A stretch of 64,000 bases of DNA, taken from positions 1-64,000 of the forward strand of contig NZ_QEWP01000014.1 in assembly GCF_003121985.1 (NCBI RefSeq), given 5' to 3'. Shown here piece by piece: positions 1-64,000 of the stretch (within the stretch, counting starts at the first letter, position 1; each line of letters begins with the position of its first letter). The notes below the pieces were generated by a model that was not told the DNA's origin, did not search any database, and saw only the letters and a list, made by a program, of their open reading frames with translations. Origin of the DNA: Marinilabilia rubra. Lineage in GTDB: Bacteria; Bacteroidota; Bacteroidia; Bacteroidales; Marinilabiliaceae. Position numbers and translations under genes: made by a program.

Positions 1-542
1 TGGTGGAGTATGGAGAGATTTCCACCTATCCGGCCGGTTATAAGGAAAATGCCGGAATCTTCTGCCATAACAACCCCTGGATCATGATCGGTGAGACCAA
101 TATTGGCCGTGGTGAAAGAGCCTGGGAGTATTACAAAAAGATTTGTCCTGCCTACCTGGAAGAAATCTCCGATCTGCACCGCACAGAGCCATACGTGTAT
201 GCCCAGATGATTGCCGGAAAAGATGCCTTCAAACCCGGGGAAGCCAAAAACAGCTGGCTCACAGGAACAGCAGCCTGGAACTATTATGCCATTACCCGCC
301 ACATCCTGGGAATTCAGCCTGATTATGACGGGTTGAGGATTGATCCTTGTGTGCCTGGCGATTTTAATGAGTACCGCGTACTCAGAAAGATAAGAGCCAA
401 AAATTTTAGTATTACCGTTAAACCCGGAGGAAGGGGATCTGGTGTAAAAAGACTTATCCTAAACGGGCAGGAGATTGAAGGCAATGTAATTCCTTTTGAA
501 ATAAGCCGGGACATCAATGAGGTTATTGTTGAGTTGAATTAA
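1..542 (+). CDS. GH94-type glycoside phosphorylase, C-terminal fragment (5' end outside window)
   Basis: This is the last 180 or so residues of a larger enzyme whose start lies before the window; the frame is already open at base 3 and ends with TAA at 540-542. The segment contains [19 protein letters not shown], the conserved late part of the (alpha/alpha)6 catalytic domain of cellobiose/chitobiose phosphorylase-type GH94 enzymes, then a small beta-rich C-terminal domain. GH94 enzymes split beta-linked disaccharides with phosphate in the cytoplasm, giving a sugar 1-phosphate. The substrate cannot be read from this fragment. It lies 72 bp upstream of the first sulfatase on the same strand and may be the last gene of an upstream catabolic operon. 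Family call is confident, specificity is not. Confidence 0.85.
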
Positions 543-614
543 TCTGTTAATTGGAGTATAGACTCAATTTATGAATAATCAGTCCGAAGTCTGTTATTTA
601 AATCTATTGTAATT

Positions 615-2654
615 ATGAAGTTGAATCTTAAGAATTTAATACTGGGAATAGGGCTACTGGCAGCCACATCTGCTTTTGCCCAAAAGAAAAGCAATGTTTT
701 GTTCATTGCCGTGGATGACCTTAAGCCGGTGATTGGCAGTTATGGAGACGAATTTGCCCAAACGCCTCATATCGATCAACTGGCAGAAGGAGGTACTTTG
801 TTTACCAATGCACATACCCAGCGTGCGGTTTGCGGACCTTCGCGTGCCAGTTTGATGACCGGTATGCGACCAGACTATACAGGGGTTTGGGATTTGAAAA
901 CCCGCATGAGGGATGTGAATCCTGATATTTTGACGTTACCGCAGTATTATAAGGAAAACGGGTATGCAAGTGTGGCCATTGGAAAAATTTACGATCCCCG
1001 ATGTGTGGGTAACAATTACGATGCACCCTCATGGTCTGTGCCGTATTCTGAAAGTGCCCGTTACACTTATCCTGAGAAATATGGGGAACCGGCTTTGTCT
1101 TATTATGCATTGCCTGAAGCCAAAGAGCGGGTTGATGAATTGAGAAAAGAAGCGCAGGAAAAGGGGGTCAAAAATGTTTCGAAGTACATTCGGGAGCATT
1201 TCAAACCTTCAACTGAGTGTGCCGATGTGGAGGATGATGCTTACATGGATACACAGATTGCCAATAATGCTTTAAAATATATGGAAGATCTGGCCGGTCA
1301 GGATGAGCCTTTCTTTTTGGCGGTTGGCTTTAAAAGACCTCACCTTCCTTTTGCGGCTCCAAAAAAATACTGGGATTTGTATGAGCGAGATGAAGTTCCA
1401 CTGGCAGAATATCAGCATGCCGTGAAGAACGGAGTTGATCTGGCTTATCACAAACACGGAGAATTGCAGTCATATACCGATATTCCTGAAATTGATTCAT
1501 TTTCTGATATTTTCACCAAAAAGCTTAGCGAGGACAAGCAACGCGAACTGATTCATGGCTATTATGCCGCTGTATCCTTTATTGATGCACAGGTTGGCAG
1601 AATAATGAAGCGCCTTAAAGAACTGGGACTGGATAAGAACACTACCGTTGTGTTGTGGGGCGATCATGGCTGGCATCTGGGCGATCATGCTTTGTGGTGC
1701 AAGCATACCAATTTTGAACAGGCGACCAGAGTGCCTTTCATCATAACTACCCCAAAGGGTAAAAGAGAAGTAAAGTATCATCATCCAGTTGAGTTTCTGG
1801 ATATTTTCCCAACCCTTTGTGATATCAGCGGACTTGATATACCGGAACATCTTCAGGGGGAAAGTCTGAAGCCTGTATTGAGTGATCCTGATACAAGAAT
1901 AAAGGAGTACGCTGTAAGTCAGTTTTCAAGGGGTAAAACCAATGGTTACTCCATTCGCACCGATCGCTACCGTCTTACCCTTTGGTTAGAAAATGATTAC
2001 CGCACTTTCGATCCCCTTGACGAAAATCTGATTGTAGCAGGTGAATTATACGACTACCAGGAAGATCCGCTGGAGACTGAAAACTTTTATGAAGATCGTG
2101 AATACCTGGAGGTTCGGGATCGCCTGATGGATTATTTTCGTGAATTTGTAAAGCAGCAGAATCAGGAATTGAAAGGTGCCGGAAGCATTCCTCAGGGAAA
2201 AGAGACTAATACAACCGGTGAGGCAAGAATGAAAAAGAAAGCCTCTGCAGATCCTGAAGGTATTTCATTTGATCAGACATTTCGTCAGAACTGGAAAATC
2301 ATTGCCCGCAATGGTGCTAAAGTGGCTTTTGATACAAAAAACGGTAGACTGAAAGCAACTGTAGATAAGCTGGGAGAAAACAACTGGGACATTCAGGTGC
2401 AAACCAAAGAGCCTTTGTACTTCCGGGAGGGGCAAAAATTGATTTTGAAATTAGAGGCCAAAGGCGGTAATATAAAATTTGCCTGTGGTCCGGTGAATGG
2501 AGAACGGGTGGTGAGAAAGATCAAGACCGGAAATCAGCTGCAGTCTGAAAAACTCTATTTCCCTTTTCCTGAAACCGGTGAGTGGGACTTTAAAATTCAG
2601 TTTCTGGATAAAGGAGATTATGAAATCCGGATTTTGGATGTGAAAGTGAAGTAA
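615..2654 (+). CDS. Secreted S1 sulfatase, iduronate-2-sulfatase-like, with C-terminal beta module
   Basis: This 679-residue periplasmic/exported type I sulfatase should hydrolyse sulfate esters on a glycan. A signal peptide (residues 1-22, ending AFAQ) precedes the VDDLKPV metal-binding strand. The formylglycine motif is C73-G-P-S-R, followed by ASLMTG. The late GDHGWHLGDH and KHTNFEQATR segments are typical of the iduronate-2-sulfatase-like branch. Residues from about 547 to 679 are an extra beta-rich domain outside the usual sulfatase fold that resembles a carbohydrate-binding module; this is inference from its composition. The next sulfatase starts 37 bp downstream, so the two are likely cotranscribed. 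It is a clear paralogue of the sulfatase at 6596-8158 and of the sulfatase domain in 12022-15993. The exact sugar and sulfate position are unknown. Confidence 0.93.
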   Translation: MKLNLKNLILGIGLLAATSAFAQKKSNVLFIAVDDLKPVIGSYGDEFAQTPHIDQLAEGGTLFTNAHTQRAVCGPSRASLMTGMRPDYTGVWDLKTRMRDVNPDILTLPQYYKENGYASVAIGKIYDPRCVGNNYDAPSWSVPYSESARYTYPEKYGEPALSYYALPEAKERVDELRKEAQEKGVKNVSKYIREHFKPSTECADVEDDAYMDTQIANNALKYMEDLAGQDEPFFLAVGFKRPHLPFAAPKKYWDLYERDEVPLAEYQHAVKNGVDLAYHKHGELQSYTDIPEIDSFSDIFTKKLSEDKQRELIHGYYAAVSFIDAQVGRIMKRLKELGLDKNTTVVLWGDHGWHLGDHALWCKHTNFEQATRVPFIITTPKGKREVKYHHPVEFLDIFPTLCDISGLDIPEHLQGESLKPVLSDPDTRIKEYAVSQFSRGKTNGYSIRTDRYRLTLWLENDYRTFDPLDENLIVAGELYDYQEDPLETENFYEDREYLEVRDRLMDYFREFVKQQNQELKGAGSIPQGKETNTTGEARMKKKASADPEGISFDQTFRQNWKIIARNGAKVAFDTKNGRLKATVDKLGENNWDIQVQTKEPLYFREGQKLILKLEAKGGNIKFACGPVNGERVVRKIKTGNQLQSEKLYFPFPETGEWDFKIQFLDKGDYEIRILDVKVK

Positions 2655-2691
2655 TTTAATCTGTCAATCATTCGAGTTTTAATTATTCAAA

Positions 2692-4206
2692 ATGAAGAAA
2701 AGAATTTTATTAATTACCGCATTGGCCGGCCTGGTTTGGGGTTGTGCCGGCCCGTCAGAAACAAAGCAGGAAGAGCAGAATCAACAAAACCTTGATCTTC
2801 CTGTGGTTTCTGATGTTCAAAAAAGAAATGTGATCTTTATTCTTACCGATGATCACCGATTCGATTATATGGGATTTACAGGGAAAGTGCCCTGGCTTAA
2901 AACCCCAAATATGGACAAGTTGGCTGAGGAAGGGGCTTACATGGAGAATGCTTTTGTTACCACCTCTCTTTGTTCTCCCAGCCGGGCCAGTATCCTTACC
3001 GGTCAATATTCTCATGAGCATACGATTGTGGATAATGTGGCTCCCAATCCCGGGAATCTTGTTTTCTTTCCTCAATACCTTCAAAAGGCAGGTTATCAGA
3101 CAGGCTTTTTCGGAAAATGGCACATGGGCGATGAGGAAGACCATCCACGTCCCGGATTTAATCATTGGGAAAGTTTCAAAGGACAGGGTGAATATTATGC
3201 ACCTAATCTGAATATTAATGGCGAACGGGTACAATACGATGACTCTGTGTATATTACCGACTTGTTGACCGAACATGCTTTGGAATGGTTGGATAACAGA
3301 GATGAAGAGAAGCCCTTCTTTATGTATCTTTCTCATAAAGCGGTTCATGCTCATTTTAAACCTGCCAAACGCCATGAAGGGATGTATGCGGGTAAAACCA
3401 TCGAGAAACCGGATACTTATTATCAGACAGAAGATGATGAATATAAAGAGCTGAAGTGGCCTGAGTGGGTCAAAGACCAGAGACATTCGTGGCATGGTGT
3501 TGACTACATGTACCATGGCGACGGGGAGTTCGATGAGTTGGTGCAGAAATATTGTGAAACTCTCATGGGGGTTGACGAGAGTGTTGGAGCTGTGATGGAA
3601 TGGCTGAAGAAGAACGGCCTTGATGAGTCGACCCTGGTTATTTACATGGGAGATAATGGCTTCAGTTGGGGAGAACACGGACTGATTGACAAACGTCATT
3701 TCTACGAGGAATCTGTTAAAGTTCCCATGCTTATTCGTTGTCCGGAAATATTTGAAGGTGGTGAACCGATCGACCGCATGGTGCAGAATGTGGATGTTGC
3801 TCCCACTGTTTTGGAGGTAGCAGGTTTGGAAAAGCCTGATTATATGCCAGGAAAATCCATGGTTCAGCTTCTAAAAGGGGATGAGTCAGGATGGCGCGAA
3901 AGAATCTATTATGAATATTTCTGGGAGTACGATTTCCCAATGACGCCTACTGTCTTTGGGGTACGTACGGATGAGTACAAATACATTCGTTACCATGGCA
4001 TCTGGGATCAAAACGAACTGTACAATATTCAGGATGATCCTTCTGAAATGTATAATCTGATGGGACAGGAAGAATACCAGGATGTTTCAAAGCAGTTGGC
4101 TACCGATCTTGTAAACTGGCTGGATGAGACCGGCGGACTTCAAATTCCTTTGAAAAAGACCGTTAAAAAACCTTTCGGAGATTATAAACATCCGGATCAA
4201 TACTAA
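2692..4206 (+). CDS. Lipoprotein S1 sulfatase, GlcNAc-6-sulfatase/choline-sulfatase-like
   Basis: This is a 504-residue type I sulfatase anchored as a lipoprotein: the signal ends in a lipobox with Cys18 (LVWGC). The active-site motif is C94-S-P-S-R followed by ASILTGQYSHEH, a form common in N-acetylglucosamine-6-sulfatase-like and related bacterial sulfatases. The FILTDDHR strand near residue 50 supplies metal-binding aspartates, and MGDNGFSWGEHG is the second metal-binding segment. The C-terminal YKYIRY and DPSEMYNL segments complete the domain. It starts 37 bp after the preceding sulfatase and is followed by a strong terminator hairpin at 4215-4242, so these two genes probably form one transcription unit. 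The substrate is not determined by sequence alone. Confidence 0.92.
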   Translation: MKKRILLITALAGLVWGCAGPSETKQEEQNQQNLDLPVVSDVQKRNVIFILTDDHRFDYMGFTGKVPWLKTPNMDKLAEEGAYMENAFVTTSLCSPSRASILTGQYSHEHTIVDNVAPNPGNLVFFPQYLQKAGYQTGFFGKWHMGDEEDHPRPGFNHWESFKGQGEYYAPNLNINGERVQYDDSVYITDLLTEHALEWLDNRDEEKPFFMYLSHKAVHAHFKPAKRHEGMYAGKTIEKPDTYYQTEDDEYKELKWPEWVKDQRHSWHGVDYMYHGDGEFDELVQKYCETLMGVDESVGAVMEWLKKNGLDESTLVIYMGDNGFSWGEHGLIDKRHFYEESVKVPMLIRCPEIFEGGEPIDRMVQNVDVAPTVLEVAGLEKPDYMPGKSMVQLLKGDESGWRERIYYEYFWEYDFPMTPTVFGVRTDEYKYIRYHGIWDQNELYNIQDDPSEMYNLMGQEEYQDVSKQLATDLVNWLDETGGLQIPLKKTVKKPFGDYKHPDQY

Positions 4207-4214
4207 TCCTTTTA

Positions 4215-4242
4215 CCTGCTGTCCCTAAAACGGGGCAGCAGG
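4215..4242 (+). terminator. Intrinsic terminator after sulfatase 2692-4206
   Basis: CCTGCTGTCCC (4215-4225) pairs with GGGGCAGCAGG (4232-4242) over 11 positions, one of them a G-U wobble, with a 6-base loop. A short T run (GTTTTGATT) follows. It lies 9 bases after the stop codon and separates the first two sulfatase genes from the one at 4264. Confidence 0.8.
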
Positions 4243-4263
4243 GTTTTGATTAATTCTTAAGTC

Positions 4264-5751
4264 ATGAAAAAATCATTCCTTTTCTTTTTTTCTTCCCTTT
4301 TACTGCTTTCTGCTTGTCAAGCTACTGAGAAACAACAAGCCAAGCCGGAAAAACCAAACGTTTTATTTTTCCTGGTGGATGACATGGGGTGGATGGATGC
4401 CGGATATCAGGGATCGGAATTTTATGAAACCCCTAATATAGATCAATTAGCAACTGAAGGTATGCGCTTTACCGATGCCTACGCCACGCACCCCCGTTGC
4501 GTACCATCCAGATATTCTTTAATAACCGGAAGGTATCCTGCCAGGGAACAAATGCCGGGCCCCGGAGAGGGGAAACTTCAGAGCAGTAAAGGGGATATCC
4601 CTCTTAGACCGGGTGATGCAGGCAAACTGAAACCAGGGGAATTTACCATCGCCAATGCGATGAAAGAAGCGGGTTATTCTACTTTTTTTATCGGAAAATG
4701 GCACCTGGCAACCTCAGGAACTTTTCCCGAAGATGTGGGGTTTGATGTTAATATCGCCGGCGGTCATGCCGGATCACCCATTTCTTACTTTTTTCCTTAC
4801 AACGAGAGTGAACGCACGACTAAAAAAGCACCTATCGAAGGTCTGGAAGAGGGCGAACCCGGAGAATATCTGACCGACAGGATTACCCGGGAAACCACCA
4901 ATTATCTCAGGAATCATTTCCAAAACGATACAACGGATCAACCGTTTTTTGCATTTGTCTCTCATTATGCCGTTCATCAGCCAATAGAAGCCAAAGCTGA
5001 ACATGTTAAGAAGTTTGAAGCGAAACTGAAAACCATGAAGTATGATGGTCCGGCCTTTATCCCTGAAGGAACCGGAACGACCAAAATGCATCAGGATGAT
5101 CCGGTTTATGCAGCCATGGTTTACAGCATGGACGAAAGTTTGGGGCAAATAAAACAAACTCTCAAAGAGTTGGGACAACTGGATAATACCATCATTATTT
5201 TCTTTTCCGATAACGGAGGATTGTCCAACAGAGGTTATAATCCCCGAAATGTAGCCACCTCCAATTATCCCTTGCGGGCCGGGAAAGGGCATTTGTACGA
5301 GGGGGGTGTCAGAGAACCCCTGATTGTTAAATGGCCGGGTGTTACCAGGGCAGGTAGTGTTTCTGATGCCATTGTTACCGGAACCGACTTTTTCCCTACC
5401 ATCCTGGATATGGTAGATATGCCTTTGGTGCCTTCTGCTCATGTGGATGGAAAGAGCTTTACCTGGGCTTTGAAAGGGAATGAAAATCCGGAATCTGAAC
5501 GTGCGGTTTTTTGGCATTCACCGGTTCCCAGGCCTCATGCAACCGGGGATGTCAGTTGCACGGCAGTAAGGAAAGGAAAGTACAAACTGATTGATTTTTA
5601 TGAAGCCGACAGGGTGGAACTATACAATCTTGACAACGACCCCGGCGAAATCAGGGATATTTCTTTGTCACGCCCCAAGGTAACCAGGTCACTTTTAAAA
5701 CTGGTGCGTAACTGGCGAAAAGAAACGGGTGCCTGGGTGAAAGAAAAATGA
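4264..5751 (+). CDS. Lipoprotein S1 sulfatase, arylsulfatase-A-like
   Basis: This is a 495-residue type I sulfatase with a lipoprotein signal (LLSAC, Cys18). The N-terminal strand is FLVDDMGWMD, with the paired aspartates that bind calcium. The formylglycine motif is C79-V-P-S-R followed by YSLITGRYPAR, the arylsulfatase-A-like form. FFSDNGG in the second half is the second metal-binding motif, and WHSPVPRPHATGD lies near the C-terminus. The closest relative in the window is the sulfatase at 9244-10704, which shares the same GRYPAR, SPYFYPY-type and WHSP...TGD landmarks. It has its own unit after the 4215-4242 terminator and is followed by a MITE-like element. It probably acts on exported or surface glycan fragments. 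Confidence 0.93.
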   Translation: MKKSFLFFFSSLLLLSACQATEKQQAKPEKPNVLFFLVDDMGWMDAGYQGSEFYETPNIDQLATEGMRFTDAYATHPRCVPSRYSLITGRYPAREQMPGPGEGKLQSSKGDIPLRPGDAGKLKPGEFTIANAMKEAGYSTFFIGKWHLATSGTFPEDVGFDVNIAGGHAGSPISYFFPYNESERTTKKAPIEGLEEGEPGEYLTDRITRETTNYLRNHFQNDTTDQPFFAFVSHYAVHQPIEAKAEHVKKFEAKLKTMKYDGPAFIPEGTGTTKMHQDDPVYAAMVYSMDESLGQIKQTLKELGQLDNTIIIFFSDNGGLSNRGYNPRNVATSNYPLRAGKGHLYEGGVREPLIVKWPGVTRAGSVSDAIVTGTDFFPTILDMVDMPLVPSAHVDGKSFTWALKGNENPESERAVFWHSPVPRPHATGDVSCTAVRKGKYKLIDFYEADRVELYNLDNDPGEIRDISLSRPKVTRSLLKLVRNWRKETGAWVKEK

Positions 5752-5768
5752 ATAACCACTCACTAATT

Positions 5769-5944
5769 AGTGCCCGTCTATAAAGTCGGGAATGTTTCTC
5801 AGTTAACATGTGTCTGATCAGAAAGTGCCAGTTGCGATCCCGATGCTTCGGGAGCGAAGCCGCCAAACACGGAGTCCCGATGCTTCGGGATGAGTATTTT
5901 GGCGGCAAGCGTAACGAAGCAAATGGTACTTTATGGACAGACTT
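5769..5944. repeat. MITE-like element A with terminal inverted repeats
   Basis: The left end, AGTGCCCGTCTATAAAGT (5769-5786), is an imperfect inverted copy of the right end ACTTTATGGACAGACTT (5928-5944). Between them lie an inverted pair GCCGCCAAA / TTTGGCGGC and two copies of the palindrome TCCCGATGCTTCGGGA (5838-5853 and 5875-5890). There is no coding capacity. The size (about 176 bp), structure and intergenic position suggest a non-autonomous miniature transposable element. Confidence 0.6.
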
Positions 5945-5962
5945 TAATTAAATATTTAAGTC

Positions 5963-6307
5963 ATGAAAAAAAAGTTTACATGGTTGCTGTTTGCAACATT
6001 GCTGATGGCCTTTTCTTCTTTATCAGCACAAAACCTCAGTAAAAAGGCCAAAGAAAAAATTGATCAGGAAGTTTCCGAGATGGCTCGTGTTATGGATCTT
6101 GATGATACACAAAAAGCCAAAGTTCTTGAGTTAAAAACACAGCAAATACTGGCTCGAAAACTTCTTAGAGATAATGTGGAGAAAGGAACTGATCAGTTTA
6201 AAGAGGCCAAAAGTAAAATTAATCAGGAATTCCGGGGTGGTTTTAAGGAGGTCTGTACCCGCGATCAGTTAAAAAAGTGGCGAAAGCATCAGAAAGCTAA
6301 AAAATAA
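5963..6307 (+). CDS. Small secreted alpha-helical protein (Spy/CpxP-like), function unknown
   Basis: This is a 114-residue protein with a clear Sec signal peptide (residues 1-22, ending LSAQ). The mature part is charged and probably all helical. It has the LDDTQKAKVLEL pattern and a basic tail (KKWRKHQKAKK) seen in many small Bacteroidota envelope proteins that loosely resemble the Spy/CpxP periplasmic chaperone family. Only one cysteine is present (in KEVCTRD). It stands alone between a MITE-like element and the convergent sulfatase at 6596, with a phased repeat array downstream. Secretion is well supported; the family link is weak and no function is assigned. Confidence 0.75.
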   Translation: MKKKFTWLLFATLLMAFSSLSAQNLSKKAKEKIDQEVSEMARVMDLDDTQKAKVLELKTQQILARKLLRDNVEKGTDQFKEAKSKINQEFRGGFKEVCTRDQLKKWRKHQKAKK

Positions 6308-6355
6308 TTAAAAAGTCGAGCGGCAATCTGTGTTTTTTGTAATTCAGGAATTACA

Positions 6356-6555
6356 CTCCTGTCAAACAAAAGTGGTCTCCTGCCACTACATAATGGTCTC
6401 CTGCCGGGGCAACACCCGCTCCCTGCTGCCTTATCATGGTCTCCTGCCGATGCATTGACCGCTCCTGTCGCCTGATCATGATCTCCTGCCGGGATATTAT
6501 GGTCTCCTGCCGGATCTTCTAACTTCTCCTGTCGGAGGGGAACCCTCTCCTGCCG
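6356..6555. repeat. Helically phased array of ten CTCCTGCC-type motifs (21-22 bp pitch)
   Basis: Ten copies of a core close to CTCCTGCCG start at 6356, 6377, 6398, 6419, 6441, 6462, 6483, 6504, 6526 and 6547. The steps are 21,21,21,22,21,21,21,22,21 bp. The 12-13 bp between cores are not conserved. The 22-bp steps break any reading frame, so the periodicity is not a protein repeat. An inverted core, GGCAGGAG, follows at 6577-6584. The array fills the gap between convergent genes ending at 6307 and 6596. Confidence 0.85.
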
Positions 6556-6595
6556 GGCAGGAAGGCGAAGTTGAACGGCAGGAGCCATCAATCTG

Positions 6596-8158
6596 CTAAC
6601 AGGGAGTGAAACAGCCTGCCCTGCCACTTGCTTGCTGATCTTGCAATAGCTTAATCAGTTTATTGGTCAGTTTGGCTTCAATTTCTTTGTATTCTTCTTT
6701 TCCGGCCAGCGAAACCGTCTCATTGGGATCTTTCTTGTAATCATATAACTCCACACTTTCAATTTGCGGAGACGAAAGTACGTCTGCTTCTCTAAATGGG
6801 CCTTCAATCCAGAGGGTAAGGCGGTACCGTTGTGTTCTCATAGAGTAGCCCATTCGGTTATCGCCTCTTGGGTACTGGCTGATGGCAAAATCCTTAACTT
6901 GCGTTTCCGGATTCAGCAATGCCGGTTTCAGACTTTTTCCTTCGGTGAATTCAGGCACCGGCAGGCCGGTTAATTCGCAGAGGGTTGGGTAAATGTCCAC
7001 GAATTCGGTCATGGTGTTGGCTTTGAGATTTTCGTTGAGTCCGGGAGCAGATATGATGAGCGGTGAATGGGTGGCTTGTTCGAAATTGGTGTGTTTGCAC
7101 CACATGCCGTGATCGCCCAGGTGCCATCCGTGGTCGCCCCAAAGAATAACGATGGTGTTTTTGTCCAGACCTGATGCTTTTAGTTTCTCTAATACTTTCC
7201 CTATTTGGGCATCCACATATGAAACGGAAGCATAATAACCATGTATGATTTCCTTTTGTTTTTCGGTTATCAAATCTCCTTTCTGAGGAATGTCTGAATA
7301 ATTGCGAAGCTCGCCCCAGTTGTGATAGGCAAAACCCGGACTGTTCTCAGCTCTATCAGTAAAATCAGCCAGTTCTATTTTATCCCTGTCATAAAGATCC
7401 CAGTATTTTTTGGGGACCGAAAAAGGCAAATGAGGTTTGTGAAAGCCCAAAGAAAGGAAAAAGGGCTTATCTCCCTGAGGGAGTCTATCAAGCAACTCAA
7501 TGGCTGCATTGGCAATGGCGCCATCTTCATAAGCATCGTCCGGGATATCTATACATTCCACTGATGGGGCCAGATCCAGCTTTTTAAGATACTGGTTGGT
7601 GGCCCTCCAACCCAGTTTTTGTTTTTTGGCCTCTTTCATGGCTTTATGAGTCTCCGGATTTTGGTATTTGCCGTTAGCCGGATATTTAAAACCTTTGGCA
7701 TATTCCAGTTTATTGTCTTTTTTGTATGGAATGGTCCACGAAACAGGATCGTTATCTTTAGCGCCGTGCATCAGTTTTCCCAATCCGACGGTTTCATACC
7801 CGTTTTGTTTAAAATATTGTGGAATGGTTACCGCATTGGGAATAACATCCCGCATCTGGGTTTTTAAATCCCACACTTTGGTTCTGTCGGGGCGCAGACC
7901 TGAGAACAGACTGATTCGTGAGGGTGCGCACACTGCTTGCTGACAATAAGCATTGTTGAATTGAACACCCGATTTTGCAAGGTTGTCAATGTTTGGCGAA
8001 ATGGCTTTTTCATCTCCATAGGTTCCCAGGGTGGGTTTCAGGTCATCTACCGAAATAAACAGCACGTTCACCGGTGATGATTCCTGGCTTTGTGTTTTGC
8101 AGGAAAACAGTGTCATGACTGTTATTCCCAAGATTACTTTAAATAATATCTGATTCAT
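6596..8158 (-). CDS. Lipoprotein S1 sulfatase, iduronate-2-sulfatase-like
   Basis: This is a 520-residue sulfatase when started at the ATG at 8158, which gives a normal lipoprotein signal (TLFSC, Cys20). An upstream in-frame start at 8248 would add 30 residues that overlap the preceding gene and are unlikely. The strand FISVDDLKPT carries the metal aspartates. The formylglycine motif is C77-A-P-S-R, and GDHGWHLGDH plus CKHTNFEQATH mark the iduronate-2-sulfatase-like branch. It is closely related to the sulfatase at 615-2654 but lacks that protein's C-terminal module. The start lies 8 bp after the stop of the SGNH esterase gene, so esterase and sulfatase are very likely cotranscribed to remove ester groups from the same glycan. 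Confidence 0.93.
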   Translation of the reverse strand: MNQILFKVILGITVMTLFSCKTQSQESSPVNVLFISVDDLKPTLGTYGDEKAISPNIDNLAKSGVQFNNAYCQQAVCAPSRISLFSGLRPDRTKVWDLKTQMRDVIPNAVTIPQYFKQNGYETVGLGKLMHGAKDNDPVSWTIPYKKDNKLEYAKGFKYPANGKYQNPETHKAMKEAKKQKLGWRATNQYLKKLDLAPSVECIDIPDDAYEDGAIANAAIELLDRLPQGDKPFFLSLGFHKPHLPFSVPKKYWDLYDRDKIELADFTDRAENSPGFAYHNWGELRNYSDIPQKGDLITEKQKEIIHGYYASVSYVDAQIGKVLEKLKASGLDKNTIVILWGDHGWHLGDHGMWCKHTNFEQATHSPLIISAPGLNENLKANTMTEFVDIYPTLCELTGLPVPEFTEGKSLKPALLNPETQVKDFAISQYPRGDNRMGYSMRTQRYRLTLWIEGPFREADVLSSPQIESVELYDYKKDPNETVSLAGKEEYKEIEAKLTNKLIKLLQDQQASGRAGCFTPC

Positions 8159-8165
8159 CTTTTTA

Positions 8166-9098
8166 TTAATTATGGTTTCTCTCTGAATTCTTGTCCTGCA
8201 CTTCAGCAATTTCCATTGCATTCGTATCCTCATTGACAATGGATTCATACACCTTAAAAAATTCGATTCCTATTTTCTTCATGCTTTTTGCTGTATAGTG
8301 TCCTACGGGCGGAGGATTCTTTTCATAGAAATCCTCAGAATGCGGATTATTGGATTGTGGGATTATGAAGGTGTTATCATCGGAATATGCAACTTTTTTC
8401 ATGCCATCCACAACCTTTCCGTTTCCTACCTGAAAAATGATAAAAGGAAGATTGGGCACATTTAAGGTGTCCCGGGTGGTTTTAATAAGATTTTTAAGGT
8501 TTGCTCCATAGGTGTTTGCCGGTTTTTCTCCCCATTTTTTTACGGCACTGTCCGTTTCACCCTGCACCCAAAGCATGGCGCATATTTGGTATTGGTCAGG
8601 TTGATAATTGGTTAAAGTGTTATTTGTGAAGTCAATAAAATCGTAAAATAATTTGGGTTGATGAACCTCGTTAACCAAGGCAGCTTTTTCTTCTGTCCAT
8701 TCCGGATTCCAGCATCCGTACAACGAGGTACCTCCTTTTGCTCTTTTAATAAAAATAAATTCTTCATCAGGGAATCTTTCTGCCAGCTGAATACCAAAGA
8801 AGATTTCCGGCCCAAATGAATGAGTAATGTTGAATTTTTTCTGATGGTATTCCTTTGGTGTTGTCAACTTCAAGGGTGCAACCGGTTTGCGGTTGTAATA
8901 AAAATGGATACGATCGGAAATTTTGGCAAGTCTTTCCAGATCTTCAGGGTTTATTTTATCACCATTCGCCCTGCCATCCATATTGGATTGTCCTGCCAAC
9001 AGAAAAACCTTTTTTTCTTTAAGTTGAGCTCGGCTTGTATTCGTTTGGCAAATAATTAAGCAGAAACCTAAGAGCAGAATTATTATTGTTTTGTTCAT
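8166..9098 (-). CDS. Secreted SGNH carbohydrate esterase (sialate O-acetylesterase / CE6-like)
   Basis: This is a 310-residue exported esterase. After an N-terminal signal sequence (about residues 1-24) comes VFLLAGQSNMDG, with the GQSN block and probable nucleophile Ser38. This motif defines the sialate O-acetylesterase/acetylxylan-esterase (DUF303, CE6) group. WVQGETDS in the middle and the late VGHYTAKS block, which holds a candidate catalytic His, fit the same fold. The likely role is removal of O-acetyl groups from sugars in the periplasm. It lies immediately upstream of a sulfatase with an 8-bp gap, so desulfation and deacetylation of one substrate appear to be coupled. A hairpin terminator at 9176-9212 separates it from the sulfatase at 9244-10704. 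The exact acetylated sugar is unknown. Confidence 0.88.
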   Translation of the reverse strand: MNKTIIILLLGFCLIICQTNTSRAQLKEKKVFLLAGQSNMDGRANGDKINPEDLERLAKISDRIHFYYNRKPVAPLKLTTPKEYHQKKFNITHSFGPEIFFGIQLAERFPDEEFIFIKRAKGGTSLYGCWNPEWTEEKAALVNEVHQPKLFYDFIDFTNNTLTNYQPDQYQICAMLWVQGETDSAVKKWGEKPANTYGANLKNLIKTTRDTLNVPNLPFIIFQVGNGKVVDGMKKVAYSDDNTFIIPQSNNPHSEDFYEKNPPPVGHYTAKSMKKIGIEFFKVYESIVNEDTNAMEIAEVQDKNSERNHN

Positions 9099-9175
9099 CT
9101 AATAGTATGAAGGGGGATCGATGTTGATGTTTTCTCCGGTTATTCAAAATTCCTTAAAGAGAAGGCTGAAGGGAA

Positions 9176-9212
9176 AAATGAAGTTGGAAATTGATGACTT
9201 CCAACTTCATTT
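9176..9212 (-). terminator. Hairpin terminator after sulfatase 9244-10704
   Basis: AAATGAAGTTGGAA (9176-9189) and TTCCAACTTCATTT (9199-9212) form a perfect 14-bp stem with a 9-base loop. Read on the minus strand it is followed by a run of T and lies 32 bp beyond the sulfatase stop codon. The minus-strand esterase at 8166-9098 therefore probably has its own promoter in 9099-9175. Confidence 0.75.
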
Positions 9213-9243
9213 AACAATAAGGTTTTATAGTTGCGGGTGTAGA

Positions 9244-10704
9244 TTACTTTCCAACGTAGGCATCTATCTCTTTTCGCCAGTGGCGAAGAATTTGAAGCAT
9301 GTCGCTTGTTTTTCCCGGCATTTTTTCGCTCAAATCAGTGGTTTCACCAATATCTTCTTTCAGATTAAACAATTCAACCCGGTTTTGATCGTACCAGTCA
9401 ACCAGCTTGTAATCGCCAATTCTTACCGCACTGCTGTTTTCGTCTCCAGTACGTTTTGGGCGTCCAAGCGGAGAGTGCCAAAATAGAGGTTTTTCACGTT
9501 TAAAGGCTTTCCCTTTGATGGCTTCAACTACGTTCTCTCCATCAAAGTGGTCCTGGGGCCTGAGGGGAAGTTCGGCCATAGAAAGAACTGTTGGATAAAT
9601 ATCCGTCCCCGAAACGATGGCTTCTGACAGGGTTCCGGCTTGGGTTACACCGGGCCATTTTACAATGAAGGCTTCTCTGATACCTCCCTCGTAGAGCCAT
9701 CCTTTGCCATATCTTAACGGATAATTGGAGGTGGCCAGTTTCCGGTTGTTGCCTCGGGTTGAAAGGCCTCCGTTGTCGGCCGTGAAGATGATAATTGTAT
9801 TATCGGCAATTCCCAATTCATCAAGTGTGGCAGAGATACGAGCCATACTTTGGTCTACGCTTTCAATCATGGCCGCATATACAGGGAAATCCTGTCTCAG
9901 TTTATTGTCTCCGGTGATGGTTTTTTCATATTCAGGAAGATCATACTTCATGGTTGTTAGTTTCTTCCTGTACTTTTCAATAAGTTCTTTTTTTGCTTCA
10001 AATGGTGTATGTACACCATAATGTGAAAGGTAAAGGAAGAATGGTTGATCGGGGTTGGAGGCAGTGTGCTCTTTCATGAAATTGACCGACTCACGGGTCA
10101 ACCGATCGGTCAGGTATTCGCCTTCACTTCCGCCTTCGTCCAGTCCGTGTAATTCTTTCTTTTTGTAACCTTTTTGACCGGCTGGTGTCTTTTCGCCTTT
10201 ACGGTAAGGATAAAAATAGGTGGGAGGAGCACCTGCAGCCCCTCCGGCTACATTAATGTCAAACCCTTGGTTTTCGGGCATATTGCCGGCCTTGTCGTTG
10301 AATAGGAGATGCCATTTTCCGGTAAAGAAGGTTTTATATCCACCTTCCTGAAGGGCTTCGGCAATGGTGAAATCTTCAGGTTTTAGTCCGATGCTGCCTT
10401 TTCCCGGTACTTTGGCTCTGGCGGGGTAGCGACCGGTAAGGACTCCATATCTTGCCGGAACGCAGCGGGGATGAGCCGTATATGCCTGGGTGAATCTCAC
10501 ACCTTGCTCTGCCAGCTTATCAATGGCCGGGGTTTCATAAAACTCAGAGCCCTGACAGGAAAGATCCATCCAACCCAGGTCATCTACATAAAATAATATG
10601 ATGTTGGGTTTTTCGTCCTTTTGTTGAGCTTCGGCTGTCCCCAGCGAAACAATCATTATCAGGCTTGCTATTAAGCCTCCAAGCTTCCAGGTGATTCTTT
10701 TCAT
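9244..10704 (-). CDS. Secreted S1 sulfatase, arylsulfatase-A-like
   Basis: This is a 486-residue sulfatase with a cleavable signal peptide ending at TAEAQ. FYVDDLGWMD carries the metal-binding aspartates, and the formylglycine motif is C81-V-P-A-R followed by YGVLTGRYPAR. Alanine replaces the usual serine at the fourth motif position; this variant is known among anaerobic-type sulfatases and should still be matured. FTADNGG is the second metal motif and WHSPLGRPKRTGD lies near the C-terminus. It is paralogous to the lipoprotein sulfatase at 4264-5751, but here the signal is not of the lipoprotein type, so the two may work in different places. It is bounded by a terminator (9176-9212) and a MITE-like element upstream. 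Confidence 0.93.
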   Translation of the reverse strand: MKRITWKLGGLIASLIMIVSLGTAEAQQKDEKPNIILFYVDDLGWMDLSCQGSEFYETPAIDKLAEQGVRFTQAYTAHPRCVPARYGVLTGRYPARAKVPGKGSIGLKPEDFTIAEALQEGGYKTFFTGKWHLLFNDKAGNMPENQGFDINVAGGAAGAPPTYFYPYRKGEKTPAGQKGYKKKELHGLDEGGSEGEYLTDRLTRESVNFMKEHTASNPDQPFFLYLSHYGVHTPFEAKKELIEKYRKKLTTMKYDLPEYEKTITGDNKLRQDFPVYAAMIESVDQSMARISATLDELGIADNTIIIFTADNGGLSTRGNNRKLATSNYPLRYGKGWLYEGGIREAFIVKWPGVTQAGTLSEAIVSGTDIYPTVLSMAELPLRPQDHFDGENVVEAIKGKAFKREKPLFWHSPLGRPKRTGDENSSAVRIGDYKLVDWYDQNRVELFNLKEDIGETTDLSEKMPGKTSDMLQILRHWRKEIDAYVGK

Positions 10705-10760
10705 GTTCTAATAGTAAAAATAATATCAACTTTCGCGGGCGAGGATGTTATTAAAAGAAT

Positions 10761-10890
10761 GGGACTGTCTCAAAAGTTTAAAATCCCAAAGGCTGTCATT
10801 TTGAGGGTAGTTGAAATATCTGTTTTTTATCCCAACAGATTCTTCAACAAGCTCAGAATGACACCAAATTTGGGCTTTTGTGACAGCCCC
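10761..10890. repeat. MITE-like element B, copy 1
   Basis: This 130-bp non-coding element has inverted ends: GGGACTGTCTCAAAAG at the left and CTTTTGTGACAGCCCC at the right (14 of 16 match as inverted repeats). Its centre has ATTCTTCAACAAGCTCAGAA, nearly identical to the copy at 58016-58146. It sits between the sulfatase promoter region and the end of the T9SS protein gene. Confidence 0.7.
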
Positions 10891-10918
10891 GTCTTCCGAA
10901 ATACAAGAAAATTCCGGG

Positions 10919-11764
10919 CTATTCTTTAATGAATTTCTTGTTGATTTTCTGACCTTCGGTTAAAATAGTCATAAAATAGATACCGTCATTCAATGAGCTG
11001 ACATCAACCTTTGAATTGGGTGTTTCCACTTCTTTAACTTTTTGTCCGGTAAGACTGTAAATTTCAACTTTTTCAACCTTCCCAGGTGTTTCCAGATTAA
11101 TTTCTGATGTGGCCGGATTTGGATAAAACTTCACATCGCTTTTTGAAACTTTGTTGATAGAGGTGGCAACATATTCATCAATAGTAATGTCGTCAATCCA
11201 TACCTTGTAATTGGTGCCATCTGGTAGGGTCTCATTATTGAAGAAAATTACGCTCAAACGAGTTGTGCCGTTGTTTGGGTTGGCCGTAACATTGGCGGTG
11301 CCCGAGAACTCCTGGTAAACCTCTGTTAAATCTACCATTTGGGTTTCGTCTCCTGAAAATCCGATTTTTGCGTTTCCAAGGCCTGCAGCATCAGTCTTGG
11401 CCCAAAGAGTTATTTGATAGTCACCTTCGGGGATGTTGACAGATCTTAATTTAAAATCTTTACCACTTAGTGTAGTCAGATCCAGCATAACAGCTTTTGA
11501 TCCGGCATGGGCCTCTTCAACAACAGTTAGTGTGTATTCAGTAGTGAATTTCTCACGCCAGAACCGATCGAAAAACTGAGGCGTTGTGGTCCACCAGCTG
11601 TCACTTCCTTCATTGGCTGTGTTGTTGAAAATCTGATTCCCGACAACATAATCAGCACTTTCAAAATCTTCATTAAATGGCCAGGTGTCATATTCTATCT
11701 GCGCTGACGCCATTAACGAAAATCCAAAAAATAATGCCATTAAAACTTTAGTAGATTTTCTCAT
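10919..11764 (-). CDS. Small T9SS-secreted protein with carbohydrate-binding-like module
   Basis: This is a 281-residue protein when started at the ATG at 11764, which gives a normal signal peptide (ending MASAQ); the longer frame back to 11815 starts in the promoter region. Residues from about 20 to 190 form a beta-sandwich module that matches the module at residues 1074-1235 of the divergent glycosidase-sulfatase. Shared blocks include a DFES/HFEN start, KLRS/KLRT, KIG, YQEF and VWIDD. The last 80 residues are a type A T9SS sorting domain (FYPNPATSEINL, VEIYSLTGQKV, KKFIKE), so the protein should be exported across the outer membrane. No catalytic motif is visible. It may be a stand-alone glycan-binding partner of the large enzyme; this is inference. 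Confidence 0.85.
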   Translation of the reverse strand: MRKSTKVLMALFFGFSLMASAQIEYDTWPFNEDFESADYVVGNQIFNNTANEGSDSWWTTTPQFFDRFWREKFTTEYTLTVVEEAHAGSKAVMLDLTTLSGKDFKLRSVNIPEGDYQITLWAKTDAAGLGNAKIGFSGDETQMVDLTEVYQEFSGTANVTANPNNGTTRLSVIFFNNETLPDGTNYKVWIDDITIDEYVATSINKVSKSDVKFYPNPATSEINLETPGKVEKVEIYSLTGQKVKEVETPNSKVDVSSLNDGIYFMTILTEGQKINKKFIKE

Positions 11765-11794
11765 GATAATAAATGTTAAAAATTCGACATAGAG

Positions 11795-11802
11795 CAAATG
11801 TA
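11795..11802 (-). promoter_or_regulatory. Candidate Bacteroidota -7 element for the T9SS protein gene
   Basis: The minus strand reads TACATTTG, an exact match to the Bacteroidota housekeeping -7 consensus TAnnTTTG, 30 bases upstream of the ATG at 11764. No good -33 box is seen at the expected distance, so this is a tentative call. Confidence 0.4.
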
Positions 11803-11832
11803 TTACGAGGTACAATTTTTCAGGCGATAAAG

Positions 11833-11945
11833 ATCGTTCTTAAGGGGTGTGAAAATGATTCTTTTTGAGATGTTGGTTTTGTTTAATTGTTGATTTGGAG
11901 TGCTTAGGACTTAGGTGAACGATTTTTAGAACCAATAAGAACGAT
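11833..11945. promoter_or_regulatory. Inverted repeat pair in divergent promoter region (possible operator)
   Basis: ATCGTTCTTA (11833-11842) recurs as its exact reverse complement TAAGAACGAT (11936-11945). A third partial copy, GAACGAT, lies near 11918. They occupy the 257-bp region between the divergent T9SS genes starting at 11764 and 12022, so both genes could be under one regulator. Function is inferred only. Confidence 0.4.
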
Positions 11946-12021
11946 GTTGTAGAGATGGGAGGTTTTAGGTTGGCTTATTTTTAAAAAATGATAAAAACTG
12001 AAAACTTATCTATAAATAGCT

Positions 12022-15000
12022 ATGAAAAAAATCTATCTAATTTTTGGACTGTTTTTAATGGTCGCTAATTTTTTATCCGGACAGTCTGATAACTTTTTTC
12101 TGGATAAATGGCAACAGAAGTATTATTCTTTGCCTGCCTCCACCAATCCTCAAACCCTTCTAACTTCCAATATCCCGGATGCAACCATCTCGATTGACAA
12201 AAGTGTTACGATAAATAAGGTTTTATCGACTCACTTTGGGGTGAATACGCCCTTCCGAAACGGTAATGATCAGCTTGACAGAACGTCTCTTTACACCGGG
12301 GCCGGTATTGGTTCGATGCGTTATCCTGCCGGCAGTGGTTCAAATAAGTATTTTTTTGATGGTAATATCCCTTCAGAATTTCTTATCGAATTAAATGGTA
12401 TTAATGGTGCAAATACAAATACCATGACTCCGGATTTGTTTGTGGATTTTAAAGAAAACGCCAATAGCGAAGCAACGGTGGTGGTTAATTACTTCTATGC
12501 CCGTTATGGTGTGACTGATGAAGGAACCCGGGAGGCAAGAGTTCAGCAGGCGGCTGGCTATGCAGCAGATTTTGTAAGAAAATTAAATGTGGAGTATGGC
12601 GCTGGTATTAAGTACTGGGAGATAGGTAATGAGTGTTATGGTAAGTGGGAAGAGGGCTATGATGTAAACGGAAGCATCGTTACCGGTAAGGAGTATGGTG
12701 AAGACTTTTGCGTATTTGCGGATGCCATGAAGGCGGTTGATCCTGAAATTAAAGTGGGGGTGGTGGTGACTCGTGAAGATGATGCCTGGAACAGTTCATT
12801 GTTGCCTGAGGTGGAAAACCATGCCGACTTTTTGGTGGTGCACAATTATTTTACCTCTGTAAAAGATGCTACTGCTGAAAATATTCTGGGCAGTGTGGGG
12901 CAGGTAGAATCAGTAAAAAATACGCTTTATAACTGTGTTGAGAAATATACTTCCAAAGCGCGGGACTATTTCCCGGTGGCGATGACAGAATTTAACAGCC
13001 GCGGACCATTAAACTGTACAATGGTAAATGGTTTATTTGTATCCCAGTTATTGGGAGAGTTTATCCGGAATGGATATGGCATGGCCAATTTATGGGTGTC
13101 TGAATGGAAATGGAGTGTTGAAGACCAGGAAAGTAAAGGATTTTTGGCTGTCGATGACCCCGATCAGCCTGATTATACACCACGCCAGAGTTACGTTCCT
13201 TATCATTATTATAATAAATGCTTTGGTGATCAAATGGTGAAAGCTACTTCTGACCATCCTGACGTCAGCGTTTATGCATCTACATTTTCAAGTGGTGAAG
13301 TTGGAGTGGTTGTGGTTAACACTTCAGGAACCGATAAGTCGGTGAAATTGGATATGAGTGGTGATTCACCGTCCAAAGGATATGGGTACGAGTTTTACGC
13401 AAACAGCATTGATGCGGGAGATAAAAAGTTTTATGTGAATGGGGAAACTTCTTCTACCTTTGGCGGTGGTCCTGAGAATCTGGCAGCGGTTGAACCTTAC
13501 GAGGTCGCATTTGAGGATAACTCTGTAATTTCTGCCAAAAAGTACAGCGTCAACTTTTGGGTGTTGACTTCTGGGGTTTCGGATCCTGTAATAGAGAACG
13601 ATGGTGCTGAGATTACCATTACATCCGATGATGCAGGTGCCAGTTTTTATTATACGCTGGATGGCAGTGTGCCTGACGAAAGTGCCAATTTATACTCGGG
13701 GGCATTTCAGGCGCCTCCCGGTGCTATCATAAAAGCTGTTGCAGTTAAGAATGGAGCTCAGAGTTCTGTTGTGAGTAAAAAAAATCAATATAATGTGCTT
13801 TTTATTGCGGTGGATGATTTAAAACCGGTTTTTAATTGTTATGGCAGTTCACAAATTGTATCCCCAAATATTGATCGTCTGGCAGATCAGGGCATTCTTT
13901 TCTCCAATGCATATTGTCAATGGTCGGTATGCGGGCCTTCGAGAGCCAGTATCTTAACCGGACAAACCCCTGATGGTACCGGTATCAGGAATCTCTCTTC
14001 TCAATTGAGAATTGAAAGTCCGGGTCTGGTCACATTGCCTGAGTATTTTAAAAGCAAAGGTTTTGTTACCGCCGGTTGCGGTAAGATCTTTGATCCCCGG
14101 AATGTGGATGACGGCCATGACCGGCAATCCTGGTCAATTGCTTATACCGATCCTAACGATTATACTTATCCGCCGGAGTATGGTGACTTTGTAAAAGGCA
14201 ATAAATACCGTGTAACAGCCAATACCGCTACTGAGTGTGGACCCGAAGGAGTAGGAGATGACGGGTATGTGGATGGTCAGATTTGTCTGGATGCATTAAC
14301 GAAACTGGATGATCTTTCAATCAATGCTGATCAGAATTTCTTCCTGGCAGTAGGTTTTAAAAAACCTCATATCCCCTTTATTGCTCCCAAAGAATATTGG
14401 GACTTGTATGATCCATCCACTTTTGAACTGGCCGAATTCCAGCGAATAGCAGAGGGCAGTCCCGATTATGCTTATCACACACCCGAACCAATGGGGTATA
14501 CCGATATCCCGGATCCCTGGACTTTCGATGACATTGATAGAGGGGATGATATTCTTGACCCTGAAATTCAACGAAGACTTCTTCACGGTTATTATGCCAG
14601 TGTTTCATATATTGATGCTCAGGTAGGGAAATTGCTGGATAAACTTGAAGCTACAGGACTCGATAAAAACACCGTTGTTGTGCTGTTTGGTGATCACGGT
14701 TATCATCTGGGAGACCATAATCAATGGGGGAAACATACCAATTTTGAGAATGCTTTGCTGGCACCACTGATAGTATCTGCACCCGGAGGATCAAGCGGAG
14801 TCGTTAATGATCCTGTTGAGTTTGTTGATATCTATCCCACTGTGTGTGATCTGGCAGGCCAGGAGGTTCCTCAGTCCAAACTTCAGGGGCAAAGTCTGGC
14901 ACCGGCCCTGAGAGGAGAAGCATTACAAGGAGAACCTTATGCCGTTTCCGAGTATCGATCGGGTGGAGGTTCAGGATATTCTTTTAGGTCCGACCGATAC

Positions 15001-15993
15001 CGTTTAACACTTTGGTTCAACAGCTCTGGAGACAGGCCCGATGTTGTAACATGGGATGAAAACAGAATAAAAAAAATAGAGCTTTATGATTACCAGACCG
15101 ATCCGTTGGAAACCAGGAATCTGGCTGATGATCCCGGCTATTCTCAGGTGGTTAGTGACTTGAAAGTCATGGCTGAGGAATGGTGGACTAAAAATTATCA
15201 GTTTTTCCAAAACAATGCTCAGCAAGGTTTGACATTGCCATTTATCGAGCATTTCGAAAACTATTCAGCAGGTGCTTCTTTTAATGACGATTTTTGGTTC
15301 AATGAGAATTCTTTTTGGGAACGGGTGTGGAAAAGTGATTTTGTAAATGCCTTTTCTGCTCAGGTTGTTGATGAAAGCGGGCTTGAGGATGGCAGTCAGG
15401 CCCTGAAGTTTAACCTGGAGGCATTAAATTCCGCTGATGGTGGGGATTTATTTAAACTCCGCACCATTGATATGACTATCTATGACAACGACATTTATGT
15501 TGTATCTTACCGGGCCCGAACGGATAATGCAGGAAGTGGTTCTGTTAAAATAGGGGCCGATCGTGATGAGCAAAACTGGCATACGCTTTCCACCTCTTAT
15601 CAGGAATTTTATGATACTGTTAGCTTGTCCAATGGCCGGTTATTTGTTTATTTTAATACGGCCGACCTTGCTACCGGGTTTACTGCCAATGTTTGGATTG
15701 ATGATTTGAAAATTTCAGCGGGGACTTCAACAAACGACGATGATGTTTCGGTGCCTGAGACTATCTCTTCAAAATTTAACGTGTATCCCAATCCTGTTCG
15801 CGACAATATCCTGCATATCGGTTCTGATGCCATGATTGAAAAGGTTGAAATTTATAATCTGAAAGGAAGAAAGGTTTTAGAAGAAGGCAGCATTTCTCAT
15901 TCTCTTGATTTGAGCAGGCTGGGCAAAGGAATTTACTTTCTGAAAATAAAAACAAAGAATCAGGTGGAGGTAAAGAAAATCCTTAAATTGTAA
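12022..15993 (+). CDS. Multidomain T9SS-secreted fusion: clan GH-A glycosidase + S1 sulfatase
   Basis: This is a single 1323-residue open frame with five parts. (1) A signal peptide (about 1-20) is followed by a TIM-barrel-like glycosidase region (about 55-500). It contains YWEIGNE with candidate acid/base Glu204 and VAMTEFN with candidate nucleophile Glu323, resembling GH51/GH39-type clan GH-A enzymes. (2) A chitobiase-C-like beta domain spans about 531-588 (YYTLDGSVPDES). (3) A complete sulfatase domain (about 590-1065) has formylglycine motif C637-G-P-S-R and GDHGYHLGDH, of the iduronate-2-sulfatase-like branch. (4) A binding-like beta module (1074-1235) is shared with the divergent protein at 10919. 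(5) A type A T9SS domain starts with VYPNPV at 1254. It should both cut and desulfate a glycan outside the cell. The next sulfatase begins 18 bp later. No frame break marks the domain junction. Confidence 0.9.
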   Translation: MKKIYLIFGLFLMVANFLSGQSDNFFLDKWQQKYYSLPASTNPQTLLTSNIPDATISIDKSVTINKVLSTHFGVNTPFRNGNDQLDRTSLYTGAGIGSMRYPAGSGSNKYFFDGNIPSEFLIELNGINGANTNTMTPDLFVDFKENANSEATVVVNYFYARYGVTDEGTREARVQQAAGYAADFVRKLNVEYGAGIKYWEIGNECYGKWEEGYDVNGSIVTGKEYGEDFCVFADAMKAVDPEIKVGVVVTREDDAWNSSLLPEVENHADFLVVHNYFTSVKDATAENILGSVGQVESVKNTLYNCVEKYTSKARDYFPVAMTEFNSRGPLNCTMVNGLFVSQLLGEFIRNGYGMANLWVSEWKWSVEDQESKGFLAVDDPDQPDYTPRQSYVPYHYYNKCFGDQMVKATSDHPDVSVYASTFSSGEVGVVVVNTSGTDKSVKLDMSGDSPSKGYGYEFYANSIDAGDKKFYVNGETSSTFGGGPENLAAVEPYEVAFEDNSVISAKKYSVNFWVLTSGVSDPVIENDGAEITITSDDAGASFYYTLDGSVPDESANLYSGAFQAPPGAIIKAVAVKNGAQSSVVSKKNQYNVLFIAVDDLKPVFNCYGSSQIVSPNIDRLADQGILFSNAYCQWSVCGPSRASILTGQTPDGTGIRNLSSQLRIESPGLVTLPEYFKSKGFVTAGCGKIFDPRNVDDGHDRQSWSIAYTDPNDYTYPPEYGDFVKGNKYRVTANTATECGPEGVGDDGYVDGQICLDALTKLDDLSINADQNFFLAVGFKKPHIPFIAPKEYWDLYDPSTFELAEFQRIAEGSPDYAYHTPEPMGYTDIPDPWTFDDIDRGDDILDPEIQRRLLHGYYASVSYIDAQVGKLLDKLEATGLDKNTVVVLFGDHGYHLGDHNQWGKHTNFENALLAPLIVSAPGGSSGVVNDPVEFVDIYPTVCDLAGQEVPQSKLQGQSLAPALRGEALQGEPYAVSEYRSGGGSGYSFRSDRYRLTLWFNSSGDRPDVVTWDENRIKKIELYDYQTDPLETRNLADDPGYSQVVSDLKVMAEEWWTKNYQFFQNNAQQGLTLPFIEHFENYSAGASFNDDFWFNENSFWERVWKSDFVNAFSAQVVDESGLEDGSQALKFNLEALNSADGGDLFKLRTIDMTIYDNDIYVVSYRARTDNAGSGSVKIGADRDEQNWHTLSTSYQEFYDTVSLSNGRLFVYFNTADLATGFTANVWIDDLKISAGTSTNDDDVSVPETISSKFNVYPNPVRDNILHIGSDAMIEKVEIYNLKGRKVLEEGSISHSLDLSRLGKGIYFLKIKTKNQVEVKKILKL

Positions 15994-16011
15994 TTCAAAA
16001 AATCTTTGATT

Positions 16012-17691
16012 ATGCAAGTAAATAGAGTTTTGGTATTGTTATTCAGTGTCGTTTCATTGTTCTTTCTGGCTCCGTCTGAAACTATTGCCGGAAACTCAGA
16101 ACCAAAGTACAACATTCTTTGGCTCAGCTGTGAGGATATTGGCCCTGCCATAGGTGCTTATGGCGCCAAAGGCGTTGAAACACCTAACATTGATCGTCTG
16201 GCCCGTGAAGGCATTACCTATGCACATGCTTATTCTACGGTAGGGGTTTGTGCACCCAGCCGGTCTTCTATTATTACTGGAATGTATCCGGTGCGAGTTG
16301 GCAGTCACAATATGCGCACCGGGCCTCATTGGGAGTATCGGTCACCCGATGAGGAGACCTATGACACCTATCAAGAGGTACTGGATAAAACAGGCCGCAA
16401 TGTTCCTCAGTATTCTGTGGTACCTCCGTCTGAAGTGAAATGTTTTACAGAGTATCTGAGGGCTGCCGGTTATTATTGTACCAATAATGCAAAGTGCGAT
16501 TATCAGTTTAATTGTCCCATAACTGCCTGGGATGAGGTTGGGAGTAATGCTCATTTCGACAATCGTCCGCAGGATATGCCCTTCTTTGCGGTTTTTAACA
16601 ATGGAGTTACTCATGAGTCAAGAATATGGAAAAAGGCTGATGATCCAATGTTGGTGGATCCTTCAGAGCTCGAGATTCCTGATTACTTTCCTGATATTCC
16701 GGTTGTTCGTAAAGATGTAGGAAGAAAATATTCCAATATCGAAGAGCTGGACAGAGACATTGGGGCTTGGTTGGAAAAGCTGGAAGCGGAAGGATTGCTG
16801 GATAAAACCATTATCTTCTTTTGGAGTGATCATGGCGGGCCGCTTTTGCGCCAGAAAAGAGCGGTTGGGAATTCCGGACTTCAAGTGCCATTGATTGTCC
16901 GCTTCCCTGATAAAAGGATGGCCGGCGCTGTGGTTAAAGACATTGTATCTTTGATGGATCTGGGCCCTACCGTAATGTCGCTGGCAGGTATTGAACCGCC
17001 TGAATACATGGACGGGAAAGCTTTTCTTGGTAAATACAAAAAGACTCCCCCCAGGAAATACGCTTTTGGAAGTGCCGACCGTTTTGATGAGCATACTGAT
17101 ATGAGCCGTTCCGTAATTGATGGGCGTTATGTCTACATTCGCAACTTTATGCCTCAGTTACCATTGATCTATCGTTTGTTTTATCGCGAACAAATTGAGA
17201 TGACACGGTTACTTCTCGAGATGAACCGAAAAGGGCAGTTGTCTGGTGATGCCGCTTACATCTTTATGGATAGCAAACCTGTTGAAGAACTATATGATTT
17301 GAAAAACGATCCGGACGAAGTGCATAACCTGGCCGGTAATCGGGAGTATCAGGATAAACTGGAAGAATTGAGGGCCGCCCTTGCCGCATGGCAACTCGAA
17401 ACTGGTGATAAAGGGTTTATTCCTGAACACGATCTGGTTAATATGATGTGGCCAGGATTTGTTCAGCCTGGAACAGCTGAGGTGATTTTTTCCAAATCTG
17501 AAGGAGGTTTTTGTGAGCTTAATTCTTCGACTAAAGGGGCTTCCATTGCTTATCAAAAGGGAGATGACATAGGTGGAAAGCACTGGCAATTGTACTCAAA
17601 ACCGGTGAAAATGGAACCCGGTGAGAAAATAAATGCGAGAGCTGTTCGTTTAGGATATAAAACATCAGAGATTACTGAATTTACATATTGA
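16012..17691 (+). CDS. Secreted S1 sulfatase, heparan N-sulfatase (sulfamidase)-like
   Basis: This is a 559-residue exported sulfatase started at the ATG at 16012; an in-frame TTG two codons upstream (16006) is less likely. The signal peptide ends near TIAGN. ILWLSCEDIGP replaces the usual VDD strand with a CED form, typical of the sulfamidase-like branch, and Glu/Asp still supply metal ligands. The formylglycine motif is C80-A-P-S-R followed by SSIITGMYP, and FWSDHGG is the second metal segment. The C-terminus carries an extra stretch (about 480-559) predicted to be beta-rich. It starts 18 bp after the glycosidase-sulfatase gene and is closed by the bidirectional hairpin at 17713-17759, so these two genes form an operon. 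Confidence 0.92.
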   Translation: MQVNRVLVLLFSVVSLFFLAPSETIAGNSEPKYNILWLSCEDIGPAIGAYGAKGVETPNIDRLAREGITYAHAYSTVGVCAPSRSSIITGMYPVRVGSHNMRTGPHWEYRSPDEETYDTYQEVLDKTGRNVPQYSVVPPSEVKCFTEYLRAAGYYCTNNAKCDYQFNCPITAWDEVGSNAHFDNRPQDMPFFAVFNNGVTHESRIWKKADDPMLVDPSELEIPDYFPDIPVVRKDVGRKYSNIEELDRDIGAWLEKLEAEGLLDKTIIFFWSDHGGPLLRQKRAVGNSGLQVPLIVRFPDKRMAGAVVKDIVSLMDLGPTVMSLAGIEPPEYMDGKAFLGKYKKTPPRKYAFGSADRFDEHTDMSRSVIDGRYVYIRNFMPQLPLIYRLFYREQIEMTRLLLEMNRKGQLSGDAAYIFMDSKPVEELYDLKNDPDEVHNLAGNREYQDKLEELRAALAAWQLETGDKGFIPEHDLVNMMWPGFVQPGTAEVIFSKSEGGFCELNSSTKGASIAYQKGDDIGGKHWQLYSKPVKMEPGEKINARAVRLGYKTSEITEFTY

Positions 17692-17712
17692 TTTTGTGTT
17701 TGGTTTGAGTGG

Positions 17713-17759
17713 ATGGTTCAATCGATGTCCTTTATTGGGAAGGACATCGGTTGAACCAT
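17713..17759. terminator. Bidirectional intrinsic terminator
   Basis: A 20-bp stem forms between 17713-17732 (starting ATGGTTCAATCGATG) and 17740-17759 (ending GGTTGAACCAT), with one G-U wobble and a 7-base loop. T-rich sequence (TTTTCGTTTTT) follows on the plus strand. It sits between convergent genes ending at 17691 and 17808 and can serve both. Confidence 0.9.
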
Positions 17760-17807
17760 TTTCGTTTTTAACCGACAAAAGAGTTATCAGATAGTGAGCC
17801 GCATTTG

Positions 17808-19040
17808 TTAATTAGACATTTCGATCATGGTGTATACTGCATTCATTACCTGATCAAGTGTGTAGTAACAATGGCCGTAAGACGCAATCGGGAAATATTC
17901 CACGTTATCAGTTAGCTCATTGATGTAAACTTTTTCCATATAAGCAACCATATGCCATGCAGGCACGACGTGATCGCCCAAAGTGTGCATGAAAACAACA
18001 GGAACGCCGGGGGTGCCTTTTGTTTCGTAAAGAAGTTTTACCCTGTGGATGGCTTGTTTGTCACCTTCAATTCTTTCCACTTCTGATAACCCCGCATAAA
18101 CAGTTTCTGTATTATCGTAAGGTACACCATGCACCCTTTCTATCATATCATTGGTGGCCATAATGTTGAATCGAAGTATTTCTATGGCAACACCAATTAA
18201 TTGCTCTTCAGTAAGATCATTAACAATAACAGGGACATTGGCGACCTGAAGAAGGAATTTTAATTTATCGATGTTTGAGGCCAGGATTCCGCCAATGATA
18301 GTTTTCAGGTTTCCATATTCCCAGGTTTGCATTAATTGTGTAGGAACATGTGCAGGACTTCCAATGTCTACAGGGCCTCCCATTACAGGAGGAACGCCGG
18401 CCAGTTCAATGGCATAAAGATGTTTGAACAAAACATGGAAGTCGCCAAAATACTGAAGCTGCCCATGGAAATTGCCAACAGGGCCGCAGCTCACCAATCC
18501 GGCATCAAAGACATTTTGGTTTTTTTCAAGGGTTTGTATGGCAACCAGCCCTCCTTCTGAAACGCCACCCAAAAATATTTTCTCAGGTTTGAAATGAGCT
18601 TTGATCATTTTGCCCAGAAACATAATGTCCATTACTGATTCTTTTACGGCAAATCCGTTTTCACTGTAGCTGGTGGAGGCATAGGCAAACCCAAGATCAG
18701 GACTTGTAATTAAGTTTTTTAGGAGAATGCCGGCAATGTTGTCATTGGGCAAAGAGATCGGGAGAATCGGGTCAACATACCCGTGGGCGTAAACCAAAAA
18801 TGATCCGTTCCAGTATTCTGGGATAATGACCTCGATAGAATCATCATTTACCATTCCTTTGAAGTGATAAAATTCGCCTTCAACAAAGTTTGGGAAAATT
18901 CGGACACTTTTGAGCTCTGTGTTCTGAATAACCTCTTCATCCATTGGTGATTCAGAGCAATTGGTGATGAAAAGTGCAGCCAATATGAAAATAACGACCA
19001 TGCACTTTTCCTTGCAATTAAAGATTTTTGATTTCTTCAT
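17808..19040 (-). CDS. Secreted lipoprotein alpha/beta hydrolase (serine esterase/peptidase type)
   Basis: This is a 410-residue protein started at the ATG at 19040; a TTG nine codons upstream is possible but leaves a poor signal. The N-terminus has a basic stretch, a hydrophobic core and a candidate lipobox at Cys28 (ITNC). The nucleophile elbow FLGGVSEGGLVA fits the G-x-S-x-G motif of alpha/beta hydrolases. Late segments HTLGDHVVPAWH and YGHCYYT offer the acid and histidine of a catalytic triad. It is probably a periplasmic or surface esterase; no specific substrate family is recognised. It is transcribed away from the cytochrome operon and converges on the sulfatase operon, so it could belong to glycan deacylation, but the sequence does not prove this. 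Confidence 0.8.
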   Translation of the reverse strand: MKKSKIFNCKEKCMVVIFILAALFITNCSESPMDEEVIQNTELKSVRIFPNFVEGEFYHFKGMVNDDSIEVIIPEYWNGSFLVYAHGYVDPILPISLPNDNIAGILLKNLITSPDLGFAYASTSYSENGFAVKESVMDIMFLGKMIKAHFKPEKIFLGGVSEGGLVAIQTLEKNQNVFDAGLVSCGPVGNFHGQLQYFGDFHVLFKHLYAIELAGVPPVMGGPVDIGSPAHVPTQLMQTWEYGNLKTIIGGILASNIDKLKFLLQVANVPVIVNDLTEEQLIGVAIEILRFNIMATNDMIERVHGVPYDNTETVYAGLSEVERIEGDKQAIHRVKLLYETKGTPGVPVVFMHTLGDHVVPAWHMVAYMEKVYINELTDNVEYFPIASYGHCYYTLDQVMNAVYTMIEMSN

Positions 19041-19148
19041 GGCTTTGTGGATTACTGTTATAAACAATAAAACAAGTTACCCCCAAAACCATGAGCTGTA
19101 AATAGGATTATCTGAATATTTTTCCTGATTAACAGTTGTTAGTAGATT

Positions 19149-21458
19149 CTATTGTATCTGACTTCTGAGTTGTTCAACAACTTGTTTCACCTGTTGTGCA
19201 TCGGGATATTTCCTGAGTATTTCTTCCCCCAGCTTAAGTGCTTTTTCTCCATAGTTGTTGTCCAGGTAATATCGCAGAAGTTCCATTTGACTGTTTAGGT
19301 TATCTGCAACCTCAATCTCCTCTTTTAAAAATTGTTCAGCCTGTTTCTTGTTGTTCATGAAATCATACATCATGGCGATGTTGTGATTGACCCTCGGTCT
19401 TTCGGGTGTCATTTCTTTTACTTTGAGAAGTGTACTTAAAGATTCATCATATTTGCCTATTTCGGTGAGCAGCAACCCGAATGAATAAAGTGCATCTGCA
19501 TCTTCGGGGGCATCTTTAATGTATTCCCGAAATAGCTTTTCAGCCTGCTCGTTTTGGCCGGACCGGTTGTACAAATAGGCCAGGTTTAACTTTATGAATA
19601 CCAGTTCCCCATCTTGCTTAAGAGCGGCTTTGTAGTATTTTTCTGCCTGATTCAGTTGATTTTGATTGTAATAAAAATTAGCAAGATTCAATTTTCCGGT
19701 GGGGAAATCGGCATTGTAAAACAGGACTTGTTTGTACTCTTCCAGCGCTTTTTGATAGGCGTCCTTGTATTTGCCGGGAATCCGGTCTTCTCCTGCCTGC
19801 ATCAATCGCTGAACGGATTCTGTCCTCACTGCTTTGGTGGCATCAGTTAATCCGGTAAGCAATCGGTCAATGTTTTGATCGGTTTGTTGCTGAATGGAAC
19901 GCATAGCAGATAACCTGAAGGACGGATTCATATGGTTAAGGAAATTGTCTATCACAGGCTTCAGGGAATCGGGGTAATAAGTGCCGAGGTCTTCGATTGC
20001 CAGACTTCTGATGTTTGGGGGGTAAAGGTCGTTTTCCGCGATCGCAATCAATTCAGTTGCCGCCTCCGGTTGCCCCCCTTTGGCAGCAACAAAGGCTTCA
20101 GCATAGTGGTACCTTCTCCGTTCTCCAAACCATTCAGTTATGTATCTTTCCGACCATTCATTGGTTTCCTCAGCATGGCACTGGTTACAGGCATTGGGCG
20201 TGCCATTTTCAATGGACAAGTCGGGGCGTGGTATACGAAAACTGTGATCGTTGCGGTAATCAACACCCATGTAATACTGACCATGCATATGACAGTTGAC
20301 ACAGTCGGTGCCGGAGCCTACTTCAAATTTTACTCCCGATTCTGAAATAACTGCCTCTCCCGGTTCTCCGGCCTGTTTGTGATGATGGTGGTCGTAAGTA
20401 TCATAAATGTCACTTCTATGGCACTGAAAGCACAGTTCGTTGCCATCAAAAAGTCGCTCTCCGCTGTGCACATTGTGACAATCGTTGCATTGCACCTCCC
20501 GTTCGTACATTTTACTTTGAAGGAATGAGGCGTAAACATAGTCCTCATCTTTAATTTGTCCATCTACATGCCAGCTGGGTTCATCGGGTAAATCCGGAAT
20601 GACATGGTCGTATATACTGGCAACGGAATGGTCAAAATCACCCAGCGAACTTTTGCGGGAGTGACAGCGAACGCAGTTGTCCACATATTGAACGTGATCG
20701 ATGCCACTGGTTTTTACTTCCAGTCCGTAATTGGTGAAATCCTCCCTCGAGTATTCAGGCAGATTGGCCCATTCCACATGTTTGGAGCCGGGGCCGTGAC
20801 AAGCTTCGCAACTCACATCAATCTCTGAGTAAGTGGTATGGTAGGTATCTGTTTGGTGGTCATAACCTTTCACCAGATTGGTTGAGTGGCATTCTGCACA
20901 CATCCCATTCCAGTTCTGTGCCTGATTGGTCCAGTGCAGCCAGTTGTTATGATCGATTTTTTCATCTTTGTAGATCGAATCTGCCATGTGGTACCATACG
21001 CTATCCACCGTATTCCAGGTGATGGGTAATGTTTGCAGTCGTCCGCCGTCAAATTCTACCAGGTATTGCTGAAGAGGCGTATAGCCGAAAACATACTTTA
21101 CTTCAAATTCCTGCATCTTGCCATCTTCACCATCAGTATATACCAAAAAGCGTCCGTCTTTTTTGTACATCTTGTGGGTTTTTCCCTGGCCTTCTAGTGT
21201 TTGGTCTGAGAAATTCCCCAGTACAGTGGAATCATTGGCCACATCCATAGCCATGTCGTGGTGGGAGCCTACCCAGTCGTTGTATTCCCCCAAGTGGCAG
21301 TCTTTGCAGTTCTCTTTTCCCACAAAAGCGGCTCTTTGTTTGATGGGTAAGTGATCCGGGCTACTGAAAGCTACCTTAAGAAGCAGGTAAGCCGGGAGTA
21401 TAAAAACAAGAATTGCTCCCAGGATGCGTGCAGTTTTTTTATATGATGAAAGATCCAT
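19149..21458 (-). CDS. Octaheme c-type cytochrome with HEAT/TPR C-terminal half
   Basis: This 769-residue protein has one N-terminal membrane helix (about 13-31) and eight CXXCH heme c sites at residues 51, 187, 217, 262, 324, 343, 386 and 424. The second half has no heme site. It has a HEAT-like stretch (about 470-570) and TPR units to the C-terminus (YYNQNQLNQAEKYYKAAL and similar). The heme part should sit outside the cytoplasmic membrane and carry electrons, while the TPR part may dock a partner. The gene begins 3 bp after the Rieske gene, so it is almost certainly an integral partner of that cytochrome b/Rieske complex, in place of the usual cytochrome c1 or f. The redox partner is unknown. 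Confidence 0.9.
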   Translation of the reverse strand: MDLSSYKKTARILGAILVFILPAYLLLKVAFSSPDHLPIKQRAAFVGKENCKDCHLGEYNDWVGSHHDMAMDVANDSTVLGNFSDQTLEGQGKTHKMYKKDGRFLVYTDGEDGKMQEFEVKYVFGYTPLQQYLVEFDGGRLQTLPITWNTVDSVWYHMADSIYKDEKIDHNNWLHWTNQAQNWNGMCAECHSTNLVKGYDHQTDTYHTTYSEIDVSCEACHGPGSKHVEWANLPEYSREDFTNYGLEVKTSGIDHVQYVDNCVRCHSRKSSLGDFDHSVASIYDHVIPDLPDEPSWHVDGQIKDEDYVYASFLQSKMYEREVQCNDCHNVHSGERLFDGNELCFQCHRSDIYDTYDHHHHKQAGEPGEAVISESGVKFEVGSGTDCVNCHMHGQYYMGVDYRNDHSFRIPRPDLSIENGTPNACNQCHAEETNEWSERYITEWFGERRRYHYAEAFVAAKGGQPEAATELIAIAENDLYPPNIRSLAIEDLGTYYPDSLKPVIDNFLNHMNPSFRLSAMRSIQQQTDQNIDRLLTGLTDATKAVRTESVQRLMQAGEDRIPGKYKDAYQKALEEYKQVLFYNADFPTGKLNLANFYYNQNQLNQAEKYYKAALKQDGELVFIKLNLAYLYNRSGQNEQAEKLFREYIKDAPEDADALYSFGLLLTEIGKYDESLSTLLKVKEMTPERPRVNHNIAMMYDFMNNKKQAEQFLKEEIEVADNLNSQMELLRYYLDNNYGEKALKLGEEILRKYPDAQQVKQVVEQLRSQIQ

Positions 21459-21461
21459 TGC

Positions 21462-21932
21462 TTAAACGTACTTTACTTGTGAGTTGTCGTGCTTATTTCT
21501 TCTGACAGGATGGTTGACATCTACCAAAACCCGGTTGTTTTTAAAAACCACAGGGTAATAATCCAGGGCTCTGGTGGCGGGAGGAGACAAGACCTCGCCA
21601 TTGGTGTTAAAGGCAGATGCATGACATGGGCACTCCAGTCTTTTGTTATTGGCGTTGAATTGAACGGTACATCCCAGATGAGTGCACCTGGAAGATAATG
21701 CAAGAAATCCGCCATCAGTTAATCGGTGAAGATAGAATTGCTCTGATCCAAAAGGGTACATCTTTCCTTTTTGGAAGAAAGACACATCACCGGCATCATA
21801 AAATTTTTCAATGTCGGCAGCTTCCTTTTGAGGTTTAAAAAGCCTGAACAAAATGTAGACAAACTGCAGGGTTACCAGTGAATACAGAAATCTTTTGAAA
21901 AACTTGCGCCTGTTTATTTTTAATTTTTTCAT
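21462..21932 (-). CDS. Rieske [2Fe-2S] protein of a cytochrome bc-type complex
   Basis: This is a 156-residue protein with a basic N-terminus including RRKFFKRF, which may be a lysine/arginine-rich Tat-like signal, and a membrane anchor (about 17-33). The cluster motifs are C83-T-H85-L-G-C88 and C101-P-C103-H104, giving two Cys and two His ligands plus the disulfide cysteines of high-potential Rieske proteins. It accepts electrons from quinol at the outer face of the membrane and passes them to a c-type cytochrome. It lies between the cytochrome b gene (45 bp upstream) and the octaheme gene (3 bp downstream). Confidence 0.95.
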   Translation of the reverse strand: MKKLKINRRKFFKRFLYSLVTLQFVYILFRLFKPQKEAADIEKFYDAGDVSFFQKGKMYPFGSEQFYLHRLTDGGFLALSSRCTHLGCTVQFNANNKRLECPCHASAFNTNGEVLSPPATRALDYYPVVFKNNRVLVDVNHPVRRNKHDNSQVKYV

Positions 21933-21977
21933 TGCTGATAATCAATTCAAGTGATTCTTTGCCACATTTTTGTGGTA

Positions 21978-23252
21978 TTAAAAAATAAGCTGCATGCCTT
22001 CACCCCGCAGTAAGCTTCCTGTTAGCATCATGGTGATGTAGGCAGAAAGAATGATGGTGACAGCACCAATCATCAGTTCTGGGCGATTGGCTTTATGTTT
22101 TATTTTAAAGTAATACAAAAAGGCAGTTACAGGTGCCAGGTACAATAATGTTGGAAGCACCCCTGTGCTAATTAAAGACGGCCATTCCGCCAGTCGATTG
22201 CTGAAGTCAAAAACGGCATCATTAATAATGGCAAAAGCAAAGGTAAATATGGCTGAGAAAACAGCTGAAGCAATGGTCATTTTTCTGCCTTTTTTTGAAT
22301 GAAACCAAGCGCCCGGCTCTATTTCCTGATATTTAATGAAAGGAATAGCGATAAAAAAGACTGTTACTGCCAGCGGAATAATAAAAGACCCAAAAACCGG
22401 ATGCACATGCATCAGTAATTCCTGAAAGCCCATAAAGTACCAGGGAGCTTTGCTGGGGTTGGGACTCACCGTTGGTTTGGCTTTTTCGAGAAGGGGAGCA
22501 TCTACAAAAATGGAGAACAGTAATAGGGCCATGATGATGATCAGAGCAACAAAAGCTTCTTTATAGGTAAGATGGGGATGAGTGTCGACTTTCTTTGATT
22601 TCTCAATTTTGGGAAGCGCTACCCCTCCGGCTTTTCTGACCAACCAAAAATGAATGGCCATGAAAAACACCATCAGCAATGGCAATAAGCCTGTATGAAA
22701 ATGATAAAATCTGAGCAAGGTAGTTTCACCAACGGTATCTCCATCTCTTATCAAGTCGGCAAGACCTTCGCCGAAAAGAGGAATGTAGCTCAATAAATTG
22801 GTCATGATGGTCACAGCCCAGAATGAAAGCTGATCCCAGGGTAAAAGGTAACCGGTGAAATTGGCGCTGACTACCAAAAACATCAGCAAAAGCCCGTAGA
22901 GCCAATTCTTGCGTCGCTCATAGAAAAGTGACTGGGAATAAAAAACCCTTACCAGATGAAGAAAAGCCACTACCACAAGAAGCATCGCACTCCAATAGTG
23001 CAGGTTGCGAAGCAGGTTTCCGAATATGATGTCATTTTTCAGTGAAAGAATTGAGTCATGAGCCTGTCCGGCTGAAGGAATGTAAACAAACTTAAGCATC
23101 ATGCCGGTGATGAATAAAATTGTGAACAGAAGGGCGGCTATTCCCCCCAGACCAAATGTCCGGTTAAAGGCAATGGCTCGTTTATCAATCTTAAGGGGGT
23201 GAAGGTGTAATATAAATTTTTTTATGGCTTTTTTGGTAGCTGGCTCTCTCAT
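21978..23252 (-). CDS. Cytochrome b subunit of a bc-type quinol-oxidising complex
   Basis: This is a 424-residue membrane protein with about nine hydrophobic helices, combining the b6-like four-helix core with the subunit IV-like part in one chain. The heme-binding histidines are paired in LHYWSAMLLVVVAFLH (13 residues between) and FHTGLLPLLMVFFMAIH (14 between). The quinol-site PEWY motif reads APWYF in KAPWYFMGFQELL, a variant found in bc complexes that lack the classical motif. It is the first gene of a three-gene operon with Rieske and octaheme cytochrome, transcribed divergently from the histidine kinase. The complex should couple quinol oxidation to proton translocation; the electron acceptor is not known. 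Confidence 0.93.
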   Translation of the reverse strand: MREPATKKAIKKFILHLHPLKIDKRAIAFNRTFGLGGIAALLFTILFITGMMLKFVYIPSAGQAHDSILSLKNDIIFGNLLRNLHYWSAMLLVVVAFLHLVRVFYSQSLFYERRKNWLYGLLLMFLVVSANFTGYLLPWDQLSFWAVTIMTNLLSYIPLFGEGLADLIRDGDTVGETTLLRFYHFHTGLLPLLMVFFMAIHFWLVRKAGGVALPKIEKSKKVDTHPHLTYKEAFVALIIIMALLLFSIFVDAPLLEKAKPTVSPNPSKAPWYFMGFQELLMHVHPVFGSFIIPLAVTVFFIAIPFIKYQEIEPGAWFHSKKGRKMTIASAVFSAIFTFAFAIINDAVFDFSNRLAEWPSLISTGVLPTLLYLAPVTAFLYYFKIKHKANRPELMIGAVTIILSAYITMMLTGSLLRGEGMQLIF

Positions 23253-23560
23253 TGGTACAATATTCGATCAAAAATGGAAATCCTTTATGGAAATAGAGGA
23301 ACCAAATATAGATATTTGGGTGATGAAATGGGGAAGAAGAATCGTTCAAAAGCAATAAAACTGCATAATTTTGAATGTTTTCAAATAATTATAAGCCTTT
23401 TTTTTGAAGGATCTTGTGACTTTATTACATATTTATATATTTTCTTTAATCACTTTTACAACAAAACAGATAAATCAACGTACAATTCTTTGAGTATTTT
23501 CAATTGAAAAAATTTGAGCTGAATGACCTGTTTCAACTTAAAGGATCTCAGCTTTTGGAC
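23253..23560. other. Divergent intergenic region between cytochrome operon and histidine kinase
   Basis: This is 308 AT-rich bases with no supported gene. On the minus strand TATATTTG (23303-23310) matches the TAnnTTTG -7 consensus about 50 bp ahead of the cytochrome b start, without a clear -33 box. No strong hairpin is seen. Confidence 0.45.
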
Positions 23561-25528
23561 ATGGGTAAAATAAAATTTAAATATTTCCTGGCTTTTGCAT
23601 GGGTGTTCTTTGCAAGCGGTTTGTTTGTAGATGCTTATGGGTCAAATAAAGACCCTGGTTCTTCAGCTAATGTGGTAATGAAAGTCCAGGAGTTATCCGA
23701 TCGTTGTTGGAATAACAGGGAAAAAGATCCGGAATTGGCCATTGATCTTGCCACTGAAGGAATACAATTGGCCAGGGCCCATGAATTAAAGGATGAGTTG
23801 GCTCAACTCTACAACTACTCCGGAGTAATTAACCTCCATTATTTGCATAAGCCCCAGTCTTCATTAGTGTTTTTTAACAATGCATTGAATTTGGCACTTC
23901 AGACAAAAGATTCAGTCCAAATAGCATATGTCTACAATAATCTGGGAGATGCCTTCTATCTTACAGGGAATGTTGCTTTAGCAGGTGAGTACTCCAAGAA
24001 ATCACTAGGGATATTTAAAAGACTTGATCATAAAATGGGCATTGCCTATGGTTTGATAAATCTTGGTCAGGTAGGCAGGTTTAATGAGAATTATGCAGCT
24101 TCATTGGATTATTTCTTTAGAGCCATACAAATCCGCTCCCATATAGAAGATTCATTAGGTTTCGCTTCGGCCCATCTGGAAGTTGCACAGACTTATCTGG
24201 CAATGAATCGAAAGCAAGACGCCATGGATTATTTCCTGAAGAGCTGGAAGTTACATAGGGAGCTGGATAACAAAAGGTATATGGCGCTCTCACTTCAGGG
24301 TATTGGGGATGTTTTCTTTCAAACCGGGAAAAATGAGGCTGCTATGGTATACTACCAAAAGGCTTTGAATATTAACATGGAAAGAAACTATCCCACCGGA
24401 ATAATTCAGTCCCAGGTGGGAATGGCAAGAATTTTTGGGAAAACGGGCTATCCCCAAAAGGGGGAGGCACTTTTGGAAACAGCTTTTCAAGAGGCCGGGA
24501 AAAACAAACTTTCCAGGGAACTTATGGAGATTCTTCAGGCTAAAGCCGACTTTTACAGTGATACCCGGGAGTATCAGAAAGCTCTTGAAAGCTATCAGCA
24601 ATATGTTTCAGTCTATGATTCCATCTATTCGGAGATGCAATATCAAACCATGCAGGAGATTAAGAACAGGTTTAAGTTATCAGAGGATTTGAACCGCATC
24701 AATGAGAATCTGAAGAAGGAACACAGGGTGCAGTTCTTTGCCTTTGTTGTAATCTTTTTATTGTTATTGGTTGTCGCTGTGTTTATTGTGTTATTCAGAA
24801 TAAAGAGAAAACTTAATGCCAGATTACAGGAATCTAACAGAGCCAAGGATCAGATATTCTCCATTGTGTCTCATGATTTAATAAATCCATTTAATGCTTT
24901 ATTTGGTGCCTCCGATTTGCTTGAACTGGATTTAAAAGAAGGTAATCTTGAAGAGGCAGAAAAAAACAGACGCGTTATTCATCGGACAGTCACAGAAACA
25001 TTCAAGCTGTTGAATAATATTTTGTATTGGGCAAGGTCTCAGCAAAATAAATTAGTTGTTTCTCCTGTTGAATTTGATTTATCTCAGTTAATAGAAGAAA
25101 TTCAGTCCTTATCAGAAAACCAGGCCTACTCAAAAAAAATCACAATAGAAACGCATGTGAGTTCACCGCTGTTGGTAAGGGCAGATAAAAATCTGGTTCG
25201 CATTGTTCTCAATAATTTTCTGAGCAACGCCATTAAATTTACTCCTGAAAAAGGGATTATTCAGATATTTACTCAGATTGAAGAGGATTACGTAAAAGTA
25301 TCGGTAAAAGATAATGGTGTTGGTATTGCCAAAGAGAAACTTCCCAAATTATTTCAGGCTTCAGAAATTGACAGTACCACGGGAACCAATCAGGAAGCCG
25401 GCACCGGCCTTGGGTTGATGGTCTGCAAGGAGTTTATTGACAGGCAGGGAGGAGAGGTTGGTGCAAGAAGTGTCAAGGGATATGGTTCTGTTTTTTATTT
25501 TACTCTTCCAACGAAAGAAAATGAGTAA
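23561..25528 (+). CDS. TPR-containing membrane sensor histidine kinase
   Basis: This is a 655-residue kinase started at the ATG at 23561, which gives a clean signal sequence (FLAFAWVFFASGLFV); the TTG at 23504 adds 19 unusual residues. The periplasmic part (about 40-385) is made of tetratricopeptide repeats. One membrane helix (about 390-412) leads to a short coiled linker, then a HisKA domain with phospho-acceptor His438 in FSIVSHDLINPF. The ATPase domain follows, with NNFLSNAIKFTPE (N box), DNGVGIAKEKL (G1) and GTGLGLMVCKEF (G2). No response regulator gene is adjacent, so its partner is elsewhere. It is divergent from the cytochrome operon, which may or may not be its target. Confidence 0.93.
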   Translation: MGKIKFKYFLAFAWVFFASGLFVDAYGSNKDPGSSANVVMKVQELSDRCWNNREKDPELAIDLATEGIQLARAHELKDELAQLYNYSGVINLHYLHKPQSSLVFFNNALNLALQTKDSVQIAYVYNNLGDAFYLTGNVALAGEYSKKSLGIFKRLDHKMGIAYGLINLGQVGRFNENYAASLDYFFRAIQIRSHIEDSLGFASAHLEVAQTYLAMNRKQDAMDYFLKSWKLHRELDNKRYMALSLQGIGDVFFQTGKNEAAMVYYQKALNINMERNYPTGIIQSQVGMARIFGKTGYPQKGEALLETAFQEAGKNKLSRELMEILQAKADFYSDTREYQKALESYQQYVSVYDSIYSEMQYQTMQEIKNRFKLSEDLNRINENLKKEHRVQFFAFVVIFLLLLVVAVFIVLFRIKRKLNARLQESNRAKDQIFSIVSHDLINPFNALFGASDLLELDLKEGNLEEAEKNRRVIHRTVTETFKLLNNILYWARSQQNKLVVSPVEFDLSQLIEEIQSLSENQAYSKKITIETHVSSPLLVRADKNLVRIVLNNFLSNAIKFTPEKGIIQIFTQIEEDYVKVSVKDNGVGIAKEKLPKLFQASEIDSTTGTNQEAGTGLGLMVCKEFIDRQGGEVGARSVKGYGSVFYFTLPTKENE

Positions 25529-25766
25529 TAGCTTTCCTTAAGTTTGGGAATGCTGAAAAAGTTGATGGGCCAAAATATGCAAGCCAGCCAATCGAAAGAA
25601 TATTTGAATACTTCGAGGCCTGCTCCGCGAAGTAAATTTTATTTCTGATTAGCGGTCTTAATCTAACCAGGTACAAACGTACAGGAGTCTTCTTATGAAA
25701 ACCCCTTTCACGTATGCACTCATTAATATGTCTCGAGAATAGATTAGTTAATTAAATTTGCTTTTA
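25529..25766. other. Convergent intergenic region
   Basis: This is 238 bp between the histidine kinase and the TolC-like gene, which converge. No gene, repeat or convincing terminator hairpin was recognised. Confidence 0.5.
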
Positions 25767-26945
25767 TCAAGGCTTTCTGAATACTTTCAATTGTGATAGG
25801 CCAACAAAATAATCTTTCTCATTTCGAAGAAATGTCATCTTCGAATCGTAAATCATTTCAAGGTCCATCATGTATTCTGCGAAAGAAATATGACCCGATT
25901 CCAATAATACTAAACTGGCGGCTGAAGCCTCTTCATTGTCCATTAGCGAGCGCATTTGCAGATAATTGTCCCATGTAGCACGTACTTCATTGTGAAGCTT
26001 TCTGAAACGAACCATTGTTTCATATTCTTTTTGCATAAAACGGGCCTTCTCCTGATCAACTTTTAGTTTGGCATACTTTACCTTATTGGTGTTTTGCCAC
26101 AGTGGTATTGAAATACCTGCATGAAACCCCTGCAGCTTTTGGTCCAGAATGGTTTCCGATTTAAATCCGGCATTAAATGAAGGCCAGCTTTCCAGGCGTC
26201 GATGTTTGATTTGTTCCTCAGACTGCTTGATGTTGAGCCGGGCAATTATTAATTCCGGGTGGGTGGCCGTCAATGTATTTAGAATTGAATCCATGTCAGG
26301 TAATTGCCATTGAAAAGGATATTCTTTTGGTGTTTCAGGAATGGATTGCATGCCATTCAGTGCTTCCAGTTGATGGCGGGTAATATCTATTTCGGTTTTG
26401 GTCTTTCGCCACTCATTCTGAATGGTGATGGCAAAGATCCGTGCTTTATCGTAAACCGGTTTTGACATTTCGCCACCATCAAAGCCTTTTTTTATTAATG
26501 CTACCAGTTCCTTTGCATTTTGATTTCTGGTTTTCAGTAAGTTCTCTTTTTTGTGAAGCCATATTAAGTTAAACCATGCTTTTCGTGCGGAGTGAAGTAT
26601 TTCTCTTTTTCTTTTCTCCACCAAAACTTTTTTTTGTTCATACCCTAATTGCTGTATGGCAGATTTTGAGGTGTAATAGCCCGGTAGCTTAAATGACTGA
26701 GAAACTTCAAATTCTTCCTGGTTGCCAATGGCTTCGGGGCTTCCTGTTAGATAGCTGTAACTGACCTCAGGATTGTCGGGATAAATTCCTGTTTTGGCTT
26801 TGGTAGCTTCAGCATTCAGCCATTTTTGCAGGGCAATCAACTGCGGATTGTTTTCCTCCAATTCTAGAAGGAAGTCTGTCAGGGCCTGGGAATGCACACT
26901 TGCTGAGGCACCAATTAATAGAATTAATAATATAAATTTCTTCAT
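25767..26945 (-). CDS. TolC-family outer-membrane efflux channel (CusC/CzcC-like)
   Basis: This is a 392-residue protein with a Sec signal peptide (ending SVHSQ). Its long helical pattern, with two related halves rich in Ala, Glu and Lys, matches outer-membrane efflux proteins that form the exit duct of RND pumps. KYAKLKVDQEKARFMQKEYE is typical of the coiled-coil tunnel. The start ATG overlaps the stop of the upstream RND gene by 4 bp (ATGA), which is strong evidence for translational coupling. It is the last gene of the adaptor-pump-channel operon. Confidence 0.92.
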   Translation of the reverse strand: MKKFILLILLIGASASVHSQALTDFLLELEENNPQLIALQKWLNAEATKAKTGIYPDNPEVSYSYLTGSPEAIGNQEEFEVSQSFKLPGYYTSKSAIQQLGYEQKKVLVEKRKREILHSARKAWFNLIWLHKKENLLKTRNQNAKELVALIKKGFDGGEMSKPVYDKARIFAITIQNEWRKTKTEIDITRHQLEALNGMQSIPETPKEYPFQWQLPDMDSILNTLTATHPELIIARLNIKQSEEQIKHRRLESWPSFNAGFKSETILDQKLQGFHAGISIPLWQNTNKVKYAKLKVDQEKARFMQKEYETMVRFRKLHNEVRATWDNYLQMRSLMDNEEASAASLVLLESGHISFAEYMMDLEMIYDSKMTFLRNEKDYFVGLSQLKVFRKP

Positions 26946-29900
26946 TTTTCGATCTCTTTGTTCTTTTTGATTAGAAAATAGACGGCAGGCACTATAAATA
27001 CATTCAGCAAGGTAGAACTGAACAATCCCCCAAGGATGACTACTGCCATGGGGCTTTGGATTTCATTGCCGGGTTTGTCTCCGGTTACGGCCAGCGGAAT
27101 TAATGCCAGTGCTGCCGTTAGTGCTGTCATTAAAATGGGATTTAGCCTATCCAGCGATCCGTTAATGATTGCTTTGTATAGTGGCTCACCATCTTCCAGC
27201 AAGTGATTGTAACGCGAAACCAGCAATATGCCATTGCGGGTGGCAATTCCAAACAGAGTGATAAAACCTATAATGGCCGGTATGCTCAGCATTCCTGATG
27301 TTGCCCAGATGCTTACCACACCCCCGATGAGTGCAAGAGGCAGATTCAGCAGGATGATGGCAGAAACCGAGAGGTTGCGGAACTCCATGTATAGGAGCAG
27401 GAAAATAATGAGAATCGCCATCAATGAGGTGTAAAACAGCATTCCGGATGCCCTTTCTTCACTCTCAAACTGGCCGCCGTATTCAATGAAATAATTCTCG
27501 GGTAAATCAATGCTTTCATTGATGACGCTCTGAACATCCATAACCACACCATGCAAATCACGTCCGGCCACGTTGGCAGAAACCACCACTTTTCGTTGTA
27601 CATCTTCACGGCTGATGGTGTTAGGACCAGACGCAGAGATGATGTCAGCTACTTCTTTCAGGGGAACTTTATTCCCATCATGTGTGTCTATCAGGGTATT
27701 CTTAACCGCGTTTATTGATTTCCGGTAGCGATCATTGTAGCGCAAAACCAAATCGAAGCTCATATTGCCTTCATAAACCTCCGATACTTTTTCACCGGCA
27801 AATGCCACATCAATAAATTCTGCAAATTCATTCATCGGGATGCCATACTGTTTCAGCATTTCCCGTTTAGGTTTGATTTGCAATTGGGGAATTTCAACCT
27901 GCTGTTCCACATTCACATCTACCAGTCCTTCCACATCAGAAATATTGGTTTTTATTTGTTTCGACAGTGAGAACATCTTTTGCAAATCGGTGCCAAAAAC
28001 TTTTATGGCAAGGTTGGCGCGGGTTCCCGAGAGCATGTGGTCTATGCGGTGAGAAAGAGGCTGACCAATGGTGATGTTGATGCCCCGGACGGTTCCCAGG
28101 CGGCTTCTGAGTTCTTCCAGAAAGTCCTCTTTGGAACGGTCATCGAGGGTAAAGGGAACATCCACTTCTGATGAAAATACTCCCTGAGCGTGTTCATCCA
28201 GTTCTGCACGTCCGGTACGTCTTACGATGGTGTTGATTTCATCCATTTCCAGCATCTCCTCTTCCAGCATCAGGTTCATCTTGTTGCTTTCTTCCAGCGA
28301 AATGCCCGGCTGACTAACCGTACTCAGCGTCAGCATGCCTTCGTTAAATTCGGGGAGAAAACTTCGGCCCAGATTAAACAGAACAAACATGGAACCAATA
28401 AACAGCACACCTGCTGAGCCAATCATCCACTTTTTGTAGTTGAGCGAACTTTTTAAGGCTTTGCCGTATCTGCTATTGAGCCAGCGAACCCATCGGCTGC
28501 CTGTTTCATGTTTTACCAGCTGTTTTTCGCCGGTTAGCATGTAGCTGCAGAGCACCGGAGTTACAGTGATGGCCACAATCAATGAGGCAAAAAGCGAAAC
28601 AATGAAAGAAATACCCAATGGTTTGAGCATACGACCTTCCATTCCCGTAAGGAAGAAGAGCGGGATAAAGGCCACGATAATGATTAGTGTCGCATTAAGA
28701 ATAGAGGCCCGGATTTCTTTGGAAGCACTGAAAATAACAGAGAGCTTTGGTGTCTGCTCCTGTTTTGGCAGCCTGGCATTTTCCTTAAGCCGTTTCAATA
28801 CATTATCCACATCAATGATGGCATCATCAACCAGCGACCCGATGGCAATGGCCATACCTCCCAACGACATGGTGTTGATGGTCAGTCCCAATAATTCTAA
28901 TGTAATGACAGAAACCAGTAATGAAAGCGGGATGGCTACCAGTGAAATGACTGTGGTGCGATAGTTCAGCAAAAACAGGAAAAGTACAATGGTTACAAAC
29001 AGACCGCCCTCCAGCAGGGCACGGGTAACATTGTCTATGGCCCGGTCGATGAAATCGGCCTGGCGGAATACATCGGTTCTGATATTGACATGCTTTGGTA
29101 GTGATTCCTGCAGTCCTGCAATGGCTGCATCAATTTTTTCAGTGAGCACCAAAGTGTTGGTATTGGGTTGTTTTAAAACGGTCATTACCACTGCAGGCTC
29201 CCCGTTCAAGTACCCCGCACCGATTTTGGGAGAGGAGCTCACCTTTACATCAGCCACATCATTGACCGAAACAGGACTCCCGCCATTTATCTTTACTACT
29301 GAATTGCCAATGTCTTCCAAATTGTTGGTGCGAATGACTCCGCGAATCACATATTCATTACCAAAGTCATTCAGGAAGCTTCCGGTGGCATTCTGATTCA
29401 AATGATCACAGGCTTCGAAGAGCTCAGAAAACCCCACATCGTAATAGTCCATTTTTTCAGGGTCGGCCTCTACGATGTACTGTTTATAGTCGCCGCCCAT
29501 CACTACAACCTGAGATACTCCACCGATGGATAGGAGGCGGTTTCTGATTTGCCAGTCTGAGATGGTTCTAAGCTCCATGGGAGAGATTGAATCCGATGAA
29601 ACAGTCAGCACCATGATCTCTCCGATGATTGATGACTGAGGGGCCAGGGTGGGATTGCCAGCATTTTCGGGCAGTCGTTCGGCAACTGTAGCCAGTTTCT
29701 CACTGACTATCTGCCGGGCCCTGAAGATATCTGTATCCCATTCAAAATCGACCCAAATGATGGAAATGCCGGTTGCCGAGGATGAACGTACTCTTCGGAC
29801 ATTGGTGGAACCATTGACGCTGGTTTCGATGGGGAAGGTTACCAGCCGTTCCACTTCTTCTGCTGCCATTCCGTGGGCTTCTGTCAATACTACTACAGAA

Positions 29901-30034
29901 GGTGCCGTGAGGTCGGGGAATACGTCCACATCCATCTGCGTGGCCACATAGCTTCCGCCAACCAATAGTATGAAGGCCGAAAACAGCACCAGAAGACGAT
30001 TCTTTAATGAGTAGTCAATTATTTTATTGAGCAT
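26942..30034 (-). CDS. Heavy-metal RND efflux pump (CusA/CzcA family)
   Basis: This is a 1030-residue inner-membrane RND transporter started at the ATG at 30034 (MLNKIIDYSLKNRLLVL, the normal start in this family); an ATG at 30064 would overlap the adaptor gene. It has two halves, each with one helix, a large periplasmic loop and a helix bundle. The fourth helix carries SLVDDAIIDVDN, with the acidic residues used for proton relay in heavy-metal-efflux RND proteins. Length and topology match CusA/CzcA. It pumps metal from the periplasm or cytoplasm through the TolC-like channel. The histidine-rich neighbours favour copper/silver or zinc/cobalt, but the ion cannot be fixed from this sequence. 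Confidence 0.94.
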   Translation of the reverse strand: MLNKIIDYSLKNRLLVLFSAFILLVGGSYVATQMDVDVFPDLTAPSVVVLTEAHGMAAEEVERLVTFPIETSVNGSTNVRRVRSSSATGISIIWVDFEWDTDIFRARQIVSEKLATVAERLPENAGNPTLAPQSSIIGEIMVLTVSSDSISPMELRTISDWQIRNRLLSIGGVSQVVVMGGDYKQYIVEADPEKMDYYDVGFSELFEACDHLNQNATGSFLNDFGNEYVIRGVIRTNNLEDIGNSVVKINGGSPVSVNDVADVKVSSSPKIGAGYLNGEPAVVMTVLKQPNTNTLVLTEKIDAAIAGLQESLPKHVNIRTDVFRQADFIDRAIDNVTRALLEGGLFVTIVLFLFLLNYRTTVISLVAIPLSLLVSVITLELLGLTINTMSLGGMAIAIGSLVDDAIIDVDNVLKRLKENARLPKQEQTPKLSVIFSASKEIRASILNATLIIIVAFIPLFFLTGMEGRMLKPLGISFIVSLFASLIVAITVTPVLCSYMLTGEKQLVKHETGSRWVRWLNSRYGKALKSSLNYKKWMIGSAGVLFIGSMFVLFNLGRSFLPEFNEGMLTLSTVSQPGISLEESNKMNLMLEEEMLEMDEINTIVRRTGRAELDEHAQGVFSSEVDVPFTLDDRSKEDFLEELRSRLGTVRGINITIGQPLSHRIDHMLSGTRANLAIKVFGTDLQKMFSLSKQIKTNISDVEGLVDVNVEQQVEIPQLQIKPKREMLKQYGIPMNEFAEFIDVAFAGEKVSEVYEGNMSFDLVLRYNDRYRKSINAVKNTLIDTHDGNKVPLKEVADIISASGPNTISREDVQRKVVVSANVAGRDLHGVVMDVQSVINESIDLPENYFIEYGGQFESEERASGMLFYTSLMAILIIFLLLYMEFRNLSVSAIILLNLPLALIGGVVSIWATSGMLSIPAIIGFITLFGIATRNGILLVSRYNHLLEDGEPLYKAIINGSLDRLNPILMTALTAALALIPLAVTGDKPGNEIQSPMAVVILGGLFSSTLLNVFIVPAVYFLIKKNKEIEK

Positions 30035-30047
30035 GTGTTTCGGTATT

Positions 30048-31574
30048 TTAATGTGTGTGACCATGTAGCGGCAACTCGCCAGCCATAGAGGCCAACTTAA
30101 TTTGGTAAGCTCCCTGGGTTACAACCCTCTCACCGGACTTTAATCCTTCCTTAATTTCTGCGCGTATGCCATCGTTATTGGCAATGGTTATTTCACGCTT
30201 TACAAAAGATTCGCCGCCTGTCTGTACAAATACATAATATTGTCCCTGCTCTTCGAGAATTGCGGAAAGGGGGACTACAAGGGCATTGTCTTTAGAGCCC
30301 GTTTTGAGATAAGCCTCCAAAAACATTCCGGGCATTAGGTCGCCATTGTTTTTGCCGGAAAAGATGACCGGAATCCGGGTATTGTTTTTCTTTACAAATG
30401 GGTTCTTACCAATCACCTTCCCTTGAATGTCTTTTAATGTTACCGGCTTTCCCTTCTCTGGAATAGAAAAATGGGCATCAAATATTTCGGGAACTTTTTT
30501 GTAATCGGATTGATTGACGTAAGTTTCGATCAGTATTTGAGATGAGCTGGTAATGCTTAAAATGGGAGTTCCGTTTTTTACGAAATTTCCATTGTTAACT
30601 TTTACATTACTTACAAACCCGGAGTGCGGAGCTGTTATTTTTAGTCCGTCTTGGGTGATTAGCTTTGTCATTTGATAATAATGAAGGGAGTCCTGTTGGT
30701 AACGGGCCTTTACTTCCAGAAAGTCTTTCTGCGAAACGACCTGGTCATCTGCCAGTGGTTTTGTCCGGAGGTAATCGGACTTGCTTTTGTCAAAAGCGAT
30801 TTGGCTCTCTTTAAGTTTGCGCGACAGGTTATTTTCAATTCCGGCACCACTGATAACCGCCAGTAAATCACCTTTCGAAATGTTCTCGCCTAAAGCGGCC
30901 ATGAGGTTTGCAGTTCCTTCAGCCTGGGCATTCACCGTTGTTTCGGCCTGAGGTTGACTTTTTACCTTTCCGGAAGTCCGTATTACCGAATAAAAAGGCT
31001 GGCGGTTAACCACCTCCGTGGCAAATTGAGTTTTCCAGGCCTGTTCTTTCAGGAAAGAAACGGCTTCGCTTTTCTCTTCCGGTTCAACGGCATGGGCTGG
31101 CTCGTCCGCATTAGCATACACCTGGATGTCGGGAATCTCGAATATGACGTTTCCTGATGGGCTGCTTAGCTCCAAAAGCATTTTGTACGTACCAGTCTCT
31201 TTGGGTTGAAGGACCGGACGAAATATGCCTGGTGATGCAGGTGATTCCACGCTATTGCGCAAGCCTTTGGTTCCTTTGATGATGCTTACCGTAACAGTTC
31301 CCTCTTTAACTGGTTTGTAATTATCGAGTTTGGTAAAATGTGCTGCAAAAGCACTTGTCTCACCTGCAACCAATGCAGGAAATTCAACGAACAGCTCATA
31401 ATTATTTGAAAATAAGGTGTGGCTAATCGTTCCGGCCCCATGGGCGTGGTCATCGTGTTGCTCTTCCTGTTCACCCACCATGTCATGGGAGTGCCCACCT
31501 GTGCTATTGCTTGCGTTACACGAAATGAGGAGTGCAAAAAATAAAATGATCGGAATATATTTCAATGTTTTCAT
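30048..31574 (-). CDS. RND efflux periplasmic adaptor lipoprotein (CusB-like) with His-rich N-terminus
   Basis: This is a 508-residue membrane-fusion protein with a lipobox at Cys19 (LLISC). Directly after the lipid anchor comes a histidine/acid-rich segment (HSHDMV, HDDHAHGAG) and an extra beta domain (about 50-165), as in several Bacteroidota CusB-like adaptors. The core has the lipoyl/barrel-sandwich, alpha-hairpin and beta-barrel order (TTVNAQAEGTANLMAALGE, DGLKITAPHSGFVSNVKV). It links the RND pump to the outer-membrane channel and may pass bound metal to it. The pump gene starts 13 bp downstream, and the operon order is adaptor, pump, channel. Confidence 0.93.
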   Translation of the reverse strand: MKTLKYIPIILFFALLISCNASNSTGGHSHDMVGEQEEQHDDHAHGAGTISHTLFSNNYELFVEFPALVAGETSAFAAHFTKLDNYKPVKEGTVTVSIIKGTKGLRNSVESPASPGIFRPVLQPKETGTYKMLLELSSPSGNVIFEIPDIQVYANADEPAHAVEPEEKSEAVSFLKEQAWKTQFATEVVNRQPFYSVIRTSGKVKSQPQAETTVNAQAEGTANLMAALGENISKGDLLAVISGAGIENNLSRKLKESQIAFDKSKSDYLRTKPLADDQVVSQKDFLEVKARYQQDSLHYYQMTKLITQDGLKITAPHSGFVSNVKVNNGNFVKNGTPILSITSSSQILIETYVNQSDYKKVPEIFDAHFSIPEKGKPVTLKDIQGKVIGKNPFVKKNNTRIPVIFSGKNNGDLMPGMFLEAYLKTGSKDNALVVPLSAILEEQGQYYVFVQTGGESFVKREITIANNDGIRAEIKEGLKSGERVVTQGAYQIKLASMAGELPLHGHTH

Positions 31575-31600
31575 CTTTTGAAGGCTTTATTTTAAAAGAT

Positions 31601-31741
31601 GAGGGTGTCAAAAAAGTCACATATTAAAGATGGTAAATACAATGCTTGTCGATGCAAGCATTGTATTTTAATTGGTTACGCAATGTTTACGGAGCCCCTC
31701 ACGAAGGGGCACAGATAAAAATGGACTTTTTAAACAGCCTC
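31601..31741. repeat. MITE-like element B-related, with internal hairpins
   Basis: The left end GAGGGTGTCAAAAAAGTC (31601-31618) and right end GACTTTTTAAACAGCCTC are inverted copies with 15 of 18 matches. Inside lie a 10-bp perfect hairpin (ACAATGCTTG / CAAGCATTGT) and GCCCCTCACGAAGGGGC. The ends resemble those of elements at 10761 and 58016. It separates the adaptor gene from the small histidine-rich lipoprotein gene. Confidence 0.55.
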
Positions 31742-31749
31742 AACTGGTT

Positions 31750-31980
31750 TTAATGTTCATGACCGTGTTCGTCGTGATCGTGGTCATGTTGGTCTTCCAT
31801 TTCAGAAGTATTTGTGCTGTCACCAACAACAAATTCTTCTTGTTCAACGTGCTCGTGCTCGTGAGTTTCTGCGCCATGGTCGTGCCCATGATCATCTGAT
31901 TTTTGTGATCCTGTTGCGCACGAAGCAGCCATGAAAGCCATGTAAACAGAGAACACCAAAAGATACATGAATCGCTTCAT
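31750..31980 (-). CDS. Small histidine-rich lipoprotein, probable metal-binding
   Basis: This is a 76-residue protein with a lipoprotein signal (MAASC, Cys21). The whole mature part is acidic and His-rich: DDHGHDHGAETHEHEH and DQHDHDHDEHGHEH at the C-terminus. Such tails bind divalent or cuprous metal. The protein would sit in the envelope and may buffer metal for the adjacent RND pump. It lies just upstream of the pump operon on the same strand, although a MITE-like element now separates them. No catalytic domain is present, and the role is inferred from composition and context. Confidence 0.8.
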   Translation of the reverse strand: MKRFMYLLVFSVYMAFMAASCATGSQKSDDHGHDHGAETHEHEHVEQEEFVVGDSTNTSEMEDQHDHDHDEHGHEH

Positions 31981-32165
31981 AATAAAATTGGTTTTACCCC
32001 CATCGGAGACAGGGCAAGTTTAAAAAAAGATATATTGAAAAATTGTCCTTTAGCAGGCAGATAGCAAATACACTGGAACTGCAATGTCAGGAATCGTCAG
32101 GTTCCTTCTATTCTTGTTCCTTATGAGTAATGGGAAAGCGCTGCTGGACCTTATTGAAAGAAATA

Positions 32166-32630
32166 TCAGGTAAAAAAGGGAGGTGCCCGCAGGCCTATGA
32201 CCCCGGGGATGAAAATTGAGAAAAGAGGAATCGTATGATTCCAAAATTTAATTTGTTTATGTTCGGGTGGATCCGGATTTAATGGGGATAAATTGCCGAA
32301 TAATTCAACGGCCAGAAGCGAAAGATTCTGAGAAGTTGGATGACTGTTTTCGACCCTTGCAAAATCATAATCATCGAAGGTGGTGGGGTGGAAATGCAGC
32401 GGAAAGTTTTGAGGTTGCTCAGATTCAGAGTCATTAGAGCTGTCATTAGAGTGAGATTCTTCATGTTCATGATGAGAGTCCCCTGCATGATGAGCATGTT
32501 TTCCGGAATGGCTGTGAACCGAAAAATCTTCATTCACTTCAACTTCATGATGATGATGTGGCACCATCTCATGAAGGAGAACTGTCAGAAAGGACAGCAA
32601 AAGTGTTATGGAAATGATTTTTTGTTTCAC
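32166..32630 (-). CDS. Small histidine-rich envelope protein, function unknown
   Basis: This is a 154-residue protein. There is no ATG before the His cluster, so translation probably starts at GTG (32630), giving KQKIISITLLLSFLTVLL as signal/anchor; a TTG at 32657 is also possible. The mature part has HHHHE, then HSHSGKHAHHAGDSHHEHEE, a Ser/Asp/Glu-rich linker, and a hydrophobic C-terminal segment (IPLFSIFIPGVIGL) that may be a second membrane anchor. Similar proteins are often found beside CusABC-type operons in Bacteroidota. It is the first gene of the metal-efflux group on this strand. A metal-sensing or buffering role is plausible but unproven. Confidence 0.65.
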   Translation of the reverse strand: MKQKIISITLLLSFLTVLLHEMVPHHHHEVEVNEDFSVHSHSGKHAHHAGDSHHEHEESHSNDSSNDSESEQPQNFPLHFHPTTFDDYDFARVENSHPTSQNLSLLAVELFGNLSPLNPDPPEHKQIKFWNHTIPLFSIFIPGVIGLRAPPFFT

Positions 32631-32766
32631 AGTAGCAAATATAAGCAAATCAAACAACTTATGAAATTGGGGTTACTTATTCCCAATAGAAGACAAAGGA
32701 GGCTTGTCTGAATTCGTTTCTGTCAAGATGCCAGTCCTGTTTTATGTCTTTAAGACGAGGAATGCA

Positions 32767-32925
32767 TCAAACTAAAAGATGAATTATAAGCGTAATGATA
32801 AAAATGATTGCAAAAATATAAAAGAGGATTTTGGCTATGGCAGCAAAACCTCTGGCTATTTTCGTAAAGCCCAGCAGGGCAAAAAGTATAGCCGCAAATA
32901 CTGAAATAAGAATCCATCCAAGCAT
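32767..32925 (-). CDS. DUF1328 small membrane peptide
   Basis: This is a 52-residue protein started at the ATG at 32925 (MLGWILISVFAAILFALLGF); the longer frame overlaps the AI-2E gene and is not coding. It consists almost only of two hydrophobic helices separated by TKIARGFAAIAK, the hallmark of the DUF1328 family of small membrane proteins, for which no function is established. It starts 11 bp after the stop of the AI-2E family gene and is probably cotranscribed with it. Confidence 0.85.
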   Translation of the reverse strand: MLGWILISVFAAILFALLGFTKIARGFAAIAKILFYIFAIIFIITLIIHLLV

Positions 32926-32936
32926 ATCTGTTTTTT

Positions 32937-33995
32937 TTAGTTGGTTATACGTCCTTGATCTTTGTTGTTTTGTCCGAGAAGGAACCCGATAGGCTCCAGT
33001 CCGGGAGTGTTGTTTGAAATAATCTTGATCATGGCAAATAGGGGCACGAAAAGAATCATCCCGGCTATTCCCCATACCATGCCACCTATAATTATGGCCA
33101 CAATTACAACTAGCGGATTCAGCTTTACTTCACGTCCTATTATCCAGGGTTCAAATACATAACTTTCAATTAGCTGTTCTATCATAATTATAATCGAGAA
33201 AATTACTGCCTTTGGCAGGCTGTCAAAAAAGATAAAAGAGAATATGATGGGAATCAATCCACTGATTAACGGGCCTAAGTATGGAATAATGGTAATGAGG
33301 GCACCGAAAATTGTGATCAGCAAAGCATAGGGTAAATCGAAAATGATAAATGTTGTATAATACATTATTCCCAGTAAACTCATTACTTTGGCGCGTCCCC
33401 ACAGATAGTGATATACCACTTTATTCAGGCGATCAGTGATCTCCTTTACCTTGTTTTTGCTCTTATCAGGAGTGTACATCATAATAAAGCCATCTATCCG
33501 GTCCTGGTAAAGCAACAATAAGAACACATAAATCAGAATTATAAGCAGACCACTAAGGGCGCTTACTACTCCGTTAATAAGATTGGTTGCCATGGACTCC
33601 ACACGATCCAGAATTTGATTGGATCTTCCTATCCAAAAGTCTTTCTGCTGTTCTTCCGATATGTTGGCTATTGAAGATATTTTCTCTTGAATGCTGTCTA
33701 TTAGGGTTTTTGCCTGATCTTTTACTGATCCTATATCTGAAACAAATTGATTGGCCTGAAAAACAAATAATAGCAGTACCCCTCCAAGTATAATAAAAAC
33801 AACAAGCGCGCTGGTTAATGCGGCGCTAAGTCTGTTAAATTTTAAAGACTCCAGTAATTTGCAAAAAGGCTTCATCAGAGAAGCAAGAAATGCTCCAAAT
33901 AAAAAGGGGATAAAAAAAGACGATCCAAAATATAATAAAGCGAAGCCTGCCAGTATGAAAATAAGTACTTTATTGATTCTAGTAAGGTTATTCAT
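32937..33995 (-). CDS. AI-2E family transporter (PerM-like)
   Basis: This is a 352-residue polytopic membrane protein with about eight helices. It shows the AI-2E (PerM/TqsA) family pattern: N-terminal helix pair, an extracytoplasmic helical region (about 75-150), and a conserved C-terminal half with FGALITIIPYLGPLISGLIP and the late NPLVVIVAIIIGG. Members export small molecules or sodium, and some are linked to autoinducer-2 transport, so the name should not be read as a proven substrate. It is the first gene of a two-gene unit with the DUF1328 peptide. Confidence 0.92.
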   Translation of the reverse strand: MNNLTRINKVLIFILAGFALLYFGSSFFIPFLFGAFLASLMKPFCKLLESLKFNRLSAALTSALVVFIILGGVLLLFVFQANQFVSDIGSVKDQAKTLIDSIQEKISSIANISEEQQKDFWIGRSNQILDRVESMATNLINGVVSALSGLLIILIYVFLLLLYQDRIDGFIMMYTPDKSKNKVKEITDRLNKVVYHYLWGRAKVMSLLGIMYYTTFIIFDLPYALLITIFGALITIIPYLGPLISGLIPIIFSFIFFDSLPKAVIFSIIIMIEQLIESYVFEPWIIGREVKLNPLVVIVAIIIGGMVWGIAGMILFVPLFAMIKIISNNTPGLEPIGFLLGQNNKDQGRITN

Positions 33996-34693
33996 TGATA
34001 ATGGCTGTTTTGAAAATATATGGGTTTTGTTTTTACTGTTCCATTAACCAAAAAACTTAAGTATAAAGGGTACAATGGTTTGATATAAATTCGAAATACC
34101 CCACTGGTAAAGTAACTTGTGACAGCCAAACTTGTTTTCTGAAAGGAGGGGTAATTGTTTTAATCCCCAATTTATTTTATTTTCATTGAAAAAGCAATAA
34201 AGTAATGCTTGAGTGAGGTTGCCAGAATCAGAGATTCGAAGTAATTGATAATATATGAATGTATGTCTTGTTTAGTGTGTTGATTATCAGTTTGTAAATT
34301 GTCGGTTCCGGAGCTTCCCATTATAAAATATTCCGGGATTTAACGATCTTGTGAATCGGTCTTTGATCAAATGACAATGGCAAGGTCTCTTTACAGTAAC
34401 TTTTTGTACAAAGGTCTTGCGTAGATTGTTAGAAATCAAAAATATCTTTGAAAGTGTATTAAAACTTAATTGGACAGATGTCAGCACTTGAGCGTGTTGG
34501 GTTTGTTTTGAAAATGACATTCAATTTTTTCGTGTTATTTTTTACTTAATCACAGAAAAAATATGCGCTAAACTGGGTTAGGGGAGTATAATAAATTGTC
34601 AAAACCCTAAAAAATGTTAATATTGCAAGACGGGAATCGTTTAATGTTGTCCTTAATCCTCAGAAATTGATCAAAGACCAACTATGTCATGCC
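33996..34693. other. Long intergenic region upstream of the ECF sigma gene
   Basis: This region is nearly 700 bp and AT-rich. The only open frame (34287-34520, minus) has no recognisable features. TATCTTTG at 34443-34450 matches the plus-strand -7 consensus but lacks a well-placed -33 box. No strong hairpin or repeat was found. Confidence 0.5.
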
Positions 34694-35266
34694 ATGGAAA
34701 ACCAAAAATTGTGCGAAGGTTTAAGAAAAGGAGATAAAAGCGTTTTGGATGAGGTATATGCTCTTTATCATGAAAAAATATTTGCATTTGCACTTTCCTA
34801 TCTTAAAAATCAGGACGATGCCTACGATATTGTTCAGGAAGTCTTTATTAATATATGGAACCACCGCGCCGGGCTTAAAAAAGATGCCCGCATAGAACCT
34901 TTAATTTACACGGCCACGAAAAATGCCGTGATTTCTTTTTTTCGCAAAAAATCCACAGAGAAAAAATATCTTGAATATTTGGGCAATGCTACTGTCTCCA
35001 ATAACCTTGGAGCAGAGGAATTAACCGATTTTGGCTTTCTGGAAGAGGAATATAAAACTCTCATTGATCAGCTGCCTGTGAAACGGAAAGAGGTTTTTAT
35101 ATTGAGTCGTCAAAAGGGATTAACCAATAAAGAAATAGCTCAACAGTTAGGGATTTCAGAAAAAACGGTTGAAAACCAATTAACCAAAGCGCTTGCTTTT
35201 TTTAAGGACAAATTTGGTTCCGGAGGCTTTCTGGGGCTGTTGTTCTTTCATTTGTTTGTTTCTTAA
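34694..35266 (+). CDS. ECF RNA polymerase sigma factor (SusC/FecR-type system)
   Basis: This is a 190-residue ECF sigma factor started at the ATG at 34694; the TTG at 34667 is less likely. Region 2 contains NQDDAYDIVQEVFINIW, which binds core polymerase and the -10 element. Region 4 contains LTNKEIAQQLGISEKTVENQ, a helix-turn-helix for the -35 element. With the FecR-type anti-sigma factor and an STN-bearing SusC downstream, it fits the trans-envelope signalling switch that turns on a glycan locus when SusC meets substrate. The FecR gene is unusually far away (706 bp) because repeats lie between them. Confidence 0.95.
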   Translation: MENQKLCEGLRKGDKSVLDEVYALYHEKIFAFALSYLKNQDDAYDIVQEVFINIWNHRAGLKKDARIEPLIYTATKNAVISFFRKKSTEKKYLEYLGNATVSNNLGAEELTDFGFLEEEYKTLIDQLPVKRKEVFILSRQKGLTNKEIAQQLGISEKTVENQLTKALAFFKDKFGSGGFLGLLFFHLFVS

Positions 35267-35278
35267 GGATAAAAAGCT

Positions 35279-35307
35279 TAAACGCGGAGACCCCAAGACG
35301 CAAAGTT
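35279..35307. repeat. Dispersed 29-bp repeat, copy 1
   Basis: The sequence from TAAACGCGGAGACC to CGCAAAGTT matches the reverse complement of 63006-63034 at 25 of 29 positions. It starts 12 bp after the sigma gene stop codon and is non-coding. Confidence 0.6.
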
Positions 35308-35341
35308 ATATTGAAAACAACTCCAAGTTACAACAATTTGT

Positions 35342-35439
35342 CCTCTGTGTTACCCTGTGCCCTCTGTGGTTTTTACAGACGAACCGGCGATGCCGGTTTT
35401 TTTTATTTAACCACAGAGGAACGTGGAGGAGCACAGAGA
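35342..35439. repeat. Inverted-repeat element E, copy 1, with internal terminator-like hairpin
   Basis: The left arm, ending CCTCTGTGGTT, is mirrored by a right arm beginning AACCACAGAGG. The outer parts also match (CTCTGTG at both ends), giving arms of about 30 bp. In the middle ACCGGC / GCCGGT is followed by eight T, an intrinsic-terminator shape. A second copy lies at 35594-35690. Confidence 0.65.
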
Positions 35440-35593
35440 GGGGGTATAAATGCCTCCCACTCCCTCTCGTTTGCAACAAGTGGGTTTAGGGTTCTCGTCT
35501 CGGACGAGTATTTTTTGATACAGCTCCATTTTTTCCTGGTAACCTCACTCTCTATTACTTGTGACCGGGAATAAATCCAAGTTACAATAGTTT

Positions 35594-35690
35594 ACCCTCG
35601 GTGTTACCCGGTGTCCTCTGTGGTTTTTACAGACAGACCGGCAAGGCCGGTTCATTTATTCAACCACAGTGTACACTAAGTGACAAGGAG
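35594..35690. repeat. Inverted-repeat element E, copy 2
   Basis: This repeats the layout of 35342-35439: GTGTCCTCTGTGGTTTTTAC, then ACCGGCAAGGCCGGT, then CAACCACAGTG. The right arm has diverged more. Downstream, 35755-35825 has several CGCAGAT/ATCTGCG motifs, another dispersed repeat type. Together these fill the sigma-FecR gap. Confidence 0.6.
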
Positions 35691-35972
35691 AGGAAGCTGT
35701 CTAAAAAACGTATTAGATTTATTTTAACTTTTTCACAAAAAAAGAGTGCTAAACACGCAGATCTGGCAGATCTAAGCGGATATTATCTGCGAAAACCATT
35801 TTTATCTGGGTCATCTGCGTTCTGTTAATTTTTAATTGAAAGCTCACATTAAAAAAAAATCATCCTCTTTTTCCCTGAAAGTCACTCTGATGTAAAAAAA
35901 TGTCAAAAATAATTTATTAGTGCGTAGGGGATCCCGATCTTTACAGCGTAGTAGTTAATAGAAGGCAATAAA

Positions 35973-37010
35973 ATGAAAGAAATTTTAAGAAAATATATTA
36001 AAGGCGAATGTACAGCCGCCGAATTTAAAGAGGCTGTAAAAGCACTGGCAGGTTTTTCCGGACAGGGAGAGCTCAATGATTTTATGCATAAGCATTGGAG
36101 AGATATTCAAACTGAAGGTTTTTCAGGGGATAAAAACCGGTTTTCAAGAGTGCTGGATCAAATTCATCATCGCATAAATATTGAAGGTCCGGGACCTTCG
36201 CTGACTCGTCGTTTATATGCAGGTTTTGCGAAGGTTGCTGCAATTTTGATATTACCATTAATGATTGTTGCAGGGCTTTTCTTCTCAGAATATATAGGAG
36301 AGAAGTCAATAGCCATGACAACCATGTCTGCCCCTCCCGGAATTCAGAGTATTGTGGATTTGCCCGATGGCAGTAAGGTTTGGTTAAACTCTGAAAGTGA
36401 GATAACCTTTCCTTCCTCATTTCAAGGTGTTGAAAAAAGGGAGGTTCAGTTAAAGGGCGAAGGTTATTTTGTGGTGGCCTCAAACAAAACAAAACCTTTC
36501 ATTGTGTCTACCGAAACAGGTCTGGGGGTTCAGGTTACCGGAACCGAATATAATGTTTCTGCCTATTCCAACGATCCGGATGTTTCAGTTACATTGGTTG
36601 AAGGAAGTGTGCAAATACTGGACATAAAAAGTGATGAGCAAAAAGTTGTATCTGAGTTAAAACCAGGGCAGGTGGCCAGGTTGGAAAAAAAATCAGGTGC
36701 TTTCAATATCTCCGGGGTAGAGAACCTGGCACCTTATATCAGCTGGAAAGAAGGAAAACTGGTATTTATCAACGAACCTTTAACTTCTGTATTACGACAG
36801 ATGGAACGCAAATACAACGTGAAATATCAGGTTGAAGATGAGGTCTTGCTCGACTATCGAATTACCGGAACATTTTTGAATGAGACTCTGGATGAGTTCC
36901 TAAAACTTATAGCTACATCTTCTCCCATAGAATATGAAGTGTGCAGACCAGAGAAAGGAACAGATAACATCTTTGAAAAACGGGTGGTGAAACTCACCAG
37001 TAAAAAATAA
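35973..37010 (+). CDS. FecR-family anti-sigma factor
   Basis: This is a 345-residue inner-membrane protein. A short cytoplasmic N-terminal part (about 1-85) binds the ECF sigma factor. One helix (about 88-106, AAILILPLMIVAGLFF) leads to the periplasmic FecR domain with LPDGSKVWLNSESEITFP and the GEGYFVV block. The C-terminal domain (ITGTFLNETLDEFLKLI) contacts the STN domain of the SusC partner. It relays substrate detection at the outer membrane to the sigma factor at 34694. The SusC gene follows after 84 bp containing two hairpins. Confidence 0.95.
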   Translation: MKEILRKYIKGECTAAEFKEAVKALAGFSGQGELNDFMHKHWRDIQTEGFSGDKNRFSRVLDQIHHRINIEGPGPSLTRRLYAGFAKVAAILILPLMIVAGLFFSEYIGEKSIAMTTMSAPPGIQSIVDLPDGSKVWLNSESEITFPSSFQGVEKREVQLKGEGYFVVASNKTKPFIVSTETGLGVQVTGTEYNVSAYSNDPDVSVTLVEGSVQILDIKSDEQKVVSELKPGQVARLEKKSGAFNISGVENLAPYISWKEGKLVFINEPLTSVLRQMERKYNVKYQVEDEVLLDYRITGTFLNETLDEFLKLIATSSPIEYEVCRPEKGTDNIFEKRVVKLTSKK

Positions 37011-37012
37011 AA

Positions 37013-37065
37013 CAGGAAAGTGTTGCAGCACTTTCCTGTAATTAGTACCTGTTTGCAGACAGGTA
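37013..37065 (+). promoter_or_regulatory. Twin hairpins with identical TTGCAG loops upstream of susC
   Basis: CAGGAAAGTG (37013-37022) and CACTTTCCTG (37029-37038) pair perfectly around the loop TTGCAG. TACCTGT (37046-37052) and ACAGGTA (37059-37065) pair around the same loop TTGCAG. They lie right after the FecR stop codon and 30 bp before the susC ATG. No poly-T tract follows, so they are more like mRNA-processing or attenuation structures than terminators. Confidence 0.6.
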
Positions 37066-37094
37066 AATGTTTAATAGTAAAACAGTTCAAATTT

Positions 37095-40000
37095 ATGAAA
37101 AATTATCGTGAATGGCGAAGAAACTTTGCAGGGTTTCTGCCGCGAAAACTAATGTTGATTATGAGGTTAACAATTGGTTTAGTTTTATTGGTGAGCTTTC
37201 AGGCTATAGCTTCTGGTTCCTATGCTCAGGATGCCAGGGTGAGCCTTAAAATGAAAAATGCTCGTGTGAAAGAGGTTTTGCAGGAGATCGAAAAGTCTTC
37301 TGAATTTTTCTTTGTTTACAACAATCGCTTGATTGATGTTGAGAAAGAGGTGGATGTTGAGGCAAACAGTGAGGAGATCCGTGTTATTCTGGATCAAATC
37401 TTTAACGAAGAAGCAGTCTCTTATACGGTCATGGGTAAGCAGATCGTTTTGTCTCCTTCGGAAATGGTGATTGGGAATTTGCCGGGAGTACCCCAGGAAA
37501 AGAGAGTATCCGGGACGGTAAAAGATCAAAAGGGAGAGCCTATCCCGGGTGTAACTGTAATGGTAGAAGGAACAACCAATGGAACTATTACCGGATCGGA
37601 TGGGAATTTTTCCCTGGATGTGAGTGAAGCTGCCAATGAGTTGGTGTTTTCTTTTATTGGTATGGAACCCCGAAAAATAGAGATTGGGAATAAAGATTTC
37701 TTTAATGTAGTAATGAAGCAGCAGATTCTGGACCTTGATGAAGTTGTAGTTGTGGGATATGGCACCAAGAAAAAAGCCAATTTAACAGGTTCTGTTGCCA
37801 CAGTCGATGGTGAGGAATTGACAAAAAGAACAGTGCCGGATACCAGGCTTGCACTCCAGGGAGCCACTAGTGGCGTTACTGTCATTGATAGAGGGGGGGC
37901 ACCTGGATCTGAAGATGTATCCATCAAGATTCGCGGAAATACATCCCTCTCGGCGGGAAGTAATCCTTTGGTTTTGGTCGATGGTATTGAGATGCCCATA
38001 AGTGAGGTGAACCCTGCGGATATAGAGAGTATGTCTATCCTGAAAGATGCTGCTTCCTCTGCCATTTATGGTGCTCGTGCAGCAAATGGAGTGGTTTTAA
38101 TTACAACAAAGCGTGGAAAAGAGGGAGCGTTTACAGTCAATTATGATGGTCACATGGGGTGGCAGACTCCGGCAACGCTTCCCGAATTGGTTGGAGCCGG
38201 TGATTACCTGAATCTTGTTAATGAAGCTCTTGAAAATGCAGGACAGAATCCTAAATATTCTGAGGAATATATTCAAAATACTGTTGCAGGGAATGATCCA
38301 ATTAAGTATCCGTATACTAATTTATTTGAGGAATTGTTCAATACAGCACCAATGCAAAAACATTCTTTGAGAATTAGTGGGGGTAAGGAAAATGCAAATA
38401 TAGCGTTTTCGGTTAATTATCTTGACCAGGATGGAATGATGAAGAATGTCAATAGTAAACGGTATGGGATGAGGTTGAACACAGATCTTTCGGCAAATGA
38501 GAATTTGAATTTTCGGGCTGATATTAGTTTTAACCGCCGGGATAACAAACGGCCTTCTCGTTTGGGAGACGCCATTTCTGACATTGTAGGTTCTTCACCA
38601 GTACTAGTCCCCAAATATCCCAGCGGTCTGTATGGCTTGAATAAAGACAATAATAGTGCTTTGGCAGATCTTGAAGTTGGGGGGAGTTATGAAGATCAGT
38701 ATGAAACGCTTAATATCAAGACAGGGGCTGACTTTGAAATTACTCCAGGACTTAAGCTGACTTCAGATTTTTCCTATAAAAGTATAAACAACCGGAACTA
38801 TACATTTAGAGCAGAATATAAATTTTATGATCCTTTTGATGAGGACAGGCTGGTGACTGAGTGGTACCCGAGTGATCTGGATGATAGCCGTTGGATGACC
38901 CGCGAAACTAATTTTAAAATGCTATTGGATTATGATAAATCATTTGAAGGTCACAATGTCCATGTTTTGGGTGGTTATGAGGCCATCGAGTCCAATTCAT
39001 ATTATTTGTGGGGGTCGCGCAAAAATATTTACAGCAATGACTATGCAGAGTTGAATACAGGTGATGCCGAGACCAAGGATAATAGTGGATATCGCGAAGA
39101 TTGGGCCTTACTTTCTTACTTTGGCAGGTTTAATTACAACTTTAAGCAGAAGTATTTACTTGAAGCCAATTTCAGGTATGATGGTTCCTCCCGGTTTGCT
39201 AAGGGAAATAAATGGGGGTTTTTCCCTTCTTTTTCTGCTGCCTGGCGTGTCTCGAAGGAAGGATTTATGAATGAACTGAGTTTTGTGGATAATCTGAAAT
39301 TCAGAGCTTCCTGGGGACAGTTAGGTAATCAAAATATTGGGCTTTACAGGTTTACCTCTCCTGTTTTTTCGGGATATGACTACAGTTTCAATGATAAGGA
39401 GGTAAGTGGATATTCTCAGTGGTATTATGCCAATACTGATGTTACCTGGGAAACTACCGAAATTACAGATATTGGATTTGACTTGACTTTATGGAATGGA
39501 AAATTTGATTTGGTTGCCGATTACTTTATTAAAGACACCAAGGATGTTTTGATGACACTCCCCATTTCCAATATGGTAGGTCTTGAAGCTTCAGAATCCA
39601 ACGCAGGTCAGATTCGCAATGAAGGCTGGGAAATAAGTGTTTCGCACAGAAATAAAATTGGGGAATTTGATTATTCTGTTGGTTTCAATATGTCTGATAT
39701 TCAAAATGAAGTAATCAGCTTGTCGGGAAAAGAAGCATCTATCAGTGGATGGACGATTTTAAAAGAAGGAGAGCCAGCATGGGCATTGTATGGCTATAAA
39801 TCTGACGGGCTTTTCCAATCTGAGGATGAAATAAACAATCATCCGACTCAACCTAATCAGTCCGATCTGAAGCCTGGAGATATTAAGTTAGTTGATTTAA
39901 ACGAGGATGGTGAGATTAATGATGAAGACAGAATCATTATAGGTAATACTCTTCCCCGCTATACTTTTGGAGGCGATCTCTATGCTGCCTACAAAGGATT

Positions 40001-40427
40001 TGATCTGAGTGCCACATTTCAGGGTGTTCTCAAGGCTGAAAACTATTTTTACGGAGCACCCAATGAAGGACCGAATTTTGAAATTTTCACCACTACACGT
40101 GCCCTGGATAGATGGACTCCTGAAAATCCGAATGCATCTTTCCCTCGCTTAGAGGCTGCATCCAATAAAAATAATTTTCTGTATAATGATTTCTGGGTAA
40201 GAGATGCTTCTTATATCCGCATGAAAAACCTTCAGATAGGTTATACACTGCCCGGTTCCATTCTTGAAAAGATTAAAGTGGATCGTTTGAGGCTATACCT
40301 CGGAGGTACTAATTTATTTACCATTACTGATGTTGAGTCGGGACTGGACCCGGAAACATACCAGGGACGCCCCAGCTATTATCCTCCGGTTTCAACCTAT
40401 ATTTTAGGTATGCAAATCAATTTTTAA
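37095..40427 (+). CDS. susC: SusC-like TonB-dependent receptor with N-terminal STN signalling domain
   Basis: This is a 1110-residue outer-membrane importer started at the ATG at 37095; the frame opens upstream, but that part is the hairpin leader. The long signal region ends SYAQ. An STN domain (about 50-120) that talks to FecR is followed by a carboxypeptidase-regulatory-like beta domain (VSGTVKDQKGEPIPGVTV). The plug carries VVVGYGTKKKANLTGSV and SSAIYGARAANGVVLITTK, and a 22-strand barrel ends in YILGMQINF. It imports glycan oligomers with SusD, using TonB energy. The STN domain ties it to the sigma/anti-sigma pair just upstream. Confidence 0.96.
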   Translation: MKNYREWRRNFAGFLPRKLMLIMRLTIGLVLLVSFQAIASGSYAQDARVSLKMKNARVKEVLQEIEKSSEFFFVYNNRLIDVEKEVDVEANSEEIRVILDQIFNEEAVSYTVMGKQIVLSPSEMVIGNLPGVPQEKRVSGTVKDQKGEPIPGVTVMVEGTTNGTITGSDGNFSLDVSEAANELVFSFIGMEPRKIEIGNKDFFNVVMKQQILDLDEVVVVGYGTKKKANLTGSVATVDGEELTKRTVPDTRLALQGATSGVTVIDRGGAPGSEDVSIKIRGNTSLSAGSNPLVLVDGIEMPISEVNPADIESMSILKDAASSAIYGARAANGVVLITTKRGKEGAFTVNYDGHMGWQTPATLPELVGAGDYLNLVNEALENAGQNPKYSEEYIQNTVAGNDPIKYPYTNLFEELFNTAPMQKHSLRISGGKENANIAFSVNYLDQDGMMKNVNSKRYGMRLNTDLSANENLNFRADISFNRRDNKRPSRLGDAISDIVGSSPVLVPKYPSGLYGLNKDNNSALADLEVGGSYEDQYETLNIKTGADFEITPGLKLTSDFSYKSINNRNYTFRAEYKFYDPFDEDRLVTEWYPSDLDDSRWMTRETNFKMLLDYDKSFEGHNVHVLGGYEAIESNSYYLWGSRKNIYSNDYAELNTGDAETKDNSGYREDWALLSYFGRFNYNFKQKYLLEANFRYDGSSRFAKGNKWGFFPSFSAAWRVSKEGFMNELSFVDNLKFRASWGQLGNQNIGLYRFTSPVFSGYDYSFNDKEVSGYSQWYYANTDVTWETTEITDIGFDLTLWNGKFDLVADYFIKDTKDVLMTLPISNMVGLEASESNAGQIRNEGWEISVSHRNKIGEFDYSVGFNMSDIQNEVISLSGKEASISGWTILKEGEPAWALYGYKSDGLFQSEDEINNHPTQPNQSDLKPGDIKLVDLNEDGEINDEDRIIIGNTLPRYTFGGDLYAAYKGFDLSATFQGVLKAENYFYGAPNEGPNFEIFTTTRALDRWTPENPNASFPRLEAASNKNNFLYNDFWVRDASYIRMKNLQIGYTLPGSILEKIKVDRLRLYLGGTNLFTITDVESGLDPETYQGRPSYYPPVSTYILGMQINF

Positions 40428-40454
40428 GCTATAAACACGATAAATTAGTTGAAA

Positions 40455-42137
40455 ATGAAAACAATAACAAGATATATTATAGCTTTTGCTTTTATTCTAA
40501 GCTTTACATATTGTAGCGATGATTTTTTGGAAAGAACTCCGAGTGATCAGGTTTCTTCAGCTACTTTTTTTGAGCAAACCAAAGATCTCGAGTATGCTTT
40601 GAATGCTGTTTATGACCTTATCGGTTTTAATAGCTGGAATGTGAGCTATGGAAGCGGCACTGATATGTTACGCGTTGAGATTATGACTGACAACGCAGTG
40701 GATCACCATTCATGGAATGCCGGTTACCAACTTGCGAATGGTACAGCTTCCGCTTATGACGGATATGTGGAATATAGATGGAGTGAGCGTTACAGAGGGA
40801 TTATGAGAGCCAATCGTTTGATAGAAGGTGCTGATGGCGTGGATGATATTGATCCGGACTATAAGGCCCGCTTGATTGCAGAAGCTACTTTTCTGAGAGC
40901 TTACTTCTATTGGGATTTGGTTTATTTATTTGGAGATGTTCCTTTTTTGACCGAAAGTGTTGATCCCGGGGAAATGGATCCGGTTGATGGGGACCAGGGT
41001 GACTTGAAGCCTTCACCCAAAAGCCAACGTGTAGATAAAAACGCTATACTTGATCAATTGTTGATCGATTTGGATCAAGCGATTGCAGATTTGCCTGACA
41101 GCTATAACGAAGACAATAGAGGTCGAATTACCAAAGGTGCAGCTCTTACTTTAAAAGGCAGAATTTTACTTATGCAGGAAAAGTGGGAAGAAGCAGCAGC
41201 AGCAGCTAAAGATGTAATAGACTCTGATGTATATAGTTTATTTCCTGAATATGCAAATTTATTTGATTACAAAGGAGTTGACTGCAATGAGGTCATTTTC
41301 GACATTCAGGTAATGAAAGATGTGGATGAAGGAGAATTTTGGTTGGCAAATTATGGTCCCAATTCGGCAGGAGGGTGGAGCTGTTCGTGTCCGCTGCAAT
41401 CCATGGTGAATGCTTATGAAACCATTGATGGTAAGACGATTAATGACCCCACCTCTATTTATGATCCGGAGAATCCTTATGAAAACAGAGATCCTAGGTT
41501 GCATCATTCAATCTTATATCCAGGACGTGAATGGCAGGGAGGTGTATATAATACCATTCCCGGTGCTTCATATCCAGGTGAAGAAATAGTACCTGGTGAT
41601 GATCTTACCGATGGAACCGGTGGTCAATGGAATAAAACCGCAACCGGTTATAATTGGCTTAAATATATTTCTCAGGATGATATTGAAACGTCTAATTACT
41701 GGGATAGCTCGATTCAGTATATGTTAATGCGTTATGCAGAGGTGTTATTAATGTATGCAGAAGCTAAAATTGAAGCCAATGATATTGACCAATCCGTATA
41801 TGATGCCATTAACGAAGTGCGTCAGCGTCCCGATGTGAATATGCCTCCTGTTTCTTCCGGGAAATCTCAGAGTGAATTGAGAGAAATAGTTCGGCGTGAA
41901 CGCAGAGTTGAACTGGCATTTGAAGGTATTCGATTGTTTGATATCCGCCGTTGGGAGATTGCTGAAAATGTAATGCCCGGAGAGGCCGAAGGGCTGACCT
42001 ACATTGATTCTGAATCAGGCGAAGAAGTGACCCTTTCCGGAGGAGAGCGGATTTTTGACCCGGAAAAACATTATTTATGGCCAATACCTCAGGCAGAGAT
42101 TGATCTGTCGCAAATAAGTCAAAATAAAGGATGGTAA
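40455..42137 (+). CDS. susD: SusD-like glycan-binding lipoprotein
   Basis: This is a 560-residue surface lipoprotein (Cys20 in SFTYC) started at the ATG at 40455; a TTG six bases upstream is unlikely. DDFLERTPSDQVSSATFF is the typical SusD N-terminus, followed by TPR-like helices (LIAEATFLRAYFYWDLVYLFG). The C-terminus has RRERRVELAFEGIRLFDIRRW and HYLWPIP. It captures glycan at the cell surface and forms the lid of the SusC channel. It begins 27 bp after susC and ends just before a strong terminator, so the core sigma-independent unit is susC-susD. Confidence 0.96.
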   Translation: MKTITRYIIAFAFILSFTYCSDDFLERTPSDQVSSATFFEQTKDLEYALNAVYDLIGFNSWNVSYGSGTDMLRVEIMTDNAVDHHSWNAGYQLANGTASAYDGYVEYRWSERYRGIMRANRLIEGADGVDDIDPDYKARLIAEATFLRAYFYWDLVYLFGDVPFLTESVDPGEMDPVDGDQGDLKPSPKSQRVDKNAILDQLLIDLDQAIADLPDSYNEDNRGRITKGAALTLKGRILLMQEKWEEAAAAAKDVIDSDVYSLFPEYANLFDYKGVDCNEVIFDIQVMKDVDEGEFWLANYGPNSAGGWSCSCPLQSMVNAYETIDGKTINDPTSIYDPENPYENRDPRLHHSILYPGREWQGGVYNTIPGASYPGEEIVPGDDLTDGTGGQWNKTATGYNWLKYISQDDIETSNYWDSSIQYMLMRYAEVLLMYAEAKIEANDIDQSVYDAINEVRQRPDVNMPPVSSGKSQSELREIVRRERRVELAFEGIRLFDIRRWEIAENVMPGEAEGLTYIDSESGEEVTLSGGERIFDPEKHYLWPIPQAEIDLSQISQNKGW

Positions 42138-42143
42138 AAGAAT

Positions 42144-42180
42144 CTTTCTTACGGGGCAGTTGAATGGTCCCGTAAGAAAG
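42144..42180 (+). terminator. Intrinsic terminator after susD
   Basis: CTTTCTTACGGG (42144-42155) and CCCGTAAGAAAG (42169-42180) form a perfect 12-bp stem with a 13-base loop, followed by six T. It sits 6 bp after the susD stop codon. As is common in such loci, it may reduce expression of downstream enzymes relative to susCD. Confidence 0.9.
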
Positions 42181-42248
42181 TTTTTTATGGTTTAAACGAG
42201 ACAAGTGTTTAGAAATTAAGGGTTGATATTGTGTTAAGAGATTGTAAT

Positions 42249-44630
42249 ATGAAAGGATATATATTATTATTGGTGTGTTTTTTTCTGGGTATCGTTAATA
42301 CGGCCGGGCAAAAGAGTGTTTACCCCGGTGCCGATGAAAACACACCATCAAAGGCTCAATATTTTAGTTGGATAAACAATACCAATGAGGGGGCCACAGC
42401 GGAACAGACTAAGATAAATCTTGCTTTTTTTGAGTGGTTAAAGCAAGAGTATGGTATGCAGTTAGATATTTATGCTTTGGATGCGGGAGCCATAGATGGG
42501 AAACGGTTTTATGGCAGCATTTATTCAGATAGATTTAAAAAGCAATTTCCCAACGGTTTTGAGCCCATTTATAAGCAAGCGAAATCGATGGGTGTTAGAT
42601 TAGGTGTTTGGGGGGGGGCTGATGGTTTTGGAAATACTCCTGAAGAGGAACAGGCACGCATTGATGAGATGGTGAAGCTTTGCAGGGATTATGATTTTGC
42701 ACTGTTTAAGTTTGATGCAGTATGTGGCCCGCTTCGTCCCGAAAAAGAAGATGCTTTTATCAAAATGATGGAAAAGTGTCGCAAATACAGTCCTGATTTG
42801 ATACTATTAAACCATCGTTTGGGACTGGATAAAGGTAAACCTTATGCTACTACTTTTTTGTGGGAGGGATACGAGACCTATATTGATGTGTTTATGACCA
42901 ATAACAGTACAGCGCCTCACCACAGAGCCGGGGCTTTGTCTAGGGGATTGCCTCCGGAATTGAAGCGACTTACTGAGGATCATGGTGTTTGTTTATCTTC
43001 TTGTCTCGATTTTTGGGAAGATGACCTTGTTCTCCAGGCTTTTAACCGATCGCTTATTCTATCTCCCGAATTGTATGGTAATCCCTGGTTGCTTCGGGAT
43101 GATGAATTCTCACAATTAGCCCGTTTTTTCAATCTTCATAAAAAATATGGGGATATTCTTGTTAATGCTAAAACATTACCCAAATCCTATGGGCCGCATG
43201 CAGTTGCAAGGGGAGACGAAGAAACAAGATTCATCACATTAAGGAATCTTGGCTGGAATGATACGAGTTATGTTGTTAATTTGAATAACGAATTAGGATT
43301 ATCAGCCGGTGAAAAAGTGACACTTCTTCAACTCCATCCTTCTGAGAAGGTTTTAGGGGCGTTTAATTTTGGAGAAAAAGTTGAAGTTACGGTTGATCCT
43401 TTCAGAGCTTGTATGCTCCTGGCAACAACAGCTCAACCAGATGAACCATTGGTTAATGGGGTTGATTATAAGGTGATTCGTGATATCGAAGGGGAGCCGG
43501 TTGAAATTAAATTATTGGGAATGCCTGGTGAGAAAGCCCGGATAAGGCTACCTCAAAATCATAAGTATAGTAAGGTTTTGCTTAATGGGCGTTCCGACAC
43601 AAGACTGGTTAAGGGAAAAACGGTAAAAGTAAATTTTGAAGGAAAAGAGCTTAAAAAAGACCCTCATCGAAAATTGGCTGAAATGAAACCGGTAAGTAAA
43701 ACTGGAAGCGAAGAAGCATTTTATGAAGCTACTGTTTTTGCAGCCGACAATAATGCACTTGAAGTGCGTTCACTAAAACGTTCCGGTAAAACAGATATTC
43801 CGGCTGTAAAGGCTGCCCGCAACGCTTTCTTTAATCAGGAAACTTTCGTTGAAAGAGGAATTTGGGATAAAAATTTGTTCGATGGAGATATGACAACAGG
43901 TTTTTGGCCTTCGGAAAAATATAAAATAGATCAACGTGTAAAAGGAGGAGGTTTTCGCCTTGATTTGGGAAAAGTAATGTATCTGGATGAGCTGATTATT
44001 CATGTGCCGGATGATTTCTCCTTACAACCTCTTTTGAGAGGCGAGGGGAATTATGTTGAAGTCTCTTCAGATTTACAGGAATGGAAACAGTTAACTTACA
44101 TTGCCGGTCAGGAAATGAAGATCAGACTGGAAGAGCCGGTTCGGTATTTTCGCTTTAAGGATTTCCCTCAGCGGATTGTTGAAATCGAAGGTTTAAAAAA
44201 CGGAGTAAAAGTGAACAATGACTCCTGGCGGGCTTCAAATCTTTTTGCCCATCCTGATAATATGGAGGTGCAAAGAGTTTGGTCAGCCTCGTTTGAACTA
44301 GATGAAATTGCCCCCAATAGCTACATGTGTGTTGCACTGAAGGGGAAGCATGGCGTCGAAGGGGCTTATGCAGCTGCTCGTATTGGAGGTGAATTGGTGG
44401 GTGCACCTGACCGGGCTGTTTCTTATCCATCCAATACATGGGAGTATGTTAACGCCCGACGAGATGAAAATTATACTTACTACATTCCTGTTGATCAAGA
44501 AGATGTGGGGAAGAAGATTGAAGTGTTTGTTATGGGATACGACAAGGAAAATCTTCAATTTTCTCCTGAAGTCTGGATCTCTTCCTATCCGGTTCCATCT
44601 AAATCTCTCAAGCTTGAGCTGATAAAATAA
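42249..44630 (+). CDS. Secreted clan GH-D-like glycosidase with discoidin-like C-terminal module
   Basis: This is a 793-residue protein started at the ATG at 42249, with signal peptide ending NTAGQ. The N-terminal TIM-barrel (about 30-330) has LFKFDAVCG, in which Asp156 fits the nucleophile of GH27/GH36-type alpha-galactosidases (K-x-D). SPELYGNPWLLRDD later in the barrel also resembles that clan. An all-beta domain follows, then a discoidin/F5-8C-like module (about 540-650, NLFDGDMTTGFW, YVEVSSDLQEWKQL). It does not match a family I can name with certainty, so it may be a divergent or unclassified family. Its position between SusD and a GH97 favours an alpha-galactoside target. Confidence 0.75.
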   Translation: MKGYILLLVCFFLGIVNTAGQKSVYPGADENTPSKAQYFSWINNTNEGATAEQTKINLAFFEWLKQEYGMQLDIYALDAGAIDGKRFYGSIYSDRFKKQFPNGFEPIYKQAKSMGVRLGVWGGADGFGNTPEEEQARIDEMVKLCRDYDFALFKFDAVCGPLRPEKEDAFIKMMEKCRKYSPDLILLNHRLGLDKGKPYATTFLWEGYETYIDVFMTNNSTAPHHRAGALSRGLPPELKRLTEDHGVCLSSCLDFWEDDLVLQAFNRSLILSPELYGNPWLLRDDEFSQLARFFNLHKKYGDILVNAKTLPKSYGPHAVARGDEETRFITLRNLGWNDTSYVVNLNNELGLSAGEKVTLLQLHPSEKVLGAFNFGEKVEVTVDPFRACMLLATTAQPDEPLVNGVDYKVIRDIEGEPVEIKLLGMPGEKARIRLPQNHKYSKVLLNGRSDTRLVKGKTVKVNFEGKELKKDPHRKLAEMKPVSKTGSEEAFYEATVFAADNNALEVRSLKRSGKTDIPAVKAARNAFFNQETFVERGIWDKNLFDGDMTTGFWPSEKYKIDQRVKGGGFRLDLGKVMYLDELIIHVPDDFSLQPLLRGEGNYVEVSSDLQEWKQLTYIAGQEMKIRLEEPVRYFRFKDFPQRIVEIEGLKNGVKVNNDSWRASNLFAHPDNMEVQRVWSASFELDEIAPNSYMCVALKGKHGVEGAYAAARIGGELVGAPDRAVSYPSNTWEYVNARRDENYTYYIPVDQEDVGKKIEVFVMGYDKENLQFSPEVWISSYPVPSKSLKLELIK

Positions 44631-44654
44631 AAGTAGAAACCATAGTTGATATTT

Positions 44655-44673
44655 GAGCCGGGTTTTTCCCGGT
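44655..44673 (+). terminator. Weak hairpin between GH-D-like and GH97 genes
   Basis: GCCGGG and CCCGGT pair around a TTTTT loop, followed by TTTGG. It is short and could attenuate but not fully stop transcription between the two glycosidase genes. Confidence 0.35.
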
Positions 44674-44709
44674 TTGGAGATTGGTATGTCTAATTTTAAT
44701 TAAAGAGAT

Positions 44710-46683
44710 ATGTTTGATATGAAATATAAGTTATTAATATTGATTGTTTTGTGTGTTGCGGGAGCCGGGAGGGCATCTGCAAAACAAAATAATTATCGAT
44801 TGTCTTCTCCCGATAAAAAAATAGAAATCGTTGTAAGTACAGATAGTGTAATTCATTTTTCTGTAAATTTTAATGGAGGTGAGCTTTTTAGCCTCTCAGA
44901 AATAGGGATGCAACTTGAAAATGAGCATCTGGGAGGTGACCCTATTGTTGTAAAGGCTAAAAGACAACAGGTTGATGAAACAATCACACCGGTTGTAAAA
45001 ATAAAGGAAGCCGAAATAATCAATCGGTTCAATGAGTTGAGGCTTTTTTTTAAAAAAGGCTTTTCGCTTTCATTCCGGGTTTTCAATGAGGGAATTGCTT
45101 ACCGTTTCGAGACTGAAAAGACGGGAGAGATTACTGTTTTGGATGAAATATGTAATATGAGATTTCCTGATAATTACATGTGCTGGTGGGGGAGTGAGAG
45201 GCAGTTTCAATCCAATAATCAGGTTTATTATGATTATACATCAGTTCAGGAACTGGGAGGGGAATATTTGGCGAGCTTGCCATTAATTCTTAAACCCTCT
45301 GAAGGGCCTAAAATGGTTATTGCCGAGACCGATTTGCAGGATTACCCGGGACTTTGGTTAAAGGGAGCGAATGGTTTAAATCTGAAAAGTGATTTACCCA
45401 AGGAGGTCATGGATTTTAAAGAATTAAGTGATCGTCGTCTTCCCATTACTGAGCGATATCATTATATAGCGAAAACTTCCGGGGAGCGTAGTTTTCCGTG
45501 GCGGGTTTTTGCAATTGCCGAGGATGATGCCGATTTGATTACCAATCAGATGACCTACCTTCTGGCTTCTGAAAATAAAATTGAAGATGCTTCCTGGATC
45601 ACACCGGGGAAAGTTTCCTGGGATTGGTGGAATGCTAATAATGTCTACAATGTGGATTTTAAAGCAGGAATAAATACCGAAACTTATAAGTATTACATTG
45701 ACTTTGCCTCAGAATATGGATTGGAATATGTAATGTTGGATGAAGGTTGGTATAAACTCGGGGATTTGATGGAAGTTGTTCCTGAGATTGATATGGAAGA
45801 ATTAACATCATATGCTAAAGATAAAGGTGTAGGACTTATGCTTTGGTGTGTATGGAAAACATTGGACGATCAATTGGAAGATGCGATGGATCAATTTGAA
45901 GCGTGGGGAATTAAGGGCATAAAAGTTGACTTTATGGACAGAGATGACAAATGGATGGTGAATTATTTTCATCGTATTGCATCTGAGGCTGCTAAACATA
46001 AATTGATGGTGGATTTTCATGGTTCTTATAAACCTGCCGGAATTCGGCGTATGTATCCCAATGTTATGACCAGGGAAGGTGTAAACGGAGGCGAACAATT
46101 CAAATGGAGCATGCGCCAAACGCCCGAACATGATCTGATTCTTCCTTTTGGCAGAATGTTGGCCGGTCCTCTTGATTATACTCCCGGTTCTATGCAAAAT
46201 GCCCAGGAGAAAGATTTCAAACCTATTTTCGATACCCCCATGAGTATGGGGACCCGATGCCATCAGCTAGCAATGTTTGTTGTTTATGAAAGTCCTGTGC
46301 AGATGCTTTGTGACAGTCCGACAAGGTATTATGACGAGCCAGAGTTTATGGCGTTTTTAAGTGATGTCCCTACGGTTTGGGATGAAACTGTGGTGTTGGA
46401 GGCCAGGGTTAGTGATAAATTGTTAATGGCCCGCAGAAATGGCAAGAATTGGTATCTGGGAGGAATGATTGATTGGGATGAGCGAACAGTGGATGTGGAT
46501 TTGTCATTCTTACCCGATGGACAAAAATATAAAATGACTATTTACACTGATGGTGTTAATGCTAACCGGCATGGTAACGATTTCAAAATGGATGAAGTAA
46601 TCGTCGACAATAGCTATAAAAAAACAATCCTTCTTAAAAAAGGGGGTGGAATGGCAGCGATGTTGCATCCTGTCCTTAATTAG
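44710..46683 (+). CDS. GH97 alpha-glycosidase (probable retaining alpha-galactosidase)
   Basis: This is a 657-residue exported enzyme (signal ending RASAK). It has the GH97 order: an N-terminal beta-sandwich (SSPDKKIEIVVSTDS), a catalytic TIM-barrel with WDWWNA and YVMLDEGWY, and a C-terminal beta domain. IKGIKVDFMDRDD puts Asp407 where retaining GH97 enzymes have the nucleophile, and TREGVNGGEQ carries Glu456 as candidate acid/base. Inverting GH97 members (SusB-type alpha-glucosidases) use a glutamate base instead, so retaining alpha-galactosidase activity is favoured. An ATG three codons downstream (44719) is an alternative start. It probably trims oligosaccharides delivered by the SusCD pair. 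Confidence 0.9.
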   Translation: MFDMKYKLLILIVLCVAGAGRASAKQNNYRLSSPDKKIEIVVSTDSVIHFSVNFNGGELFSLSEIGMQLENEHLGGDPIVVKAKRQQVDETITPVVKIKEAEIINRFNELRLFFKKGFSLSFRVFNEGIAYRFETEKTGEITVLDEICNMRFPDNYMCWWGSERQFQSNNQVYYDYTSVQELGGEYLASLPLILKPSEGPKMVIAETDLQDYPGLWLKGANGLNLKSDLPKEVMDFKELSDRRLPITERYHYIAKTSGERSFPWRVFAIAEDDADLITNQMTYLLASENKIEDASWITPGKVSWDWWNANNVYNVDFKAGINTETYKYYIDFASEYGLEYVMLDEGWYKLGDLMEVVPEIDMEELTSYAKDKGVGLMLWCVWKTLDDQLEDAMDQFEAWGIKGIKVDFMDRDDKWMVNYFHRIASEAAKHKLMVDFHGSYKPAGIRRMYPNVMTREGVNGGEQFKWSMRQTPEHDLILPFGRMLAGPLDYTPGSMQNAQEKDFKPIFDTPMSMGTRCHQLAMFVVYESPVQMLCDSPTRYYDEPEFMAFLSDVPTVWDETVVLEARVSDKLLMARRNGKNWYLGGMIDWDERTVDVDLSFLPDGQKYKMTIYTDGVNANRHGNDFKMDEVIVDNSYKKTILLKKGGGMAAMLHPVLN

Positions 46684-46879
46684 AAGGGAATGATATAGTT
46701 GTTTTTTGTTTGACTCTTTTTTAAAATAGAGAAAGAATGAAAACTTTTACCTCCAGGCAAAAGTTGGATATTTAAACCACAACTGCCCCTCATTAATATT
46801 TTTAGGTGTTTTAAAACTTGGAAGGGGAGGAGGAAGCTATTGTTTAGTTTGTAATAAAAGAAAGTTTAAAATATAGATC

Positions 46880-47917
46880 ATGAATATGTTGAGATATGTC
46901 AAAGCATTAATGCTTTTTTGTTTCATTGGATTTTTATCTTTCTGTTCATCATCAGATGGGGGCAAAGTTAGAAACTCTTATACTATTAAAATTACAGCAG
47001 AGGAGAAGGGGGTTGTATACCTGAATGGTAAGAATACTGGAAATATGACTCCTGCAGAGTTAAATGTGGGTAAAGGAGAGCACGTTTTTGGGGTGGGAAC
47101 AGACGGATCCAATCAATATTTTAGAAGAGAAATAGATGTTGATGAAGATGCCGAAATATTCCTATCGACAAAAGATCAACCTGACCCAAAAGTTTGGAAG
47201 GCGTTGTGGGTAGGAGTCCATGAAGTAAAAGGTTCTTCTCCTAATGGGGTTTGCAGTTCTCATTTTAGTAAAGAGGAGTTAAATGCAGGTTATGAGTTTT
47301 TTATGTGGAGTATTGAAAATCATTTTGAATCTTTTACTTACAATACAGTGAAGTGGGATGTGGAACGGAAAGATATTCAATTGCCGGTTCGATTACACAA
47401 GGCGAGTAATACCTGGTTTACTCTGGAACCAAACTCAATAACTGAGTTGATTCCTGATATCAAACCCGGAGAATATGATGCTGTTTTTGTGTTTTGGCCA
47501 GAGCAGGACGGAGATTGTAGCTTTGAGAGTTCTTATTTCGGTTTGGCGTGGACTGATCCAATGAATGATCCGATTAAAACCGGATATATTACCATTAAAT
47601 TCGATGCCGGTTCAGATATAAATGAAAAGATAGCATGGTATAAAAACAATGATCCGGGAGTTTGGGTGCATGAATGGTTGCACACTGTTGGTGAGAATTA
47701 TTATCAAGATCTCGGAGTTTCAATGCCGGAAAAAGGAGATGACGGTTTGGTTTTACATGCCGCAGAGAAATATGGTTATTCTTATCCCTGGATGGATTGG
47801 TATAAGGAATTCATGGGAGGTCAAGTGAGAGATCAAAAGAATGGATCCTTATTTTTAGGGATTGGTCCCGAAACCTTTTTAAAGAAATCGTTGCGGGAGG
47901 TTGCAGTAGTTGATTAG
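46880..47917 (+). CDS. Lipoprotein with PEGA domain and putative zinc-hydrolase HEWLH motif
   Basis: This is a 345-residue lipoprotein (Cys22 in FLSFC). Residues from about 35 to 100 match a PEGA repeat (VYLNGKNTGNMTPAELNVGKGEH), a small beta domain used for glycan or surface binding. The rest (about 110-345) is a domain I do not recognise. It contains VHEWLHTVGENYY with H264-E265-W-L-H268, an HExxH pattern typical of zinc metallopeptidases, and downstream acidic residues. No other family signature is seen. It follows the GH97 gene at 196 bp on the same strand, so it may be an accessory of this locus. The peptidase idea rests on one motif and needs caution. Confidence 0.7.
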   Translation: MNMLRYVKALMLFCFIGFLSFCSSSDGGKVRNSYTIKITAEEKGVVYLNGKNTGNMTPAELNVGKGEHVFGVGTDGSNQYFRREIDVDEDAEIFLSTKDQPDPKVWKALWVGVHEVKGSSPNGVCSSHFSKEELNAGYEFFMWSIENHFESFTYNTVKWDVERKDIQLPVRLHKASNTWFTLEPNSITELIPDIKPGEYDAVFVFWPEQDGDCSFESSYFGLAWTDPMNDPIKTGYITIKFDAGSDINEKIAWYKNNDPGVWVHEWLHTVGENYYQDLGVSMPEKGDDGLVLHAAEKYGYSYPWMDWYKEFMGGQVRDQKNGSLFLGIGPETFLKKSLREVAVVD

Positions 47918-47971
47918 CAGAGCCTAACTCTGTTTTTTTAGCATTTGCTTATAGAGATTAATTAGTGCTTT

Positions 47972-48002
47972 AAAAAGCTGCATTTAAATGATGTAGCTTT
48001 TT
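47972..48002 (+). terminator. Intrinsic terminator after the PEGA/HEWLH gene
   Basis: AAAAAGCTGCAT (47972-47983) pairs with ATGTAGCTTTTT (47991-48002) with one G-U wobble and a 7-base loop, followed by more T. Confidence 0.8.
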
Positions 48003-48189
48003 TTTATTGGGTGCTTTGTTGAGGGGCTATTTTATGTTCTTTCTAGCATTTAAACTTAAGATTGCGTTGTCTGCTTGAGAATATTACGTCACGGATTCCT
48101 TATATGTGATCTGGATTTAAATTAAAATCTTCATTATTTTTCGGACGGGACTTAATTTTTTTAATATGATGGTCTAAGTAATACCATAT

Positions 48190-48399
48190 GAGTATTTTCC
48201 CTTCGCTTACCATTCGTCCCGCCGTCGAAACTGCTTCGGTCCTGCTTCGTAACAGCTTCGGTTGTTGTTCGTTCAGGCTTCGTTCCCTTATAAGCGAAGG
48301 ATAACCGAAGAACAACCGAACAAACCACGAATCTGCCTCGAATTTGTCCCGGAGCAGGGGCGAAGCAGAACCGAATAATGAAGATTTGGTCGAATACTC
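48190..48399. repeat. Palindromic array of 16 TTCG/CGAA sites on an exact 11-bp pitch
   Basis: TTCG (one site GTCG) begins at 48202, 48213, 48224, 48235, 48246, 48257, 48268 and 48279. Its reverse complement CGAA (one site CGGA) begins at 48295, 48306, 48317, 48328, 48339, 48350, 48361 and 48372. Every step within each half is exactly 11 bp, and the halves mirror each other about position 48288.5. The 7-bp spacers are mostly unconserved. Flanking GAGTATT (48190-48196) and AATACTC (48393-48399) are inverted copies. An 11-bp step rules out a coding repeat. Confidence 0.9.
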
Positions 48400-48915
48400 G
48401 TGTGGGGTGAACAGCATTTTGGTGTTAGAGACAACCATAAAATACCGGATGTTAAGGTGTTTTAGCTGTAATGGTTTGGTAATGAGGTTGTAATTTTGCT
48501 GATCGGGGCTAAGTTATCGGATGACAGGTGTTTAGGTGGTTGAACCTTGTTGGTGATTCAACAAATGCAATAAAAACCAGATCCTCTTGAGTGTTGATAA
48601 TTAGTTGTTTGTTGATTGTTTCTGAAATTCATGTAAGATTACCGGAATATTTTTTTATGAAAAATCCACTTACATTGCGCTTATCAATCGATTGAAGAAG
48701 CAGGGTTACCGGAATGGTTATCGCTTGGTTACCGAGCTATTGTTGAACTTTAAAACGATTTGAAATGAGTAGAAAACTGTTGTTAATTCCAGGCCAAACA
48801 GAGGCTGAGGGCCTCATACGGAGGAGGGGAGGAATTCTATAAGTGGCGGATGAAAACCGCTCCCATGTTAATACCGGGGTGAAAATCCAGGCAAAAGGAG
48901 AAGAACAATTCATTT

Positions 48916-49797
48916 TTATTTGAAATTCCTTTTCCTGTAATGGGTGGGTGATTGAAGCATAATGCGCTTAAAAGTCCGGGAAAAATAGAAAGGATCTGAA
49001 AAGCCCAGATTAGAAGCAATTTCAGCTACACTTAAGGTTGAAGTATCCAGCCAGCGACAAGCTTCCTGCATTTTTAACTGATTAAAATATTCCATGGGGG
49101 CATGGCCGGTTTTTTCGGAAAATATTTTTGAAAAATGAGAGGCACTGTATCCTGCGTCACGGGCCAGGTCATCGAGCTTTAGGGGTTTGTTGAGGTTTTC
49201 GCGCATAAAATTTATGGCTTGTATTGTAAAGTCGGGTTGGCTGCCTTTCAGTATTTGTCTGAACTGATTGATATACATGAAGGAAGCCATCAAATGCCAC
49301 AGGCAAAGGTTGGCGTATTCAAGATTTTCACGGCTGTAACCCATCGAAAGGTTTACCAATATTTCTGTGAACAGTTCGGTTCTTTCCTTTTTTCGGGAAA
49401 CCGGCGATGGAGAGATGACATTGATATGCCCCGTTATTTTTGAAAAAAGGTCCGATTTTTCCCCCGAAAAATGGACCCAGTAAATGTTCCAGGGATTTTC
49501 CTCATTCGAATAGTAAGTGTGTGGAGTATGAGCGGGTATTACAAAAAAAAGGTTGGGTAATATTTCATGCTCTTTTGAGCCTATTTTTATTGTGCCTTTT
49601 CCTTCCAGGTTATAAATCAGAATATGTTCTTCAATCCCTTCCTTGCGGTCGCGGTAATGAAACCTTGCATTGGGATAAAAACCAATGTCCGTTACGTACA
49701 ACCCATTGATCAAAGGATTCTTTTTTATTTCTTCAATTATTTTTCCCGGAACAACGATGATCATTTCTCCCGGAAAACCTTCCATTTTTTTTACCAT
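48916..49797 (-). CDS. AraC-family transcriptional regulator with cupin sensor domain
   Basis: This is a 293-residue regulator. The N-terminal part (about 20-160) is a cupin-like ligand-binding domain (HILIYNLEGKGTIKIG, VIPAHTPHTYYS). The C-terminal 100 residues are two helix-turn-helix motifs of the AraC family (KLDDLARDAGYSASHFSKIF and SVAEIASNLGFSDPFYFSR). It should sense a sugar and activate nearby genes. It is divergent from the sugar transporter/DUF5107/GH2 genes with a 265-bp shared upstream region, which makes those genes its most likely targets. Confidence 0.94.
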   Translation of the reverse strand: MVKKMEGFPGEMIIVVPGKIIEEIKKNPLINGLYVTDIGFYPNARFHYRDRKEGIEEHILIYNLEGKGTIKIGSKEHEILPNLFFVIPAHTPHTYYSNEENPWNIYWVHFSGEKSDLFSKITGHINVISPSPVSRKKERTELFTEILVNLSMGYSRENLEYANLCLWHLMASFMYINQFRQILKGSQPDFTIQAINFMRENLNKPLKLDDLARDAGYSASHFSKIFSEKTGHAPMEYFNQLKMQEACRWLDTSTLSVAEIASNLGFSDPFYFSRTFKRIMLQSPTHYRKRNFK

Positions 49798-50001
49798 AAT
49801 GAGAATAAATTGAATTTATTTCATTCAATCATTATTTGAAAACAGGAGGTGTAGGCCTGTTTTTTTATTTTATATGCAAGAGATACAGTGCTTAGTAGTT
49901 TGCATGTGCAAATATTGACATAAATTATGGATTATTGGATTAAAAATAAGAAAATCCATGTAATCGCAAAAAATGGCATTTTAATATGACCTTTTGTAAT
50001 C

Positions 50002-50009
50002 TACATTTG
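50002..50009 (+). promoter_or_regulatory. Candidate -7 element for the MFS sugar transporter gene
   Basis: TACATTTG exactly matches the Bacteroidota TAnnTTTG consensus. A weak T-rich -33 position (near 49979-49982) lies 19 bp upstream. The predicted leader to the ATG at 50063 is about 50 bases and would contain any AraC-controlled signals downstream of the promoter. Confidence 0.5.
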
Positions 50010-50062
50010 TAATGTGATTCTAATGTGATATTGTAATAAGTAAAATGGAAACACTTCGATAA

Positions 50063-51457
50063 ATGGAAAACTACAATTTTAAATACATCTGGGGAATAAC
50101 CCTGGTCTCAGCTATGGGAGGACTCCTGTTTGGCTACGACTGGGTAGTGATTGGCGGTGCCAAACCATTTTATGAACGATTCTTTGATATTGTGAATTCT
50201 CCGTACCTGCAGGGATGGGCCATGAGCAGCGCCTTGCTGGGCTGTATTGTAGGGGCCATGGGAGCAGGCTGGTTAAGTGACCGGTTCGGACGAAAGCCAT
50301 CACTTATTGTAGCCGCATTTCTTTTTACACTTTCTGCGTTAGGAACAGGATGGACAAGTGATTTTACACTTTTTATCTGGTTCAGGCTCCTGGGTGGTTT
50401 AGGCATCGGACTGGCATCCTCTATTTCTCCCATTTATATTGCCGAGGTAGCGCCGGCTGAGAAGCGCGGACGCTTTGTCTCTCTCAACCAGCTGACCATT
50501 GTTATTGGCATTCTGGCAGCTCAGATAGCCAATTATTTGATTGCTGAACCAGTTCCTGAAGGGGCCACCGATACGGTTATCCTCAATTCCTGGAACGGAC
50601 AAATGGGGTGGCGCTTCATGTTCTGGGCAGAATTGGTGCCGGCATCACTTTTCTTCGGCCTCATGTTCTTTGTCCCTGAAAGTCCCAGGTGGTTGACTAA
50701 AAATCACAAGAATGAAGCAGCATTGAAAGTTCTAAGTAAAGTAGGAGGTCTGGACTATGGACAAAGAGTGATTGATAGCATCAAGCACAGTTTAAAAGGA
50801 AATTCACAAAAAGTAAGACTGAAAGATCTTTTGGCAGTGAAGGTAAGACCCATTTTGCTGATAGGCATTGTATTGGCCGTATTCCAGCAATGGTCGGGGA
50901 TTAATGTGGTTTTTAATTATGCTGAAGAGATATTCAGGGCAGCCGGCTTTGGCGTTACCGATGTGCTTTTCAATATTGTTATTACCGGTATTGTCAATCT
51001 GGTGTTTACTTTTCTGGCTTTGAAAACGGTAGATTCTTGGGGAAGAAGAAAATTAATGCTCTTTGGATCGGCCGGACTGGCAGTGACCTACCTTTTACTT
51101 GGAGGCAGTTATTTCTTTGAATTGAATGGTTTTGTTGTCCTCTTGTTTGTGGTGTTGGGTATTGGTATTTATGCCATGTCACTGGCGCCAATTACATGGG
51201 TTGTACTGTCCGAAATCTTTCCCAATAAAATACGTGGAACAGCCATGTCCGTTGGTACTTCTTCTCTTTGGATTGCCAGTTTTGTGTTGACTTATACTTT
51301 TCCGTTGCTTAACAGTTCGTTAGGGGCCTCAGGTACTTTCTGGGTGTATGCACTTATTTGTCTGTTAGGGTTTTCATTTATTTTGAAGAAGCTGCCTGAA
51401 ACTAAAGGAAAGACCCTTGAGGAGATTGAAGAGTATTTTGAAGGTGAGAATAACTGA
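50063..51457 (+). CDS. MFS sugar:proton symporter (sugar porter family)
   Basis: This is a 464-residue inner-membrane transporter with twelve predicted helices. It carries the sugar-porter signatures GWLSDRFGRKPSL (between helices 2 and 3), PESPRWL before the central loop, DSWGRRKLML in the second half and PETKGKTLEEIE at the C-terminus. It imports a monosaccharide with protons. The gene is followed by a nested palindromic element and then the DUF5107 gene. The AraC gene is divergent. The sugar cannot be named. Confidence 0.95.
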   Translation: MENYNFKYIWGITLVSAMGGLLFGYDWVVIGGAKPFYERFFDIVNSPYLQGWAMSSALLGCIVGAMGAGWLSDRFGRKPSLIVAAFLFTLSALGTGWTSDFTLFIWFRLLGGLGIGLASSISPIYIAEVAPAEKRGRFVSLNQLTIVIGILAAQIANYLIAEPVPEGATDTVILNSWNGQMGWRFMFWAELVPASLFFGLMFFVPESPRWLTKNHKNEAALKVLSKVGGLDYGQRVIDSIKHSLKGNSQKVRLKDLLAVKVRPILLIGIVLAVFQQWSGINVVFNYAEEIFRAAGFGVTDVLFNIVITGIVNLVFTFLALKTVDSWGRRKLMLFGSAGLAVTYLLLGGSYFFELNGFVVLLFVVLGIGIYAMSLAPITWVVLSEIFPNKIRGTAMSVGTSSLWIASFVLTYTFPLLNSSLGASGTFWVYALICLLGFSFILKKLPETKGKTLEEIEEYFEGENN

Positions 51458-51495
51458 GAAAACTAAAAATTGAATCAGATTATTGTTAAAAGAAG

Positions 51496-51679
51496 CAGGC
51501 TGAAGGCCTGCAATCAACTTAGCCCGGGGCAATCGCCCCGGGAAAGAATGAGTTCCTCATTCTCCTCCGCCCCGCCCGTTTGGTCGCAAGGCGACCAAAC
51601 GGGCGGGGGAGTGGCTGTGTTGGATTTACATACCCAGGGCGGTTGCCCTGGGCTATATTGCTATCAGGCCTTCAGCCTG
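51496..51679. repeat. Nested multi-palindrome element (REP/BIME-like)
   Basis: The outer arms CAGGCTGAAGGCCTG (51496-51510) and CAGGCCTTCAGCCTG (51665-51679) are exact inverted copies. Inside, 51520-51542 and 51633-51655 are near-exact inverted copies of each other (20 of 23), and each is itself a palindrome (CCCGGGGC/GCCCCGGG; CCCAGGGC/GCCCTGGG). GAATGAG/CTCATTC (51546-51562) is a small hairpin. At the centre CCCGCCCGTTTGGTCGC (51571-51587) and its exact complement (51591-51607) flank a 3-base loop. It is GC-rich against an AT-rich background and lies between two genes. Confidence 0.85.
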
Positions 51680-51848
51680 AAATTTTGAAGAACCAGATTT
51701 CATCAAAAAAAGTAAGTGCAAAAAAACTTCAAGTTGTTTCAAATTTCCTTGCACATTATTAATGCGTTATTCTTGTAATATAATGATAAAGAGTAGTTTT
51801 CTATTTTTAGCAAGCCTGTTAAAATGACTTTTTTAAAACAAAATAATT

Positions 51849-54800
51849 ATGAAATCAAATGTAAAAGTATGGTCTCAGGAAGAGGTCATTCCCACATACG
51901 GTATCGGTTACCCCGATAAAAACCCTATTTTTCTGGAAAAGAGAGTTTACCAGGGAAGTAGTGGTGCGGTATATCCTTATCCCGTAATTGAGAAAATTTA
52001 CGATACTAAGGAAGATGTTGCTTATCAGGCCATCTATCTGGAAAATGAGTATGTGAAGCTGATGATACTTCCCCAGTTGGGAGGCAGAATTCAGATGGCA
52101 TGGGATAAGATTAAACAACGCCATTTTGTTTACTATAACCATGTTATTAAGCCCGCTCTTGTTGGGCTTACCGGTCCCTGGATATCGGGCGGAATTGAGT
52201 TTAACTGGCCACAGCACCACCGTCCGTCTACCTATTTGCCGGTTGATTGGCGCATTGAGGAAAATGAAGATGGAAGTGCCACGGTCTGGGTCAACGAGAT
52301 TGAGCGCATGTTTGGACAAAAAGGCGCAGCTGGTTTTACCCTGCACCCCGGGAGAGCCTATCTGGAAATTAAGGGACAGTTGTTTAACCGAACGCCATTT
52401 CCGCAAACGTTTTTGTGGTGGGCCAATCCGGCTGTAGCTGTGAACGACCATTACCAGTCGGTTTTTCCACCCGATGTAAATGCGGTTTTTGACCACGGTA
52501 AACGGGATGTTTCAACATTCCCCATAGCTACGGGAACTTATTACAAGGTCGATTATTCTTCAGGCGTGGATATATCACGGTACAAAAATCTTCCGGTACC
52601 TACGTCCTACATGGCTATTAAGTCGAAATACGAATTTGTGGGAGGCTATGAAAACGATACAAAGGCTGGTGTTCTTCATGTGGCCAATAATCATATTTCT
52701 CCCGGTAAAAAACAATGGACCTGGGGTTGTGGCGATTTTGGCGTGGCCTGGGACAGAAACCTGACCGACGAAGATGGTCCATATATTGAGCTGATGGCCG
52801 GTGTATTTACCGATAATCAGCCCGACTTTACCTGGTTGATGCCTGGAGAGGAGAGGACTTTTGAGCAGGTATTTTTACCCTATAGAGAGTTGGGTGTTGT
52901 AAAGAATGCCAACCGGAATGTGTTGCTTAATCTTGAGCCCGAACAAGGCAAGCTGCTTTTAAAACTGTTTGGAACCTCGGTTTTTGAAAATGCCAAAGTT
53001 GTTTTAAAAGAAGACTCCAAAATAATTTGGGAAAAAACAATTGCCCTTTCCCCGGAGAAGGTTTTTGAAGAACGGTTGGATATAGATGCATCATTGATGG
53101 ACAATGTATGTGTGGCGGTTTATGACGGCGGTGGCGAGCAACTTATCAGTTGGAGGGCTGAAAAAGATGAGATAAAAAAACCTGCCGAACCTGCAAAAGC
53201 AGCCAAAGAGCCTCACGAGATTCTCACCAATGAACAGCTATTTCTTACGGGGCAGCATTTGGAGCAGTATCGTCATGCTACCTTTTCGCCTGTTGATTAT
53301 TATCAGGAGGCATTAAAGCGTGATCCTAAAGATATCCGTAATAACAATGCCATGGGTTTGTGGTTCTTACGCAGAGGCAAATTTGCATTGGCGAAGACAT
53401 ATTTCCAGACTGCCATCGACACCCAATTGGAGAGGAACCCCAATCCTTACGATGGGGAGCCTTTATACAACAGCGGGGTGGCTCTCTTTTATCAAGGGAA
53501 TTATGACGAAGCTTACGACAGCTTCTATAAGGCTACCTGGAATGCGGCCTGGAAAAGCGTCTCGTTCCTGTTTCTGGCCCGTATTTCTGCCAGAAAAGGA
53601 TTGTTTAAACGAGCGCTCAGTGAAGCAGAGCAAGCTCTCATTGCCAACTGGCACAACCACAGTGCCCGCTTTTTGAAATCTGTTTTGCTCAGAAAGCTGG
53701 GTGAAAGTCAAAAGGCTCAGAAGTGGGCTGAAGAGTGTCTGGTGATTGATGGTTTTAATTTTGGTTGTCTGTATGAAAAAGCACTGCTTTCTGGCGCTGG
53801 ATCAGATAAAGATTATTGGCATCAGTTAATGCGGAACGCCAATAACAATTACCGCGAACTGGCTCTTGAATATGCCTCTGCCGGCTTTTTTGATGAAGCC
53901 CGCAGTATCATTCTTGTAGGGATAGAGTCTTGTCCTGCTGACTGTATGGATCAATATTATACCGGGTGGTTTTCATCAAAACTAGGCGATGAAGAAGCCA
54001 GGAATAAATACTATGAAGAGGCCAAAGACGGAGCTGAGGGCGAATTCTTTCCAAACAAACCTGAGGAGATTCTGATTCTCTCGGATGCCTTGAAGTTTTC
54101 TGCAAACGATTGGCATGCGGCTTATTTACTAGGTAATATCTGGTACGATAAGCGTCAGTATCCTGAAGCTATTGAGTGCTGGGAGCAATCTGCGGCTTCC
54201 AATCCCGATTTTCACAGAGTGCATCGCAGTCTTGCACTGGCTTATTACAACAAGCTGGATCAAAAAGATGCTGCTCTTAAAGAACTGGAGCTGGCGCATG
54301 ATCTGGAACCATCTGATCCCCGAATCGTTATGGAATTGGATCAGCTTTACAAGAAGTTGAATAAACCATTTAACGAAAGACTGGCATTTCTTGAGGCCCA
54401 TCCCGAGGCCCTTGATTACCGGGACGATCTCTATCTCGAGTTGGTAACCTTGTATAATCAAATTGGAGATTATGAAAAGGCTAAAAACTTAATCTCCGAT
54501 CGTAAGTTCCACCCCTGGGAAGGCGGAGAAGGAAAAGTACCGGCGCAATACCAGATTTGCCGTCTGGGACTGGCCAGGGAAGCCCTTAAGGTGAAAGAGT
54601 ATCAGAAAGTGGTGGATTTGATGAAAGAAACGCTCTATTATCCCGAAAATCTGGGTGAGGGCAAATTATATGGCGCTCAGGAAAATGATTTCTACTACTA
54701 CATGGGATTGGGGTACGAAGGTTTAGATGAGAAGGAAAAAGCCCGCGAATGTTTCGAAATCGCTTCTCAGGGTCTGGACACTCCCTCTGATGCCATGTTT

Positions 54801-55169
54801 TACAACGATCAGAAACCGGATAAAATTTTCTATCAGGGATTGGCCTTGTTGCAATTGAATCGCACCGATGAAGCCATGAGCCGTTTTAACAAACTCATTG
54901 CTTATGGGGAAAAGCATCTGTTTGATGAGGTTAAAATTGATTATTTTGCCGTTTCGCTTCCCGATTTGCTGGTGTGGGAGGAGGATCTGAATGTGAGGAA
55001 TACCATTCACTGTTATTATCTTCTTGGTCTGGGATACCTTGGACAGGGGAAAACCGACAAGGCTGATTATTTTCTGAGTAAAGCTTACGAATTGAATGTA
55101 AACCATCAGGGAGTACAGATTCATTTGGAGATGGCCAGGGAAACAAATAGAATAAAAAGTGTACAATAA
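51849..55169 (+). CDS. Cytoplasmic DUF5107 protein with C-terminal TPR array
   Basis: This is a 1106-residue protein without a signal peptide. Residues 1-330 match the DUF5107 family: a galactose-mutarotase-like beta-sandwich with LENEYVKLMILPQLGGRIQ, GGIEFNWPQHHRPSTYLPVDW and LWWANPAVAVN. The remainder is mainly tetratricopeptide repeats (for example PEAIECWEQSAASNPDFHRV). Family members occur in sugar catabolism loci across several phyla and may be glycoside-active or sugar-processing proteins; no reaction is established. It lies 19 bp upstream of the GH2 gene and after the transporter, so it is probably part of one catabolic operon controlled by the AraC regulator. Confidence 0.9.
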   Translation: MKSNVKVWSQEEVIPTYGIGYPDKNPIFLEKRVYQGSSGAVYPYPVIEKIYDTKEDVAYQAIYLENEYVKLMILPQLGGRIQMAWDKIKQRHFVYYNHVIKPALVGLTGPWISGGIEFNWPQHHRPSTYLPVDWRIEENEDGSATVWVNEIERMFGQKGAAGFTLHPGRAYLEIKGQLFNRTPFPQTFLWWANPAVAVNDHYQSVFPPDVNAVFDHGKRDVSTFPIATGTYYKVDYSSGVDISRYKNLPVPTSYMAIKSKYEFVGGYENDTKAGVLHVANNHISPGKKQWTWGCGDFGVAWDRNLTDEDGPYIELMAGVFTDNQPDFTWLMPGEERTFEQVFLPYRELGVVKNANRNVLLNLEPEQGKLLLKLFGTSVFENAKVVLKEDSKIIWEKTIALSPEKVFEERLDIDASLMDNVCVAVYDGGGEQLISWRAEKDEIKKPAEPAKAAKEPHEILTNEQLFLTGQHLEQYRHATFSPVDYYQEALKRDPKDIRNNNAMGLWFLRRGKFALAKTYFQTAIDTQLERNPNPYDGEPLYNSGVALFYQGNYDEAYDSFYKATWNAAWKSVSFLFLARISARKGLFKRALSEAEQALIANWHNHSARFLKSVLLRKLGESQKAQKWAEECLVIDGFNFGCLYEKALLSGAGSDKDYWHQLMRNANNNYRELALEYASAGFFDEARSIILVGIESCPADCMDQYYTGWFSSKLGDEEARNKYYEEAKDGAEGEFFPNKPEEILILSDALKFSANDWHAAYLLGNIWYDKRQYPEAIECWEQSAASNPDFHRVHRSLALAYYNKLDQKDAALKELELAHDLEPSDPRIVMELDQLYKKLNKPFNERLAFLEAHPEALDYRDDLYLELVTLYNQIGDYEKAKNLISDRKFHPWEGGEGKVPAQYQICRLGLAREALKVKEYQKVVDLMKETLYYPENLGEGKLYGAQENDFYYYMGLGYEGLDEKEKARECFEIASQGLDTPSDAMFYNDQKPDKIFYQGLALLQLNRTDEAMSRFNKLIAYGEKHLFDEVKIDYFAVSLPDLLVWEEDLNVRNTIHCYYLLGLGYLGQGKTDKADYFLSKAYELNVNHQGVQIHLEMARETNRIKSVQ

Positions 55170-55188
55170 TTTTTAAAATCAGGACACA

Positions 55189-57933
55189 ATGAGACATATA
55201 TTACTGCTTCTGCTGGTCATTGTAACAATGGCAGGCTGTCAAAGTAAAGAGATAAAGGAGCTTTCGCTAGCCGGGGAATGGCAATTCCGTTTGGATAGTG
55301 CGGATGTGGGAGTTGATAGTGAGTGGTATGAACAGAATCTTCCGGGAAGTATTAATCTTCCCGGGACTCTGGATGATGCCGGATTTGGAACACCGACTTC
55401 ACTGGAACCGGAGTTAAAGAAGGAGGTTTTACTTGGGCTCACCAGAAAATACGATTATGTTGGGCCGGCCTGGTATTCGCGTGAGTTTACTGTTCCTCAG
55501 AACTGGGACGGAAAGCAGGTTGAATTGAACCTTGAAAGGGTGATATGGAAAACCACTGTGTGGGTTGATGGACAGGAAGTTGGAGGTGGAGAGAGCTTAG
55601 TGGCTCCCCACAGGTTTGATTTTTCAGAGTACTTAAAGCCCGGTCAAAAGCAAAGACTGACTATTCGGATTGATAACCGTAAGCAATATGATATCAGTGT
55701 AAAACTGTTGGCACATGCTTACACAAACGCTACCCAGATAATCTGGAACGGAGTTATTGGTGATCTGAAACTTGAAGCCTCCGATAAATTGAGTATCGAA
55801 AAATTACAGGTTTTCCCCGATTTGGAGCAGAAAAAACTGAACCTGAGCTTTGAGGTACATAACAATACCGGAGAGAACTTTGAAGGGGATGTGAAAGTTG
55901 AGGTTTTTTCTCAGAATGACAATGCCAATCCTGTGAAAGCCAGTAAGTCCATCAATGCCAATGTGAAGAGACAATTGGTGTCGCTTACAGTGGAGATGGA
56001 TGACGAGGAGGTTGTTGCCTGGGATGAATTCAATCCTCATTTGTATGATCTTCACCTTAGCTTTGAAGGAGGCGGATATAATGATGCCGTTTCCGAAACT
56101 TTCGGTATGCGGTCCATAAAAAGGGAAGGTGATCAGATGATGATCAATGGCCGTCCATTGTTCCTGAGAGGCACACTGGAGTGTTGCATCTTTCCATTGA
56201 AAGGTTATCCTCCAATGTCAAAGAAAGAGTGGAAAGAATTAATGATCACTGCCCGGGACTGGGGACTTAATCATTTGCGCTTTCACTCCTGGTGTCCTCC
56301 TGAGGCTGCTTTTGAGGCTGCTGATGAAATAGGATTTTATCTTCAGGCTGAGTTGCCTTACTGGAATCTAACCTTTGGGGAAGACAGTGCCACCGTTAGG
56401 TTCTTGAAGGAGGAAGCTCAGCGAATGATCGATGAGTATGGCAATCATCCATCTTTCTGTTTCTGGTCGATGGGCAATGAGATTGAAGGTGATTTTGAAC
56501 AGCTGAATGATCTGGTACATAGTCTGAAATCCAGAGATAACCGTCATCTGTATTGTGTTACGGCTTTTACTTTTCAGGAGGGGCACGGAAAGGCCCCTGA
56601 GCCTTACGATGACTTTTTCATTACCCAATACACCGACAGTGGATGGGTGAGAGGACAAGGGGTTTTTAATGTGGAATATCCCTCGTTTGATAAAGATTAT
56701 CAGGCCACGGCAGGACATCTTGAGGTTCCGCTGATAACGCACGAAATAGGTCAGTATTCCGTTTACCCCGATCCGGCAGAAGCTGCTAAATACACTGGCA
56801 ATCTTTTACCTTTGAATTTCCAGGCTATCGGAAATGATATGGAGAAAAACGGAATGCTGGAAATGGCTCCCGACTTTCATAAAGCTACCGGTGCTTTTGC
56901 AGGTGTTCTTTACAAAGAAGAGATAGAACGGGCCCTGAAGACAGAGCCTGTAAGCGGTTTTCAATTGCTGGATCTGCATGATTTTCCAGGACAGGGAACT
57001 GCCCTGGTTGGTTTGCTGGATGCTTTCTGGGATCCAAAAGGTGCCGTTAGTAAGGTGTGGTTTACCCGTTTTTCATCGCCCGTAGTGCCTCTTTTGAGAT
57101 ACGAAAAAGCGGTGTATGAAAACAATGAAGTGTTCAAGGCCATTCCTCAGGTGGTTAATTACAGCAATAATGATTTGAGCGAGGTTCTTACCTGCAGAGT
57201 GAAGTCTTCTTCAGGAGAGCAATTGTTTGAAGAAAATGTGGGTGTTAAAGATATTCCTGTTGGCAATCAAAAGCTGGAAGAGTCATTTTCTTTTGATTTT
57301 TCAACCATCGATGAAGCGCAACAGTTGACTTTGGAATTGCAATATGGCGAATTTGTGAATGCCTGGAAAATATGGGTTTATCCTGCAGGTAAATCGGTTG
57401 ATACCACTGATTTAGTAGTGACAAGATCTTTTACAGAAGCCAGACAAGCGTTGGAACACGGCAAAAAAGTATTGTTGAATCCGGATGTTGAGTCACTGAA
57501 AGGCATTGAAGGAATGTTTGTGCCGGTTTTCTGGAGTCCTGTTCACTTTCCCGATCAGCCCGGAACTATGGGGTTGTTGATGGATGAGAACCATAAGGCT
57601 TTTAAGATATTTCCTACATCATATCACTCAGACTGGCAGTGGTGGGATTTGTGCAAACGATCCAAAACCCTTGAACTGCCTTATGATTTCGATGGAGAAA
57701 TTATCGTTCAGGTGGTCGATAATTTTGCCAAAAACCGTCTGCTGGCTGATGTATTTGAAGCCCGCATTGGTGATGGAAAACTGATTTTCTGTTCTATGGA
57801 TATTTCCGAAGATTTGGATGAACGCCCTGTGGCAAGGCAACTTAGAAAGAGTCTGCAAAAATATATGAATAGTGAGGATTTTACCCCGGAAAAGACGCTT
57901 AAATGGGAAGATATAGAACAGTTTGAGTTGTAA
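55189..57933 (+). CDS. GH2 glycosidase lipoprotein (beta-galactosidase/beta-glucuronidase-like)
   Basis: This is a 914-residue lipoprotein (Cys17 in TMAGC). It has the GH2 order: a jelly-roll sugar-binding domain (about 25-190, PGTLDDAGFG, WYSREFTVP), an immunoglobulin-like domain (about 200-310), and a TIM-barrel (about 315-640). FWSMGNEIEG gives acid/base Glu431, and LITHEIGQYS gives candidate nucleophile Glu519. An additional C-terminal domain follows. GH2 enzymes remove beta-linked galactose, glucuronate or mannose from chain ends; which one is not clear here. It begins 19 bp after the DUF5107 gene. No terminator hairpin follows, but a MITE-like element does. Confidence 0.94.
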   Translation: MRHILLLLLVIVTMAGCQSKEIKELSLAGEWQFRLDSADVGVDSEWYEQNLPGSINLPGTLDDAGFGTPTSLEPELKKEVLLGLTRKYDYVGPAWYSREFTVPQNWDGKQVELNLERVIWKTTVWVDGQEVGGGESLVAPHRFDFSEYLKPGQKQRLTIRIDNRKQYDISVKLLAHAYTNATQIIWNGVIGDLKLEASDKLSIEKLQVFPDLEQKKLNLSFEVHNNTGENFEGDVKVEVFSQNDNANPVKASKSINANVKRQLVSLTVEMDDEEVVAWDEFNPHLYDLHLSFEGGGYNDAVSETFGMRSIKREGDQMMINGRPLFLRGTLECCIFPLKGYPPMSKKEWKELMITARDWGLNHLRFHSWCPPEAAFEAADEIGFYLQAELPYWNLTFGEDSATVRFLKEEAQRMIDEYGNHPSFCFWSMGNEIEGDFEQLNDLVHSLKSRDNRHLYCVTAFTFQEGHGKAPEPYDDFFITQYTDSGWVRGQGVFNVEYPSFDKDYQATAGHLEVPLITHEIGQYSVYPDPAEAAKYTGNLLPLNFQAIGNDMEKNGMLEMAPDFHKATGAFAGVLYKEEIERALKTEPVSGFQLLDLHDFPGQGTALVGLLDAFWDPKGAVSKVWFTRFSSPVVPLLRYEKAVYENNEVFKAIPQVVNYSNNDLSEVLTCRVKSSSGEQLFEENVGVKDIPVGNQKLEESFSFDFSTIDEAQQLTLELQYGEFVNAWKIWVYPAGKSVDTTDLVVTRSFTEARQALEHGKKVLLNPDVESLKGIEGMFVPVFWSPVHFPDQPGTMGLLMDENHKAFKIFPTSYHSDWQWWDLCKRSKTLELPYDFDGEIIVQVVDNFAKNRLLADVFEARIGDGKLIFCSMDISEDLDERPVARQLRKSLQKYMNSEDFTPEKTLKWEDIEQFEL

Positions 57934-58015
57934 GAGCACGTTAACAATGGACGATTAGCAGTTTAATAATTGCTTTCCCTTTAAAATACTTCGAGAAATA
58001 GTTTTGACGTTAAAT

Positions 58016-58146
58016 GGGGTGTCCAAAAAGTATAAAACACCAAAGGCTGTGTCATGTTGAGCGAAACCTAAACCTCTGCTTATTAAACGAACAGATTCTT
58101 CGACAAGCTCAGAATGACTTCAAATTTGGACTTTTTGGATAACCCC
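58016..58146. repeat. MITE-like element B, copy 2
   Basis: This 131-bp element starts GGGGTGTCCAAAAAGT and ends ACTTTTTGGATAACCCC, inverted copies of each other. Its interior (CCAAAGGCTGTGTCAT and ATTCTTCGACAAGCTCAGAA) closely matches copy 1 at 10761-10890. It lies in the gap between the convergent GH2 gene and HTCS gene. Confidence 0.7.
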
Positions 58147-58228
58147 TTTTATTGCTCTGAAGGTGCTCAATTCATAATAAAAAATGTCATGTCAAGGGTA
58201 GGATGTCGGTTGAGACTGACTTGATAAT

Positions 58229-58392
58229 AGTGTGACATTTATTAAATTGGGTTACTTAAGTTTTTTGTGGTTTTTTTCTTTATGCAAGGCGGGGTTTGCT
58301 TAGCATAGCCTTAGCTATGGTTAAAAGCCCCAACGAAGCAGAAAGGAAAAAAGCGCCTGAAATTAGTGAATGAATTTAGTGATTGTCACACT
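58229..58392. repeat. MITE-like element C overlapping the HTCS stop codon
   Basis: The ends AGTGTGACATTTATTAAATT (58229-58248) and AATTTAGTGATTGTCACACT (58373-58392) are inverted copies (16 of 20). The middle has a hairpin (GCATAGC / GCTATG with GGGG / CCCC outside). Its right end supplies two of the three bases of the minus-strand stop codon of the regulator at 58391. Confidence 0.6.
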
Positions 58393-61300
58393 AGGTTACG
58401 CCATTACTTTTCTTTTGATATTGAGTAGGGGTAACCCCAAACTCTTTTTTAAAAGTCACTCCAAAATAGCTCACATCTTTAAAACCGCATTTAAAAGCCA
58501 CATCCGAAATTGTTAAATCACCTTCCTCAATCATTTCGGCTGCTTTGAGCATTCTGGTTTTTCTGATAAATGTATTTGGGTTAATGTTCAGTAAATCAGA
58601 TATTTTTCGGTAAAGCATTGAGTTGCTCATGGAAACCTCCCGGGCCAGCAATTTTACCGAAAAATCAGGGTTGGCAAGGTTGTTCTCAATCACTTGTCTG
58701 GCCTTTTGTAAAAATGCATCATCTTTTGTGGTTACTTTGCTGACAGTGGCCGGCTTTTTTTGTTTTTCAATCCGGTTCAACGTTCTTTTTTGTTGTTCGA
58801 GTAGTGCTTCCATTCTGGCCAGTAAGGTGTTTATGTTGAATGGTTTGGACATGTAACTGTCGGCTCCTGCTCTGTATCCTTCCGCCTTTTCCTCGTCCGA
58901 AGATTTTGCAGTAAGCAGAATTACCGGTATGTGAGTGGTTGTTTGGCTGTTTTTTATTTTCCGGCACAATTCCAGTCCATCCATAGCAGGCATTAAAATG
59001 TCTGATATGATGATGTCAGGTCTTCTGTTTAACGCCATTTCATAGGCGGTTATTCCATTTGGCGCTTCCAGCACAGAAAACAATTTTTCAATGTTACTTT
59101 TTATGATTTTTCTGAAATCAGCATTGTCTTCGACAATAAGAACTGTAGGCTTTTCATCAAAAACGTGATGAAGGTTTTTAAGTCTTAAGAGTGTTTCTTC
59201 TTCAATGATTTCAGGCTGCATGAAACTTTCTGAGTGATGACCTTTTTTCTGAGTTACAATTTCATCAGATCTGAACGCTTTTTTGTTGATGGGAATAGAA
59301 AAGAAGGCTGATGTACCATTTTCAGGTACACTATCTATTCTTAGAGTGCCTTTGTGAGCTTCAATCATCGACTTGGTTAATGCCAGTCCAATACCAAAGC
59401 CACTGCCATTGCTGTTTTTCGATTTAAAGGACTGAAATCGTTTGAATATAAGATTGAGCTTTTCTGCAGATATCCCGCTACCAGAGTCCTTCACAATGAA
59501 AAGTGCCTGTGTTTGGTTTCCCTCTTTTTTTAGAGATAGCTGTAAATTGACAGATCCTTCTTCAGGTGTGAATTTAAAGGCATTGGATAACAAATTGTAA
59601 AGAATAATGTCCAGTTTTTCATGATCAAACCAAACAGGTGATTCCGGACATTGTATTTCACAATAAAATTGAATGTGTTTTTTTCTTGCCAGTGGTGTGA
59701 AGTTGTCACATATATTTTGTACAAATTGGTTCAGATTATCTGATGCCACACTTAAGGGGAGTTGTTCTACTTCCGATTTACTGTAATAAAGAAACTGCTG
59801 GTTCAATCGGTTTAGCCGGTTTATATTTCGTTCGGCCAGAGAAAGGTCTTTTCCGTTAGGAGCATTCCGAAGATGGCGCCAATCGTCAATCAGGCATGAT
59901 AAAATATTGAGAGGAGTAAGGAATTCGTGAGAAATATTGGCAAATAATCCCTGTTTGAAATGATTTAGTTTTTCGGACTTTTGCCGTTCTATATGTTCAA
60001 TTTGAAGGGCGTGTTTTACCTGTTGGTTTTTGCGCTCCATTCGGAATATTAAAGCAATGATGCCACCGAACAAAAAGAAGTAAAGTGTAAAGGCCCACCA
60101 GGTTTTGTAAGGAGCTGGTCTGACTTTAATGAATAACTTTTCTGCATGGGGGTTCCAGTAGCCGTGACTGTTGGAGCCTTTTATTTTTAAGGTATATTGT
60201 CCAGGTTTAAGGTTTGCATAATTTAATGTTCGTGTATTGGCATCCATTACTCGCCACCGGTCTTCAAGTCCTTCCAGTTTGACTGAGTATTTATTGTTTT
60301 CGGGCTGAGAGAATGAGAGGGCTGCAAAAGTAATTGAGATGTTGTTTTTGAAGTGGTTTAAAATCAAAGGATCATCAGGACCTGATGCGCTCTGGACCGG
60401 TTCCCCCATAACTTTAATATCAGTAATGACTACAGGAGGAATAAAGCTGTCCGGTTTTATCTTTAGCGGATCAAAGAAATTGAAGCCACGGTTTCCTCCG
60501 ATAAATAAATTTCCTTCATTATCCAGATAGCTGGCTCCTTTGTTAAATATATTGCTTTGAAGTCCGTTCTCCTGAAGAAAATAGTTGGATTTAATCTGCC
60601 CTTCGTCAGTGTTCATTCTGGTTAATCCCCGGTTGGTACCAATCCACAGATTACCACCGGCATCTTGTTCCATGTTATAAATGATATTGCCGGATACATG
60701 GTTGTTGAAAGGAATGAAATGACTGTTTTCGGAATCCCATTTAAAAAGGCCTCCTCCTCCCGAACCAACCCAGAGTTGCTTGTCCGCATCTTCAAAAAGC
60801 GTGATGATGTGGTCGGTTATTAGTCCGTTTTCGCTATTGGCCATGTATTGCTCAAATATAAGCGGATAATGGGTTCTGATATTAGATGTCAGTCGGTTGA
60901 TGCCATGATCAAAGGTAGCCACCCACAGGTTTTCTTGGTGGTCCTCAAGTATTTTTGATATGCGGTTACTGCTTAACGACCCGGCATCGTTCGGGTTATA
61001 CTGGTAACGAAGAACACTGAAATTGCTGAATTTTTCCGGTTGAAAAGGCACTATTTTGTACAGACCGTTTTCTGTGCCAATCCAGAGGTAACCCAGATGG
61101 TCCTCATAAATATCAAATATTTCTCTTGAGGGGAAGTCGTAAGCCTCGGTGGTTTTGTTAATGATCAGGTATTGACCTGTTTGTAGGTTGAATTTAATGA
61201 GTCCCGAGTACCGTGTTCCCAGCCAGAGGTTTCCTTGTTGGTCCCAATGGAAGCAATTAACAGTGTTAAGATCGGAGGGTAATCTATTAAAAGGGATTAA

Positions 61301-62551
61301 TTCGGTATAATGAGTGAAACTTTCCGTTTTGGTGTCATAAGCGCCAAATCCCAGACTACGTACACCAATCAGTAATTCTCCTTCAGGAGTTTTGGTAAAG
61401 GCAGAAACCGACTGACTTTGCCGTGAAACAAAAACATCCGGGATTTGATAGGGCGTGAATAATTTAATTTTATTGTCGATCTTATTTACACCTCCCCCCG
61501 ATGTGCCCACCCACATGAGGCCCGATGCATCACATAAAAGAGAGTAAGCTTCATTCTGCGATAAGCGTCGATTTTGAATGTTATTTCTAAACTGATAAAA
61601 AACGGGTGATGGATGAGCCGGCTGTTCCATCATTGTTAAACCATAGGGAGTCCCCACCCATAAGTTGCTGTCCTTGTCAAATGCCAGGTCATAGATGATG
61701 TCTCCGGCAATGGATTTTTGGTCTTCTTTGTAGGTGAGATGATTTTTTACAATCATCGAATCTTTTTGCAAGGTGAAATTTATTAGCCCGCCATCCCAAA
61801 GTCCAAGCCAGTATTCATTGGCTTTTCCTTGTATCATGGAAAAGGGTGAAAAGTGTGGGATGTTCAGCAGGATATCTTTCCCGGTCCAGGTGTTAATTTG
61901 TCCGGTGGATTTGTTTATCTGAGTCAACGCTCCTTTCCACGAAGCAATCCATACATTTTCTGATTTATCAATGTAAATATTGGTAATCCAGTTGGAATTC
62001 ATTCCACACTCCTGGCGTGATATGTTGTAAGTCTCGATAATTCCGGATTCCCTGGAAAGAACCTCGACGCCTGCCCCAGAGCTGCCTATCCATATGTTGT
62101 CATCCTTGTCGATGACGAGGGTGTTTAAAACGTCGTATGAGAGATTGAAAGGAGGCTTTGTTTGTGTATTATAAAAAGTGAATTGCTCTGTCACTTTATT
62201 AAGACTTGCGACTCCCCGGTCAGTGGCACACCATAAAAGACCTTTTGAGTCTTCTTTTATTTTGTTGAAAGAGTTGGTGATAAGCCCTTTGCTATGATGA
62301 TGAGCGATTGAAAATGATTTTAGTTCATAACCGTCGTAACGGATGAGTCCTTCGGTGGTGCAAAACCACAAATAACCTTCCGAATCCTGAAAAACATCAT
62401 TTATCTCATCTGAGGGCAAACCGTGGTTGCTGCTGATTATGTCAATATCGTAATGACTTTGGGCCTTTAAATTTAAAACAAGAGGAATCATGATTAGCAT
62501 CAGGCTTGTTAGACGGACTAACCCTTGATTCATAATTGATGTCGTGATCAT
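58391..62551 (-). CDS. Hybrid two-component system (HTCS) glycan sensor/regulator
   Basis: This is a 1386-residue one-protein signalling system. A signal sequence is followed by a periplasmic sensor of two seven-bladed propellers (Reg_prop repeats such as GYLWFCTTEGLIRYDG, about 30-715) and a Y_Y_Y domain (about 750-800). One helix (about 815-837) leads to HisKA with His875 (ISHEFLTPLN) and an ATPase domain (NLLSNAFKFTPEEG, GFGIGLALTKS). A receiver with Asp1184 (SDILMPAMDG) and an AraC DNA-binding domain (VAFKCGFKDVSYFGVTFK) complete it. It senses an oligosaccharide in the periplasm and activates genes directly. A second ATG at 62533 also gives a good signal. The divergent GH30 gene is its likely target. 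Confidence 0.96.
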   Translation of the reverse strand: MITTSIMNQGLVRLTSLMLIMIPLVLNLKAQSHYDIDIISSNHGLPSDEINDVFQDSEGYLWFCTTEGLIRYDGYELKSFSIAHHHSKGLITNSFNKIKEDSKGLLWCATDRGVASLNKVTEQFTFYNTQTKPPFNLSYDVLNTLVIDKDDNIWIGSSGAGVEVLSRESGIIETYNISRQECGMNSNWITNIYIDKSENVWIASWKGALTQINKSTGQINTWTGKDILLNIPHFSPFSMIQGKANEYWLGLWDGGLINFTLQKDSMIVKNHLTYKEDQKSIAGDIIYDLAFDKDSNLWVGTPYGLTMMEQPAHPSPVFYQFRNNIQNRRLSQNEAYSLLCDASGLMWVGTSGGGVNKIDNKIKLFTPYQIPDVFVSRQSQSVSAFTKTPEGELLIGVRSLGFGAYDTKTESFTHYTELIPFNRLPSDLNTVNCFHWDQQGNLWLGTRYSGLIKFNLQTGQYLIINKTTEAYDFPSREIFDIYEDHLGYLWIGTENGLYKIVPFQPEKFSNFSVLRYQYNPNDAGSLSSNRISKILEDHQENLWVATFDHGINRLTSNIRTHYPLIFEQYMANSENGLITDHIITLFEDADKQLWVGSGGGGLFKWDSENSHFIPFNNHVSGNIIYNMEQDAGGNLWIGTNRGLTRMNTDEGQIKSNYFLQENGLQSNIFNKGASYLDNEGNLFIGGNRGFNFFDPLKIKPDSFIPPVVITDIKVMGEPVQSASGPDDPLILNHFKNNISITFAALSFSQPENNKYSVKLEGLEDRWRVMDANTRTLNYANLKPGQYTLKIKGSNSHGYWNPHAEKLFIKVRPAPYKTWWAFTLYFFLFGGIIALIFRMERKNQQVKHALQIEHIERQKSEKLNHFKQGLFANISHEFLTPLNILSCLIDDWRHLRNAPNGKDLSLAERNINRLNRLNQQFLYYSKSEVEQLPLSVASDNLNQFVQNICDNFTPLARKKHIQFYCEIQCPESPVWFDHEKLDIILYNLLSNAFKFTPEEGSVNLQLSLKKEGNQTQALFIVKDSGSGISAEKLNLIFKRFQSFKSKNSNGSGFGIGLALTKSMIEAHKGTLRIDSVPENGTSAFFSIPINKKAFRSDEIVTQKKGHHSESFMQPEIIEEETLLRLKNLHHVFDEKPTVLIVEDNADFRKIIKSNIEKLFSVLEAPNGITAYEMALNRRPDIIISDILMPAMDGLELCRKIKNSQTTTHIPVILLTAKSSDEEKAEGYRAGADSYMSKPFNINTLLARMEALLEQQKRTLNRIEKQKKPATVSKVTTKDDAFLQKARQVIENNLANPDFSVKLLAREVSMSNSMLYRKISDLLNINPNTFIRKTRMLKAAEMIEEGDLTISDVAFKCGFKDVSYFGVTFKKEFGVTPTQYQKKSNGVT

Positions 62552-63324
62552 GGTATTTATGTTTTATAATATCCGGTTATTTACCTTATTGAAAATATAG
62601 AGGGGCTTTGCCCCTTAAACCCCAATTACTTTTTTGTCTTGACACAAAAAAGTAATCAAAAAAAGTCAAGGCTGTGATCGCTTCACTCAAAAAAACAGCG
62701 TTTGATGGCTAAAATCTTTTAAACTCGCCTGTCGGCTCAAACAGAAAAGATTTTTTAACGCCATCTTCACTTGTTTTTTTGGCTCACCGGTCAAGGCCGT
62801 CCTTCTCGGTGGGGGCTGCTTTCAAGTTGGGCATAAGACCAGATACTCATTTACGTTTTTAATCTTTTTGCGTCTGTGTTTTTGCCTTGATCATGCTCTG
62901 CGATATGACAACACTCCGTTATCCCCGATGCTTCGGGATTATAAACAATTGAAAAGGAGTGATTTGCACAAAGATTAATGTCAAAATCAACTCTCTGATA
63001 ATAAAAACTTTGCGACATGGCGTCTCTGCGTTTAGGCTTTTTTAACGGACTATTGATTTGAAATAGATGGCTAAAAATAAGCTTTGTTTTGCCGGATTTG
63101 AGATTTATTCACCTTGTAAATTATTCAAAAATAAGAAAAATGATGAATGAAATTTAAATAAAAACCCCAAGTAATTAAAGATCAAGCTCATAAAAATGTT
63201 TTTGCAGAAAAATTAATAATTGTAAATGCACGAAAAACAAGGTTTTGTGAATGAAAATTAATGCATTCATCGTAAAAAGTTAACTTATTTTGATGGTGTT
63301 GTTTAAAAATTAACAAATATTCAG
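62552..63324. other. Divergent intergenic region with several dispersed repeats
   Basis: These 773 bp between the HTCS and GH30 genes hold AGGGGCTTTGCCCCT (62601-62615) and a 13-bp perfect hairpin (ATTACTTTTTTGT at 62625 with ACAAAAAAGTAAT at 62644). An inverted pair around GATGGC/GCCATC (about 62705-62766), one CCCGATGCTTCGGGA (62924-62938) and the 29-bp repeat copy 2 (63006-63034) follow. The last 250 bp, next to GH30, are AT-rich and repeat-free and probably carry its promoter. Confidence 0.6.
63006..63034. repeat. Dispersed 29-bp repeat, copy 2
   Basis: The reverse complement matches 35279-35307 at 25 of 29 positions (TAAACGC...GCAAAGTT). No coding role. Confidence 0.6.
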
Positions 63325-64000
63325 ATGCAAAAGATTTCGCTTTTATTCTCGGTTATTTTTTTACTGGTTTTTTCGGGATATGGTAAAAATCCCGAATCGC
63401 GCCATATAAATATCAATTTAGATAAAGAATATCAAGTCATGCATTCTTTTGGTGCTTCGGACTCCTGGCGTTGTCAGTTTGTGGGAGCCAACTGGCCCCA
63501 AAACAAAAAAAACCAAATGGCTGAATGGCTTTTTAGTAAGGAAACGGATGATCAGGGCAATCCGTTGGGAATCGGTTTGTCAATGTGGCGTTTTTATATA
63601 GGAGCCGGTAGCATGGAGCAAGGTGACAGCAGTGAAATTTACAATCCATGGCGAAGGGCAGAATGTTTTCTTAATGAGGATGGAACTTATAACTGGTCTA
63701 AGCAAAAAGGGGAGCAATGGTTTTTAAAACAAGCTCATAAGCATGGTGTTGAAAATACCATGGCGTTTTCTATTTCAGCCCCTGTGCACTACACTTTAAA
63801 TGGCAAAGCATTTTCTCCCAAAAAACGGACTCATTTAAATATAAAGGAAGATAAGCTGGATGATTACGCTGCTTTTCTGGCTGAGGTTTGTGAGTATTTT
63901 GAATCAAAAGGTCTTGGTTTTGATTACCTAAGTCCTTTTAATGAACCCCAATGGGATTGGAGTAATCCTTCACAGGAAGGAACTCCTGCCACGAATGAAG
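63325..64000 (+). CDS. GH30-like glycosidase, N-terminal part (3' end outside window)
   Basis: An open frame of at least 225 codons runs from the ATG at 63325 to the window end without a stop. A signal peptide (about 1-21) is followed by HSFGASDSWRCQFVG, GLSMWRFYIGAGS and HGVENTMAFSISAPVHYT, which resemble the early barrel strands of GH30 enzymes (beta-1,6-galactanase / glucuronoxylanase / glucosylceramidase group). LSPFNEPQWDW gives candidate acid/base Glu207 in the clan GH-A N-E-P motif; the nucleophile would lie beyond the window. It is divergent from the HTCS, which likely controls it. Confidence 0.88.
   Translation, partial: MQKISLLFSVIFLLVFSGYGKNPESRHININLDKEYQVMHSFGASDSWRCQFVGANWPQNKKNQMAEWLFSKETDDQGNPLGIGLSMWRFYIGAGSMEQGDSSEIYNPWRRAECFLNEDGTYNWSKQKGEQWFLKQAHKHGVENTMAFSISAPVHYTLNGKAFSPKKRTHLNIKEDKLDDYAAFLAEVCEYFESKGLGFDYLSPFNEPQWDWSNPSQEGTPATNE

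Follow-up and report, generated by a model that had tools for sequence, protein, structure and literature searches.

The locus considered here lies in a 64,000-nucleotide window of Marinilabilia rubra (contig NZ_QEWP01000014.1, positions 1 to 64,000, the whole stretch being called the window below), and it raises the question of what a mirrored array of evenly spaced tetramers, situated between convergent genes, represents. Fourteen of the sixteen TTCG/CGAA sites are exact, with a pitch of 11 bp and a mirror axis at 48288.5 (Table 1), just as the preliminary description of this DNA had stated. When exact sites were counted within an 8+8 mirrored frame, the window array scored 14, a value that none of 100 dinucleotide shuffles of the full window approached (range 2 to 4). 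Across the whole genome, a four-unit pattern with at most one mismatch gave 37+37 matches, versus 3+2 for the pattern read backwards. The pattern stands far above both the shuffled and the reversed control, so that the refuting condition of the preliminary description (a pattern no more frequent than in shuffled sequence) does not apply, and the array is confirmed as genuine.

Table 1. Coordinates of the array and associated features in the window.
Feature	Coordinates	Strand	Description
Left arm	48202..48282	.	Eight TTCG sites, starts 48202+11k, k=0-7; 48224 is GTCG
Array centre	48283..48294	.	12 bp, TTCCCTTATAAG, between both arms
Right arm	48295..48375	.	Eight CGAA sites, starts 48295+11k; 48350 is CGGA
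Leader-like right flank	48376..48784	+	Homologous to paralogue C45c (L064) and partly to the C2 leader (L059)
14-bp perfect inverted repeat (14/14)	48125..48138 and 48374..48387	.	Off the array axis

Homologous arms are present in the other array copies of this genome; the 14-bp inverted repeat was not seen in the aligned sister copies and is perhaps incidental. The preliminary description had also suggested the body of a mobile palindrome ended by GAGTATT and AATACTC. This is not supported, as these 7-mers (48190-48196 and 48393-48399) are centred at 48294.5, off the array axis, and the sister copies share the array and part of the right-hand leader. Its view that the array is not a CRISPR agrees with the 4-bp core, the 7-bp spacers, the inverted arms and the lack of long identical repeats. 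A coding origin was rejected: a 112-aa minus-strand ORF spans the array, but a repeat of 11 bp cannot stay in one frame, and we judged the ORF spurious on that ground. A phage or plasmid element was likewise rejected, the window array having no match in phages or plasmids. Elsewhere in the window, tandem repeats of 21 and 42 bp occur at 6356-6493.

The genome carries about ten TTCG-class arrays on seven contigs (grouped from pattern matches), and the shorter ones mostly have CTATAG at their centre. At two places a long array has a short one of another subclass close by, 170 bp away in L062 (2642-2848 and 3018-3093) and 98 bp away in L063 (5167-5252 and 5350-5547). Scanning the GTDB genome collection with a 3+3 inverted pattern matched at least 117 array stretches, and among the matches listed 114 of 117 were from Bacteroidota, with hosts spanning Chryseobacterium, Sphingobacterium, Bacteroides and Marinilabilia; the exceptions among those listed were from Synergistaceae (L088), Hormoscilla (L093) and Thermoanaerobaculia (L126). 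Six stretches of the viral_contigs collection also matched the array pattern. Exact four-unit runs were found in 19 of 100 relatives searched, the genome of the window being counted among the 100 and one relative (G004) being of the same genus. Judged from these matches, the arrays appear to be a class found almost only in Bacteroidota. The unit consensus is TTCG-R-NNN-T-T-S, derived from 148 distinct arrays that were chosen on TTCG. In four Sphingobacterium loci (L143, L166, L187, and L123) long arrays lie 8-107 bp from an ORF start, and the upstream-extended ORF reads through the array. By eye, the central loop often looks complementary to a stretch of one flank (L112, L121, L122, L146, L158, and L151), as in L112, where the loop is ATGGG and the flank CCCAT.

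One protein family accompanies these arrays. We scanned against Pfam the proteins whose genes start (68) or end (61) toward an array within 400 nt, which were drawn from 75 and 69 with the largest and a few others left out. DUF6266 was the one outstanding neighbour family, accounting for 5 of the 68 gene-start neighbours when the 25 best families of 116 and of 93 were compared. We then applied a motif-free test to 47 distinct DUF6266 genes, taken from named as well as related genomes, with 1.2 kb of sequence on each side, using a strict criterion (at least five identical columns in four consecutive copies) and a loose one (four columns); the criterion was fixed after the first loci had been inspected, and a phylum-wide sample served as an independent repeat. 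Under the strict criterion an array of pitch 11 lay upstream of 29/47 genes and downstream of 0/47, counts that related genomes inflate (7 of the 29 array-bearing loci are from Chryseobacterium) and that include one T-rich low-complexity stretch (L228). The repeat gave 8/20 upstream and 0/20 downstream, its 20 loci including the C8 gene of this genome and one locus with 2 nt of upstream sequence. With the loose criterion the values were 36/47 upstream and 1/47 downstream (11/20 and 1/20 in the repeat), over a background in which other pitches from 7 to 16 reach 3-15/47 upstream; among the seven loci gained in this way, some resemble chance or low complexity. Strictly defined arrays at other pitches were found at 0-4/47 genes, except for pitch 10 at 11/47, and the repeat behaved similarly (4/20 at pitch 10 and 0-1 at the remaining pitches); eight of the 11 pitch-10 cases come from Chryseobacterium, in loci that have a 10-bp repeat distinct from the array. 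Runs of this 10-bp repeat (GGTCAAAACC-like) stand upstream of DUF6266 beside TTCG arrays in L205, L207, L208, L210, L211, L212, and L217, and another Chryseobacterium locus, L215, in which the upstream sequence is cut short, has the 10-bp repeat alone.

By the strict criterion 18/47 and 12/20 DUF6266 genes have no array (three and one of these, respectively, with little upstream sequence). Where an array is present, its distance to the open frame is about 100 to 940 bp, which is loose for a classical operator. At the level of whole genomes, DUF6266 is present in 12 of the 197 other genomes of the phylum-wide sample. Among the relatives, it occurs in 16/19 array-bearing versus 24/81 array-less genomes (p = 3e-5, kinship ignored), and within the family in 15/18 array-bearing genomes versus 17/42 others (p = 0.004, kinship again ignored). 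Three genomes have arrays and no DUF6266 match: G003, which is 99% complete, and G032 (81% complete) and G049, each with a single array match.

The motif at the fixed pitch is not always TTCG/CGAA. Upstream of DUF6266 genes we also found TAAAGTC, CCGTATCAAGT, CGGATAAAAGC, ACGTATGAAAC, and others; the motif varies with the DUF6266 lineage and the 11-bp pitch is constant. A second class is present in this genome, TTAAAGTC, with 18 matches (three mismatches or fewer) at eight places and 0 for the reversed control. One of its arrays (C8:44038-44089) is situated about 200 bp upstream of the C8 DUF6266 gene. Arrays of this class have an AT-rich centre and are mirrored by eye; L283 has TTCG-like outer units in register with its TTAAAGTC units. 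Each class in this genome therefore has one copy upstream of a different DUF6266 gene (TTCG on C2, TTAAAGTC on C8) together with dispersed orphans, and the same arrangement is seen in the relatives G001, G002, G004, G014, G042, and G058. No convincing array accompanies the third DUF6266 gene of this genome (C45, L219), and the CCGTATCAAGT class was not dispersed among 100 relatives, which yielded two overlapping matches that form one array beside DUF6266 in G086. Motif similarity tracks that of the DUF6266 proteins (Mantel rho 0.34, p = 0.0006; 24 loci left of the 29 after dereplication, L228 among them), a signal that joint inheritance alone could explain.

The copy in the window is an orphan as judged by alignment, consisting of array and leader without the DUF6266 operon genes, because its clear similarity to C2 stops at the ATG at 48765, which corresponds to the C2 operon start codon (L059:5830), and no trace of the two operon genes was found. 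The window copy aligns with C45c over 604 bp at 79% identity and with C2 at 87% across the array and 77% across 103 bp of the leader. A profile search with stops read as X detected no remnants of the small-membrane and DUF6266 genes at the window locus; of the remaining array loci that were searched, L059 and L283, both of which carry DUF6266, were the only ones with a trace of either gene. Most arrays look like orphans, since just 7 of the 117 array stretches listed hold a strong DUF6266 match, though many of the loci scanned are cut short.

If such orphans are control regions left behind after loss of the module genes, and now without function, the window and C45c copies are what would be expected: both are without operon genes and have the same right-hand end near the start codon. 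We nevertheless consider such relics unlikely, because between these two copies the TTCG cores are far more conserved than the leader, with 2/64 differences in the cores, 13/110 in spacers and centre, and 96/406 in the leader (core versus leader, p = 4e-5; core versus spacer alone, p = 0.054). An orphan array orthologous between two Chryseobacterium species is also more conserved than its flanks (2/81 versus 42/224 differences, p = 1.5e-4; within the array, 0/28 in the core and 2/53 in the remainder). The five long paralogues of this genome, of which the window copy has exactly one 11-bp unit fewer than the other four, differ at 19/640 core positions (3.0%) and 213/980 spacer positions (21.7%), and gene conversion among paralogues may be a source of the core conservation. 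Free drift of spacing and tetramers, which the preliminary description had named as the sign of a chance or decayed repeat, is seen neither in the paralogues nor in the window/C45c pair or the Chryseobacterium orthologues.

The same description had offered two versions of a face-of-helix constraint, DNA bound by a cooperative protein or RNA in which 11 bp is one A-form turn. Of these, the bound DNA stays the leading reading, with binding itself deduced from the pattern, and the structured RNA or double-stranded hairpin has been weakened to the point of being quite improbable. For both strands the predicted fold is indeed more stable than those of dinucleotide shuffles (z = -5.6 and -5.0), but the complementarity of TTCG and CGAA would by itself lower the folding energy. 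Core letters of mirrored units agree in 97-99.7% of 398 comparisons per position (148 arrays, selected on TTCG). For spacer letters the agreement is 38-61%, just slightly higher than the 35-56% found with other units of the same array. In the mirror register of the five copies, compensatory changes occur in 0/49 spacer column pairs, and for 21 of them the pairing holds in some copies but is lost in others. With the register shifted by -11, compensatory changes do appear in 5/42 spacer pairs (1/42 at +11, 0/35 at -22, and 1/35 at +22), which leaves a shifted fold a small probability, and some relatives, for example L082, L104, and L142, are near-perfect hairpins by eye; the window itself had no Rfam match at the gathering score (0 matches). 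A pairing of spacers 48257-48267 with 48310-48320 had been reported, and it is real for 48257-48266 with 48311-48320, while 48267/48310 is a G.G apposition. Judging by the core and spacer difference counts and the absence of compensatory changes in the mirror register, constraint acts on the core and the pitch but not on pairing in that register.

The C2 module begins with the array, followed by a leader of about 400 bp, an 81-aa membrane-type ORF, and DUF6266. Comparable small ORFs precede DUF6266 in several genomes, and a profile of them found no such ORF away from DUF6266 loci. The genes after DUF6266 include DUF5675 (L204, L240), a member of a phage-holin family (L225/L294), and endolysin-family matches (CHAP in L297, phrog_873 in L294); many other DUF6266 loci have no holin-, endolysin- or DUF5675-like neighbour. 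In L294 (4354-7011), which is arrayless by our criterion, DUF6943, DUF6266, holin-like, endolysin-like, and lipoprotein-like genes stand in a row, with a universal-stress-protein gene downstream. We use "lysis-type" for such modules to denote the apparent resemblance of some of the neighbour genes. The predicted model of DUF6266 (mean pLDDT 80, residues 1-36 below 50) has a low-confidence N-terminus, two helices, and an FnIII-like sandwich, with no recognised DNA-binding domain. Tail proteins and proteins with FnIII domains are among its best-ranked viral matches. With L149 and L206 as queries DUF6266 itself was not matched in phages, nor was it in plasmids (one query, L149) or in viral contigs (one query, close relatives only), and it showed no transposase match. 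The protein encoded to the left of the window array had no relative in the genome scan. In keyword searches, no open-access paper named DUF6266, and none described the arrays in its title or abstract.

The dispersal of the arrays suggests a further explanation, compatible with protein binding, in which they are a non-autonomous mobile repeat (with or without the leader), propagated by a system that has the DUF6266 module as its autonomous form, in the way that REPINs probably depend on RAYT transposases. About ten TTCG arrays and eight TTAAAGTC places, with one per class upstream of DUF6266, would fit, as would the array and leader common to the window and C45c, their shared sequence being bounded on the left by the end of the array. 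Apart from DUF6266, no neighbour family was prominent among the best 25 of 116 and 93 families, and neighbouring genes occur in all orientations (52 tandem, 32 divergent, and 21 convergent among the 105 arrays with both neighbours called, based on crude ORF calls; 43/148 lie at edges). The same count led us to reject an intrinsic (bidirectional) terminator, for which convergent neighbours are too few relative to divergent and tandem ones. We regard mobility as somewhat unlikely, as no transposase or recombinase was seen in the module, whose DUF6266 product is predicted to be FnIII-like, and no target-site duplication was evident by eye. Nor was a clean empty site found: the genes flanking the window array had no same-genus match at the thresholds used, and the Chryseobacterium site comparison is syntenic on one side only.

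Two known types of dispersed element invite comparison. REPs are short palindromes linked to tyrosine transposases (RAYTs). Neither a RAYT nor another transposase was among the best 25 of the 116 and 93 neighbour families (68 + 61 neighbours). The REP/REPIN-RAYT systems, as outlined in PMC3116915, resemble the arrays in being dispersed extragenic inverted repeats with classes tied to linked protein genes. The arrays differ from REPs in being long, with 11-bp units and unpaired spacers, and linked to DUF6266; paired hairpin units of the REP type were not found, the mirrored spacers being without compensatory pairing (49 column pairs, five copies). The BrickBuilt MITE of Porphyromonas gingivalis is also intergenic in a member of the Bacteroidota, with a varying number of tandem units enclosed in an element that has inverted-repeat ends, according to the account in PMC4596501. 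That account, however, gives it 23-nt units, no mirrored arms, IS5-family-like terminal repeats, and a limited host range, whereas the arrays have 11-bp units, mirrored arms, a phylum-wide distribution, and a link to DUF6266. No common terminal repeat beyond the array, as expected of MITE-type ends, was noticed in the own-genome copies.

On balance, it seems probable that the window feature is an orphan copy of a cis-acting array belonging to a DUF6266 module and bound cooperatively once per helical turn, with the binding, the binder, and the function all deduced from sequence comparison. A protein of either the module or the host would make one base-specific contact per helical turn, touching the cores from one face of the DNA, and would fill both arms cooperatively in mirror orientation so as to form a nucleoprotein patch. 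Such a patch may control the adjacent operon, and orphan arrays may stay bound and be kept for that reason, as further control sites or decoys. The mirrored arms would imply assembly toward or away from the dyad. A pitch of 11 bp is near one turn of B-DNA, and over eight units the cores would fall out of phase by about 4 bp if the DNA were not unwound slightly, as it would be in a filament. A module-specific binder is more likely than a general chromosomal protein, given that this genome contains two classes, each with a copy adjoining its own DUF6266 gene, although G003 keeps arrays without a DUF6266 match.

The fixed pitch also recalls the centromere-like parC sites of plasmids, in which case the arrays might be identity tags recognised by a ParR-type protein, with motif divergence preventing cross-reaction between modules. 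The parC of plasmid R1 likewise consists of 11-bp repeats, at least two of which are required by its ParR, and repeat sequence and spacing vary between ParR systems, others having repeats of 10, 17, or 20 bp (PMC9426499). The 11-bp repeats, and a pitch in the arrays that stays fixed as the motif changes, speak for this reading, but parC as presented there comprises plasmid-borne direct repeats next to par genes, unlike the inverted arrays, which occur in many copies and on contigs that reach chromosomal size. Together with the lack of plasmid and phage matches to the window array and of a plasmid match to DUF6266 (for the one query used), and with no ParM or ParR noticed beside the arrays or in the DUF6266 neighbourhoods listed, this makes a parC-like role very improbable.

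Mirror-image arrays of 11-bp pitch are apparently an undescribed class, for which none of the known kinds compared (REP/RAYT, MITE, parC, terminator, Rfam RNA, and CRISPR) was found to fit completely, and we know of no family that shares its parts; if the binder were an ordinary cooperative repressor, the class would be less new. We propose, as a tentative extension that may well prove wrong, a two-part recognition system in Bacteroidota, in which each DUF6266 module would have a private array whose pitch is fixed and whose motif diversifies with the protein, while orphans retained by selection would serve as docking sites, so that a once-per-turn filament could wire one lysis-type module to many chromosomal places. 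An invariant pitch with variable sequence is an unusual class of site, and points to a helical nucleoprotein assembly. An array class that spans the phylum and is tied to the uncharacterised DUF6266, with genes resembling those of holins and endolysins also linked to it in some genomes, would give both the arrays and this protein family a testable function.
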